64,000 nucleotides of DNA from the NCBI GenBank assembly GCA_029582155.1, contig CM055901.1:6366874-6430873 (forward strand), given 5' to 3'. Made by a program: the position numbers and the translations under genes. The stretch's first letter is position 1, and the number at the start of each line of letters is the position of its first letter. The stretch comes from Panopea generosa (taxonomy: Eukaryota; Mollusca; Bivalvia; Adapedonta; Hiatellidae). Under the pieces are notes generated by a model. That model worked only from the letters and a program-made list of their open reading frames with translations. It was not told the origin of the DNA and ran no database searches. This document shows, piece by piece, positions 1 to 64,000 of this stretch.

Positions 1-830
1 ATCTAACAATACTATAGTTGGTCATCATTACTACATAAACATTTTGAAAATCTGTTGGGCCGTTCATGAGAAAAAGATTTTTTAAGTTTTGGACTATTTT
101 TAGTAACGGTGGCCATCTTGAATTTCAGATCGAAAAAAAAAAATCTTCTGTATAGTCTCCAATGCAACAGAAACATGCACATGAAGTTTCAGTTTAATTG
201 GCCTAGTGGTTTCAGAATAGATGAAAGAAAAAGAGAATTTTGTTTTCCCATAGTATCCTTATGTAAAATTCTAAGTCCCCTTACATGGCCCCTATAAATT
301 TTAGCCCCTAAATTCTTATCTACAATCAAACCCCTACACATAGGGATAATTAATACCAAATATGAACACATCTAACATACCGGTTCTTAAGAAAACGATT
401 TTAGTAATTCCCAATTTTTACCCTTTTGGGGCCCCTCCTGACCCCTAAGACAGTGGAACCCATTCATTTTTACAAATCTGAACCTACTTCACCAAACAAT
501 CCTTTGTGAAGATATAGGCAAAATCATTTCCATTTTAAAAAAAAAATAAATAAAAAAATATTATAATGACATGTGTCCCCTAATTGAACCCTCGGTGCGG
601 GGTCATATATAACCCTAGGGACACCATTTGAACAAATCTAACAATACTATAGTTGGTCATCATTACTACATAAACATTTTGAAAATCTGTTGGGCCGTTC
701 ATGAGAAGAAGATTTTTTAAGTTTTGGACTATTTTTAGTAACGGTGGCCATCTAGAATTTCAGATAAAAAAAAAAAATCTTCTGTATAGTCTCCTATGCA
801 ACAGAGAGTATTATAACCTATGTTTAAAGT
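1..830. repeat. Dispersed repeat R2 (Helitron-like interior type), partial tandem copy
   Basis: Bases 1-120 recur almost unchanged at about 637-800, so the segment is a head-to-tail duplication with a ~636-base period. Most of it (about 240-800) is also found at 62100-62600 in the same orientation. No reading frame with recognisable homology. The related copy at 61767-62729 is bounded by ends resembling the Helitron-like elements elsewhere in the window, so this is probably the interior of such an element cut by the window edge. Confidence 0.75.
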
Positions 831-1075
831 GGTGGATTTAGGCATCTACATGTCGACAGGTATGAAATCAAAATATTTTTAAAGATATTTTTGTTATTGT
901 GATCTCCATATAGTTCTGTTATGCTGTACAATGTAACAGAAGTACCAACACAAAAGAGTGCCAATGTAGACGAGAGTATATCTATATATAAAATACAATT
1001 GAATTTTTCATTCATCTTCAACTTTTTTTATATTTTAATAGATGGATGCTTTATATTATTGAATGATTTCACACT
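831..1075. other. No feature recognised
   Basis: AT-rich sequence between a dispersed repeat and a minisatellite. I see no splice-bounded open frame, RNA gene or repeat here. Confidence 0.5.
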
Positions 1076-1560
1076 TACATCACACACATCATCAACAGCT
1101 GCAGCTACATAACCATTCACACTAAAATCACACATATCATCAGCAGCAGCAACATCACCATTCACTTTAACATCACACATATCAACATCTTCAGCAGCAG
1201 CAACATCACCCACCATTCACACTAACATTACACATATCATCAGCAGTAGCAGCAGCAACATCACCATTCACTTTAACATCACACATATCAACATCTTCAG
1301 CAGCAGCAACATCACCCACCATTCACACTAACATTACACATATCATCAGCAGTAGCAGCAGCAACATCACCATTCACTTTAACATCACACATATCAGCAT
1401 CTTCAGCAGCAGCAACAACACCATTCACACTAACATTACACATATCATCAGCAGTAGCAGCAGCAACATCACCATTCACACTAACGTCACACAATCCATT
1501 ATCATAATCAACAGTTAACACCACCATTCACATAATTCTCACACTTATCATCAGGAGTTA
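1076..1560. repeat. CAGCAGCAACATCACC-type minisatellite, left part
   Basis: Units built from CAGCAGCAACATCACC and CATTCACACTAACATCACAC alternate with a variant carrying CTTTAACATCACACATATC. Two unit types alternate, giving a ~105-base higher-order period. The array resumes at 2500-2645 on the far side of the element at 1561-2499. Open frames within it are repetitive and not considered coding. Confidence 0.85.
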
Positions 1561-2499
1561 TGGACAATCCTGCGCCGCTACAAATCCGGCCCCTAGACAA
1601 AACGTCCTTGGTTAATCTGGCCTCATTTAGCATGGTCACTCCGGCCCCACTTTTATTTATAAATTATAGCATTTATTTTTTGGTATTTCTAGTTAAAAAA
1701 GTAATATACTGAATAGTTATTATATAATTTGAACAATATAATACACTAAAATCTAGCATAACAACAAAGAGCAGTCCGTTTAAGTATCACATCAAATCAT
1801 GTATATAAAATTGATATTGAATATCTGTACTTTTATACACATGCGGATGGTACTCTATTAGTACTTGCTACATATCCATAGTTTCAATATTTGTAATGTA
1901 TGAAAAGACATGTTAATTTGTTTGCATGATGCGCGACCAAAGTATTAGGTCTACCTTTAATTAACGAAAAGCGGTAGGTTTTTAATTTACAGTTTTTATA
2001 TATCAAAAGAGATGTTTTACTAAATACAAATGTGTCAACATTGTGTCTATTTTTTTGTTTGCATATCGTTTAAACGATACGCTTTCAATCAAACGCAAAT
2101 TGATTTCCTTGTTCAAATAATTGTTGTAATTGTTTGCACAGTGTACGACCCGAGTAATCAAGTTTACCTTTAATTTTTAAAAAACGTTAAATTGATTGTT
2201 TAATCATTTAAAACCCCGTATACTTGTTATTACAATGTGTGACACAAATTATCAAGTTTAACGCTACCATGTTTATTTCATGAATATTTTAATGATTAAT
2301 AACTGCATCATATATTTATGTATATAATAATTGTTATGTATGTAATAATATAATAATTAACTATGATATTGCAATATAAAATAGAAATAAAAAGTGGGGC
2401 CAGATTGACCATGCTAAATGGGGCCGGATTGTCCAGGGGTCGGATTCTCCAGGGGCCGGATTCTCCATGGCCGTTTTGGAGTGGGGCCGGATTGTCCAG
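1561..2499. mobile_element. Terminal-inverted-repeat element with GGGGCCGGATTGTCC phrases (MITE-like)
   Basis: About 90-100 bases at the left (1562-1652) are repeated in inverted form at the right (2394-2498). Both arms contain several copies of a phrase like GGGGCCGGATTGTCCA and share TTTAGCATGGTCA. The interior is AT-rich with no transposase frame, so the element is non-autonomous. It lies inside a minisatellite that continues on both sides, which supports insertion. I could not settle a target-site duplication, so the family is unknown. Confidence 0.7.
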
Positions 2500-2645
2500 G
2501 TTCCATCATTAGCAGCAGCAAAATCACTTTTTTACAATAACACTACCTACAACAGCATCACCATTCACACTAACGTCACACACATTATTAACAGTAGCAA
2601 CATCACCATTCACACTTGAAGCTCACAAATACTCAGCAGCAGCAG
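2500..2645. repeat. CAGCAGCAACATCACC-type minisatellite, right part
   Basis: The same CAGCAGCA / ATCACCATTCACACTAAC units as 1076-1560 resume here after the inverted-repeat element, in degenerate form. Confidence 0.75.
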
Positions 2646-2870
2646 TTCTTAACGGGTGACGGACAAAACACCTCCCGGACATAACCTCTCAACCTCATTT
2701 TTGTATAGGCGGACAAAACACCTCCAACGAATTTTACAAGGCAGACAAAACCCCTCACACAGATTTTACAAGGCGGACAAAACACCTCCCACAAATTTTA
2801 CAAGGCAGACAAAACCCCTCACGCAAATTTTACAAGGAAGACAAAACACTGCGCCCAATTTAATTTTAAA
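2646..2870. repeat. ~32-base tandem repeat (GGCGGACAAAACACCTCC)
   Basis: About five to six units alternate GGCGGACAAAACACCTCC and GGCAGACAAAACCCCTCAC, each followed by an ATTTTACAA spacer. The phrase style resembles the subterminal repeats of the element at 1561-2499, but the sequence is different and I see no inverted partner. Confidence 0.75.
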
Positions 2871-3149
2871 AATGCATACAAATGAATATTAACCAAGTTA
2901 GTGGTCGAAATTATAGTTTTTTTACTAATTTCACACGCATATTTTACATGAATAAACCCCGCCAACACCAACCTGTCTTTGAGGTCATCATGACCGATCA
3001 AAAGGAACCGCTCTAGCCAGACATAGATATGACTTAGCTTTATGCAAATTAGTTTTTGAGACGCCGGTCTGTATTGTCGGGGTCATTTTCATAGTGGATT
3101 CCGAAAGGATAAGACGTATAATAAGTGATATTAACTATATTAAAGTAAA
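2871..3149. other. No feature recognised
   Basis: Unique-looking AT-rich sequence. No repeat or convincing exon seen. Confidence 0.4.
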
Positions 3150-3317
3150 ATGTGCGAGAAAGATTTTGGCGGGGACTTCGATCTTTTGGAAGATGCGGAG
3201 TTACTGGACATGTTGATGACTGGCATACTAAACGATGTGCCAACAAATTCAAACCCTAAAGTGACAGCAACTCAAATTTTTAACATAAACACGCAGGAGT
3301 TGGTACCTCGGGCATGA
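3150..3317 (+). CDS. Small open frame, 55 residues, hypothetical
   Basis: ATG at 3150 with A at -3 opens a frame ending in TGA at 3315-3317. The peptide is acidic at its start (MCEKDFGGDFDLLEDAELL) and ends in LVPRA. Base composition is locally less AT-rich than the surroundings, which is the main reason for listing it. I do not recognise the family; it could be a first exon, a short peptide gene, a transposon remnant or chance. No polyadenylation signal or partner exon could be tied to it. Confidence 0.2.
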   Translation: MCEKDFGGDFDLLEDAELLDMLMTGILNDVPTNSNPKVTATQIFNINTQELVPRA

Positions 3318-3987
3318 TGTTTTCTGGTTTCTAAGTTAAATTTGATTTTGTCATTTGATCTGTGGTAAGTAATATGGGTCGTGAGTTTGATCCTTCACCG
3401 CTCCAGTCATTTGGTAGATACGTTTAAACAAAGATCCCGCCTCTATATGACCTTGTTATTAAACGGGATGTAAAACTTGATTCACATGTCATTTACGTAT
3501 TCATATTGCATTTCATAGAATTTGCACATGTGCAATACAAAATTATCGTTAGTTGAACAGTTGCAGTGTAAAAGTATTTGTAACAATAAAAAATAGAACC
3601 AGACATGTCCCCCAGATTTGTTGCAAAGCGGGCTGCTGTATACAAAAAATTAATGCAGTTTCATGTGTTTTGCAGAGATCAATTCTGCCGTCGACCATAC
3701 TTTCAGTATCATCAAAGCCGACCATTCGAGCTGCGGTGTGAACGCTGTCGACAGGAAACCACAATCAACCATCAGTGACAATTACCAAGCAGCAGCACAC
3801 TAACCGGTGCACATGCCACACCTCTGAACATGCTCCATGTGACTCATGCCCAAAAGAACTAGTTACAATTCGACCAATTTATCGGGTTTATAATAAAAGG
3901 TAGGTTAATGCTGATTTACCAAAATAAATTTCCGTTACAATTTGAAAATACTGCAATGTGATTGGACAAAATATAATTCCGACCACT
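3318..3987. other. No feature recognised
   Basis: Mostly unique sequence. A possible splice acceptor (TGTTTTGCAG near 3680) is followed by a short open stretch, but no homology or donor supports an exon. Confidence 0.4.
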
Positions 3988-4320
3988 AACCATGGTGATT
4001 TTGAGTGTTCCCTAGAGGGTCACTTGCAATTAAAATCATGTAATGTCAGTCCCCTTTTGAAACTATGTTATTTTCAAAGTAATACTAAACATCCAATTTA
4101 AAAGGATATGTCTATAAGTGAAAAACCTTTTTTATATAAATGCCTGAATTTTAAAATGGGTAACGTGACTCATGTAATACGGGGGACGCTCAAAATCCAC
4201 ATGGTCAAAATCCCCATGGCTCAAAAATGACAAGGTAGTCAAAATCCCCTTGGTAGAATTTAAAAGGTGGTAAAAATTCCCTTGGTCAAAATAGAGGGGT
4301 AGTCAAAATCCCCATGAAAT
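3988..4320. mobile_element. Foldback element with TCAAAATCCCCATGG phrases
   Basis: About 24 bases near 3990-4013 (ACCATGGTGATTTTGAGTG) are inverted at 4179-4202. The right side then carries four to five degenerate copies of TCAAAATCCCCATGG. No coding content. It has the same layout as the element at 1561-2499: an inverted repeat with reiterated short phrases. Boundaries are approximate. Confidence 0.5.
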
Positions 4321-4720
4321 ACTTCTACGAGGGTGTTCAATCTAGAATGTAATTTTTTTTTTTTTTTCTTAAAAAAAAGAGGCAGATTCACAAGCATAAA
4401 ATTTATAAAAACGGCAAATTCATAAACAACTATGTTATTTACATTTGACAAAATGGGGTCAGTGGGCATATAAAACTATCTTAATAAAAAAAAAATTTAA
4501 ATCCTGATAATTTATATTGTACCAATATTCACTTTAATTACAAAATATCTTCACTTTCATAATAAGTTAATAAAAACAGTCTGAAATCTAAATTATGTTT
4601 GATATTTATTTTGTTTTGATTGTTTATAAACTATTAATATCTCTTAACTACAAACATTAAATTCCCTATACAGTAAAAACACTGTGACATCGGTGATTTA
4701 AACTTAGAAAAAACAGAATG
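4321..4720. other. AT-rich stretch, no feature recognised
   Basis: Contains a long T run near 4350-4368 and A runs. No gene or repeat family recognised. Confidence 0.4.
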
Positions 4721-5160
4721 GAAGGGGACATGTTTTTTTTGTCACAAATTTCAAAGTTTCAAAGTTCTTGAATTTGACCATTTTGGTCCCACCTCCAAGG
4801 CCCCAGTAGGTGGGGGGACATAAAATCTGATTCACCCTTAGGTACCATAGTTGCATACAACAAATTCATAACGATTGAGCTAACGTTTTTTGAAAATAAG
4901 TCAAAAATGTGAATTGTTAACGGACATACAAATTTTTTTTAGGCCCCACCCTAGGGTCAAACCACAAGACACAGGGATATGTAATTCACAATTTTTATAA
5001 AGAACCCATATATTTTCATAATCATGCTTACCATTCGTTTCCCAATGCTTCTAGTAAGACGATTTCCAAAGTTTACCTTGAATTTGACTGTTTTGGCTGA
5101 CCCCCAAGACCCCAGGGTGTGGGGGGGGACCATGCAATTTGCACAACACAAGACGGATGG
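4721..5160. repeat. R2-like dispersed repeat with ~312-base direct duplication
   Basis: A block near 4753-4822 (AATTTGACCATTTTGGTC, then a GGGG-rich tract) recurs in diverged form at 5065-5131. Style and wording (GGCCCCACCCTAGGGTCAAA) resemble the dispersed R2 repeats at 1-830 and 61250-62720. No coding content. Confidence 0.5.
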
Positions 5161-5197
5161 CGACTGTCAAATGGCTATCATAAAAGGTCCCTTGATG

Positions 5198-5640
5198 TCT
5201 CTCACTGGTCACTATTACATTCCCCATAGGGCTCCATTGTAACATTTATATCCAAAACAAAGTAAATCTGCAGTATGTGTCTGGGCTAAAATTCTTCACT
5301 AGTTCAAGATATGTATTTGAAAGAAAAAAAAGTATATCTTTATTAAACAGGTTCTTTTTTTTATAATTTCAATGCTTTTGTTCTTCCTATCAATTTCCAG
5401 AGTCATTATATGACAACTATTCGCCAATGATGCAGTTTGAACCAACAATTGTGAAATGACACAGAATTGCCCTGAAATCTGATATCAGTATCAAATTTTC
5501 AGTGGTGATTTCTTAAATACATGGTAGGATAAAATAAATCACTGCAGTACAAAATCCTGACAAAAAGAAGAAAAAGGGACCTAAAGTTTTTATTTTTACC
5601 TCCTTCATCATTCTGTAGATCCAGAGTAACCAGAAATAGA
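5198..5640 (+). mobile_element. D1 MITE-like element, right end lost
   Basis: Left end TCTCTCACTGGTCACTATTA is followed by a body shared with copies at 28703, 52934, 54513 and (reversed) 63102. The body is recognisable through the CTCCTTCATC segment near the right end, but the terminal ~30 bases including the right inverted repeat are missing. In their place a ~110-base tandem array starts. Confidence 0.75.
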
Positions 5641-7340
5641 AACATGATTTTTTTCAATATTTATTATATTATGATTTTGTAGATTGATGCAGTAACCTGA
5701 AGTAACCTTCAGTTACCAAAGACAAAGAAGGGTAACCAAGTAACCAGAAATAGAGACATGATTTTATTCAATATTTATTATATTATGATTTTGTAGATTG
5801 ATGCAGTAACCTGAAGTAACCTTCAGTTACCAAATACAAAGAAGGGTAACCAGAAATAGAGACATGATTTTTGTCAATATTTATATAATGATTTTGTAGA
5901 TTTACTGCAGTAACCTGGAGTAACCTTCAGTTACCAAAGACAATGAAGGGTAACCAAGTAACCAGAAATAGAGACATGATTTTTGTCAATATTTATATAA
6001 TGATTTTGTAGATTTACTGCAGTAACCTGGAGTAACCTTCAGTTACCAAAGACAATGAAGAGTAACCAAGTAACCAGAAATAGAGACATGATTTTTTTTC
6101 AATATTTCTTATATTATGATTTTGTAGATTTGCTGCAGTAACCTGGAGTAACCTTCAGTTACCAAAGACAAAGAAGGGTTACCAAGTAACCAGAAATAGA
6201 GACATGATATTTTCAGATTTTTTAAATTGATTTTGTAGATTTGCTGCAGTAACCTGGAGTAAACCTTCAGTTACCAAAGACAAAGAAGGGTAACCAAGTA
6301 ACCAGAAATAGAGACATGTTTTTTTCCAAAGTCTCCTTATATATGATATTGTAGGTTTGCTGCAGTATGTAACCTTTAGTTACCATAGACAAAGAAGGGT
6401 AATCAGAAATAGAGACATGATTTTTTTCAATATTTCTTATATTATGATTTTGTAGATTTACTGCAGTAACCTAAAGTAACCTTCAGTTACCAAAAACAGA
6501 AAAGGGTTACCAAGTAACCAGAAATAGAGACATGTAATTTTTAGATTTTTTAAAATTGATTTTTTAGATTTGATGCAGTAACCTGAAGTAACCTTCAGTT
6601 ACCAAAGACAAAGAAGGGTAACCAAGTAACCAGAAATAGAGACATGATTTTTGTCAACATTTATATAATGATTTTGTAGATTTACTGCAGTAACCTGAAG
6701 TAACCTTCAGTTACCAAAGACAATGAAGGATAACCAAGTAACCAGAAATAAAGACATGATTTTTTTTCAATATTTCTTATATTATGATTTTGTAGATTTG
6801 ATGCAGTAACCTAAAGTAACCTTCAGTTACCAAAAACAGAGAAGGGTTACCAAGTAACCAGAAATAGAGACATGTTATTTTTAGATTTTTAAAAATTGAT
6901 TTTTTAGATTTGATGCAGTAACCTGAAGTAACCTTCAGTTACCAAAGACAGAGAAGGGTAACCAAGTAACCAGAAATAGAGACATGATTTTTTTCAATAT
7001 TCATATAATGATTTTGTAGATTTGCTGCAGTAACCTGGAGTAACCTTCAGTTACCAAAGACAAAGAAGGGTAACCAGAAATAGAGACATGATTTTTTCAA
7101 TATTTTATTATATTTTTTATGATTTTAAAGATTTACTGCAGTAACCTGGAGTAACCATCAGTTACCAAAGACAAAGAAGGGTTACAGTAACCAGAATTAG
7201 AGTTTTTTTTTTTCAATACCTCTAGTTTTTTTATATTGCAGAATTTCTGCAGTAACCTGAAATATGAGTAGCATAAAGGTTTTTCTTGGTTACCAAAGAC
7301 ATATAACCGGTTAATGCAATAACCTCAGTTACCAAAGACA
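5641..7340. repeat. ~104-119-base tandem array with internal GTAACC hairpins
   Basis: About 14-15 monomers, successive copies of GCAGTAACCTG starting near 5689, 5803, 5907, 6019, 6135 and 6246. Each monomer holds CTGCAGTAACC, an inverted GTAACCTGAA / TTCAGTTAC pair around GTAACC, AAAGACAAAGAAGGGTAACC and AACCAGAAATAGAGACATG. The last two or three copies are degenerate. The array grows out of the truncated right end of the D1 element to its left. Confidence 0.9.
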
Positions 7341-8789
7341 TATACATAGTGGGTTACAAATGGATTCACTTGTGCAGAGGTGCACATTTTGTGCCATATC
7401 AGGCTGTCACTTACCGAACTGTCGATTTGTTTACATCTTTTCAATAGATGTCTAGAAAATGACGTCACAGTCAGGTGCAATTTATGGGCAGAGTTTGTCT
7501 CCAAAAATAAACATGGCACCTGCCAAGCCGTGTTAAATAAGTTGAAGACCCCCCAGAGAAACAAAGATTAACGCGTCCCCAACTAGAGTATGCCTCTCCA
7601 ATTTAGAATCCCCACACTCAGGTAAACAAACATAAAATTGAAATAGTGCACAGAACAGCAGGACATGCGGGAGATGGCACACTACTCTATGCTGGGAACT
7701 TGGGGGACATGCTTGGCGATTTACGATTGTCAACGCCAGAGCAAAGACGCACAAATACTAGTTTCACATACAACAGTACGATCGACATATTATTATCAAT
7801 AACTTTATAAAATTCATTAGAAACGTTCGAATATTACGAAAGATACTTAAAATGTAAAATAAATACCTTATGACTTAATCCTATAAACACAATCATATAC
7901 AAGTCCACGACGCACTAACTGAAATCTCTCTCACGCGGATGTGACGTAAATTCTGCGTCGGCTAACATCAAAGCGAGAAGCCATGAACATTTCATGCATG
8001 GGTTACGTCATTTCTGAGGCCCTCCCAGGGGTTTCGGAGATCTAGAGAACATGGCCATTTATTTTAAGAGGTCTAGGGAACATTGGCCATTACTTTCAGA
8101 GATCCAGGGATCAAAGGCCTAATTTTAGAGATCTGGGGATATTGTCCTTAATGGAAAAAAGTACATTTACCAGAGACATATAAACAGAGATAGGCAACTG
8201 CAAGCACTTGTCTAAATTTCAGGTGGCACATTTTGGCTTTTTCTAGTTTAGTTTATTTATTGACCCTTTTGCTTTGAAATTGTCATTTTGGCGAGCAGGG
8301 AATTATGCATGTTCTAGTCATCGTTCTTCAGATCCGCTAGGAGATTTTGCAGTAGGCTAGTAGATTTCTAGACAGTAGACACATGTATCGCATCACTGAA
8401 AATTACTGACTACTCTACATATTCAGAGGTGGGGCATATGTAGAAGTTGGAGAATATTGGTCGTACAACACAGTGGTATCATATTTATGCGTACGTTTGT
8501 TTAAAATATGCATGCACATAACAATAAGGTAAACAATAAGGTAAACAGGCGGACCGACAATGCATATCTTACATATGGCGGTCTGCATACTTCATATTGA
8601 GTTTTTGGCCTAGATAACCTTCAATGCGCATGGTTGAGAATTTTAAAGACATTACATAGTGCAAATCAAAATAATTGGAGATTGAATGAACACATTGTGA
8701 TGAAGTATTGTAGATAAATACCTTTGTTCAATCTTAAAACGTCCGACATGATGGAATAGTAAAATCGCTATGAAATAGTTCATTAAGTG
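7341..8789. other. Mostly unique sequence; degenerate short repeat at 8035-8155
   Basis: No recognisable gene. At 8035-8155 four degenerate units of ~30-36 bases alternate AGAGATCTAGGGAACA and TTGGCCATTACTTT. Short frames near 7325-7754 overlap on both strands and show no homology. Confidence 0.4.
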
Positions 8790-9246
8790 TTAAGTAAATA
8801 TTTAACAATTAAGAAACCCCAAAGGGAGTTTAATCTCATTTGACATCCGATGGAATCGCTTCAAAATTGTGTCGCTCTTGTTTGTTAAAACAGCCTATAA
8901 AAATTAATTATTAAGTCCGTTCTTGATTATTAAGAAGTTCGTCATCACTGCCCATTTGTGAATGACACTGCACAGAATCTACCCTTGATTGAATTCTGAA
9001 CGAGTCATGTACAAACTATAAAGCCCACCGAGCTCTGCTTAAAAATGGCCTTAGCAACGGATGGCTTTCAAACATCAGTCATCTCAGCTTTCATCGTAGT
9101 TCCGCCCAGAGTTATATAAACTGTCAGTAAACAGTTTGACACTAAGCAAGTTGGTATTCTTTAAGTAAAAAGTAAAAAAAAAATTACAATTAATAAAACC
9201 CGATCGCTCCCTTTGGGTTTCTTAATTGTTACATATTTACTTAATG
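8790..9246. mobile_element. Terminal-inverted-repeat MITE-like element (~455 bases)
   Basis: TAAGTAAATATTTAACAATT followed by AAGAAACCCCAAAGGGAG (about 8793-8832) is inverted near 9206-9245 with few mismatches, giving arms of about 35-40 bases. The interior has no transposase frame. A TTATATAAAC box at about 9113 and an AGTAAACAGTTTGACAC motif are visible, but no transcript can be claimed. No clear target-site duplication was found. Confidence 0.7.
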
Positions 9247-9718
9247 AACACTAACATAAATATGTTTATGAAGTTTAGTTACTATAACATAAGAAGTGTG
9301 TTGAAAAATAGAGAAAAGGCTAGAGCTAAACATAGAACTTTAACCTGACAGTGCAAGTTCGTTATGAAGGTCAAGGTCAGTGATGTAAACTTTTTTAAAA
9401 GGATTGCGATGAGTTTACAGAATCAATATCTGTTACTTAAAAACAAAATAGATTTAAAAGCTAAACAAAAAACTTTTTTTAACCTAAGGTTTTATAGTAT
9501 GGAAATTTAGGTAATTTTGCTATATACATTGTTTGTATAATATGATACGAATGTGTTTATGAAGTTTAGTCATTATAACTTGGGTAGTTTGTTCAGTAAG
9601 AAAGAAAAGGCTGAACTAAACATTAAACTTTAACAAGTGGACGATAAAACGACAACGACGATGACAGGGTCATGACAATAGCTCTTCATGATTTACGAAA
9701 TGACGAGCTAAAAAGGGG
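9247..9718 (+). mobile_element. Helitron-like element fragment, 3' end (H1 family)
   Basis: Two diverged direct repeats about 285 bases apart share GTTTATGAAGTTTAGT and AAACTTTAAC. The right end reads AATAGCTCTTCATG...GACGAGCTAAAAAG. TAGCTC pairs with GAGCTA to form the terminal hairpin seen in the copies ending near 30111 and 48853. The left terminus was not identified. Confidence 0.55.
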
Positions 9719-10775
9719 CTAATAACCATCAAGCGACCACAAACTGTTCCCCGATCGAGTGCAGACACTAACTTGTGTATATTGTAATTGTATGGGTGTT
9801 TATGAGAGTCGGGGGATTTATTTTAACACTGCTATATACGCTCGTATATTCGGTGTGTGGGGGGCGACAAGGGACCGAATCCACTTGGCCTTCCTTCCTA
9901 TCACCAACACCATAATGCTGGAAAAATATCCTGGATTAAGCTCCACTTTCGATGAGGCAATTAATCAACAATTGACTGTTCAAGGTAGACTAACACACAT
10001 GATGTTGAAATAATAAAATAAATAGGGCAGCTGAGTTCCGCATCGGACAGTGATTCATTATTGGGTAGCCTACGCATGACATTTTAAGTTATGTAGGCCT
10101 ATTTCATCTAAGCTAAAAAGTCCATCCATATTATTTTCAAACCGACAAAACGTTGTCTGTTAGTTTATTGATTTGTTTTTACGAGTATGTTGTGGTATTC
10201 AAACTTTTCAGAGGGATGGAAACAATGCTCAATACGTTTTGACCGTGCAGTTGTGCACAACTCGACATAAGTTTTTTGTTCTTATTTTCATAGAACGTGT
10301 TCTGTACCATTTCCCCGCTCTCTGTACCGATCACATTTTGGCATATTTCGTTTTACCATGTATTATATCGTCGGAGAATTTAGACTTATTAAACGTTTAT
10401 ATGTTATATGTAAACATACATGTAAGTTTAAGGTTCAACTCTGGATTAAAACAACGATAGAGGCCGATTTAGAAGGCGAGATAGAGTTCTAAATATAAAA
10501 ATGAACGGAAGAAAACGATTTGCAAAGAAACCGTACTTCTGATGTTTATGATACTTCGTCTACAAATTTAAGCTTCAAAAAACGGGTCGAACTATGGAAT
10601 TAGAATTTTTAAAAACAATTTTGATAATGAAAATTCACATATTTTTTATCTTCCACGCGCTGTTTTTACGTTATCTAACTCTGAACTCTGAATAAGTTGC
10701 ACGTATTGTACTGGCGTCTGTACCATGAGTGCGTTTTGCAGGCGTGTATGGGGTGCCGTTTTACTATTTAACCTC
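9719..10775. other. Unique sequence, no gene supported
   Basis: Open stretches exist (for example 9759-10013 and 10173-10460), but they lack an ATG in good context, homology and matched splice sites. A weak first-exon candidate ends at a CAAG|GTAGAC donor near 9986. I would not annotate it. Confidence 0.4.
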
Positions 10776-11040
10776 AATAAGTGATATCACTTATTCGAAT
10801 GAGTGATATCACCTATTCGAATGAGTGATATTACTTATTCGAATGAGTGATATCACTCATTTGAATAGGTGATATCACTGATTCGAATGAGTTATATCAC
10901 CTATTCAAAATGAATAAGTGATATCACTTATTCGAATCAGTGATATCACCCATTCGAATCAGGGACCAGTCTGTTTTTTCTTGCTTGATAAATCAAATGA
11001 GTGATATCACCTATTCGAATGAGTAATATCACTGATTTTT
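10776..11040. repeat. 22-base palindromic minisatellite (GTGATATCAC / ATTCGAAT)
   Basis: The unit GTGATATCACTTATTCGAATGA repeats with a 22-base step (10781, 10803, ...) to about 10966. A second block follows at about 10997-11038 after a short break. Each unit contains two perfect palindromes, GTGATATCAC and ATTCGAAT. Some units are flipped or carry CAC-T versus CAC-C changes that keep the palindromes. It runs directly into the 65-base satellite. Confidence 0.9.
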
Positions 11041-14000
11041 TTATTTTCACCCTATATCAACTGCATATATATCTAGTTAGTGTCTACATGGCTGTAAGAC
11101 AATGCATATCTTTACCCTGTATCAACTGCATATATATCTAGTTAGTGTCTACATTGCTGTAAGACAATGCGTATGTTCACTCTGTATCAACTGCATATAT
11201 ATCTAGTTAGTGTCTACATTGCTGTAAGACAGTGCGTATGTTCACTCTGTATCAACTGCATATATATCTAGTTAGTGTCTACATTGCTGTAAGACAGTGC
11301 GTATGTTCACTCTGTATCAACTGCATATATATCTAGTTAGTGTCTACATGGCTGTAAGACAGTGCGTATGTTCACTCTGTATCAACTGCATATATATCTA
11401 GTTAGTGTCTACATGGCTGTAAGACAGTGCATATGTTCACTCTGTATCAACTGCATATATATCTAGTTAGTGTCTACAGTGCTGTAAGACAATGCGTATG
11501 TTCACTCTGTATCAACTGCATATATATCTAGTAAGTGTCTACATTGCTGTAAGACAATGCGTATGTTCACTCTGTATCAACTGCATATATATCAAGTTAG
11601 TGTCTACATTGCTGTAAGACAATGCGTATGTTCACTCTGTATCAACTGCATATATATCTAGTTAGTGTCTACAAGGCTGTAAGACAGTGCGTATGTTCAC
11701 TCTGTATCATCTGCATATATATCTAGTTAGTGTATACAGTGCTGTAAGACAATGCATATCTTTACCCTGTATCAACTGCATATATATCTAATTAGTGTCT
11801 ACATTGCTGTAAGACAGTGCATATGTTCACTCTGTATCAACTGCATATATATCTAGTTAGTGTCTACATTGCTGTAAGACAGTGCGTATGTTCACTCTGT
11901 ATCAACTGCATATATATCTAGTAAGTGTCTACAGTGCTGTAAGACAGTGCATATCTTTACTCTGTATCAACTGCATATATATCTAGTTAGTGTCTACAGT
12001 GCTGTAAGACAGTGCGTATGTTCACTCTGTATCAACTGCATATATATCTAGTTAGTGTCTACATTGCTGTAAGACAGTGTGTATGTTCACTCTGTATCAA
12101 CTGCATATATATTTAGTTAGTGTCTACAGTGCTGTAAGACAGTGCGTATGTTCACTCTGTATCAACTGCATATATATCTAGTTAGTGTCTACATGGCTGT
12201 AAGACAGTGCGTATGTTCACTCTGTATCAACTGCATATATATCTAGTTAGTGTCTACATGGCTGTAAGACAGTGCATATGTTCACTCTGTATCAACTGCA
12301 TATATATCTAGTTAGTGTCTACAGTGCTGTAAGACAATGCGTATGTTCACTCTGTATCAACTGCATATATATCTAGTAAGTGTCTACATTGCTGTAAGAC
12401 AATGCGTATGTTCACTCTGTATCAACTGCATATATATCAAGTTAGTGTCTACATTGCTGTAAGACAATGCGTATGTTCACTCTGTATCAACTGCATATAT
12501 ATCTAGTTAGTGTCTACAAGGCTGTAAGACAGTGCGTATGTTCACTCTGTATCATCTGCATATATATCTAGTTAGTGTATACAGTGCTGTAAGACAATGC
12601 ATATCTTTACCCTGTATCAACTGCATATATATCTAATTAGTGTCTACATTGCTGTAAGACAGTGCATATGTTCACTCTGTATCAACTGCATATATATCTA
12701 GTTAGTGTCTACATTGCTGTAAGACAGTGCGTATGTTCACTCTGTATCAACTGCATATATATCTAGTAAGTGTCTACAGTGCTGTAAGACAGTGCATATC
12801 TTTACTCTGTATCAACTGCATATATATCTAGTTAGTGTCTACAGTGCTGTAAGACAGTGCGTATGTTCACTCTGTATCAACTGCATATATATCTAGTTAG
12901 TGTCTACATTGCTGTAAGACAGTGTGTATGTTCACTCTGTATCAACTGCATATATATTTAGTTAGTGTCTACAGTGCTGTAAGACAATGCGTATCTTTAC
13001 TCTGTATCAACTGCATATATATCTAGTTAGTGTCTACACTGCTGTAAGACAATGCATATCTTTACTCTGTATCAACTGCATATATATCTAGTTAGTGTCT
13101 ACAGTGCTGTAAGACAATGCGTATGTTCACTCTGTATCAACTGCATATATATCTAGTTAGTGTCTACATTGCTGTTAGACAATGTGTATCTTTATTTGTA
13201 TCAACTGCATATATATCTAGTTAGTGTCTACATTGCCGTAAGACAATGCATATCTTTACTCTGTATCAACTGCATATATATATATCTATTTAGTGTCTAC
13301 ATTACTGTAAGACAATGTCTATCTTTACTCTGTATCAACTGTATATATATCTAGTGAGTGTCTACATTGCTGTAAGACAATGCATATCTTCACTCTGTAT
13401 CATCTGCATATATATCTAGTTAGTGTCAACATTGCTGTAAGACAATGCGTATGTTAACTCTGTATCAACTGCATATATATCTAGTAAGTGTCTACATTGC
13501 TGTAAGACAATGCATATCTTCACTCTGTATCATCTGCATATATATCTAGTAAGTGTCTACATTGCTGTAAGACAATGCATATCTTCACTCTGTATCAACT
13601 GCATATATATCTAGTTAGTGTCTACATTGCTGTAAGACAATGCAAATCTTCACTCTGTATCCAGTGCTGTAAGACAATGCCTATCTTTACTCTGTATCAA
13701 CTGCATATATATCTAGTTAGTGTCTACATTGCTGTAAGACAATGAATATCTTCACTCTGTATCAACTGCATATATATCTAGTTAGTGTCTACATTGCTGT
13801 AAGACAATGCATATCTTTACCCTGTATCAACTGCATATATATCAAGTTAGTGTCTACATGGCTGTAAGACAATGCCTATCTTTACTCTGTATCAACTGCA
13901 TATATATCTAGTTAGTGTCTACATTGCTGTATGACAGTGCGTATGTTCACTCCGTATCAACTGCAAATATATCTAGTTAATGTCTACAGTGCTGTAAGAC

Positions 14001-17000
14001 AATGCATATCTTTACTCTGTATCAACTGCATATATATCTAATGAGTGTCTACATTGTTGTAAGACAGTGCGTATGTTCACTCTGTATCAACTGCATATAT
14101 ATCTAGTTAGTGTGTACATTGCTGTAAGACAGTGCGTATGTTCACTCTGTATCAAGTGCAAATATATCAAGTTAATGTCTACAGTGCTGTAAGACAATGC
14201 ATATCTTTACTCTGTATCAACTGCATAACTATCTAGTTAGTGTCTACAGTGCTGTAAGACAGTGCGTATGTTCACTCTGTATCAACTGCATACAAATCTA
14301 GTTCGTGTCTACATTGCTGTAAGACAGTGCGTATGTTCACTCTGTATCAACTGCATATATATCTAGTTAGTGTGTACATTGCTGTTAGACAGTGCGTATG
14401 TTCACTCTGTATCAACTGCATATATATCTAGTTAGTGTCTATATTGCTGTAACCAGTGCGTATGTTCACTCTGTATCAACTGCATATATATCTAGTTAGT
14501 GTCTACATGGCTGTAAGACAATGCATATCTTTACTCTGTATCAACTGCATATATATCTAGTAAGTGTCTACACTGTTGTAAGACAGTGCGTATGTTCACT
14601 CTGTATCAACTGCACATATATCTAGTTAGTGTCTACAATGCTGTAAGACAATGCATATCTTTACTCTGTATCAACTGCATATATATCTAGTTAGTGTCTA
14701 CACTGTTGTAAGACAGTGCGTATGTTCACTCTGTATCAACTGCACATATATCTAGTTAGTGTCTACACTGCTGTAAGACAATGCGTATGTTCACTCTGTA
14801 TCAACTGCATATATATCTAGTTAGTGTCTACATTGCTGTAAGACAATGCATATCTTTACTCTGTATCAACTGCATATATATATATATATATCTAATTAGT
14901 GTCTACATTACTGTAAGACAATGCCTATCTTTACTCTGTATCAACTGCATATATATCTAGTTAGTGTCTACATTGCTGTAAGACAGTGCGTATGTTCACT
15001 CTATATCAACTGCATATATATCTAGTTAGTGTCTACATTGCTGTTAGACAGTGCGTATGTTCACTCTGTATCAACTGCATATATATCTAGTTAGTGTCTA
15101 CATTGCTGTAAGACAGTGCGTATGTTCACTTTGTATCAACTGCACATATATCTAGTTAGTGTCTACATGGCTGTAAGACAATGCATATCTTTACTCTGTA
15201 TCAACTGCATATATATCTAGTTAGTGTCTACACTGTTGTAAGACAGTGCGTATGTTCACTCTGTATCAACTGCATATATATCTAGTTAGTGTCTACACTG
15301 CTGTAAGACAATGCATATCTTTACTCTGTATCAACTGCATATATATCTAGTTAGTGTCTACAGTGCTGTAAGACAATGCATATCTTTACTCTGTATCAAC
15401 TGCATATATCTAGTTAGTATCTACAGTGCTGTAAGACAATGCGTATGTTCAGTCTGTATCAACTGCATATATATCTAGTTAGTGTCTACAGTGCTGTAAG
15501 ACAGTGCGTATCTTCACTCTGTATCATCTGCATATATATCTAGTTAGTGTCTACAGTGCTGTAAGACAATGCGTATCTTTACTCTGTATCAACTGCATAT
15601 ATATCTAGTTAGTGTCTACAGTGCTGTAAGACAGTGCGTATGTTCACTCTGTATCAACTGCACATATATCTAGTTAGTGTCTACACTGCTGTAAGACAAT
15701 GCATATCTTTACTCTGTATCAACTGCATATATATCTAGTTAGTGTCTACACTGTTGTAAGACAGTGCGTATGTTCACTCTGTATCAACTTCACATATATC
15801 TAGTTAGTGTCTACACTGCTGTAATACAATGTATATCTTTACTCTGTATCAACTGCATATATATCTAGTTAGTGTCTACAGTGCTGTAAGACAATGCGTA
15901 TGTTCACTCTGTATCAACTGCATATATATCTAGTTAGTGTCTACATTGCTGTAAGACAATGCATATCTTTACTCTGTATCAACTGCATATATATATATAT
16001 ATATCTAATTAGTGTCTACATTACTGTAAGACAATGCCTATCTTTACTCTGTATCAACTGCATATATATCTAGTTAGTGTCTACATTGCTGTAAGACAGT
16101 GCGTATGTTCACTCTATATCAACTGCATATATATCTAGTTAGTGTCTACATTGCTGTTAGACAGTGCGTATGTTCACTCTGTATCAACTGCATATATATC
16201 TAGTTAGTGTCTACATTGCTGTAAGACAGTGCGTATGTTCACTTTGTATCAACTGCACATATATCTAGTTAGTGTCTACATGGCTGTAAGACAATGCATA
16301 TCTTTACTCTGTATCAACTGCATATATATCTAGTTAGTGTCTACACTGTTGTAAGACAGTGCGTATGTTCACTCTGTATCAACTGCATATATATCTAGTT
16401 AGTGTCTACACTGCTGTAAGACAATGCATATCTTTACTCTGTATCAACTGCATATATATCTAGTTAGTGTCTACAGTGCTGTAAGACAATGCATATCTTT
16501 ACTCTGTATCAACTGCATATATATCTAGTTAGTATCTACAGTGCTGTAAGACAATGCGTATGTTCACTCTGTATCAACTGCATATATATCTAGTTAGTGT
16601 CTACACTGCTGTAAGACAATGCATATCTTTACTCTGTATCAACTGCATATATATCTAGTTAGTGTCTACAGTGCTGTAAGACAATGCGTATGTTCACTCT
16701 GTATCAACTGCATATATATCTAGTTAGTGTCTACATTGCTGTAAGACAATGCGTATGTTCAGTCTGTATCAACTGCATATATATCTAGTTAGTGTCTACA
16801 TTGCTCTAAGACAATGCGTATGTTCAGTCTGTATCAACTGCATATATATCTAGTTAGTGTCTACAGTGCTGTAAGACAGTGCGTATCTTCACTCTGTATC
16901 ATCTGCATATATATCTAGTTAGTGTCTACAGTGCTGTAAGACAATGCGTATCTTTACTCTGTATCAACTGCATATATATCTAGTTAGTGTCTACATTGCT

Positions 17001-17181
17001 GTAAGACAGTGCGTATCTTCACTCTGTATCAACTGCATATATATTTATCGAGTTAGTGTCTACCGTGCTGTAAGACAATGCGTATCTTCACTCTGTATCA
17101 ACTGCATATATATCTAGTTAGTGTCTACATTGCTGTAAGACAATGCGTATCTTCACTCTGTATTAACTGCATATATATCTA
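11041..17181. repeat. 65-base satellite array with higher-order repeats
   Basis: About 94 head-to-tail monomers of 65 bases contain CTGTATCAACTGCATATATA, CTAGTTAGTGTCTACA and GCTGTAAGACAGTGCGTATG. Variant monomers recur exactly 845 bases apart (13 x 65), for example TCTGTATCAT at 11701 and 12546. A second duplicated block has a 1113-base offset (CTAATTAGTG at 14892 and 16005). Some monomers have an expanded TATATATATA stretch. Short frames inside are repeat artefacts. Confidence 0.95.
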
Positions 17182-17256
17182 CCGGTTGTTAGTTTTTAAA
17201 GAAATTATGTTAGTATTTTGGAAAAAATAAATTAAAATTAGCCTATAGAAACTACA

Positions 17257-17510
17257 GCAGTGGTCTAGTGGTAGAGCATCCGCCTTACATGCGGAAGGTC
17301 GTGGATTCAACTGCAGGCCAGAGCATTTGAAAGAGAAAATTTCTAGGTTTGGTAAATCCAGTTTCAGTATTGGTTGGGAATCATATAATGTGATTAAGGC
17401 AATATATTCCAGTGTAACAGCACTTGGAATACTGTCTCAAAATTATGCTCCTTCGCGATATGACTGAATTGTTTTTTGAAATCGAAGCTAAACACCATAC
17501 CACAACAAAG
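17257..17510 (+). mobile_element. tRNA-derived SINE, family S3
   Basis: The head CAGTGGTCTAGTGGTAGAGC with GGTCGTGGATTCAACTGC is an A-box/B-box tRNA-like promoter with a degenerate B box. The body ends with AAACACCATACCACAACAAA, shared in inverse form with copies at 40652-40896, 46406-46700 and 59827-60276. Probably an inactive old copy. Confidence 0.8.
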
Positions 17511-18122
17511 TTGGCTAAAACATTTTTTTTCAATATATCATGCATATAATTATATACTCACTGACCCGGTGTTGCCAGGAGGATGTCTATTTAAACATGC
17601 CAAAGACTTCATCTTACAAACAGTTAGAATGACATTTATGTGACATTTTATATGACTATGGCTCATTTGTTTCCTGGTCACTGCATTGTTTATTCAGATC
17701 AAGAAACAGAAATACCAGGATGATGGGAAACCCAGAAATCACGAAGAAACTCTATTTAAAAGATAGCGCCTTCAAGATTTCAGTTATAATGTGGTCTCTA
17801 TTTTGAGAGCCATACAAAATTTGAATAAGTGTAAAATTTGAAAGTTTGAAAACTTGATTAAAGTCATTGTCATTGTAATTGTTATTTTTTGTTTCAGTTG
17901 AGAAGATGGAACAGATTTGACAGATCTGGGATGACATCAGATGTCTACTGGATTCAGTGGATGTCCAGAATTGTTCAGCGTCATTTGAAGATCAACCTTA
18001 AAGGATGAAGATATATCAACATTTTAGAATTTCCCATAAGCATTAATTTGTCAGAAGGCTTGTAGTACACTCAGTATGTGATGGAATGAACATTTTATTA
18101 AGTGAGCAGCATTTAAAGTGGG
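17511..18122. other. No feature recognised
   Basis: Unique AT-rich sequence with a short minus-strand frame of no homology. Confidence 0.4.
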
Positions 18123-18245
18123 ATTTTAGTTTACACTAATTTGTTTTAGCTTGATTGCGAAGAAAACTCGAAGCTTATATGAAATGCTACCGAATCCACT
18201 TCCTGGGTAGAACCAGTACTGAGTGTTGTTATTTGTTTTTATACT
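18123..18245. repeat. Dispersed repeat S5, fragment
   Basis: TTTTAGCTTGATTGCGAAGA followed by CTTCCTGGGTAGAACCAGTA is shared with 50668-50800. At 50668 the same sequence sits next to a tRNA-like B box in reverse, so this is probably the 3' part of a minus-strand SINE. Confidence 0.6.
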
Positions 18246-18586
18246 GAGCAAAAAGAAAACTTTACTTTACACTCCTTGTCTTGGTTATTTCTTGTATTCA
18301 GGTACTGATTTTTAGCTCAGTTTTAGAGGAAAATATCTATTGTACTCACCCTGGCATCTGTGTCATCATCAACATTGGTTTTAATGTTCAAGTGCTTTTT
18401 TACCTGTTCATATCAAAGAGGCAACTACCCACACATCAATGAAACTTAATGTGTTTTTTTTTCTACCATAAAAAGGGATCAAGTGGAATTTTAGGCAGAA
18501 TTATTGCCCCCTTTTCTTTTTTAGTTGGAAGATGTGGATAATGTTTTTAGCAAGCTCATATCTCAGTAACTACTATCTATACAGGA

Positions 18587-18674
18587 TTGATGTACCTATA
18601 CGGCAGGATTCGTAATGATGTACTTATACAGCAGGTTTCGTAATGATGTACCTATACAGCATGATTCATAATGA
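18587..18674. repeat. 28-base tandem repeat, three copies
   Basis: GATGTACCTATACGGCAGGA plus TTCGTAAT occurs three times head to tail with a few substitutions. Confidence 0.85.
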
Positions 18675-18879
18675 TTTTGAAATTGAAATTTAAAACCTGC
18701 CAGGAATTTATTACAATGTTTGAATGTGTGCAGTACACTATGATAGATACCAGGTATATTGTGCATTTATACATATTTTTTTTCATAGTTTAACAGAATA
18801 TAATCAAGAGTGAACTTTCTACTTTTGTGGAGTATGTCTTATTGTGTCTTAAAATTATCAATTTGAATTTCTTTTCATG

Positions 18880-19310
18880 CCCCCCACACACACAAAAAAA
18901 AAAATTAGGATGGGGCATATAGTGATGGCAGCGCCCGTATATCTGTCAATGTCACACATGAAGTTTGTTTGACAACTAATCGAATCTGAGATTTTGTGTA
19001 CAACTGTTAATTTGTCATACATCGATGATTTTAAAAACACATAGTTCATTTGATCAACATAATATGACAAAATTTCGTGCGTAAGACCCAGAACCATACT
19101 TCAGCAGTCAAGGTCACACTTTCAGTGTGTTTGAGTTTTGCGTCTTACTGTCACTTTGTCTTACATAAAGGGATTTTAAAATAACTTGGCACAAGCGTTC
19201 AACAAATCATTATGTGTCACCTGCAATACCCAGGCCTGTTCATCAAATGTCAAGGTCACACAAAGGTCAAGGTCACACTTTAAGGTAAAAATGAAAGAAA
19301 CATTTAGTCC
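18880..19310. repeat. Dispersed repeat with GTCAAGGTCACAC motifs
   Basis: AGTCAAGGTCACAC recurs near 19108, 19247 and 19261, a wording common to interior parts of diverged mobile elements such as the one at 9355. No terminus can be fixed. No coding content. Confidence 0.4.
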
Positions 19311-19542
19311 ATAGCTCTTGATATTCATTCATATACTCAAATACCTACATTAATAATATATATTGTTAATTTTATTTAGACCACTTGCGGAACATGTGAC
19401 AGTTAACTGTGACATATCTTGTAAAGGTTATTTGCATAATCATTAATTTAGTATCTTTTCTACATACTTCTCCCATTGAAAACTACTGGTATTGCACATT
19501 GCCGTTACAGTTACCACATTTACAATCACTTATCTGCATTAC

Positions 19543-20210
19543 AAGTTGTAATGTGTTTAGGCATGTTCAAGTTGTAATGTGTTCAGGCGTGTACAAGTTG
19601 TAATGTGTTCAGGCTTGTACAAGTTGTAATGTGTTCAGGCATGTTCAAGTTGTAATGTGTTCAGGCTTGTACAGGTTGCAATGTGTTCAGGCTTGTACAG
19701 GTTGCAATGTGTTCAGGCGTGTACAGGTTGTTATGTGTTCAGGCGTGTACAAGTTGTAATGTGTTCAGGCGTGTACAGGTTGTAATGTGTTCAGGAGTGT
19801 ACAGGTTATAATGTGTTCAGGCATGTACAAGTTGTAATGTGTTAAGGTGTGTACAGGTTGTAATGTGTTCAGGCCTGTACAGGTTATAATGTGTTCAGGC
19901 ATGTACAAGTTGTAATGTGTTCAGGCGTGTACAAGTTGTAATGTGTTCAGGCATGTACAGGTTGTAATGTGTTCAAGCATGTACAAGTTGTAATGTGTTA
20001 AGGCGTTAACAAGTTGTAATGTGTTCAGGCATGTACAGGTTGTAATGTGTTCAAGCATGTACAAGTTGTAATGTGTTAAGGCGTTAACAAGTTGTAATGT
20101 GTTCAGGCGTGTACAGGTTGCAATGTGTTCAGGCGTGTACAGGTTGTAATGTGTTCAGGCATGTACAAGTTGTAATGTGTTCAGGCTTGTACAGGTTGTA
20201 ATGTGTTGAG
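19543..20210. repeat. 26-base minisatellite (ACAAGTTGTAATGTGTTCAGGC)
   Basis: About 25 units of 26 bases: GTACAAGTTGTAATGTGTTC followed by AGGCAT or AGGCGT. Variants ACAGG and TTAAGGCGTTA recur in blocks. No coding potential claimed. Confidence 0.95.
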
Positions 20211-20596
20211 GTACATAACGCACACATGTATTTAAAGGGACACACAGAAATTCTGAAATCAAATTTTACTTGTGTCTACCCACATAAAGATTCATTTTCA
20301 AGTATTACAATCAATAATTTGACATTTAAAATTTTTTTTTCATAAAATCGTACTAGGTTATAAGATATGAGTAATCATTCTTAAAAGGCAATCAATGTAA
20401 TATAGAATCCAGTTAATATTGTATTTTTTTGGTGAAATAATGTTAAGATTGATCAAGTGAAATATTTTGTAGCGCACTACTCTGATTGTATAATCTACAT
20501 ATACAGTTAACATAAACTTACAAATTGTGTATATCATGTATATTGATTCTATTCTCCATTGTATGCTTTTATATCAATATTTAAAAATGAATACTA

Positions 20597-20597
<1 letters not shown>
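20211..20597. other. No feature recognised
   Basis: AT-rich unique sequence between a minisatellite and an AT dinucleotide run. Confidence 0.4.

Positions 20598-20641
<44 letters not shown>
20598..20641. repeat. (AT)n microsatellite
   Basis: About 22 uninterrupted AT dinucleotides. Confidence 0.95.
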
Positions 20642-20644
<3 letters not shown>

Positions 20645-20737
20645 ATATATGTTCTTGTTTATTTATTCCTTTGCTTATATGTTAAATTAACGTTGTACTT
20701 TATAAACATATATATATATAAATAAATGTATGTTGAG

Positions 20738-20850
20738 GGCCTCATGGAAGATTGAATGTATTCAAATGAGTTCTCTCATTAATAAAGACTTATTATTATT
20801 ATAATTATTATTATTATTATTATTATTAATGATAATATTATTATCATCAT
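20738..20850 (+). repeat. Retroposon 3' tail ending in (TTA)n
   Basis: CATGGAAGATTGAATGTATT, then TTCTCTCATTAATAAAGACT and a TTA run. The same 3' end with AATAAA and TTA tail is present at 41508-41596. This is the conserved tail of a retroposon family; the 5' part is not recognised. Confidence 0.65.
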
Positions 20851-20904
20851 TGCTATTATGATAGTATATTTGGGTTGTTTTATTATCGATATGTATATTT
20901 GGGT

Positions 20905-21128
20905 TGTTTCAGTATCGATTGTTGGGGTCACATATGTAACTAAAAGGAAACATATGTTAATGCCCGTTTCAGTTACATATAAGATTCTAGTTACATTTGT
21001 GTCCGATTTGTTACATGTGTGCCCTGTCGTTTTTTTCTAGACAGTTACAAATGTGCCCTTTTAGTAACACATGTGTCCTTTTAGTTACATATGTGCTTTA
21101 GTTACATATGTGACCCCAACAATCGATA
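20905..21128. repeat. Inverted repeat around TCGATTGTTGGGGTCACATA
   Basis: TCGATTGTTGGGGTCACATA plus TGTAACTAAAAGGA (about 20913-20947) returns inverted at about 21060-21128, where the TTACATATGTG segment is itself duplicated. The interior repeats TTACATATGTG-like words. This could be a foldback element or MITE of about 215-220 bases. Confidence 0.7.
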
Positions 21129-21131
21129 TAT

Positions 21132-21209
21132 ACAGGACTACTGAATTCACATAATATGCTATATATATATATATATATATAGCATATTATGTGAATTCAG
21201 TAGTCCTGT
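21132..21209. repeat. Perfect 78-base palindrome with (AT)n core
   Basis: I checked all 39 base pairs: ACAGGACTACTGAATTCACA at the left is the exact reverse complement of the right end, and the centre is an AT run. It starts four bases after the preceding inverted repeat ends. It would form a perfect cruciform or hairpin. Confidence 0.97.
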
Positions 21210-21639
21210 TCGTTTTAAGATAGAGATGATTTTATAATTAATTGAATGTACCAGATTGCAGATACTATGTTTTGTTTTTTGACATTTGCATCGGTTACCG
21301 GTATATAGACATGATTTTATAAGCTAGCATGTGTTGCTCTAATTGGTGTTTATAAATATATATATATTATAAGATATGTATAAGATAATTTACTTAATTA
21401 ACCAATCTTGTATAAAATAAAAATAAATTAGATTATGTCGAAAATGCATATCTACATCCCGTATATATATTTATATAATGTACCAAATGTGTCATATGGA
21501 TTTCCATGCATATTTGACATGTAGGCTACATTATTGCGTATGTGTAAAAAAAATTGAATAGCATACCAGTATCGGTAGCTACCTTTACGCCCCAACGCCC
21601 GGGATTGCATATTTTCTCGCGATTTTATTTTTCATTAGG
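21210..21639. other. No feature recognised
   Basis: AT-rich unique sequence with a short TATATA run near 21357. Confidence 0.4.
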
Positions 21640-22390
21640 ATTTCTAATTTACGAGACCTAATTTACAGGACCAACTCTACCGTAAATTCGTTGGTTTAAG
21701 CTAATTCACACATATTTTCGCTAATTTATGTTTGCAATTTTTTTCCATATCGGGTGTTTATTCGTTATGAATTGCAGAAGAAATAGCTGAAAAATCGTCA
21801 TCTAATTTCAACGTTTCGAGTGAGTATAAATGATTACTTGTGTGCAACTTCAACCTTCTCCGGGTCACAATGTTATAAGCCTAACTACCAATTTATTATT
21901 CTTAGATATGGATATAAAACTGTAAAATAGTGTACACTTGCATTTCAACATGGATATTTGAGTTCGTAAATTATGATGGATAGTCCCGCAAACTAGAAAA
22001 TCTGCAAGGCTTACAATTACGTATTTATATATTGATGCATTGTGTTTAGGCATGATTTGTTTTTTTCCATGATAACACAAGAAACTCATTTTACAATTAA
22101 ATTGGGCATATTAACGAATAGTGAGGTTTGTTGTAGATGCATGTCTTCAAGTGTTCAACGACCAGTTATAAAATGTATTTCAAAAAATTAGTTCTGTTTG
22201 GAATAAAGATGAACTTAAAACGATATATGCATTTTATATTAAATTCACATTTACATGCACGTATGTATATGCCTGTTAATGAATAAATATATAATGTATT
22301 TGAATGAAATGCGCCAGAAACTCTGTAGTTTAAATTTACTGAGTGTCTCGTAAATTAGAATGCAAGTATCCCGTAAATTAGAAAAAAAAC
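21640..22390. mobile_element. Inverted-repeat element with CTAATTTACGAGAC phrases
   Basis: Left: TTTCTAATTTACGAGACC, CTAATTTACAGGACC and ACCGTAAATTCG. Right, inverted: GAGTGTCTCGTAAATTAGAA and ATCCCGTAAATTAGAAAA near 22340-22385. The phrases recur within each end, as in the elements at 1561-2499 and 3988-4320. An isolated relic, TAATTTACGGGACA, sits near 24730. No transposase frame in the interior. Confidence 0.55.
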
Positions 22391-23109
22391 ACCTGCTCCT
22401 TGTGCATTTATTATATACACCAATGACCGTTTATCACCCCCTACGACATCCCCATGTTATAGGGTAATGACCAGTGTACATCCGTACTTCTGATTAGTAA
22501 TGATATACCAATTTCAAATTGATCTAGTTGCTTTTTTTCACTTACACAATAGTTATGTTCAATTCAGTCGTGTCCTAATACACTGAAATGAAAGAGAAAG
22601 TATACATTTTGGTTTTTAAAATTATTTCATTATTGGCTAAGTTTTATTCACGTGATGAAAAATGAACTGATTTTTTCTTATTGTTTTGCTTTGAAATGAA
22701 TTAAATGTTTGTTTTTTTATTCAACAATATGATGAAATCTAAATATACAAAATTTTCATGCAATACATTTATTGTTCCATGACCTGTCGACGTTTATAGG
22801 TATGTATATTTTCTTTTTCCTTTCACTGTACAAATATTAACATTTCAGCATACATGGCAAAGTCAAAGTCCATTGGTATGAAAAAATAGAGAGCACGAAG
22901 AAGATATACTAATTGGCGAATGATCGCAAAACAAGAATTATCAAAAGTGAAGTCGAATTACGTTTGTTCAGAATAGTTGAGTGGTGAAAATAGATTGAAG
23001 AGGCGTAATAGACAAAACAAGATAGAGGCATGCTATCACATGAAAACACAAGAAAAACAAAGACGATTGTTGTGTTGCACTAATGAATGATGACGAGCAC
23101 TCAAATAAT
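22391..23109. other. No feature recognised
   Basis: AT-rich unique sequence. No convincing exon upstream of the minisatellite. Confidence 0.4.
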
Positions 23110-24012
23110 CCTGAACACGAACCTGGCTGCAGCTGTGACAATGTATCGAACCTGGCTGCAGCTGTGACAATGTATCGAACCTGGCTGCAGCTGTGACAAT
23201 GTATCGAACCTGGCTGCAGCTGTGGCAATGTATCGAACCTGGCTGCAGCTGTGACAATGTATCGAACCTGGCTGCCTGCAGCTGTGGCAAGGTATCGAAC
23301 CTGGCTGCAGCTGTGACAATGTATCGAACCTGGCTGCAGCTGTGACAATGTATCGAACCTGGCTGCCTGCAGCTGTGGCAAGGTATCGAACCTGGCTGCA
23401 GCTGTGACAATGTATCGAACCTGGCTGCAGCTGTGACAATGTATCGAACCTGGCTGCAGAGCTGTGACAATGTATCGAACCTGGCTGCAGCTGTGACAAT
23501 GTATCGAATCTGGCTGCAGCTGTGGCAATGTATCGAACCTGGCTGCAGCTGTGACAATGTATCGAACCTGGCTGCCTGCAGCTGTGACAATGTATCGAAC
23601 CTGGCTGCCTGCAGCTGTGGCAAGGTATCGAACCTGGCTGCAGCTGTGACAATGTATCGAACCTGGCTGCAGCTGTGACAATGTATCGAACCTGGCTGCA
23701 GCTGTGACAATGTATCGAACCTGGCTGCAGCTGTGACAATGTATCGAACCTGGCTGCAGCTGTGACAATGTATCGAACCTGGCTGCCTGCAGCTGTGGCA
23801 AGGTATCGAACCTGGCTGCAGCTGTGACAATGTATCGAACCTGGCTGCAGCTGTGACAATGTATCGAACCTGGCTGCCTGCAGCTGTGGCAATGTATCGA
23901 ACCTGGCTGCAGCTGTGACAATGTATCGAACCTGGCTGCAGCCGTGACAATGTATCGAACCTGGCTGCAGCTGTGACAATGTATCGAACCTGGCTGCAGC
24001 TGTGGCAATGTA
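23110..24012. repeat. 29-base minisatellite (ATGTATCGAACCTGGCTGCA)
   Basis: About 30 units of GTGACAATGTATCGAACCTG plus GCTGCAGCT, with a 33-base variant carrying CTGCCTGCAG. Because 29 is not a multiple of three and the minus-strand unit has no stop codon, all three minus frames stay open over 292-354 codons and give the same 29-residue peptide repeat in rotating phase. I treat these as artefacts of the repeat, not genes. Confidence 0.95.
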
Positions 24013-25684
24013 TCAAGCAGCACATGCGACACTCACAGTAAAAATACCATTTTTAATACTTACTGTTAAGTAAAGGGGTTCACAAAAAAGAGTTTCACGA
24101 GCTTTCAAAAGACCACACAATTGAAATGACGCTCCAGAAGACAGAAACGAATAATACCAAAGAAAACTTAAAAGTGCGCAGATATGAATTGCACATGAAG
24201 GAAGTGACAATATGTTAGTAAGGCAAACACGATGCAATTGTGAGGGCTGTTTTTGCTGAACATGGATTTATAAACGATCATATTTGTAAAATGGAACAGA
24301 CTTGTATTATCACGTGTTTTTTGTGTGTTCTTTTTTGTGTTTTTTTTTGTTTGTTTTTTTGTTGTTGTTTTTTGTTTTGTTTTGTTTTTTAGCAAGTGTT
24401 AGATCCACCAGTAATGAAGTTTCCATGGAAAATAGACAGACTGCACAACCGGAGATTAATACAGCCTGGCAACAATACAAATAAAACAATCACTGAAAAT
24501 GACTATGTAGTTGCGTTTATGTCAATTATGTTACAAATGTAAAATCCTGCAAAGCGACAATCAAGACAACACGATCCACATTACTTTGAATGCCTGCTAA
24601 CGAAGATAAAGTTTGGATAAAGAGAGAAAAGTACTTCGTAAAAGCTACCATCTTGTTGCAACCGCAAACAACTGGGTTAATAATATCCCATGTTCATGGT
24701 GAGATGATTGGTTTCATCATTACAGTGTGTAATTTACGGGACAATCTGTTGTAGCAGATACGTGTTAAATTTTGAGTACATGCATGATATAATACCATGT
24801 AAGAAGATGGCAACTGTATGGATTGTATAAGTTTCCCGTAACCAAATAGATTCACTGGATAGTTTATGTTGATTTAAGAAATATACTGTAAATGTTACAA
24901 AAATAATTTCCAGCTTCTTTAAAAACCGTTTTTGTTTATTCAAAAGAACGAACCATAATACTAAATACTAAAAATGCAGAAAATAACTAATTGTAGACAT
25001 TTCGTATTGGTTTAGTTTTGATGTAATTGGGGTATAGTTCTGTGGATATTCCATTTTACGTATGTACTAATATAGGTTTAATTTACGGTCAATTATTACT
25101 AATTTACAAAACAGCATTGAATTTTGATACGATTTTCCGATAACATTCTTGTTAATGTTTTGACTCCTATACGCATACACTAATTGTTCCAATATCATTT
25201 TGTTTCAATTACTTTACCTGATCGATTGTTATGGCAAACGGAATATGTATACATTTCGAATTACAATTATTATTAAAACAAGTTTGCTTTGTTTTTCATT
25301 AATTTCGTTATAAAGTAGTCATATTTGTTTAAAAACATTTATTAATTCCTTTACTACGACTCTTTGCCACAACATGGATTCGATTATTAGAAGATACAAA
25401 TGCTACAAGTTCAAATTTTAATTGATTTTAATGAACTTGTACATTTTAAATAGTGTGCATTAAATATTCCTGGACATGACTTCTTTCACTGGAAAATATA
25501 TTTTACTATCGAGGTATATTGAAAATATTTTGGATTTATACTGCTGAGATATGGTGTCAAACAGGAACGACACTACAATATTATTTGTAATTTGTCAAAA
25601 TTCGATTCTGGGTACCTGCAATTAGCAACTTTTCGTGAGATTGAGTCTAAAAAGTGATGTTACGATCTATTATTTGTATTACAG
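24013..25684. other. Region upstream of the C1q exon; no exon proven
   Basis: Contains a T/G-rich low-complexity run (24310-24390) followed by TTTTTTAG, an acceptor-like site, then a short open stretch to a stop at 24484. Earlier exons of the C1q gene, including its signal peptide, should lie upstream, but I cannot identify one. A polymorphic-looking AT-rich spacer fills 24500-25680. Confidence 0.4.
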
Positions 25685-26100
25685 GTCAACTAACCACGCC
25701 TACAATCCTCTTTAAAGTACGACATGTTGCCAGTGAAAATCTCGTATCTGGAAGTATGATGCGATACACACAAACAGTCGTAAATATTGGCGATGCTTAT
25801 GACATAACAACCGGGTATTTTACAGCTCCATCTGGTGGGACATATTTATTTACAGTTCAGATATGTACCTATAGTAAAAAAAGGTTACGGGTGATGTTGA
25901 TGACTGCATCTAATATCATAGGAATTGTTGAATATTACGAAGATGGTGCCTCTGCCACGTGTACATCTGGCACAGGTCTGGCGGTACTGTCAACTGGGAA
26001 CAAAGTCTGGGTAAAATGTAGTTACGCCTCTTCTTCAGGTACTATTTATCAAGGTAATGAAAGATGGAACAGTTTTGCTGGCGTCCTTATTCACACATAA
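25685..26100 (+). CDS. C1q-domain protein, terminal exon
   Basis: The frame encodes a nearly complete globular C1q domain of about 135 residues ending at TAA 26098-26100. Recognisable family features in order: TILFKVRHVA at the start; VVNIGDAYDITTGYFTAP followed by GGTYLF, the conserved N-x-G-x-x-Y-D...G-x-F-x-A-P-x-G-x-Y-x-F core; LSTGNKVWVKC near the middle of the second half; and SFAGVLIH at the end. An acceptor TTTGTATTACAG precedes 25685 and splits a glycine codon, so the intron is phase 1 and the exon starts here. Upstream in-frame GTG/ATG codons lie before the acceptor and are not used. In bivalves such proteins are usually secreted lectin-like immune recognition factors; that role is inferred from the family. 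The signal peptide must be on an unseen upstream exon. Confidence 0.88.
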
Positions 26101-26135
26101 TCTGCAAAGAAATGTGGAAAATGTATATTGTGTCA

Positions 26136-26141
26136 AATAAA
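26136..26141 (+). promoter_or_regulatory. Polyadenylation signal of the C1q gene
   Basis: AATAAA starts 36 bases after the stop codon of the C1q exon, followed by GGAGATTTTGTT. Position and match are what a short 3' UTR would show. Confidence 0.6.
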
Positions 26142-26724
26142 GGAGATTTTGTTAATTTACTTTTGCAGAAAAAAAGATTTTAAAGAGTCAAAGTTTGACA
26201 ACTATTCCGGAAATTGTCCATTCTGTTAAGATGTATATGGCCAAGTAATCAAACGTATTTCTTCCTAATGTACATATAGGGATGCGTAGTGTGTATACAA
26301 ACTTGTTTTCAATGTCAAGCTAACAGTGTAAATACTGTTGATGTACATTCTACAAGAGAGAGGATAAAATCAGATGTCCTTGTGTATTGCAATTACAAGT
26401 GTAGATACTTAAATCACTGAAAACTGAAAGAGTGAACATTTCCATTGACGAAGAATGAACGATTCAGTTTTTAATTGAAAATATGTCTTTTGTTTGTCTG
26501 ACATGGAAAGAAGGAAAAAGAAAGTAGTTTTGATGAATGACCAAATCTACATTCTAGAATTGTCATTTATTTTGCTTATTTTTCAAAAGGTTCGTTATTT
26601 AAACTTCCGTAGTCAGTACAAGTCTGATCAAGGTAAATCAATTTCCAATACACTTTGAATGAGTTAAAGAATTTACAAGGCAAACAAATCAGTATTTTAA
26701 ATAAATCAAATGTCAGATTATAAG
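26142..26724. other. No feature recognised
   Basis: AT-rich sequence downstream of the C1q exon, with no repeat or gene seen. Confidence 0.4.
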
Positions 26725-27955
26725 CATACCCACTTGTGCCAAAATCCATCCGTGTTACTACAAGTATTACGGTACTTACAACTTATAAGCATGCTCACTT
26801 CTACCAACTTCCATCCGTGTTACTACAAGCATTACGGTACTTACAACTTATAAGCATGCCCACTTCTACCAAGTTCCATCCGTGTGACTACAAGCACTTA
26901 GGTAGACAAACCTTATAAGCATGCCTACTTGTGAAAAGATCCATCCGTGCGACTACAAGCATTTAGGTAGACACACCTAATAAGCATGCCTACTTGTGAA
27001 AAGATCCATCCATGTGACTACAAGCATTTAGGTAGACACAACTAATAAGCTTGCCTACTTGTGCCAAGTTCCATCCGTGTGACTACAAACATTAAGATAC
27101 ATACAAGCATTTAGGAAGACACAACTTATAATCATGCCCACTTGTGCCAAATTCGATCAGTGTGACTACAAGCACTTAAGTACACATAACTTATAAGCAT
27201 GCCCACTTGTGCCAAGCTCCACCCATGTAACTACAAGCATTGGAGTACACACACCTTATAAGCATGCCAGTTCCATCTGGTAACTACAAACATTTAGGTA
27301 GACACAACTTATAAGCATGACCACTTGTGCCAACTTCGATTCATGTGACTACAAGCACTTAGATACACACAACTTATAAGCATGCCCACTTGTGCCAAGT
27401 TCCATCCGTGTGACTACAAACATTGAGGTACACACAACTTGTAAGCATGCCCACTTGTACCAAGTTCGATTCGTGTGACTACAAGAACTTAGGTACACAC
27501 AACTTTTAAGCATGACCACTTGTGCCAAGTTCCATCCGTGTGACTACAAACATTGAGGTACACACAACTTATAAGCATGACCACGTGTGCCAAGTTCCAT
27601 CCGTGTGACTACAAACATTGAGGTACACACAACTTATAAGCATGCTCACTTGTACCAAGTTCGATTCGTGTGACTACAAGAACTTAATTACACACAACTT
27701 ATAAGCATGACCACTTGTGCCAAGTTCCATCCGTGTGACTACAAGCATTTAGGTAGACACAACTGATAAGCATACCCACTTGTGTCAAGTTCCATCCATG
27801 TGACTACAAGCATTTAGATACACACAACTTATAAGCATGCCCACTTGTGCCAAGTTCCATCCATGTAACTACAAGCATTTAGATACACACAACTTATAAG
27901 CATGCCCACTTGTGCCAAGTTCCATCCATGTAACTACAAGCATTTAGGTACACAT
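26725..27955. repeat. 65-base minisatellite (ATAAGCATGCCCACTTGTGC)
   Basis: About 19 units containing TTATAAGCATGCCCACTTGT, GCCAAGTTCCATCCGTGTGA and CTACAAGCATTTAGGTACAC. Spacing measured between TTATAAG at 27374 and its counterpart at 27439 is 65. The sequence is unrelated to the 65-base satellite at 11-17 kb. The left units are 64 bases or shorter. Confidence 0.93.
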
Positions 27956-28025
27956 ACACGTAATCACTCTTACAGTGCTGTCATTGATATAGCATTCGTG
28001 ACTAAATGGTTACCAATATCTAAGG

Positions 28026-28258
28026 GGCCCTCCGTGGCCCCGAGTGGTCTAAGGCGCCGTCTAAAGATCATTTACCTCTCACCGCTATGGTCATAGGTTC
28101 GAGTCCCGCCTTCTCCAAAAACTTATATGAGAAAGTTTGCCAGGCCAATAACATGCAGAGGGACGGTGGTTCTACTCAGCTTTATTCTGAGGTCTTAATC
28201 CACTGGTAATATCATACCTAACCCGCAAAATATGTTGAAAATAAATTTACTCCACCAA
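28026..28258 (+). mobile_element. tRNA-derived SINE, family S4 (Ser/Leu-like head)
   Basis: The head CCGAGTGGTCTAAGGCG and B box GGTTCGAGTCC (28096-28106) resemble a class II tRNA promoter with a long variable region. It is followed by an unrelated body. A truncated head of the same kind (GTGGTCGAATGATCTAAGGC) lies at 50862-50900. Confidence 0.75.
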
Positions 28259-28702
28259 AAAAACACACAACAAACAAAACAAACACCTTTATCTAATGAA
28301 GCAATAATATAAATTAATTAATAAACAATAGTTTGCCACTATTGTCTGTTGTAGAATATTTTTGGCTCCGCCTTTCTCATGAATATACGGTTCAAGCCAG
28401 TTTTGGTTTCCGTATCTGTGGTGAATTAAACATTTTAAATGTTTGTCATTTATAGAAATACACACAATTAAGACTCGAAGTTAAACATACAATTTAGTGT
28501 GTGTTGATATCTGCAGTGCCGAAATGGCATTAAAACAATCACAAAATGAGCATTTTTAGATAAAAAAAAATAAGGATTATATATCACCACTATATCCCCA
28601 CAGAAGCAATGCCCGTTTCAATGGGTGTGTTATGCCTATAAGAAACAGATCAGCTTTTTTAAGGAGATCCGTTTTGTGGTTTCCGCTAATATCTCCATTA
28701 AC
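28259..28702. other. No feature recognised
   Basis: AT-rich unique sequence between a SINE and a D1 element. Confidence 0.4.
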
Positions 28703-29141
28703 GTCTCACACCACTATTACATTTCCCATAAGGCTCCATTGTAACATTTATGTCTAAAACACAGTGAAAAAAACAAAACCTGCCGCATGTGTCTGGGTTC
28801 AAATTCTTCGCTTGTTCAAGATATGAAATTATAAAGTTTTTTTTTTTAAATTCAATGGTTTTGTGAAATATAATATTTTGAGAGAAATAATATGCCAACT
28901 ATTCGCCGACGATGCGGTTCGAACCAATAATTCGGAAATGACGAAACATTTCCCAGAAATCTAGTATCAGTATCAAATTTTGAGTGGTGATTTCTAAAAT
29001 ACGGACCATTTAACACATGGTAAAAAAAATAAACCTCTGCAATAAAAAGCCCTGAAAAAAGAAGAAAAAGATGACTTAAGTTTTGTTTTCACCTCCTTTA
29101 TCTGTCCGTAGTACTCAAGGGAGATAATAGTGGTGCGAGTC
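28703..29141 (+). mobile_element. D1 MITE-like element, full-length copy (~439 bases)
   Basis: Left terminus GTCTCACACCACTATTA and right terminus TAATAGTGGTGCGAGTC are inverted repeats matching at about 15 of 17 positions. Body words CATAAGGCTCCATTGTAACA, GTGTCTGGG and CCTCCTTTATCTG are shared with all other D1 copies. No open frame. The flanks (TTAAC / CTTAT) do not give a clear target duplication, so the superfamily is unresolved. Confidence 0.85.
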
Positions 29142-29429
29142 CTTATATAACCAAATTAAATAAAACTTTCACTTGATATTTTTGTTGATGAACAGAAAGA
29201 CGAATAGCTCTTGTCAGAATACCATATTTCTATGAATCACCCCTCTAAGAAGCCATGCATATTTGTATTAGTCTCAGAACCTAATATCCCCCGAATCGGG
29301 AGAGCTGGATTCGTACTATACAGACTAATATTAGTATCAGTGCTTAGTCACACGATTAAGTACCCTAACTTCCTCAAAAGACACATCATCTATGTTAATT
29401 ACCCAATATTGTACAATGTGTTCAGAGCC
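29142..29429. other. No feature recognised
   Basis: Short unique stretch between a D1 element and a SINE. Confidence 0.4.
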
Positions 29430-29655
29430 GGGACCCGGCTAGCTCAATCGGTAATGCGAGTAACCGTCTATACAGGGGTCGTGAGTTCGAATCATTGCCA
29501 GTCGCCCAAAAACAGTCTCTGTGATTATTGGTCATGAACTTTGTTTTACGGCCACGCGTCTTTCACCTTTGGAACTGTTGGGAAGTAGTAAATGACTTGC
29601 AGATATACGGTGTCAAGTGTGTTGGTTTACTGCCCACTGGATCCCAGAAACATCT
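29430..29655 (+). mobile_element. tRNA-derived SINE, family S2
   Basis: The head CGGCTAGCTCAATCGGTAAT and B box GTGAGTTCGAATCATTGCC are tRNA-like. The body GGTCATGAACTTTGTTTTAC and TTGGGAAGTAGTAAATGACT is shared with 31249-31435 and, without the head, 32862-33055. The 3' end is approximate. Confidence 0.75.
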
Positions 29656-29836
29656 AACGGACTACAAACTACGCTTTTTAAGAGCAACAAAATTAATAAT
29701 GAACTTAGCTTGCATAATTTGCATAGTATTTTATGACCTATGCCAATGAGTGTAATGAAATATTAGCTAATTTAACAACATTCCACAATCGTGCCGCCAA
29801 CTGTTTCGTTTTAACATCAAACAAACGCACATTATA

Positions 29837-30111
29837 ACAAGAGTTGTCAGAAGACAACAAAGTTCGCCTCTGGGTGTCCAAGTCCAAAAAGGGCAATAAC
29901 TTTGCCAAAATGCAATCCAGAGTTATGGTTCTTGTCTCTGTGTGTTCCATTGATGATGGTGAACACACATGCGAAGTTTTATTCACATCCAATGAGTGGT
30001 TTCATATAAATCTTAAACTTAAATGCAAAAGTTTAACCTGGATGTCGACAGACGACGACGCCGGGGTCATGGCAATAGCTCTCCTTGGACTTCGTCCCGG
30101 CGAGCTAAAAA
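29837..30111 (+). mobile_element. Helitron-like non-autonomous element, H1 family, short copy
   Basis: Starts ACAAGAGTTGTCAGAAGACA and ends GGCAATAGCTCTCCTTGGAC...CGGCGAGCTAAAAA. TAGCTC and GAGCTA form a 3' terminal hairpin, and AGAGTT/AGAGCT near the 5' end is complementary to the hairpin's first arm. No tandem core repeats in this copy. The open frame through it has no homology. Confidence 0.65.
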
Positions 30112-30876
30112 GATAAATAAAATAGTATCCAAGTTGAAATCAACATGCACTCAATATATATGAAAACTCAATACAGGGTTAAGAGAGGACTTGCGACACT
30201 TATGAAGGAGATACCATTTTTTATCATCGTCGAACAAATTAATATTTACTTTTATGTCCAAAAGATTTGAGACTTGCTTCTATTGGTAAATATTACGTTG
30301 AGTCCGAAAATCCATTTCTTACTAACCGCTGGTAGGGCGTTTGGTCACAAATCCAAGATGGCCGCCAAATATTGAAATTCATGTTATACTATATAAACTG
30401 ATAGAAAACAATGCAAAGTGTTAAAATTAATATTTATTGTGTTGTTGTATGATATGTTTTAGGATAACAAAGAATAAAAATATTGTTGCTTCAAGTGAAA
30501 CAAGTCTAAACAAGGGGCGAAATGGCCGCTGAAATATTAAAAAATGACACTTTTTCTGCAAATATACTAATTTTGTTGAATGCTTTTGCCTTATTTTTAT
30601 TTATAGATGCTTTTTTCTAGAGGTAAAATGTATGATGAGTCCGAAAATCTATTGATTACTAACGGTTTTTGGGGCATTTGGTCACAAATCCAAGATGGCC
30701 GCCAAAATGGCCGCCAAATATTGAAATTCATGTTATAATATATAGCCTGATAGTAAATATTAAGACAAAATATATTGGGGAAAATCAATATCAATAAGGC
30801 TCTCAAGGTGTAAACCATGGATTCAATGGAACGTTTACTAAGGATCACTCCGTTTCTGTCTCTTTTTACTGAACGT
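30112..30876. repeat. Direct duplication with ~331-base step (AAGATGGCCGCC)
   Basis: TTTGGTCACAAATCCAAGAT followed by GGCCGCCAAATATTGAAATT occurs near 30340-30410 and again near 30671-30745, the second with an extra GGCCGCCAAAAT. Flanking sequence (AAAATCTATT...TACTAAC) is also duplicated. No gene recognised. Confidence 0.7.
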
Positions 30877-31141
30877 TTGTTTGTTTGAATATTTAACGTC
30901 ACTTTTATGTCATCGAGGGTTAACAGACGATCGTTGAAACTAAACACTTCTTGGGATCCTGAAAGGTAACCGATCCTCAAGGACATTTTCCACTTGAATC
31001 AGCGGTGAGATACGAATGACAATGCGACGCAATGACATAATTATATCAATCATCGCGGATACTGTGGCTGGGCGGGGACTCGAACTCACGACCCTTGGAT
31101 TGGAAGTCAAACGTGTTACCGACTGAGCTAACTGGACCCTG
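30877..31141 (-). mobile_element. tRNA-derived SINE, family S1
   Basis: The reverse complement starts with a tRNA-like head (GTTAGCTCAGTCGGTAACAC, B box GTGAGTTCGAGTCCCCGCC) and ends TTAAATATTCAAACAAACAA. Flanked by TGAACGT at 30870-30876 and 31142-31148, a short target-site duplication. Same family as 31626-31911, 33259-33553, 38122-38409, 55847-56018 and 59705-60420. Confidence 0.85.
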
Positions 31142-31248
31142 TGAACGTATACAGTAGCTACATAACCAAATATTTTGGGCGTGTTTTAGATTTGGCTTAA
31201 TAAAAAATACTTATCCGAGTTATGGCCCTTGCTGTATTCAAATTTGGA

Positions 31249-31435
31249 ACTGGCCCGCCATCTCAGCCGGTAACGCGTCTGACTGTCAATCTAGGGGTCA
31301 CGAGATCGAATCCATGACAGGCCAGTCTGTGATAATCGGTCATGTACTTTGTTTTATGGCCCATGAGTCTCTTCTACGGAAATATTTGGGGAAGTAGTGG
31401 TATATGATAGCGGTGTTAATATAAAACATTTATCG
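31249..31435 (+). mobile_element. tRNA-derived SINE, family S2
   Basis: The head CATCTCAGCCGGTAACGCGT with B-box-like GAGATCGAATCCATGACAGG is followed by body words TCGGTCATGTACTTTGTTTT and TTGGGGAAGTAGT, shared with 29430-29655. Confidence 0.75.
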
Positions 31436-31498
31436 AAAGGCGAAACTGTTTTTGATAAATCATGTCAATACGACTCTCGATACTCAATGTAAGGATTT

Positions 31499-31547
31499 GA
31501 ATGAATGAATGAATGAATGAATGAATGAATGAATGAATGAATGAATA
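31499..31547. repeat. (GAAT)n microsatellite
   Basis: Twelve GAAT units. They form the tail of the R1 retroposon on the minus strand, because the same join GAATGAATG|GGGTTTTACGGC occurs at 57905. Confidence 0.9.
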
Positions 31548-31625
31548 GGGTTTTACGGCGTACCAACACATTATAGGTTATTTGACGCAAACAGGAAGAA
31601 AGATTCCAGGTTCACTCTACATGTA

Positions 31626-31911
31626 TTGATTGAATATTGATTGAATATTTAGTGTCATTTTTATGCCATCGAGGGCTAACAAACGATCAAATAACCTAAC
31701 CACTGTTTCCTGGGATTAACCAGTACTCGAGTACACCCCGTCTCCGCAAGTAACTGATAACTTTCCCACTTGAATCAGTGGTGAGAGACGAATGATAATG
31801 AGACACAATGTCGTATATCAGTATTCACGGAGACTGTTGCGGGGGATTCACACTCACGACCCCTGGATTGATAGTCAGACGCGTAACCGACTGAGCTAAT
31901 CGTGCCCGGCA
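31626..31911 (-). mobile_element. tRNA-derived SINE, family S1, with 13-base target duplication
   Basis: CACTCTACATGTA is present at 31613-31625 and 31912-31924, and occurs once at the same place in the uninterrupted R1 copy at 57985-57997. This proves insertion into R1. The tail in reverse complement is ATTCAATATTCAATCAATA. The tRNA-like head is at the right (GGTTACGCGTCTGACTATC when reversed). Confidence 0.92.
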
Positions 31912-32145
31912 CACTCTACATGTAAAAAATAACAAATTAACATACAGATTTTAAAAAAAATACATCAAAAAATGAATATGCAGAATGAACCTAGAACCTT
32001 AATACCTGCAGAACTGCAGAGTTTCAGCAAATTCTACCGTATTACCCAAAACTGTCGCTTCCTACGACATGCATGAGCTGCATTGATCTTATTCTTGCCA
32101 TCACTTATATGGCTCCCTGGAACCACACAGGGGTGGATAATTTAA

Positions 32146-32608
32146 GGCATAGTACCACCATTGCAAGAGGAAGTGCTTCCGTGGGGTAGTCGCATAATGG
32201 AGGTTATAAATAATTCTCGTTTCTTCTTCTTTAAAAATGCATTTTCCTTATTCTATGCTCATTTTTTTATTTAAATGGCATTATTGATGTATTTTGAACA
32301 TTTTGATAACATTGTCATGTTTGAATTGTGAAGTTAGAAAAAAAATTGATGCTTGGAAATTGGGGTATGAATACATGATTTCGGAAGTCTACTTTCACTT
32401 TGTCACCAGTGTACACACTGAGCAGAAAAAAACTCTTATATGACACTTGACCTCTATTTTTCTCATCATATTTTGGTAGTGCAGATGTTGACAAACAGTA
32501 AAATATAAGTTTCACTTCTTTCATTTGGGATTCTCTATGAATGACAAGCTTCAAACTTTTATTATTTACTATAGAATAAAGAACAAAAATCAATGGTGGG
32601 TTTACACC
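32146..32608. mobile_element. TTAA-flanked MITE (piggyBac-like target), 463 bases
   Basis: TTAA occurs at 32142-32145 and 32609-32612. The uninterrupted R1 copy has one TTAA at this point (58217-58220). Termini GGCATAGTACCACCATTG and, reversed, GGTGTAAACCCACCATTG are inverted repeats sharing CCACCATTG. Target and termini fit a piggyBac-like non-autonomous element. Interior frames on both strands show no transposase. Confidence 0.8.
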
Positions 32609-32861
32609 TTAACCATCATGGCGAACATGACAAAAAAGGATAAAATGAACATGGCACCCATTAGGAGGATTCCTACTCCTCTGCAGCGATTGACAGTGAT
32701 TCTACTACACGGGCTAAGAATTTTAAAAGTCTCTCTGTTTTGTCAAGAATTGCTGTACTACACAGTACAACCAATATAGTTTTTAAATCTTTAAGACTTG
32801 CCCAAATAAAATATGACTGTCGCGAGTTATATCCATTGAATTTCCAACATAGTACAATATA

Positions 32862-33055
32862 GTCGGAGGTGGGTCATGAATTCGAATCCCCACGCGGCCA
32901 GTTTCTGGGGTGATTTTTGTCATGAATTCTGTTTTATGGCCATTAGTCATTTTTACCTCTGAATATGTGAGGAAGCATTAATAATGAAAATGACTTGAAG
33001 AAATAAGAAGCTTTCAGTACTGATAAACGGCCCAGCAGATCACAGGAACAGATTC
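32862..33055 (+). mobile_element. SINE family S2, 5'-truncated
   Basis: Begins in the tRNA-like B box (GGGTCATGAATTCGAATCCC) and continues with TTGTCATGAATTCTGTTTTA and GAGGAAGCATTAATAATG, matching the S2 body. The head with the A box is lost. Confidence 0.7.
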
Positions 33056-33258
33056 GTAATAACAAGATATAGTAGCTTATATAATTTTATTAGAAATAAC
33101 TTTAAACAAAAATAGAATATTATTAACAGAAGTCACATGATAAATATATTCATACAATCATACAGTATACGACTTTACAAAATGAATTTGGAATACAAAC
33201 TTGTAATTAATAAATTGTAATGAATAATGCGAGATCTTACGGTGTGTGGACACAACAC

Positions 33259-33553
33259 ATCGATTGATTGATTTAATATTTAGCGTAATGTCTATGCTAT
33301 CGAGGGCTAACAGACGATAGGTTAACCTAACCACAGTTTTCTGGGATTCTGAAAGGTTAAATAGTACTCGAGCACACCCCATCTCCGTAAGTAACTGACA
33401 ACTTTTCCACTTGAATCAGCGGTGAGAGACGAATGGTAATGAGACACAATGTCGTTTATCAATTATCACGGAGACTGCTGCCGGGTGGGAATTCGAACTC
33501 GCGACCCTTTGATTGATTGTCAGACGCGTTACCGACTGAACTACTCGGACCCG
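33259..33553 (-). mobile_element. tRNA-derived SINE, family S1
   Basis: TTGATTTAATATTTAGCGTA at the left is the 3' tail. GCGACCCTTTGATTGATTGT and CGTTACCGACTGAACTACTC at the right are the tRNA-like head in reverse. Body words CTATCGAGGGCTAACAGACG and CTTGAATCAGCGGTGAGAGA are diagnostic of S1. Target duplication not clear. Confidence 0.85.
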
Positions 33554-36023
33554 GCAACAAGAAATAGAAAAAAACATTGGAGCATGTCTGGCGGAGAATG
33601 AATCAATTATACTCAAACATTGGCGCATGGATCAATTATACGTAAATTAAATACTGCAGACATCGCCATTTTATTTTTAAATTTAGAGCAATACAAAGGC
33701 CATTATTCCGAAAGTGATGAGGCTGAAGGACTTGTTACCTAATTAGGAAAAGACAATTTGCTAATTGATACTGTGACCAAGTGGAAACTAAATTGTAAAT
33801 ATGGTATTTCGAACAAACGGAATGACTCAAGAGGGCAAAATTGTTATCGTTATGTACCACCGGATCAGGTTCCTGGCAAAGTAAAAAATGGCTCTACATT
33901 AAACCTAAAGTCGTAATACCTAAAACAAGTGCAGCTTTTCAGTAAATGCTATATGTTATGGTACTCAAGATGGAACCTACAAAGCAGTTGACTACCAATA
34001 TGGCAAACATAATTATTTAACTTGACCCTCATTTGGCAGATTCGTACCAAACAGGAAATGTCTGCATTTATCTTATTCTTAAGCGGAGTGAACTCGTGAA
34101 ATGGCCCTTTTTATATGGTATGTTATTCAAGCCAATGTGTCAGATATCTGCGGACAGGTAACTACACCCAACAGGTATGAAAACGCGACACAGGAAGAGA
34201 TATAAAAATACAACACAGGAAGAGATATGAAAACGCAACACAGGAAGAGATATGAAAATACAACACAGGGTTTACAGCTTACTTGGAAATGAAAAATGCA
34301 ACCAATGCAGATGGTAACAAATTAATCAGTGACATCTCAAGTAAACAACTAATAACATCAACAGACAAAAAGTACTGTAGGATATGAACATGTACAGTTG
34401 TGCTAAATGTATTGCGTTTACCATATCTCTTCATGTATTGCGTTTTCACATCTCTTGATTGTAAGTTAGTTTTCATCAAATTCTTAACGAAACAAAATGG
34501 TTAAAAGAAGTAAAACACTCTCTCTTTAAAAAGGCTTACAAAAAGTCCAATGTAAGGCGGTTGTACGTAGACAGTAAGGGGAACATAATCCCAACAACGT
34601 TTTTACATCGGCCTCATTGAATCAAGACATATAATCAAGTAAAATTCAACTAAATCCCTGTGGGATCACATCATGACAATTTGTATTAAATACTCAAAAC
34701 TTTTTTAAAATGAATTACTTTTAACTGATTTTACGGCGGAACAGTTAACACAAACAACTATACGACATCAAAAAGGAACGTAGATTCTGGTCTCAGTCTT
34801 TAAGAACAAAAATAAATTATTCACAAATACAAATTGAAAAAACAACAACACCAACACATCAGGGGTGCGTTTCACAAAAGATTGATACATTTTCTGGGGA
34901 AAAAAACAAGCTTTCAAAATTTGAACAAACACCGAATAAAGTGTCGACTTGACTTAGTCCAGAATATCAATTAGTAATTTATAGTCCTTGTGAAGGACAA
35001 CATGAAGCTAGCAGGGTTTGCCAATTTACCGAAAACCAAGTATAATCAACTGACATGGTACTCATTTTACAGATGTCTACCCGTCTGCAAGTATAGTGGC
35101 GCTAGTGTAATCATGTCGTTGACCCAACTACAAATGTGACAACAAATTCTCCAACATCATATTGCCCTTAGCTAGTAATATTATAGTTTCTTAATTAAGG
35201 CGTGTATTAATGAAACACGTAAATATAGCAAATTAGTACACTAAAATGCAGAAATATTTCGCATATTTTTCATTTCGTTCACTCTCTCTCTCTCCCCGTT
35301 TTCAATACACGCTCATAAAAAGAACCCATAATGGCAAAAATTAAAATATAAAACGTGAAATTAAGTACATTTAAATACATTTACAAACCAAGATATATGT
35401 GATGTTATAAAGAATATAACCAGATAAAGTGTAAATACAACTCTCTCGCGTCTGTAAAATAAAAAAAAAGAACACACCGCCTTTATACATACATATAAGG
35501 AAAAGACCAAGTACAACGATTTAAAAATACTGTTTAGGGTTTTCACAATAAGTATATACTAGACTAGTACTCGCAAAATATCAAAGTAGGCCCCAATCTT
35601 CAGTTTTAGAACGAACATGAGTTAAGATGTAAAAAAAGGACATTGGTTCTAAATTCCCACCTGTGACTTAAGAAATTATGTCAAATAAAGTAATTTTGAT
35701 CATGCAAAGGCCATAAATTTTATGATTTCCCTTATTTTACCAGTTCAATGACTACGGTGAAAATGTTATGAAGACCCAACAAAAACTCGAGAGTAAGAGT
35801 GCACACACGTCCAACTATGTAATTTTAGCTGGGTTTAAAGGTACAGCCCTGCTTATGTCGTCGTGATCAAGTTTTGCAGTGTTGATCACTGCCAAAATGA
35901 TCATGCGCAACTGGGACTACTTTTTATTGCTTAGGATTTTTTCTTGTATTTGGTATAAGCACACAGAAACAAATCAAACAATACATTGTGGACATTGTGG
36001 TAAGTCATTTTTTTTTTAAAAAA
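33554..36023. other. Mostly unique AT-rich sequence; 25-base repeats at 34164-34268
   Basis: At 34164-34268 about four units of ATATGAAAACGCAACACAGG plus AAGAG occur head to tail. A diverged inverted relative lies near 34420-34460 (CATATCTCTTCATGTATTGC, GTTTTCACATCTCTTG). A CT run lies at 35281-35294. No gene seen; this is sequence 3' of the ZGLP1-like gene. Confidence 0.5.
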
Positions 36024-36660
36024 ACAAGAGCTGTCAGAAGACAACAAAGCTCGCCTATGGGATAAAACTCACCACCCATGTAAAGATTTAGATTAATATT
36101 AAAACAGCTCTAACTGCCTACCAACCATGTATCGATCCAGTATTGAAAATTAGGATCGGGAGAGAACAAACAAATATTATTTTGATGTTGGCCTTAGACA
36201 TAAATTTTCCCATGATGCCAGTTAGATCTGATGGTCATATAAATATTATGGAAGTGTAGCGAATATTCAATGAAAACTGCAGGTTCAAAAATACACACAA
36301 AACCAATTACTGTAATTCTTAAAATTAAACGGTCATAATGAATGATTAGATTGTTTGCAATTTTAAGAAAATGTAAGAGATGTTATGGTTACAGGACTTC
36401 GGTCTGTACCAGTTCTGCGAAATACAATGACAACTAGAAGCAATCACGAGTACACAATGTCATATTTTGCATTTTTTGACGATTCACAGTCGTTTGTCTA
36501 ATATCATATGTACAATTATGATTTTTTTCGAAATATTGAATATTGTTTAAGTTGTGTGGACATCGAAATTTAAAATGTAGATGCTAGAGTGCTGCACATA
36601 ATTCAACGTTAATAAGCGGACGACGGACGGAAACAGGGCGATTTAATTATTTTAAAAACA
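36024..36660 (+). mobile_element. Helitron-like element, H1 family, 5' end and degraded body
   Basis: Begins ACAAGAGCTGTCAGAAGACA followed by ACAAAGCTCGCCTATGGG, matching the 5' ends at 29837 and 47577. A degraded GGACGACGGACGGAAACAGG near 36618 resembles the region before the 3' end, but the terminal hairpin is not present, so the right end is lost or diverged. Confidence 0.55.
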
Positions 36661-36879
36661 AAATGGCCTCATTTGTAAAATTTCTAAACAGCAAGCTTTA
36701 CTGACAAGCGCGCCACTTATAGCATCGTAGGATACCTACGCGTAATCCGTTCCGATACAGCATGCCACAGTGAGATATGTTACAATGAAATACTGCATGT
36801 CAAAACTGATTTGTCTCAACATTTGACAGCAAATGCCACAAAAGAGTATGCAAAAATAGAGAATAATACAGAAATGTAA

Positions 36880-37176
36880 CGACTGAAGATTGTAAAAAAG
36901 AAAACTTCAGTGAAGCTCCGCAGATGGGACATTTTGGATAAGTCTTGATGTCCTTCTTTGGTATATGCCAACACTGGCTACAGCGGATACGGTTCTTCTT
37001 ATATATGATATTATCAGTTACCGTGGTAACCAAGACTTACGATGGAAAGGAAAACCTCAGTGAAGCTCCGCAAATGGGACATTTTGGATAAGTATTGATG
37101 TCCTTCTTGGGTATATACCAACACCAGCTACAGCGGAGACGGTACATTTTATATATAATATTATCAGTTGCCATGG
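36880..37176 (-). repeat. Two extra tandem copies of the ZGLP1-like terminal exon (149-base period)
   Basis: The motif GCTCCGCAGATGGGACATTT recurs at 36916, 37065 and 37214, exactly 149 bases apart. On the minus strand each unit still encodes a zinc ribbon: CSWCWYIPKKD...CPIC in the middle copy and CSQCWHIPKKD...CPIC in the distal copy, with both CxxC pairs intact. Neither extra copy has an AG acceptor before its start (ATATTAT and ATATCAT instead of GATTCAG). As drawn they fall in the 3' UTR after the TAA at 37177-37179. They may be fossils, alternative terminal coding sequence or an assembly artefact. Confidence 0.85.
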
Positions 37177-37303
37177 TTACCAAGACTTGCGATGGAAAGA
37201 AAACCTCAGTGTAGCTCCGCAGATCGGACATTTTGGATAAGTCTTGATGTCCTTCTTGGGTATGTGCCAACACCGGCTACAGCGGAGACGGTACTTCTTA
37301 TAT
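37177..37303 (-). CDS. ZGLP1-like protein, terminal exon (second zinc ribbon)
   Basis: Acceptor GCCGATTCAG precedes 37303. The first base completes the arginine codon left open by the previous exon, restoring the diagnostic join CNACGIR-YKKY. The exon encodes YKKYRLRCSRCWHIPKK and then KCPICGATLRF, a C-x2-C-x13-C-x2-C zinc ribbon, and ends in TAA at 37179-37177. GATA-like protein 1 (ZGLP1) is known for exactly this layout: an atypical second zinc-binding motif with CW after its second cysteine, directly after the GATA finger. In mouse, ZGLP1 is a nuclear germ-cell factor needed for oogenic fate; a germline role here is inference. Two further copies of this exon follow downstream. Confidence 0.85.
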
Positions 37304-37365
37304 CTGAATCGGCGAAGAGCAAAGAAAGACTTTTTATTACGCATGTTTCAAAATTCCCTAAGGAT

Positions 37366-37425
37366 ACAGACTGAGTTAAGGAAATAGACTGAGTTAAGGA
37401 AATAGTCCGAGTTAAGGAAATAAGG
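37366..37425. repeat. 18-base tandem repeat, ~3 copies
   Basis: AGACTGAGTTAAGGAAAT repeats head to tail, with one unit reading AGTCCGAGTTAAGGAAAT. It lies in the last intron of the ZGLP1-like gene. Confidence 0.85.
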
Positions 37426-37916
37426 TTGCAAATCCAAATCGGATTGTGTTTTAAAATGTGCAAAATGCTTAATATTTCTATAGAATTGTAAGCAACTAAA
37501 TAATTATGCAAAAAACAGTTAAGTTATATAATTATATGATCAATAGAACACGAATAAAATCAAATAAGCCGTTTCTGGTGACTGCAGCAAGGAAACACAG
37601 CTTGCATTAAGTAGCAGTAAACGTGGACTAGATTTCAACATTGTGTAGTCTCTTAATTGTATTTTATTTATTAATATTATTCTATGTATATCTTTAATGA
37701 TTTGAAAACCAGAAAGAAAACTTGTTCTCCAAGCCGTGTTTTTGCTTTTCGTTTTATGTACAAGTTTACAGAAGTATAGGGTGCGGTGCCAACAATTCGG
37801 TTTGCACAGAATTCCCGTCCTTACATTAAATTGCAATCGAAAGAAAATGTATGATTGTTACGAAGCTTGTAGCGTATTTAATGTAAAATGTTAATATTTA
37901 GCAACTTTTATGTTAC

Positions 37917-38007
37917 CTTATTCCACATGCGTTACATAACGGCGTCCCATCTTCTGCATCTCTCCACAAAGGCGTTCTCCGAGTACGACAAGATGCGCAT
38001 GTCTTAG
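37917..38007 (-). CDS. ZGLP1-like protein, GATA zinc-finger exon
   Basis: Between acceptor ATCTTTTTAAG and donor AG|GTAACA the exon encodes [18 protein letters not shown], then TPLCNACGI. This is a complete GATA-type finger, C-x2-C-x17-C-N-A-C, with the TPLWR and CNACGIR signatures that contact DNA in GATA factors. It starts at phase 1 (GCT completed by G of exon 40100-40239) and leaves two bases (AG), both matching its neighbours. It is too short to appear as a separate open frame and was found by reading the minus strand. The spelling around [19 protein letters not shown] is closer to ZGLP1 than to GATA1-6. DNA binding to GATA-like sites is expected from the family. Confidence 0.9.
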
Positions 38008-38121
38008 CTTAAAAAGATAACGAAATACTACAACTTCTATAATGTAAAAGCAAATCATATGAATGCACCTCAACACTCATAGCAATATGTACAAATCGAG
38101 CTCCTCCATATCTATCGATTG

Positions 38122-38409
38122 ATTGATTGATTGATTGAATATTTAGCGTCATTTTTATGCCATCGAGGGCTAACAGACGATCAGTTAACCTAACCACTGT
38201 TTCCTGGGATTAACCAGTACTCGAGCACACCTCGTCTACGCAAGTAACTGATAACTTTCCAACTTGAATCAGTGGTGAGAGACAAATGATAATGAGACGC
38301 AATGTCGTATATCAATCATCACGGAGACTGTTGCCGGGCGGGGGATTCGAACTCACGACCCCTGGATTGATAGTCAGACGCGTAACCGACTTAGCTAATC
38401 GCGCCCGGC
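38122..38409 (-). mobile_element. tRNA-derived SINE, family S1, in a ZGLP1-like intron
   Basis: Flanked by TCTATCGATTG at 38111-38121 and 38410-38420, an 11-base target-site duplication. The tail in plus view is (ATTG)n, the body carries CATCGAGGGCTAACAGACGA, and the head lies at the right with CGGGGGATTCGAACTCACGA. Well preserved. Confidence 0.92.
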
Positions 38410-38502
38410 TCTATCGATTGGAGATCGAAACTGTGTAGACATAAATATTAAGCCTCCGTGTCATATCTATTTGCTAAACAGGTTGTGTAACGCAAAAAAT
38501 AC

Positions 38503-38660
38503 AGTCATCCCTGTCTTAAGCAGCCAGTCAAGGGATGGAGCAAAAATGGTCTTTTAAGACAGGTTGTTGCTTAATCGAGGTTTATTTTCTCTGGAAGCAT
38601 ATAAATGGGAAATAACAAATATGGCTGCTTAAGACAGGTGGCTGTTTAATTGAGGTGACA
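38503..38660. repeat. Dispersed repeat with CTTAAGACAGGTGGCTG words
   Basis: TTTTAAGACAGGTTGTTGCT and GCTTAAGACAGGTGGCTGTT lie about 80 bases apart, and an inverse word CTGTCTTAAGCAGCC lies at 38508. Short degenerate direct and inverted repeats; no coding content. Intronic. Confidence 0.55.
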
Positions 38661-39559
38661 CCTATACAAGTTTAGCTGTTTAGCTTTAATTGGGTTACGC
38701 AATGTTCAACACACTAAGCCCCACATGACGTCAATATTACTGTTTGAGGAAGACCTCCTACGGTATTACGCAGTATCTGATTATGAACCAGTAATCTACT
38801 GACAGTAATTTGCCAGCTTTCAATTATTTTTCTCAACTTAGTGCGCAATTTAAACGAGACAGCAAAGTTATACATATCATCAGTATTGAACGCAGCCAAT
38901 GTACAACCTTACTAACACGAATGCTAAAGTGGAGTGCATGGTTCAGTGACAGAGCGTTGAACCCATGATCTGAAGGTGGTGGGTTTGGTCCTAAAATAGA
39001 AATTATACTAAATACACAGTCCTGAGATTTGTTAGAAGCTTCACTTCCGGTCAGAACCTGGACACGAAACGCTGAACGCACAGCCGTACATCAACGTGAA
39101 ACGTGAATATTTTACCATAACCTCTCCGCAAAAAACAGACGACAAACACTGAACTTTTAGATATACACTTGCATGAGAGCCTCTATTGAGACACCGAACT
39201 TGCAGACGTGAAGTAAGTACCGTGGGGAATTCAGCTCAACCCTTGTACCAATATATTCATATAAATGTAAGCATACATAGTAGATCACTCGCACCAAAAC
39301 TTTAACACAGCGTTGTTTAAAGACAAATATAACCTTCTGATCCTGCAATATGATCTTGACTTTCAAGTTACGAGCCAGATAGATGAGTTTAAAGTTAGTA
39401 GGTAATTCGCAGTTGGTATGATTGGAGATTCGAATAACCAACTACCGACCATTTGCCAGTTGGGGATTCGGATTCGTTATAATAATTACTATTTAATTTA
39501 CATATTTATATGTTTAAAGATATCATCAATAAAAAATGTATGTAAATTAATATAAAACC
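38661..39559. other. Intronic sequence, no feature recognised
   Basis: Part of the intron between the GATA exon and exon 40100-40239. No second conserved exon was seen here. Confidence 0.4.
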
Positions 39560-39648
39560 TGAATCCTCAACTGGCAGCTGATTGGTAGCTGGCGATTCGC
39601 GGCGAATCCCCGGCTGACAGCTGATTGGTAGTTGGCGGTCCACGGCGA
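39560..39648. repeat. Short direct repeat (CAGCTGATTGGTAG)
   Basis: GGCAGCTGATTGGTAGCTGG followed by CGATTCGCGGCGAATCC is duplicated about 43 bases on with changes. A related CAGTTGGGGATTCGGATTCG lies at 39456. Function unknown. Confidence 0.6.
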
Positions 39649-39819
<171 letters not shown>

Positions 39820-40099
39820 TCTTTCATCCATATAACTGCAAGCAATGCACACTTATGACCAATTAAAAAAGTAAGGTAAGTGAAAAACTCCAAATATTTA
39901 TTGAATATATCTGGTCGATTCAAAACCTGGTTAATTGTCCGTTATTTCACGGATATTTCACATACTGCAATTCTTAAACACAAATCACAGTGTTAATAAA
40001 ACAGTTGGTAAATTGGATAGATATAAGGACGCAGGACAGCGATAGAGTATAAAAGGAAAAAAGAAGGCTACATGTACTAACAAATACTATAAAACTCAC

Positions 40100-40239
40100 C
40101 ACTGAGGTACGATTCCCTGTCATGGTGATGTGTAGCGTGCATTGTCGTTTCAGAGTAACTATACACATGTGGCGGTACCCTTCTGTATGACACTGGGACA
40201 GCTTCAGGTTGACGTCTAGGAGAAGCAGCTTTCACGTTA
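40100..40239 (-). CDS. ZGLP1-like protein, linker exon
   Basis: Acceptor GGGTATGTTTCAG and strong donor G|GTGAGT bound a 140-base exon. Its first base completes the AG left by exon 41619-43268 (serine). It then reads NVKAASPRRQPEAVPVSYRR and a histidine-rich stretch HATHHHD, ending SYLSG. It leaves one base (G), which is exactly what the GATA exon needs. The content looks like a disordered linker before the zinc fingers. Support comes from splice signals and phase on both sides; the sequence itself has no recognised domain. Confidence 0.75.
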
Positions 40240-40651
40240 CTGAAACATACCCAATGTGGGCAGACAATATTTAACAGTTTAATCAATTCATAATAATACT
40301 GGATTCGTGTAGTCTAAAAAACTGTATATTCCTATCTTTTTACAGCAATAGTACTATCTTTTCTGCCTATAACTGTTATCTCTTTATCAGTTATAAATAT
40401 ATATTTTGAGAACGGAGTAAAGAAAGATATAAATAATCTATGTATTTTTTTATATCATTTACCCAAGTATGTCATTTATGAATTCATTTTATTTCCATTT
40501 TCAGGATGTCTTGGACCGATGCGGACATTTGTACAAGATAATATATGACAGCAAGCTTATATAGATATAAATCAATCATAATGATATTATTATAAATCTA
40601 TATATCTTATTCAATTCTATTCGTCCGAAAGATTGATATGACAAAAAGTGT

Positions 40652-40896
40652 TGTCGTTGTTGTATGGTGTTTAACGTATCTTTTAATATTTCTTTAAGTC
40701 ATATCGCGACGGTGTCTGCTTGAAACAGTATTCTGAGCGCTGCCGCACTGGAGTATCATGCCACAGACACATGGTACGAGCCGACCAGGCCTAGAACTAT
40801 CCTTCTAAATATTTGATATGACCTGGGCAGGGATCGAACCCAAGACCTTCTGCATATAAGACGGACGCTTTACCACTAGACCACGCTGCTGTCTTA
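40652..40896 (-). mobile_element. tRNA-derived SINE, family S3, with target duplication
   Basis: Flanked by ACAAAAAGTGT (40641-40651) and ACAAAACGTGT (40897-40907), an 11-base duplication with one change. The reverse complement starts CAGCAGCGTGGTCTAGTGG, has B box GGGTTCGATCCC and ends CACCATACAACAACGACAAC. Confidence 0.92.
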
Positions 40897-41185
40897 ACAA
40901 AACGTGTGTTTAACCGAAGTTCTTACTAATACAACAAGCGATTGATGGACTCGTGTCGATATAGCGCACTGAAAACACGCCACGTATAATGTTGGATTAT
41001 TTACTGAAACCATACACTATATGACTAGATCATTGTGTTTAATGCACTTGGCAGTCGGTCAAGAAATAGTGATATGCCGAATGAATTCCTTGCCAAATCA
41101 AAACTGTCTTTGGGATACACTTATGACTAACAGACACTTGGTTGACACCCAAGTGTACGATAAGGGTCGTATTCACCAACCATTC

Positions 41186-41395
41186 TTGAGAATATTCTTA
41201 GATTTAAGCTTGAAAATATCCCAAATTTCAACCTTAGATATCAATTTACCATGGCAGCTAGAATACTTCTGACAGTTTATCTGACTAAATATTAGGTGTG
41301 CCTACATGCTTGCAAATTTTGGTCTCAGAAAAACGCGCTAAGTATGTTTTTCAAAATTCATTCTCGAGTTCAAGTCTAAGAATATTCTTAAGTGA
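41186..41395. repeat. Inverted repeat (AGAATATTCTTAGATTTAAG)
   Basis: GAATATTCTTAGATTTAAGC near 41190-41215 is inverted near 41360-41392 (TTCAAGTCTAAGAATATTCT). Arms of about 25 bases, ~210 bases overall. Possibly a small MITE in the second ZGLP1-like intron. No target duplication recognised. Confidence 0.5.
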
Positions 41396-41507
41396 TTACC
41401 ATTCATGGTTTCATTTGGTTCCCACACATCAAGACCATATCACATCCTCTATCTGTGCTATCGATATGACGTGCAATAACGATATATATACATGTATACC
41501 GTTTGAT

Positions 41508-41596
41508 GTTATGATGGCTTCATGGAAGATTGAATTTATTCGAATGAATTCTCTCGTTAATAAAAGTCTTTATTATTATTATTATAATTATTATGG
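41508..41596 (+). repeat. Retroposon 3' tail ending in (TTA)n
   Basis: TTCATGGAAGATTGAATTTA, GAATTCTCTCGTTAATAAAA and a TTA/ATT run match 20738-20850. The join to the end of ZGLP1-like exon 41619-43268 is only about 20 bases away, inside the intron. Confidence 0.65.
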
Positions 41597-41618
41597 ATAC
41601 TTATTACAACTTCCATAC

Positions 41619-43268
41619 CTGTAACATGCAGAAATATGCAGATGACTGTCCCCATTCTTAAATTCGGTTTGTAGCCATACTGTCACTCCTTTGAATCTGG
41701 GATCTCTTTTGGCAGCACTTTTCCTGGGTGTCAATGGTTTCCTTCTCACTTTCTTACTTTGCGTTTCTATTGTGTTATGTAGCTCTTTGGAAGCCTCGTC
41801 GCCAGAACCTTCTGATGCGGATCCCGTATCCGATAACGTTTCACTTGCAAAAGTATACTGTGAAGGTTTACCGACAAGATCTCTGTTTCTTGCGTTTACG
41901 ATCACCGGTGTGCCACCATCATCGTCACTTATGTCACTGTACGCAACTGTATGTGATGGTGTTGTCAGTTTTGTGTTAACATGGGTTACAGTCTCTTCAG
42001 TGTCACTTATATCACTGTAGACAGCTTCTATCGGAGCTTTGGTTATAGCATTTGGTTTCAAATCGTTATTTTCACTCGGCACGAGTTCAAGCGACTGCGA
42101 TAATTCTCGATAATCTGTGTTTCTTATATTTCTTGGCTCTGTGATTTGTTTGGACAAAACATTGTTGAAAGTGTTTAAAAAATCAGTATTATCCTTTTTG
42201 TCAGCTATTCTTGTATTGGTGTTTCCTAATTTGTATTTCAAGTTATGACAGTTTTGAGTAGTTGCTGTCGTATATCTGTAATCGACCGAAGGAGAAAATA
42301 AAGTGTACTGTTTATTTCTCGATTGATTTTGGACTTGAGTATCACCAGCTGCGTTAAATTGTTTAAGTTTCCTCCGTTGCGTATCATCACTCGCGGAGTA
42401 TATTCCCTGTTTAGCTTGCGTATCATCACACGTGTCATGTGTTTCATGCATAATTTGAATATTAGCAAGACTGTTCAAGGAGTTGTATGTGCTTCGTGAC
42501 CTATCACACGAGTAGGATTGGCCGTGTGTGTTTTGCACCACAGCATCACGTGAGTTATATGACCCTTGGTTGTTTTGTGCTATAACACCTTGATGATACA
42601 GTCCATGTTTGCTTTGTATTTCACTAATTCGTGGTTCTTGTTTGACATGGATTTGTTTATCATTCAAATCTCCGTATAATACACTTCTTGCTTTATTATT
42701 CAGTGACATCTGTGGTATGACAGGAGCCAGTCTTTTTCTAGGAATAACAGGGGTATATACAGGAGTACATGGTGTTTTCACAGTTGGCGAACGGTCTCCA
42801 ATGATTTTATGCTCGTCTTTGGCATCCTTATATTGCACTGGTTTACCCGGACTAAATTCGTGTTGTCTTGCACTTACGTCACTAGAATAACGACAGTACG
42901 GTTGGTAAACATGTGTTGCCATCGGATGAGCATTGCATGGTTCAATGTCTGGCTTAACACAATGTTTATTTGACAGCGATTTTCCCGAAACGGTATTTAG
43001 GTGAGGGAGTGAATGTGACTCCCGTTTCTCTGTTGCTGTATTCCGTGGTAGTGCATTCCCTACTTCTGCAGTACCTTCATTACAAAGAGAGACTGACACA
43101 AAGTAGTTGGGCTTACATGGTGTGGAAAAACAAGACATGGGTACATTTTTAAACATTGCTTCAGATGGAATTTCGTCAAGGTTTATCCGTCTTCGTATCA
43201 TGCTAGCCTCGTCGTCTTGACATATTTCGCTAAATCCACTGTCATTTGCGTCCGCGACATCTGAAGGA
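41619..43268 (-). CDS. ZGLP1-like protein, large central exon
   Basis: A 1650-base exon, by far the longest non-repetitive open frame in the window. It is bounded by acceptor TATTTCTAATTCCAG and donor AG|GTATGG. It adds 549 whole codons: serine/threonine/asparagine-rich low-complexity sequence with two acidic repeats (VYSDISDTEE and AYSDISDDDG) and a basic patch (KKVRRKPLTPRK). It ends in FKGVTVWLQTEF...HLHISACY, a short ordered-looking segment of the kind that precedes the finger in ZGLP1 proteins. Vertebrate ZGLP1 is much shorter, so most of this region is lineage-specific. Translation does not begin at the internal ATG (43201): the frame continues upstream to the acceptor. Likely roles are nuclear localisation and partner binding (inference). 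Confidence 0.8.
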
Positions 43269-44712
43269 CTGGAATTAGAAATAAATTATAGTTACAGTAG
43301 TATTGAATTTTGGGATCGTTTTATCCAACAAGGATATTCTAGCAATGTAAAAGTCACAAATAAAGTAGGACAAAACAAGAAAATTCAGTGAATCATACCG
43401 CCGCTCAAAGGAGCCATGAACTGAGTAAAACAAACATTGCCATTGTACTGGAACACTGCATTAGAATATCCGAGATGTGAACAAATGTTTTAATGATAAA
43501 AAATGCTGGCGGGGACATGTATGGATTGAAATGAAATCAAGGCGATGTTAAACTATAAGAAAAGAAACAGATGAGCAGGAATTTCGACAGTATGTGGAGG
43601 TTGGGAAGGTAAGATGGAACATAAGTAGAATGAGATAAAATAAATAAGCAAACTATATATATTAAAAAGAACATAAAACGATTTGAAGAAAAGATCAATG
43701 GGGCGTTATTCAGTAAGAATTATTGAATCAGAACACTAAGACCACAGGCTCATGTTCTGGCCATGTACATACTGTACAGCAAGTTTAATTTGAATCAGCT
43801 TAAAACAGTGGGAAGAGTTGTGTCCGCAATGCTGTTGATCTTCATTGTAAAGTAATGTAGTGATTTCAATTATCTCCCTTTATGAAATAAATACATATGA
43901 TTTCACTATTACTTCGTGATCCAACGGGTTTCAATGTCTGTCCTTGGAATAGCATGCTAGTAGTCATGAACCCTTAACGAGATCCTACTCATAAAAAGCT
44001 ATCAGTTCATGTATGTAAATTTTCCGTCTAGTCCAGATGTGTTGCATGTAGAACTATAGTAACTATATAAGTCATGGCTGACACCAAATCTTGTGTCTAT
44101 GTTTTGCATTGTAACTAAAGGCGCGTTCGCTGTAGTCTGGTTTGTACGTTTAAGTCTGCTTGTTCACAAATAGTTATCTCCATATAGATAGATAGATAGA
44201 TCCAATATTAGTAGGACATACGTCTGATGGCGGAAGCAAAGGTATTTTAGAAGAATGAAATTAATAAACTTGAGTTTTTTTCCAGTAACTATATCTAAAC
44301 ATAGTTCAACGTTTTAGTTAAAACAAATTTATTTAAAAACACGAGTAATTTTTGTAAAGCAATGAACTCTCAAGTGCGTATCTACATATGAAAGTAACTT
44401 TGTTACAAATCATATTTTATGTTTTGTATTCACGTTTGAATACACATTATCATAACATTGTTTTACCTCTGATTCGATTCAAATATTGACATGATGTTCC
44501 GTTACATATTTTACCTACACCAGTTGCGTACCTTCACATGTTTTGCCACAAATGTCACTGAATATAGCAATGTTGAGTTCGGCGGGATGGCGCCTGGGGG
44601 ATGAGATATAAATACAATCACTACTATTTAGATTTTAAGTAAATTCTCGTTACTATGGCTTTTTAATTTTTCCTACCGAAAACAGTAAGTAAGAAGGCGA
44701 AATATTCCTGAC
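43269..44712. other. Part of large first intron; no feature recognised
   Basis: Mostly unique sequence. A mini-exon alternative (ATG at 43417, donor GCG|GTATGA after 19 bases) could join the central exon only through a second AG at its start, so it is listed as an alternative first exon at low probability. Confidence 0.4.
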
Positions 44713-44962
44713 CACAGCGGTTGTCTAGAGGTAGAACGTCCGCCTAGCATGCTGAAGGTCGTGGGTTCGATCCCTAGTCGGGTCGATCCAAAGAATTGAA
44801 AAAGGGTACTAGAAGCTCCTTCGCTTGGCGCTCAGCATTAAGAGGATAGTTCTAGGTCTGGTCTGTCCGGTGGTAGAATAATGTGAATGGGTGGGGCACC
44901 GTCCCATGTGTCTGCAGCGTGATACACCAGCGTGTCAGCGCTTAGAATACTATCCCAAGTAG
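44713..44962 (+). mobile_element. tRNA-derived SINE, family S3, 3'-truncated
   Basis: The head CAGCGGTTGTCTAGAGGTAG and B box GTGGGTTCGATCCC are followed by the S3 body up to ATACTATCCCAAGTAGAC. It then breaks off and a LINE fragment starts at once, so the 3' end of the SINE is missing. Confidence 0.85.
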
Positions 44963-45808
44963 ACATCAGAGACACGCCTCTTTGCAGATGACGGTCTACT
45001 TTACCGTCACATCAAGGACCCTGATGATGCCCTAAAGCTACAGCAGGACCTAGATTCCTTACAGGAATGGGAGGATAGATGGCAAATGAAATTTCATCCA
45101 GAAAAGTGTCAGGTCATTAGGATTTGTACCAACAAGAGGTTCAAGCAAGATACAAATTACATGCTACATGGCCATATTTTAGAAGCAGTTGACAGTGCCA
45201 AGTATCTTGGTGTCTCTATCAGCGAAGATCTCTCACCAAAGACCCATGTCGACAACATATCGTCCAAGGCGTCGAAGACTTTGGGATTTCTTCGTCGGAA
45301 CCTGCATAACTGCACTAAAGAGGTACGCGAGACAACCTACAATACACTGGTACGACCAACACTAGAGTATGCTTTATCAGCAGGGGATCCCCACCTAACC
45401 ACTGACATTAACCGGCTGGAACAGGTACAAAGACGGGCAGCTCGCTTTGTAATGCGCAACTACTGGGAGAGGACCCCAGGATGTGTGTCCAACATGATAA
45501 TCAATCTAGGATGGGATTCACTCGCACATAGAAGGAGAACCCAGAGACTTACAATGCTCTACAAAATCCAAGGAGGCTTGGTAGATGTCGATCCAGGACC
45601 GATACTCAGGCGCAACGACATGCGTACCAGAGGAGGTCACCGATTCTACCAATCTACTGCATCCCAGAGAGTGTATAAGTACTCCTTCTATCCGAGGACC
45701 ATACAGGAATGGAACAGGCTTCCCACAGCGATCACTGATCATCCCACCATCGAAGACTTCAAGGTTGCCCTAGTCGCAGTCTCAGCAACCTTCTTCGTCG
45801 GTCCGTAG
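44963..45808 (+). pseudogene. Non-LTR retrotransposon reverse transcriptase, 5'-truncated
   Basis: The frame is open from 44963 after a stop at 44960. It starts in the catalytic core with RLFADDGLLYRHI (the FADD box), then HPEKCQVIRI, LGVSISEDLSPKTHVD, GFLRRNLHNC, YNTLVRPTLEYA, RRAARFV and EWNRLP, and ends in TAG at 45806-45808. This is the palm-to-C-terminal part typical of the Jockey/CR1/L2 group; I cannot fix the clade. Endonuclease and the first RT motifs are absent, as expected from 5' truncation on insertion. The remaining frame has no internal stop, so the copy is fairly young. It lies in the opposite orientation inside the first intron of the ZGLP1-like gene. Confidence 0.9.
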
Positions 45809-45991
45809 GAGTTAGCTGTCGTGTATATGATTTTAATTGTAATGTATCGGGCGCTTTTAATTGTAAATAAGCTAGAGGAGGATGGCTGTTTCACCCCCTA
45901 ACCAGGTCAACCTTACAGTCTAAGAAGACTCCTGACCTTTAACCGGAAGAAGACGAAGAAGAAGAAGAAGAAGAAGAAGAAGAAGAAGAAG
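45809..45991 (+). mobile_element. LINE 3' UTR and (GAA)n tail
   Basis: From the RT stop to a run of GAA/AGA units at 45951-45991. A simple-repeat tail instead of poly(A) occurs in several non-LTR clades. It marks the 3' end of this insertion. Confidence 0.75.
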
Positions 45992-46396
45992 ACACCGCCG
46001 CAATACAACACAATAACCTATATTCATCATGTTCATGCTGACGTGATGAAATATGGCTGAATACCACTTTGAAATTCGTACCACAAGTCTTTGTACCAGA
46101 AAAGAAAATTAGTTCACATTATCTCAATGAGCTAAAACAATCCGGGACAAGCCCCTGTGCTCCCATAAGTGAATTACCGTGTCACTTCTGAAACCGAAAC
46201 ACGCACGGGAATTACTTAAACCTCAACATTTTGAATCTAGAGTTGTTTCGTTATGCTGTGTTGTTTCGAAAAGCCCGTGCAAAACCAGCAGAACTACTCC
46301 ATGTATATTTGCGTTTACTTGCACTAATCTTGGCAAACTAAGTATTATGCATAGAGTATTCAGCTTACTTAACATTTTGAATGGGTCTGCATGGAG
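45992..46396. other. Intronic sequence, no feature recognised
   Basis: Unique sequence between a LINE tail and a SINE. Confidence 0.4.
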
Positions 46397-46405
46397 TATT
46401 AGCTT

Positions 46406-46700
46406 GCTGTTGTTGTCGTTGCATGGTGTTTAGCATCGTTTTCAACATTTTTTAGTCATATCGCGACGGTGTCTATTACTTGGGACAGTATTCTTAGCGC
46501 TAGTGCACCGAAGTAGCATACCCAGTCACATCATACTGACACAGGGCCGACCAGACATAGAACTATCCCTAAATGCTGAGCGCAAATCAAGGAAGCTAAT
46601 AGTACCATTTTCCTTTGGTATGTCCCGATCGGGGATCAAACCCACGATCATCACCACACGAGGTGGACGCCCTATCACTAGATCACCACTGCGGTTAGGT
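46406..46700 (-). mobile_element. tRNA-derived SINE, family S3, with target duplication
   Basis: Flanked by TATTAGCTT (46397-46405) and TATTAACTT (46701-46709). In reverse complement it starts CCGCAGTGGTGATCTAGTGA, has B box GTGGGTTTGATCCCCGATCG and ends AACGACAACAACAGCA. Confidence 0.88.
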
Positions 46701-46709
46701 TATTAACTT

Positions 46710-47122
46710 AAGCTAAACATGTTTAATGTATTCTCGACATACACTGACCCAAAATGAAAACTTTATATGTTTGAATATTTCTTTTGTTAACATTTTCCAA
46801 AACGTGTTATACATGGCTATCAAAATATAATTGCGGATAATCATTATGTAATGTTTTTTTCAAAATTTACGAAGTATCCATGCGTCCAAGCACAAAAAGA
46901 TCGTTTTTCTTACTTTGCACGTGCGCAACATCCGGTTTTTTATTTATAGGTTGTACACCGACAAGTACTCATTCGTTGATTAGCGCAGATAAAAACAACT
47001 TTAAATTTGATTTAAAAAAAAACAACTTTTATTAAGCAATGTCACTACTTTCTCAAACTGAGAGAAATCAGGCTCCTTTATGCTTCGGGCCGGGTCATTA
47101 GTAAATACCGTTATACGTCATT
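46710..47122. other. Intronic sequence, no feature recognised
   Basis: Unique AT-rich sequence. Confidence 0.4.
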
Positions 47123-47571
47123 TTGGTTGTTCCAGATAGACTATTATTATTAATTTACATTCTTGCAAACAGGTACAACACTACTGGATATGTCAGATTC
47201 GGTCGCGTACGTGCAAAAACGTTACGTACTCATTGCACTATTACGTTGACTAACCTACGTAATCATTTCTTACCTGCAACACGTTCTCCTTGGCGTGTTG
47301 CTATTCGTTTGAGATAAAAACATGTTCCAATTTGTGCTCGTCGGTCCTACACTGGTTAAATTCTGACAGCGCACCATCGGACTGTTATGGGCACGACGTC
47401 ATTTGCAATACACGCGAAACCAGTGGCGATGCCCCTATAACCCCGAGCCTGAACCCCATTGAACAGAAATGGAATCAATTGGATAGGTGGGTCAGTTCCA
47501 AAAATTAATACCATACACGAGCTCCGAAATGCACTTCTGGTGGAATGGAAACGTATTCCAAACACGGTCAT
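47123..47571 (+). pseudogene. Tc1/mariner-type transposase, decayed fragment
   Basis: In shifting plus frames the sequence reads VGPTLVKF then QRTIGLLWARRHLQYTRNQW, the region before the second catalytic aspartate in Tc1-like transposases. It then jumps by internal deletion to LNPIEQKWNQLDRWV, the segment around the third catalytic residue (usual form DLNPIEHLWD), and HELRNALLVEWKRIP, the usual C-terminal helix. Stops and frame changes interrupt it, and the aspartate before LNPIE is not kept. No terminal inverted repeats were seen. It is followed six bases later by a Helitron-like element. Confidence 0.75.
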
Positions 47572-47576
47572 TTAAA

Positions 47577-48853
47577 ACAAGAGCTGTCGGAGAGACTCGA
47601 CTATACGAATATTTGTCACAGATGTCCAAATCTTATTGAGACTGATGACAAATCCAAGCAAATAACAAGTATCTTGCTTACAAAATTGACAAAATTGAGT
47701 AGGTCTGCAATATATTGTATGAAGTTTCAATCAAATACATGCAATGACTGCAGAGTTACAAAATTTCTAGGTAAAACAAAGGCACTTATTTGCAAAAAAT
47801 CTGGCAAGATTTATCCGACTTGATTAATTTAGCATCATTACTACAAAGCAATGTAAAGTTTCAATCAAATACATTTAACGGTTGGTGTAATATGGACGTG
47901 ACAGTACTTGCATGCAAAACTTTAACTTAAAATTCTAAGTCAAAGAAGGCCAGTAATTAGCATTATATTCGTGCAGGAGTTATCTTACTAAGTTAGTGTA
48001 GTAGAATTGGTGACTGGGGAGGCTTGTGTAAAGTTTCAATTAAATACATTGAATGGAGGGTGGGATATGGACTTGGTACGTGCACGCATAACTTTAACCA
48101 GATTTTTTAAGTCAAACAAGGGCAATAATTTGCATCATATTCATGCAAGAGTTATCTTACTTAGTTATTGCAGTAGGGTTGATGACTGGAAAGACTTGTG
48201 TAAAGTTGCAAGTCAATACATGCAATGGTTACTGAGATATGGACTTGATTGTACTTGCACGCAAAACTTTAACCAGATTTTCTAAGTAAAAACAAGGGTA
48301 ATAACTTGCATTATTTGCATGCAATACTTACCTAACCTAGTAACTATAGTGGGGTTGATGATTGGGAAGAATTGTGTAAAATGTCAATCAAATACATTGA
48401 GTGGTTGGCGAGATATGAACTTGATGGTACTTGCACGCAAAACTTAAACCAGAATTTATAAGTCAAACAAGGGCAATAATTTGCATTATATTTCATGCAA
48501 GAGTTATTTAACTTAGTTATTATAGTAGGGTTGATGACTAGGAAGGCTTGTGTAAAGTTTCAAGGCAATACATGCAATTGTTACTGAGATAGGGACTTGC
48601 ATGCAAAACTTTAACCAGAATTTCTAAGTCAAACAAGGGCAATAATTTGTATTATATTCATGCAAGAGTTATCTAACTTGTTATTATAGTAGGGTCAATG
48701 AATAGGAAGGCTTGTGTAATGTTTAAAAGCAATACATGCAATGGTTTCTTAGATAGGTGCTTAAATGCAAAACTTAAACCAAGGTGTGACGCCGGCGCCG
48801 ACGCCGGGGTGAGAAGAATAGCTCTCTTTATTCTCCGAATAATCGAGCTAAAA
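47577..48853 (+). mobile_element. Helitron-like non-autonomous element with tandem core repeats (H1 family, 1.28 kb)
   Basis: Starts ACAAGAGCTGTCGGAGAGAC. The middle consists of about five to six core units of 164-176 bases (GACTGGGGAGGCTTGTGTAA near 48012, 48182, 48357, 48533, 48697), each with CATGCAAAACTTTAACCAGA and AAACAAGGGCAATAATTTGC. The end is AATAGCTCTCTTTATTCTCC...GAATAATCGAGCTAAAA, a terminal hairpin pairing TAGCTC/GAGCTA and TTATTC/GAATAA. The layout (short 5' end, tandem core, 3' hairpin) is that of Helentron-associated HINE elements such as pearl in oysters; that assignment is inference. No Rep/helicase frame. Confidence 0.7.
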
Positions 48854-49239
48854 TCATTTATTGCACTTAGTCAGCACTTTGTCTTTTTTCAAATGTTACA
48901 TGATCATTTCCATTGTTCAGAAATTTTCATTTTGACCTTTCTTCACTTAATTGATCAGAAAAAAACGTGCGATGTCCGATATTTTTCCAGTAAATTACAC
49001 ATTAACATAGCCATATATTTCAATGAAAACATTTTCAGCCCTGAATATATATTTATCAGCAAAAGAGACACTTTTGAAGCCGATGTAAAGTGTTCAATTG
49101 GGGCCTGTGTATGTATGTACAGTGTATCAAGCTTATTTTACATTTTGAATATGTTTTCCATGTATATATACCGAATGGAATAGCTTAACCGCCACTTTTA
49201 TATTCACCAAGATACTGAGTAGAGTTATGAAAATTGTAT
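48854..49239. other. Intronic sequence, no feature recognised
   Basis: AT-rich; the open frame running out of the H1 element has no homology. Confidence 0.4.
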
Positions 49240-49445
49240 GCGTGTTTAGTGTCGCTTTTCAGTCAAATAGCAACGGTGTCTACTTGAGACAGTAGTCTTT
49301 GCACTGCCACACTGGTGTATCATGCCGCAGACATATGGTATGATACTCTACCCGGTCACATTATACCGACACCGAAACAACCAGACCTAGAACTATCCTC
49401 TAAATGCCGAGCTAAATGCGAGGAAGCTTTAAAATCCAGTTTTCA
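49240..49445 (-). mobile_element. SINE family S3, tRNA head missing
   Basis: GTGTTTAGTGTCGCTTTTCA through CAGACCTAGAACTATCCTCT matches the S3 body in reverse orientation. The sequence stops before the tRNA-like head, so this copy is 5'-truncated. Confidence 0.8.
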
Positions 49446-49726
49446 AGTCTTTGAAACGTTGCGGTCACTGACATTTACAGACAATAAATATTGATTTTAC
49501 CTAGGCTGGCAGCGAACTTCTATATAATTGCTCGTGCGCGTCTATTTGGCACGAAATGCTTATTTTGCAAGTGCAGCACGAACCTTTGATACTTTTTGAG
49601 AAATTACATTAAATGTCGGATGGCGGGAAAGCTGTTCCTTCCGGTTTATTATAGATATAAACTTATAAATAACTTCTCTACTTTCAGTTAAAATAAAAGT
49701 TTATAGTACAAAAACATGATAAACAT

Positions 49727-49727
49727 G

Positions 49728-49772
<45 letters not shown>
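49727..49772. repeat. (ATA)n microsatellite
   Basis: About 15 AAT/ATA units. Confidence 0.95.
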
Positions 49773-49775
<3 letters not shown>

Positions 49776-50667
49776 TCTTTTATTTTCTGAGGATAACATT
49801 TGGCTATATAGTCAGTTTGACATATGGTCCTCTAAAACATACCGGTACATATTATTTACAGCACATTTAAACATAAAATTGACATAACAAATATATAAAA
49901 GTTTCTTGGTTTAAGACCATAGTAATTGCACATGTAATTAAAATTATTTGTAAAAAAAAAAACAACGTATTTTATGAATATATCTAAAGTAAATGTTACA
50001 ATGTATTAAACTTGAGTTCAATTACATAATGATAAAACAAATTTAAAATTATGTTATCAATAGTAATTCAAATATAATGAGTAATCTGTTGCTGTTGGGT
50101 TTTTTAAATAAAATTGTCCATGTCAATTAATAAATGTTTTCTTTTATCTTCTTAATATGGTTAAATTATAAAGCAAGCAGGGTGCCAAATGAATAGTCTA
50201 AAGCTTACGCATGTCGTTAACGGCTACAGACTTACAGTTGGATATAATTGGCTGAAATACTATCAATATTTCATTTCTCAATATAAATGTCATGTTGTTT
50301 TTGTACATTAATTGTAAGCCTGGAATCTTCCTACCTGTTGGTATTATATAACCAGTATGTGTATCAATATATCTGGGTAATCCGGGAATGAGCATGTTAA
50401 GCAGTAATATACATAACATTTTATTTTATGCTATTTTATGATTATCCGCCGTCCTTCTGTTAACCTTTTTCTTGTAGACACAATAGCGCCCAAATTTTCC
50501 ATTGAATCTTAACCAAATCTTTACAGCAGTTATATAGCCACAAGCTCTCAGAGGACTTCATTTACCAGTGTGATTCGACTCCCCCTCCTTCCCCTCTCCG
50601 CCGTAGGCTTATGAGGACATATTAAGAGAAACTTTAAAACTCTCATTTTCTTTGACGGGTCAACCCT
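49773..50667. other. Intronic sequence, no feature recognised
   Basis: AT-rich unique sequence, with one C-rich patch near 50580 (CCCCCTCCTTCCCCTCTCCG). Confidence 0.4.
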
Positions 50668-50900
50668 TAGTTTATATTAATTTATTTTAGCTAGATTGCG
50701 AAGAAAGCTCAGATTTTACATGAATCGCTCTCGAGTCTGCTTCCTGGGTAGAACCAGTACTGATTGTTGTTTTATGAGAGGCATCGGGTCGAGCTGGGGA
50801 TCGAACCATGCAGCAACTTCTAGTGTGAGTGACCAACACTATATTAATAACATTACTTCCCCCTACGTGGTCGAATGATCTAAGGCGCTGTCTTTCACGA
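50668..50900. mobile_element. S5 repeat (minus) joined to truncated S4 SINE head (plus)
   Basis: TTTTAGCTAGATTGCGAAGA and CTTCCTGGGTAGAACCAGTA match 18123-18245. Further right, GCTGGGGATCGAACCATGC looks like a reverse B box, so S5 is probably a minus-strand tRNA-derived SINE. At 50862-50900, GTGGTCGAATGATCTAAGGC resembles the S4 head in plus orientation and is cut off at once. Confidence 0.55.
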
Positions 50901-51164
50901 TGAACTCATTTTTATCCATATTCTTACAATAAATACATATATAATTTTATCATAGATAATTTCCATTTATTTTTACGCCATGACTGATTCAAATGGGTCG
51001 TTGAACCAGTTTTGATATATAACAGAAGCTAAATGTAAAACATGTAAAATGTAATTTTGTTAAAATGATAAATCACAACCGTGTGCTCATATGCAAACCA
51101 TTGCTGATATCCATGCTGCTTATGGTAGTAAAAAACATGAAGACTCAGGGTGTATAATAATGAT
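50901..51164. other. Intronic sequence, no feature recognised
   Basis: AT-rich spacer before a trinucleotide array. Confidence 0.4.
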
Positions 51165-52882
51165 AAAAAAAACAAACTACTACTACAACTACAACTGTTA
51201 TTGCTGCTGCTACTGCTATTACTACTACTACTACTACTACTGCTGCTGCTACTACTATTACTACTAGTACTACTTCTGAAACTACTACTACTACTACTTC
51301 TACAACGACAACTACCACTACTACCACTTCTACTACCGCTGCCGCTGCCACTACCACTACTACTACAACGTTACTACCGCTGCCACTGCCACTACTACTG
51401 ATACTACTACTAGTACTGCTGCCGCTGCCGCTTCCACTTCCACCACCACTACTACTTCTACTTCCGCTACTGCCGCCACTACCACTACATTACCACTACC
51501 ACTACTACTTGATACTACTACTACTGCTACTGCTGCCGCTGCCACTACATCCACGACTACTACTACTGATACTACCACTACAACCGCTGCCGCTGCCACT
51601 ACCACCACCACTACTACCATTACCACTACTATTACTACTAGTACTACTACCACATACTACTATCACAACCACTACTACTACTACCACAACTAGGACTACA
51701 ACTACTACCGCTGCCACTACCACTACTGATACTACTACTAGTACAACTACCATTACCACTGCAGCTGCGACCACCACCACCACTACTACCACTACCACCA
51801 CTACTACAACTACTACTACTACCACCACTACTACTACTACTACTTCTACTACCACTACCACCACTACTACTACCGCTGCCGCTGCCACTACCACCACTTC
51901 TACTACTACTACCAATCCACTACTACCACAACCACTACTACTACTACTTCTACTACCATTACCACTACCACTACTACTACTACTACTTCTACTACCATTA
52001 CCACTACCACTGCTACTACTACCAATACCACTACTTCTTCCACAACCACTACCACTACTACTACCACTACTTCTACTACCATTACCACTACCACTACTAC
52101 TACTACTACTTCTACTACCATTACCACTACCACTGCTACTACTACCAATACCACTACTTCTTCCACAACCACTACCACTACTACTACCACTACTTCTACT
52201 ACCATTACCACTACCACTACTACTACTACTACTTCTACTACCATTACCACTACCACTGCTACTACTACCAATACCACTACTTCTTCCACAACCACTACCA
52301 CTACTACTACCACTACTTCTACTACCATTACCACTACCACTACTACTACTACTACTTCTACTACCATTGCCACTACCACTGCTACTACTACCAATACCAC
52401 TACTTCTTCCACAACCACTACCACTACTACTACCACTACTTCTACTACCATTACCACTACTACTACCATCACTACCACCACTACTGCTACCAATACCACT
52501 ACTTCTACCACAACCACTACCACTACTACTGCTACTGCTTCTGCTACTGCTACTGCTACTACCACTACTACTACTACTACTACTCCTACTCCTACTACTA
52601 CTACTACTACTACTACTACCACTACTACTACAACAACTACTATGCTACTACTACAGCTACTATGATACTACTACTATTACTACTACCGCTGCCACTAGCA
52701 CTACCACCACCACCACTACAACAACTTCTACTACTACCACCACCACTACTACCACCACCACACCACCACCACCACTGCAACTGCCGCTGCCACTACCAAT
52801 ACCACTACCACTACCACTACTACTACTCCTCCTACTACTACTACTACTACTACTACTAATACTACTACCACTCTTACTACTT

Positions 52883-52928
<46 letters not shown>

Positions 52929-52931
52929 TAC
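51165..52931. repeat. (TAC)n-type compound array with 123-base higher-order repeat
   Basis: Nearly 1.8 kb of TAC, ACC, GCC and ACT trinucleotides. Between about 51950 and 52500 the pattern repeats exactly every 123 bases, for example AATACCACTACTTCTTCC at 52024, 52147, 52270 and 52393. All long open frames here (poly-Leu/Thr/Pro or poly-Val) are low-complexity artefacts in an intron of the ZGLP1-like gene. Confidence 0.95.
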
Positions 52932-52933
52932 TC

Positions 52934-53270
52934 GTCTCACACCACCATTACATTTCCCATAGGGCTCCATTGTAACATTTATGTCCAAAACAGAGTGAAA
53001 AATTAAATTCTGCAGCATGTGTCTGGGCTCAAATTCTTCACTGGTTCAAGATATGCAATTATATAAAAAAAAAAAGTATACCTTGACCAGGTTGGGTTTT
53101 TTTTAAATTCAATGCTTTTGTGAAAATGGTTTTATGTCAACTATTCGCCCTAGATGCAGTTCGAACCAACAATTCTGAAATGACACAGAATTGTCCAGAA
53201 AGCTGGTATCAGCATCAAATTTTCAGTGGTGATTTCTAAAATACTGACCATTTAACTCATGCTTGCAAAA
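52934..53270 (+). mobile_element. D1 MITE-like element, left part
   Basis: Starts GTCTCACACCACCATTACAT and follows the D1 body through TTCAGTGGTGATTTCTAAAA and GACCATTTAACTCATGC. It then diverges into unrelated sequence. It begins immediately after the TAC array. Confidence 0.85.
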
Positions 53271-54512
53271 TAAGTTTTAGTGACACATGGTTTCAGTCAA
53301 AATGCTGCTATTTCTTGTAAAAAAGCAAGAATTCACAACCCTACAGTCTAAATTTCATGATAACTTGACCAATTGTGTCTAAAAACGTCTGAAACTTTCA
53401 CAACTACATGGTAAAATGAAAAGGTGTCTGAAAATGGGAAGCAAAACAGACATTTTGATTACAAAAAAATGATATTGTGGAACAAAACTTATTAAACATA
53501 ACATATTTTAGATAAAATTTCAATATCAGAATGATATGGCAGCAACACAAGCAAACAATTCAAGCTATTTTCATGCTAAAGTACTCCATTACCCTGTCTA
53601 CACATCAATTCCAATATAAGAAGGGCAACACAGGCTCAATAGATAATGCATACATGACATTCAATGTAAAATTCTGCATATCTATAGCATTTTCTATAAA
53701 AATGGAGTACAAGCAAAAACTTTGCGAAATTCATTGATTCGACGCAGAATTTAATGCAATGACAACCGAAGTTAACCGTAAACTGGCCTCTCGGCAAGAT
53801 TGCAACTACTGCCTTTTCATAATTAAACAATAAAAATTAGTACAAACTCCCAGTCCACTGTAAATATGCAATTTATTTCATTTTGCAAACAATTCTATTT
53901 TTGTATGCAGAAATAAGTGGGTGGGGTAATAAATTAATGTAAAAATCAGCTTAAAATTCACAATCTGAGCAATAAGCATGCCCATTGGAATTCAGTGTGA
54001 CCTTGCAGATACTTCAACCTGAATTAAGGGTTGGTAGCTCTACTGAAATATGGCAAAACCACACATGATGGAGAGAGTGTCACAAATGGGATCTGTCTAT
54101 GAGGACAGGTGTTCATGAAATATGAGACTGGACACTGCTCATAAACCTAAACTTATGGCAAGGAAACACCAAAATGACCATCTACAGAGTAAACCAGCAT
54201 TCTGCCATGCATTAGACATGATGTATCTCTCTTTTTTTTGTTTCCACATTTAACAGAATACTAAATCATACATGGATAATATGAATATCAAGAAATTGAC
54301 ATATACAAAGTTTGGTCAATGTGTGTAATCTCTTTCATAAATGCATGAAAAAAAAAATGCAAATCTGCACCATCAGTTATATTGATATGTTTAAAAACCC
54401 AGATTGTGTTCAACTATTCATAACATGTCCAAATTATAGTTAAATACCTTCTATTTAAAGAAATCTGCATTCCTCAACACTGCAACATGCAGATCTGTCA
54501 GTTTCTGTAAAC
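53271..54512. other. Sequence between two D1 copies
   Basis: AT-rich, no gene recognised. Together with the two D1 copies it forms a 2.05 kb block flanked on both sides by TAC arrays, so it may be cargo of a longer D1-type element. Confidence 0.4.
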
Positions 54513-54982
54513 GTCTCACACTACTATTACATTTCCCATAAGGCTCCATTGTAATATTTATGTCCAAAACAGAGTGAAAAATTAAATTCTGCAGCATGTG
54601 TCTAGGCTCAAATTCTTCACTGGTTCAAGATATGCAATTATAAAGATAAAAAAGGATACCTTGACCAGGTTGTTTTTTTTTTAAATTCAATGCTTTTGTG
54701 AGACCTATCAACTTCCAGAGTAATGATATGTCAACTATTCGCCCTAGATGCGGTTCGAACCAACAATTCTAAAATGACACAGAATTGTCCAGAAAGCTGG
54801 TATCAGCATCAAATTTTCAGTGGTGATTTCTAAAAAATTGACCATTTAACTCATGCTAGCAAAAAACAAAACATTGCAGTACAAAGCCCTGAAAAAAGAA
54901 GAAAAAGAGAACTAAAGTTTTATTTCTACCTCCTTCATCTGTAGGTCCGGAGTACTCAAGGGAGATAATAGTGGTGTGAGTC
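54513..54982 (+). mobile_element. D1 MITE-like element, full-length copy (470 bases)
   Basis: Left end GTCTCACACTACTATTACAT and right end GATAATAGTGGTGTGAGTC are inverted repeats. The body matches 28703-29141 throughout. The right end abuts a second TAC array. Confidence 0.88.
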
Positions 54983-55300
54983 CTACTACCACTTATACTA
55001 CCGCTGCCACTGCCACCACCACCACTATTGCTACTACTACTGATACTACTATAACTGATACTACCGCTGCCGCTGCCACTACCACTGCCACTACTACTGA
55101 TACTTCTACTACTACTTTTACTACTACTACCACTGCCACCACTACCACTATTGATACTACTACTACTTCTACTAAAATTACTGATACTACTACTACTGAT
55201 ACTTCTACTACTACATCTATAAACTACTACTACTACCGCTGCCGCAACCACCACCACCACTACTACTTCCGCTGTCACTACCACTACCACCACCACTACA

Positions 55301-55340
<40 letters not shown>

Positions 55341-55500
55341 ATTCTACTACTACCATTACAAATTCTACTACTACTACTACTATTACTACTGATAATAATA
55401 CTAATAACAGTAATAACAACAACAGCAACAGTAACAGTAATAATAATAATAGATATATCTAATAATAATAATAATAATAATAATATTGATAATAAATAAT
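54983..55500. repeat. (TAC)n array followed by (TAA)n
   Basis: TAC/ACC trinucleotides to about 55390, then TAATAACAG and AAT/TAA units to about 55500. Sequence type is the same as 51165-52931, suggesting one array split by the D1-bounded block. Confidence 0.95.
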
Positions 55501-55846
55501 AATTTTTATTATACATCTTCATGAATGCTCAAATCTGATTGGTTGAAACTTATCAGGTCAAATAAAATGAACTATTGACCACTTATTCCTTCAGAAATGA
55601 ACTATAGTTCAAACGTTCTTCCGTTCTCATGCTGATAGTCCATTCAAACTCCATTTGCTTTACTCGATTTTACAACTAAACGATTCTGTTGACCTTTTTT
55701 CATAACTGATATGTTTATATAATGACGTCAGGTTGTGTAGGTATTGTCTTGATGACGTTATTTTGATCAAGAGCGGATCCAGCATGTAGCTAAATACTGG
55801 TGACATTGTACTTTAATAGTTGAAAACATTTTTAGTCATAGAATAT
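55501..55846. other. Intronic sequence, no feature recognised
   Basis: Unique-looking sequence. Confidence 0.4.
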
Positions 55847-56018
55847 ATCCCATCTCCGAAAGTAACTGATAACTTTCCCACTTAAATCAGTGGTGAGAGC
55901 AGAAGGACAATGACACGCAATCATGGTCGTACATCAATTGTGACCGAGCGGGGATTCGAACTCACGACCCCCTGGATTGATAGTCAGACGCGCTAACGAC
56001 TGAGCTAATCTGACCCGG
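55847..56018 (-). mobile_element. SINE family S1, 3'-truncated
   Basis: CATCTCCGAAAGTAACTGAT and CTTAAATCAGTGGTGAGAG are S1 body. The head lies at the right (GGGGATTCGAACTCACGACC, CGACTGAGCTAATCTGACCC). The 3' half of the element is missing. Confidence 0.82.
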
Positions 56019-56535
56019 CTTATGTACATAGAACTTTCGACAGAAGTGATGCATGCTGCAAGGTCTTTCTTTTTAGAATACCAATACGATAACACAGCAA
56101 TTGAAGTAAAACAGATATAATACCTCTGTTGTTTTGAATGAAGAATGTGGCACTGAAGTATCAATCTATTAGCTGGAGTAAAATCATAATCTATAACATC
56201 GTGAATGTAAATGGCACTTGTTAGTGTGCCTTTTCATATGCAGATGCGTTACTCATTACTACTATGGAAACAAATATTTTATGTGGAATTTGTTTTACAG
56301 TGTAGACCAAAGACATTATTTAATAGAATCTACATGTAGATCAAAATCCAGTCGTAAAGCGAGCCCTAAATAATAAATCTATAATCGGTATACTGTATGT
56401 GTGTTACCAATATTTGAAATAAAATGATATTATTCTAAACAAGGATGTGACGAATATTGCAGCTAGCGGGAACAGTGTGATTCTACAAGTAAAACGTACT
56501 TAGTATTTCTTATAACAGATAAATGACTCAAATAC
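56019..56535. other. Intronic sequence, no feature recognised
   Basis: AT-rich unique sequence inside the proposed first intron. Confidence 0.4.
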
Positions 56536-56714
56536 CTTGCAAATGTAACTCGAGTTTCATGAATGTTCCTTCGCATCGTGTGTTTCATTGGTTGCGTGGT
56601 GTTTCCCTGCCTTGCGTCCTTATCAGGTACCGTGACACTTCCTGCCGATGACGATTTCTTTGTTGCTTTATCTGTTAATGATGATAAAGACGATCTATCG
56701 CTGGAAAGCTCCAT
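56536..56714 (-). CDS. Candidate first coding exon of the ZGLP1-like gene
   Basis: ATG at 56714 in a strong start context (GAAATGG, A at -3 and G at +4) opens 59 codons up to donor GCAAG|GTATTTGAG. It leaves two bases (AG), exactly the phase the central exon's acceptor at 43268 needs (AG + T = Ser). With this exon the coding sequence totals 2187 bases, a multiple of three. The peptide starts MELSSDRSSLSSLTDKATKK and is serine/lysine-rich with no recognised domain. The intron would be 13.3 kb. Alternatives are a mini-exon near 43417 or an exon of another gene. Linkage to the central exon rests on strand, phase and signals, not on homology. Confidence 0.5.
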
Positions 56715-57904
56715 TTCTTACAGTAAAGTAGGATATTTTACGTCTGCGTCGGGTATCAATCAAATATATATACATTGTCCGTTTCACTCTAGAGTATAAC
56801 TGGTTTGATTGGATAACTAGCTCGTGATACACGAATTTGACAGGTGCTACCTTTACCTACAAGAATCCGTTTCGCAATTCACGGCCGTTAAACGGGTATA
56901 TTTAAAAAGGGTGACATTGGTTTTATCAAAGATGCCGCCCGTAATATGGTGGAAATAATAGCCCTATACGCGAAATTAAGAAACTGAGAAATAATCAATA
57001 AAATAAAATATGCTCCAATCCTTTTTCGCCCGTTATTGAACTCAGCTGCAAGTGTCCCCAACAACATAGAGATATAAATGTCACATTTCTGTTTTTTAAA
57101 TGTATGAGCATGTCATTCAGTCTCAACAGTAAAACTGTATTTCACGAAGAATTATAAAAAAAATGAAGAAACATATAAGGATATAAAACTATTAAAGCAT
57201 CACTGAAAAATAATATTTTGTACGAAGAAAATTTTTTTTAACCACACTGTAAATACCATTATCAATTTAACTTCCGTGTAAGAAATATGAGAGTGTCCAT
57301 GCACACCAGCGTCTCGCGGAGTGATTATGTGTCAAAATGACGTCACAAATGTCACATTTTGACAGAAAATTGGTGAAAACACATGGCTTCTAAAAATCGT
57401 GAAAATAGTAGTTTTAACTGAAAGATCGGCCAACATGTCATTCCTCCAATACCAGATAAGACAGATTCCTTTAATACCATCATTTTCTTTTCGGGAAGCA
57501 TATGTAACATTGCTATACACCGCGTAAATCGAATTTCGAGTCCACAATTAACACTTAAAATTTCATTTTTAAACAAAATTATTTAAAAAATCAGTCCTTA
57601 CAGCGAGAAAAATTCCGAAAACATTACTATGTAAATCATCATCTCTAGCGACAGGCAAAATTTAATAAAAAAAAAAAAAGGTTAAAACATTTTTCTTTTC
57701 CGAAAAACAGATTCATCACTTTTGCATTTAAGAAATGTAAATGGAGCGATTATTGAAAAATCGACTCACTCTATAATAAATGATGTAACTTTTTTAAAAA
57801 TAAAACTATTCAATAAATACCAATTGCAATGGATTGTGGATAAACGTTCCATTCCGCCAATATATACATTGACAGTAATTATGTCAAGGCTTGATCTTCA
57901 GGCT
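56715..57904. other. Region upstream of the candidate first exon; no feature recognised
   Basis: Would include the 5' UTR and promoter of the ZGLP1-like gene if the first exon is right. No convincing TATA box or other element was identified. Short minus frames at 57332-57576 overlap each other and lack homology. Confidence 0.4.
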
Positions 57905-58375
57905 AGAATGAATGAATGGGGTTTTACGGCATACCAACACATTATTGGTTATTCGACGCCAACAGAAAGGAAGATTTCAGGTTCACTCTACATGTACAAA
58001 AACAACAAATTAACATACAGATTAAAACAAAAATACACCAATAAATGAATATGCAGAATGAACCTAGAACCTTGATGCCTGCAGAACTGTAGAGTTTCAG
58101 CAAATTCTATAGTATTACTCAAATTGTCGCATATTACGACATGCATGAGCCACAGTGGTCCTATTCTTGCCATCACCCGTAGGGCTCCCTGAAACCACAC
58201 AGGGGTTGATAAATTAACCACAATAGTGAACATGAAAAAAAATGACAGAATGAACATGACACCCATTCGGAGGATTCCTACCCCTCTGCAGAGATCGGCA
58301 GTGATTCTATTCTTAGCCGGAACCACACGGGCTTCATCAGGCAAGAATAAAGTCGTAGTTTTCACGAGACGTTTA
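57905..58375 (-). mobile_element. R1 retroposon, uninterrupted copy
   Basis: GAATGAATG tail, then GGGGTTTTACGGCATACCAA, CTGCAGAACTGTAGAGTTTC, CACAGGGGTTGATAAATTAA, CCATTCGGAGGATTCCTACC and a variable end. It matches 31499-32780 in order and serves as the empty-site reference for the two insertions there. The tail indicates minus orientation. Confidence 0.75.
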
Positions 58376-59704
58376 GACTTTTATAATGGCTAAAATCGGA
58401 TTAAATGTTTGTTTTAACAGCGAGAACGCCAAAGGTCAGCTCTAAACCATCAGTAAACTGTCCTGAATCAATATACAAAATTTAAGGAAAATCAGGAAAA
58501 TCTTCTTTTTTTTCCAAAATTCAGTTGGCTACAATAATTTTGCGTTAAAATAGGTATCAAGAAACTATGGATCGATGTGGAAAATCCGTTATTTTTATAA
58601 TATCTAACAAAGTTGTGAATAAAAAAATCACACATTGTAAATTAACGTAATATTATTAACCTACGTGCAAAAACAAGTTATAAAATGAAAATAAAACGGT
58701 TAAAAAATATGTTTCTTCAGATGACCGGCAGGGCATGATTAGAGTTGCATGGCTTATGTGTAAAAAATGCCCGTTATATATCATTATAATGATCAATGAC
58801 TTACATTTGGTAATAAATAATAGTGTATTTATAATTTATAAACTTAATGCAATTCTGAAACTATTACCTTTAAAACATATGCTTTGGATGCATTTTATTG
58901 TATTAAAAATCATAAATAGACTTGCGACTATCGATTTCGCAGTTATGTCACGTATACCCAGTGCCTAAAACTGTACAAGTAAACTCTACAAAAACGAGCA
59001 AAATAGTGCAGACATTCGGAATACTTCGCCGATTTCTCATATGCCCAATAATCGTGACTAGGCCCTGTATAACTGTTTGTAGTGCATGTTCATCGCAAGC
59101 GATCGATAAACAACGAGTACAATGATATGTTTAATAAAAAAATATCAATGATATAGGCTTTAAATAATGTAAATTAACACACACTACTTCAGAAATCAAA
59201 ACAATGTTCTCGCTAGGCTACTTGTCACAAAGCAGCATTAATAATTATTTTATTTTATACTAATTTTAATTGTGTGTACGAGCCGCATTTGGGGTATGTG
59301 TAGGCACTGTTTTAAGTTTGAACATGTCTGTCTATCAGAAATCGTTTCCGCTCCAAACCATTTTCTTCTTATTGCTGTACGAATATAAAATTGCTATTTT
59401 ACCATCAGTATTTAGTCAGGTTTGGATACACTATTTCTTATTTGTGTATTTCACATTTAGGGTATGCACAATTCATCAACAGTATCTTACTTATGTAACG
59501 GCGTTCAGCGTATTTAATCATCGTTCCGAGGAATTACTAAAAGTTTAACATATACTATATGTATCTTATTTCTGCAAGTAAACTACTTCCCACATATCCA
59601 GAGGTAGGAAAGCCAAGGCCACCAAACAAAGAGAATGACCGAGCATCACAGACTGTGCAAAATTGCAGTCTGAAAAAAAACTCAACTATTTTAAGTTTAC
59701 TAAT
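58376..59704. other. No feature recognised
   Basis: AT-rich unique sequence. Several short frames with no homology. Confidence 0.4.
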
Positions 59705-60420
59705 AAGGTAGCTGGACTGGTAAGCTCAGTCGGTAGTCAATCTGACTATCAAATCAGGATCATGAGTCCCCGTCTGGCCAGTCTCCATAATGATTGATTT
59801 ACAGCATTACGTCTCATTGTCATTTGTTGTAGTTTGGTGTTTAGCGACACTTTCAACAATTTATCAGTTATATATCGCAGCAATATTCCAAGCGCTGCCA
59901 CAGTAGTCTCATTGTCATTTGTTGTTGTATGGTGTTTAGCGACATTTTCAACAATTTTTCACTTATATATCGCAGCAGTATTCCAAGTGCTGTCACAGTA
60001 ATCTCATTGTCATTTGTTGTTGTATAGCATTTAGTGACTTTCAACAATTTTTCATTTTTATATCGCAACAGTATCACTAACGCTGCCGCAGACACATGGT
60101 ACAATACCCCACCCTGTCACATTATACCGACACTAGCTTACTATCCTCTAAATGCTGAGCGCCAAGAGAGGAAAGTTCTAGTACCATTTTTCACCAATAT
60201 GACCCAGATGGGAATCGAACCCACAACATTCCACATGGAAGGCGAACGCTCAACCCTCAGATCACCGCTTCAGATTATTGACATTTGTCTCTCATCGCTG
60301 ATTCAAGATTGAAATTTATCAGTTATTTGCAGAAATGGATGTAATCAGGTACTGGGTCACAGGAAAGAGTGGCTAGTCATCGACACCATTAAAATGACGC
60401 TAAATAACCAAACAAGAAAA
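59705..60420 (+). mobile_element. SINE family S1, split by an S3 insertion
   Basis: The head TAAGCTCAGTCGGTAGTCAA and CATGAGTCCCCGTCTGGCC run to TCTCATTGTCATTTG. The rest resumes at 60277 with ATTGACATTTGTCTCTCATC, GCTGATTCAAGATTG, and ends AAATGACGCTAAATAACC near 60410. The two parts join to a normal S1. Confidence 0.85.
59827..60276 (-). mobile_element. SINE family S3 inserted into S1, with 95-base tandem triplication at its 3' end
   Basis: Target duplication ATTGTCATTTG (59816-59826) and ATTGACATTTG (60277-60287). The S3 3' end plus the first S1 bases repeat three times: GTCTCATTG at 59811, 59906 and ATCTCATTG at 60001, a step of 95. The head lies at the right, with GGGAATCGAACCCACAACAT as reverse B box. 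Confidence 0.9.
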
Positions 60421-61249
60421 TCTAATAATTATCCAGACACTTTAAATACTGTCATAATTTTGTTATAAAGTTCTTCAAATTAATGAAAGCATTTTGAGGA
60501 TTAGTACAACACCTCAGTTTTATGTGACCAGTGAAACATGTTTGTTAGAAATTCCTGAAAAGTGTGGAATATCATGGTTGTATTATTGTAATAATATGTA
60601 AGTATACTGACGATTCCATGATATATTAAGGAGCTAGACCGAACAGGGTGATCAGAAATACTAACATTGTGCCCTTGGCTAAAAGCTTACAAAAAAGCAA
60701 TATATTTTGCAATTTTAATTATTTATTTTTACACATGACTGTAAACATTACAAGAAACAAATACAGCTGTCAATGAATACAATCTACATTATTTACAAAT
60801 AGTTATATTACATGCAAAGTCAACCATGTTTAATACCACATTTGGTGTTTACAAGATAATTAATCAGACTATAAATGGTTAAAAGTTCACTGTTTTAAGC
60901 TGAAACAATCATATTAATTTTGTTTTCACTGAGAAATCAATATAATTTCCAAAAAAGTATAAAATAAGATGTCAATTCCAATGAGGTTTGTATGTGTTTG
61001 TAGCCTTTCAAGTTAATGTCATGCACGAGATGGTTTTATTGATTAATGATAACTATATCAGTCATTAATTAAAACAACTGATTTCAGAGAAGATGTTTAA
61101 AGAAATAGTTGATAGTCAGGTGAGCGATAGATAAAATACAATCACAAAAGCTCACTAGAACCTTTGACTCATATGATCTAACAAGATGTCAAATATTTTT
61201 TTAGTGTCTCAACTGATTAACTATTCACTTCCATTTTATGAATTAAGCC
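60421..61249. other. No feature recognised
   Basis: AT-rich unique sequence. Confidence 0.4.
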
Positions 61250-61690
61250 TATGAATGTCTTATAGATGACAAACATGGGAATTATCCATTTCCCCATAGC
61301 ATTTCCATGTAAAAATCAAAGTGCCCTTTCTGGGTCCTAATAGACCCTAGCCCCTTTATTTAAACAAACTTAAAACCTTTGTTCATAATTAAGAACCATT
61401 TACACTAAATATGAACAAATTTGGCTAATCAGTTCATCAAAAGATGGTTTTGTAAATTTCACAATTGTACCCCTTTTCAGACTCCTTATGGGTATTAAAT
61501 TCCCTGTACTTTAATGAAGAACCTAGTCTCAACTGTAGCGACTACATAATATTTCAGATCTCAAGCCACTAAAATAGATGATAACAAAACAGGACTTGTC
61601 TCACTTACTAAATGGAGAGGTATTTTAACTGTCAAATCTTATATGAAGTTTTAATCTATTAGCAGGCAGTGGTGCTGAGATATTAACCAT
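61250..61690. repeat. R2-like dispersed repeat fragment
   Basis: GGGTCCTAATAGACCCTAGC and ACTAAATATGAACAAATTTG resemble 63600-63720 and parts of the R2 copies. No coding content. Confidence 0.5.
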
Positions 61691-61766
61691 AGTTTCAGGA
61701 CTCACATCACTATTATCTCTCTTGAATACTCAGGACCAACAGATGTATGAGGTAGAAATACAAGAG
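61691..61766 (-). mobile_element. D1 element, right end of a split reversed copy
   Basis: GGACTCACATCACTATTATC followed by ATGAGGTAGAAATAC is the reverse complement of the D1 right end. The element continues at 62735 after a ~960-base insertion. Confidence 0.8.
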
Positions 61767-62729
61767 GCCCCTGATGACGCTCATAGTGGCCATAGTACTT
61801 TTTGAAATTTCACAATATTTACCCTCTTTGGGGGGTTATCTTAACAACTTATGGATAAATACCCCCTCCACACCCATATTGAACAGAACCTTAATTGCTA
61901 TGAAAAGAAACTACTTTAAATTCCCATACCATTCATCTGTAAAAAAAATATAGTCCCCTGTACAGAACTCTTATACAACCAAGCCCATTAATGTGTCAGA
62001 ACTTCAATCATCCACTCTTAGCGATTTGTTATGAGCAGAAATGATTCAAATTCTAAAAAAAGATTTTTTTTGTACACATGGATGCAGAATGAAAAAAATA
62101 AGTTTTCCTTATAATATTCCTATGTAAATTTAGCCCCTAAATTCTTATCAGCAATCAAACCCTTACACATAGGGATAATGTATGCCAAATAAGAACAAAT
62201 CTGACATACTGGTTCTTAAAAAAACAATTTTTGTAATTCCCAATTTTTACCCATTGAGGCCCCTCCTCACCCCTTAAGACAGTGGAACCCAGTCATTTTT
62301 ACAAATCTGAACCTCCTTCACAAAACACTGCTTCTGTGAAGATATAGGCAAAGTCATTTCCATTTTAAAACAAAACAAAAAAATTATTATAATGACATGT
62401 GTCCCCTAATTGAACCCTCGGGGCGGGGTCATTTTTAACCCTAGGGACACCATTTGAACAAGTCTAACAAAACTGTAGTTGACTATCATTACTACATAAC
62501 ATTTTGAAAATATGTTCGGCCGTTCATGAGAAGAAGATTTTGTTTTAAGTTTTGGACTATTTTTGGTAACGGCGGCCAGCTTGAATTTCAGATCGAAAAA
62601 AAAGTTTCTTATGTAATAGAAACACTCATGAGAAGTTTCAGTTTAATTGGCTTAGTGGTTTCAGAGAAAGTGCTGCTAACAGATGATGGACTACGGACAA
62701 CGCATAAGCACTTCTGACGCTAAAAACGG
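61767..62729 (+). mobile_element. Helitron-like / R2 element inserted in D1
   Basis: Starts ACAAGAGGCCCCTGATGACG and ends near ACGCATAAGCACTTCTGACG plus CTAAAAAC, echoing the ACAAGAG...GAGCTAAAA ends of the H1 family. The interior (62100-62600) matches 240-800. About 35 bases of D1 are missing at the junction. Confidence 0.6.
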
Positions 62730-62734
62730 TAGCT

Positions 62735-63102
62735 CAGGGCTTTGTATTGCAGTGATTAACATTTTCCTATCATGTGTTAAATGGTCAGTATTTTAGAAAT
62801 CAACTCTGAAAATTTGATGCTAATACCTGATTTCTGGGTAATTCTGTGTCATTTCGGAATCGTTGGTTTGAACTGCACTATTGGCAAATAGTTGACATAT
62901 CATTACTCTGAAAATTGATAGGTGTCACAAAACCTTTGAATTTTTAAAAAAAAAATTGTCAATGTATGCATTTTTTCCTTTATAATTGCATATGTTGAAC
63001 CAGTGAAGAATTTGAACTTATACACATGCTGCAGGTTTTGCTTTTTCACTTAGATTTGGACATAAATATTACTATGGGAAATGTAATAGTGGTGTGAGAC
63101 GT
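62735..63102 (-). mobile_element. D1 element, left part of a split reversed copy
   Basis: CAGGGCTTTGTATTGCAGTG through TTAGATTTGGACATAAATAT and GGGAAATGTAATAGTGGTGT, ending GAGAC. It is the reverse complement of the D1 body and left terminus. Confidence 0.85.
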
Positions 63103-63590
63103 TTTCAAGTCAAACATGGGCCATACTTTGAAAATAAATCAGGCAAGAGTTATCCAACTTTCATTTCACAACTGCAAATTACGCCTTACATAAAATTTCA
63201 AATTAAATACATTGAGTGGTTGGTAAGATATGGACTTGATGGTACTTGCATGCAAAACTTTAACCAGAATTTCTAGTCAAACAAGGACCATAATTTGCAT
63301 TATATATTGCAAGAATTATCTAACTTAGTAACTGTAGTTGATGTGGTGACTGGGATGTCTTGTGTGATGTTTAAATCAAATACATAGAGTGAGTGGTGAG
63401 ATATGATATCGGTGGTACTTGCACTCAAAAGTTTAACTAAGCCTGACAAAGGCCATTAGTTGCATAATATTCAAGCAAGAGTTATCTAACCTAGTTATTG
63501 TAATAAGTTTGATGACTGAGATGTATTGTGTGAAGTTTTGGTGAGATACAGTCTTGCATGCAAGTGTTCCCAAATATACAAATCAAAGTC
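63103..63590 (+). repeat. H1-family core repeats, fragment
   Basis: About two and a half units matching the 164-176-base core of 47577-48853 (GATATGGACTTGATGGTACT, CATGCAAAACTTTAACCAGA, GCAAGAATTATCTAACTTAG). They begin directly at the left end of the reversed D1, which seems to have inserted into them. Confidence 0.75.
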
Positions 63591-64000
63591 TCTTTACTGG
63601 CGCCTGTAAACCCTAGCCGGTTGACTTGAACAAAAGTTAAACCCCTATTCATGGGGATCATTTATACCAAATATGAACATATTTGACTCATCAGTTTTTG
63701 AGATATTTAAAATTTCGAAATTTTAAATAATTTCAATCTTTTATGGGCCCCTGCTGACAACTTGTGAATTACAAATATCCTTTAAAGGACCCAGTCCTAA
63801 CTGTTATGGCTAAACAAGAACCCAGACATCAATATAATCAAATTAATATCTAAAATATGAGAAAAACAACAATAATCCAGACATCAACATGATTGAAGTA
63901 CTACCTAAAATATGAGACAAATAGAAATTTCTGTTTTCCCATTATTCCTATGTAAAAACCAAAATAAGATGTATACCAAATATGAACAAATTACGGTTTT
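63591..64000. repeat. R2-like dispersed repeat, cut by the window end
   Basis: CTGTAAACCCTAGCCGGTTG and ATACCAAATATGAACATATT resemble 61320-61420 and 300-370. ACATCAATATAATCAAATTA and ACATCAACATGATTGAAGTA show a short internal duplication. Confidence 0.5.

Follow-up and report, generated by a model that had tools for sequence, protein, structure and literature searches.

Tandem duplication of the terminal exon of a ZGLP1-like gene in Panopea generosa, with extra copies probably drifting as non-coding sequence

The results of the analysis described below reveal that the 3′ end of a likely ZGLP1-like gene, a probable regulator in germ cells, located in a 64-kb stretch of Panopea generosa DNA (the window, meaning the whole of the DNA analyzed), consists of adjacent homologous copies of its last coding exon. 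The reading that we favor, with a probability of roughly 0.86, is a tandem duplication of the terminal exon at the DNA level, with the extra copies drifting as non-coding sequence. In the predicted course of events, a segment of 149–150 bases, comprising the entire last exon from the splice junction together with 22 bases of the 3′ UTR, would have been tandemly duplicated twice by ordinary DNA-level duplication. Copy 1, which has the acceptor, would be the working exon, and copies 2 and 3, placed behind the stop codon in the 3′ UTR or just beyond the transcript end, would be untranslated and changing as non-coding DNA. Both duplications may belong to a single episode, given that divergence is about equal among the three copies, and copy 3 presumably once had an end that it has since lost. 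We regard the extra copies as drifting because eight of their 11 unique changes are missense, the retention of their cysteines without a stop has a probability of 0.15–0.22 by chance, the last 40 bases have diverged alike, the sole good acceptor (by pyrimidine count) is at copy 1, the frame shifts between copies 1 and 2, and the distances are near-star. Counted against drift are the compatibility of the data with an omega of 0.5, dN/dS values below 1 in all pairs, the eight cysteines kept, and a GAG at position 37215.

Host gene

The gene lies on the minus strand and is modeled as four exons (A–D) having GT–AG ends and a single reading frame, with the stop inside exon D. The gene model starts with the large coding exon A (41619..43268), whose in-frame join leads to the following exons and whose 549 residues hit no Pfam family at E 0.01. 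Exon B (40100..40239) preserves the frame, exon C (37917..38007) encodes a GATA zinc finger, and exon D (37177..37303), the last coding exon and copy 1 of the array, encodes a CxxC-x13-CxxC ribbon, preserving the frame behind a TTCAG acceptor and ending with TAA at 37179–37177. Exons C and D together match the Pfam GATA family (PF00320, E 1.1e-15) and the GATA-3 chain 4hc7 (E 3.1e-15), identifying a GATA-type finger. At the C-terminus of the protein, the finger is followed directly by the CxxC-x13-CxxC tail and then by the stop; for this tail, no ribbon model reached its cut-off among the Pfam families listed. A single GATA finger near the C-terminus, a short CxxC–CxxC segment, and the protein end form the layout typical of ZGLP1 (GATA-like protein 1), and it is on this arrangement that the designation of the gene as likely ZGLP1-like is based. 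The four in-frame GT–AG exons ending in the GATA finger and ribbon thus agree with the gene type proposed in a first-pass annotation of this DNA, although the present gene differs from ZGLP1 in its triplicated 3′ end. Of the bivalve genes named zglp1, those of Pinctada margaritifera and Hyriopsis cumingii are reported to be higher in female gonads (PMC4376701) and in the ovary (PMC7804246), respectively. Among the matches listed from the ZGLP1 literature, including that on bivalves, the titles and abstract openings contain no such exon array.

Layout of the exon array

The array was delineated by TRF (36897–37307, period 150, 2.8 copies, score 673), by alignment, and by BLAST among the copies (89.6% identity over 259 bases, E 3e-96), all of which show adjacent homologous exon copies, that is, a tandem exon duplication. 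On the minus strand, copy 1 is followed by the 22 bases of 3′ UTR that belong to the repeat unit (37155..37176), then by copy 2 (37005..37154, 150 bases), and finally by the incomplete copy 3 (36897..37004, about 108 bases). In copy 1 the homology starts no more than about 4 bases from the splice junction, the intron not being copied; in copy 3 it stops near 36897, where about 40 bases of a full unit are still missing, and the C-terminal and UTR part is absent. The copies start at 37303, 37154, and 37004, with steps of 149 and 150 bases, and the motif GCTCCGC recurs at 36915, 37065, and 37214 (steps of 150 and 149). Accordingly, the triplication of the last exon described in the first-pass annotation is borne out by TRF and BLAST, but its exact 149-base step is not, and of its GCTCCGC positions, 37065 and 37214 are correct, whereas 36916 must be changed to 36915. 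All four zinc cysteines (CxxC-x13-CxxC) claimed for the downstream copies are indeed found in each of the three copies.

The first step of 149 bases is not a multiple of three, so that copies 1 and 2 are in different frames, and readthrough past the copy 1 stop would lead into an unrelated frame in copy 2. Stop-codon readthrough, formerly suggested as a route to the copies, must be abandoned in its plain form, since it cannot give the copy 2 ribbon. Copies 2 and 3 share a common frame, with one TAA between them. When additional copies were sought elsewhere in the window by BLAST at E 1, the queries used gave only matches of 11–24 bases beyond the array. Tandem arrays are abundant in the window (TRF lists 60 rows, with overlapping ones counted separately), and large arrays of a 65-base satellite, with about 40 and about 54 copies, occupy 11042–17181.

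Divergence among the copies

In each copy, the first 104 bases were used for counting substitutions, leaving out the few bases with an indel that precede the last 40; for these last 40, the comparison was confined to copies 1 and 2, copy 3 having no such part. The pairwise differences per 104 bases are 9 (copies 1 and 2), 8 (copies 1 and 3), and 11 (copies 2 and 3), giving near-star Jukes–Cantor distances of 0.08–0.11. A divergence of 8–11% argues against a very recent event, with which the earlier proposal of very recent copies does not fit, and also against a simple assembly duplicate. Tandem arrays are prone to misassembly, which speaks for the alternative that one exon was repeated by assembly error; nevertheless, the extent of divergence, the distinct changes in each copy, and the unequal steps are more than sequencing error should give, and we consider such an artefact exceedingly improbable.

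As there is no site with three states, each change could be assigned to one copy by the majority of the three, without an outgroup. The unique changes comprise one missense and two silent in copy 1, four and two in copy 2, and four and one in copy 3. For copies 2 and 3 together, the eight missense and three silent changes coincide with the expectation of 8.0–8.6 missense without selection, and simulation without selection predicts 7.8–8.4 residue changes against the eight observed. The probability of at least eight missense changes is 0.0003–0.0016 under an omega of 0.1, which is thereby rejected, and 0.01–0.04 under 0.2, which is disfavored; neither 0.3 (0.05–0.13) nor 0.5 (0.22–0.39) is rejected with as few as 11 changes. 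The dN/dS ratios for copies 1 and 2, 1 and 3, and 2 and 3 are 0.28, 0.38, and 0.60 by NG86, all below 1, and 0.36, 0.39, and 0.81 by maximum likelihood; in this small sample, the peak in the pair of copies 2 and 3 is as expected if only copy 1 were constrained.

Internal stops are absent from the ribbons of copies 2 and 3, and all eight cysteines persist, an outcome that would occur under neutrality about once in five or six cases (P 0.15–0.22). Furthermore, the last 40 bases, made up of the final codons and the 22 UTR bases, differ between copies 1 and 2 at 5 of 40 positions, as compared with 9 of 104 in the preceding part (Fisher p 0.53). The conserved protein signal that had seemed odd in the apparently untranslated copies is hence no longer so, in view of the missense share, the neutral probability of keeping the cysteines and open frame, and the similar divergence of the last 40 bases. 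The comparison of synonymous and non-synonymous changes proposed in the first-pass annotation, now carried out, shows no constraint, while omega values of 0.3 and 0.5 stay compatible with the 11 changes. Selection on the extra copies as protein, considered as a candidate explanation, is not supported, the missense share in this small sample being that found without selection.

Splice sites and the downstream reading frame

Along the minus strand, between a point just above copy 1 and position 36800, 29 AGs were scored by the number of pyrimidines in the 20 preceding bases. The acceptor of copy 1 at 37304 has 16 of 20, and, judged by the positions of the AGs and the pyrimidine counts, neither copy 2 nor copy 3 is preceded by a good acceptor; by these two measures, the copies do not each have their own acceptor as mutually exclusive exons would. 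The absence of a splice acceptor from the downstream copies therefore holds for their starts as regards good sites, and the earlier view that they should be 3′ UTR is supported. A strong acceptor-like CAG at 36883 on the minus strand, directly past the incomplete copy 3, has 16 of 20 pyrimidines and opens no recognizable protein.

It is conceivable, although quite unlikely, that splicing from exon C sometimes replaces the copy 1 ribbon with that of copy 2 or copy 3; pip is an example of a gene with mutually exclusive terminal exons, according to part of a published survey (PMC9013439). The use of the copies through an unseen acceptor, raised in the first-pass annotation, is correct insofar as in-frame AGs exist at 37215, 37128 (in copy 2), and 36978 (in copy 3), but all of them are weak, with 11, 11, and 8 of 20 pyrimidines, respectively, and the latter two delete the first ribbon cysteine. 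The site at 37215, a GAG inside copy 1, leads in frame through 21 other residues to the entire four-cysteine ribbon of copy 2 and is a poor predicted acceptor. In addition, neither the intron nor its pyrimidine tract was copied along with the exon, and the missense share in the copies shows no constraint.

Two bases past the copy 1 stop, the sequence ACCATGG (ATG at 37174) starts a frame of 45 codons that runs through copy 2 and contains CxxC-x13-CxxC. A ribosome that stopped at the copy 1 TAA and restarted at this ATG would produce copy 2 as a free zinc ribbon of 45 residues, but animal ribosomes do not usually restart after a long ORF, and we judge such an event highly unlikely here. Counting both strands, the window has five occurrences of ACCATGG, about the number expected by chance for 128,000 positions, so that its presence is not remarkable, and the equivalent position before copy 3 has ACG in place of ATG. 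The four missense changes among the six unique to copy 2 include an Arg-to-Trp replacement between the first two cysteines, and a variant poly(A) signal, TATAAA at 37153, could terminate the message before copy 2 is complete. With this signal and two others past the array (AGTAAA at 36702 and ATTAAA at 36647), the mRNA may or may not contain copies 2 and 3. That the mRNA is effectively two-cistron, yielding a free copy 2 zinc ribbon, appears extremely improbable; if true, the ribbon and the ZGLP1-like protein could compete for partners.

Folding of the RNA over the array gave a z value of −1.31, with 10 of 100 shuffles folding equally well. A palindrome, GTAACCATGGCAAC, spans the stop codon at 37180–37167 (minus strand), with a variant having three base differences at 37030–37017, and resembles the consensus of an RFX X-box. 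A meaningful site of this kind was rejected, since its single match in the window is at chance level (at least one match in 50 of 100 shuffles).

Relation to known exon duplications

The array most likely belongs to a known kind, a terminal-exon tandem duplication that is real but ordinary, with copies that are probably drifting. Tandem exon duplications are described as abundant, UTRs included, in part of the survey mentioned above (PMC9013439), which also cites a figure of about 10% for the animal genes that contain duplicated exons. The UTR cases therein resemble the present array in having homologous exon copies that adjoin the exon in the same gene, within apparently untranslated sequence; however, the cases stressed (hydra, pip) are spliced alternatives, whereas the copies here are without a good acceptor. 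The array would thus provide a small, clean example of a terminal exon tandemly copied beyond its own stop codon and then drifting, suggesting that fairly young UTR copies can carry a protein-like signal that is by itself no evidence of use. Its wider importance would be small unless the downstream ORF is translated.

Neighboring features

A pattern search for relatives in viral_contigs matched 67 stretches, one of which was confirmed. The candidate relative (L001), matching at 43% over query residues 29–58, lies in an open frame that by eye is bacterial transposase-like and was taken as an unrelated zinc ribbon. In the introns of the ZGLP1-like gene, the segments 38330–38410 and 40815–40890 (minus strand) resemble, by eye, the head of a tRNA-derived SINE; ARAGORN, run with the bacterial code, reported zero tRNA genes in the window. 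Beyond exon A and on the opposite strand, a reverse transcriptase-like fragment is located at 44963–45808 (plus strand; RVT_1, 24.7 bits, below the curated cut-off of 29.6), and an ORF with a C1q domain (PF00386, E 2.9e-17), which along with the appearance of the repeats would suit a mollusc and probably a bivalve, occupies 25651–26097 of the plus strand.
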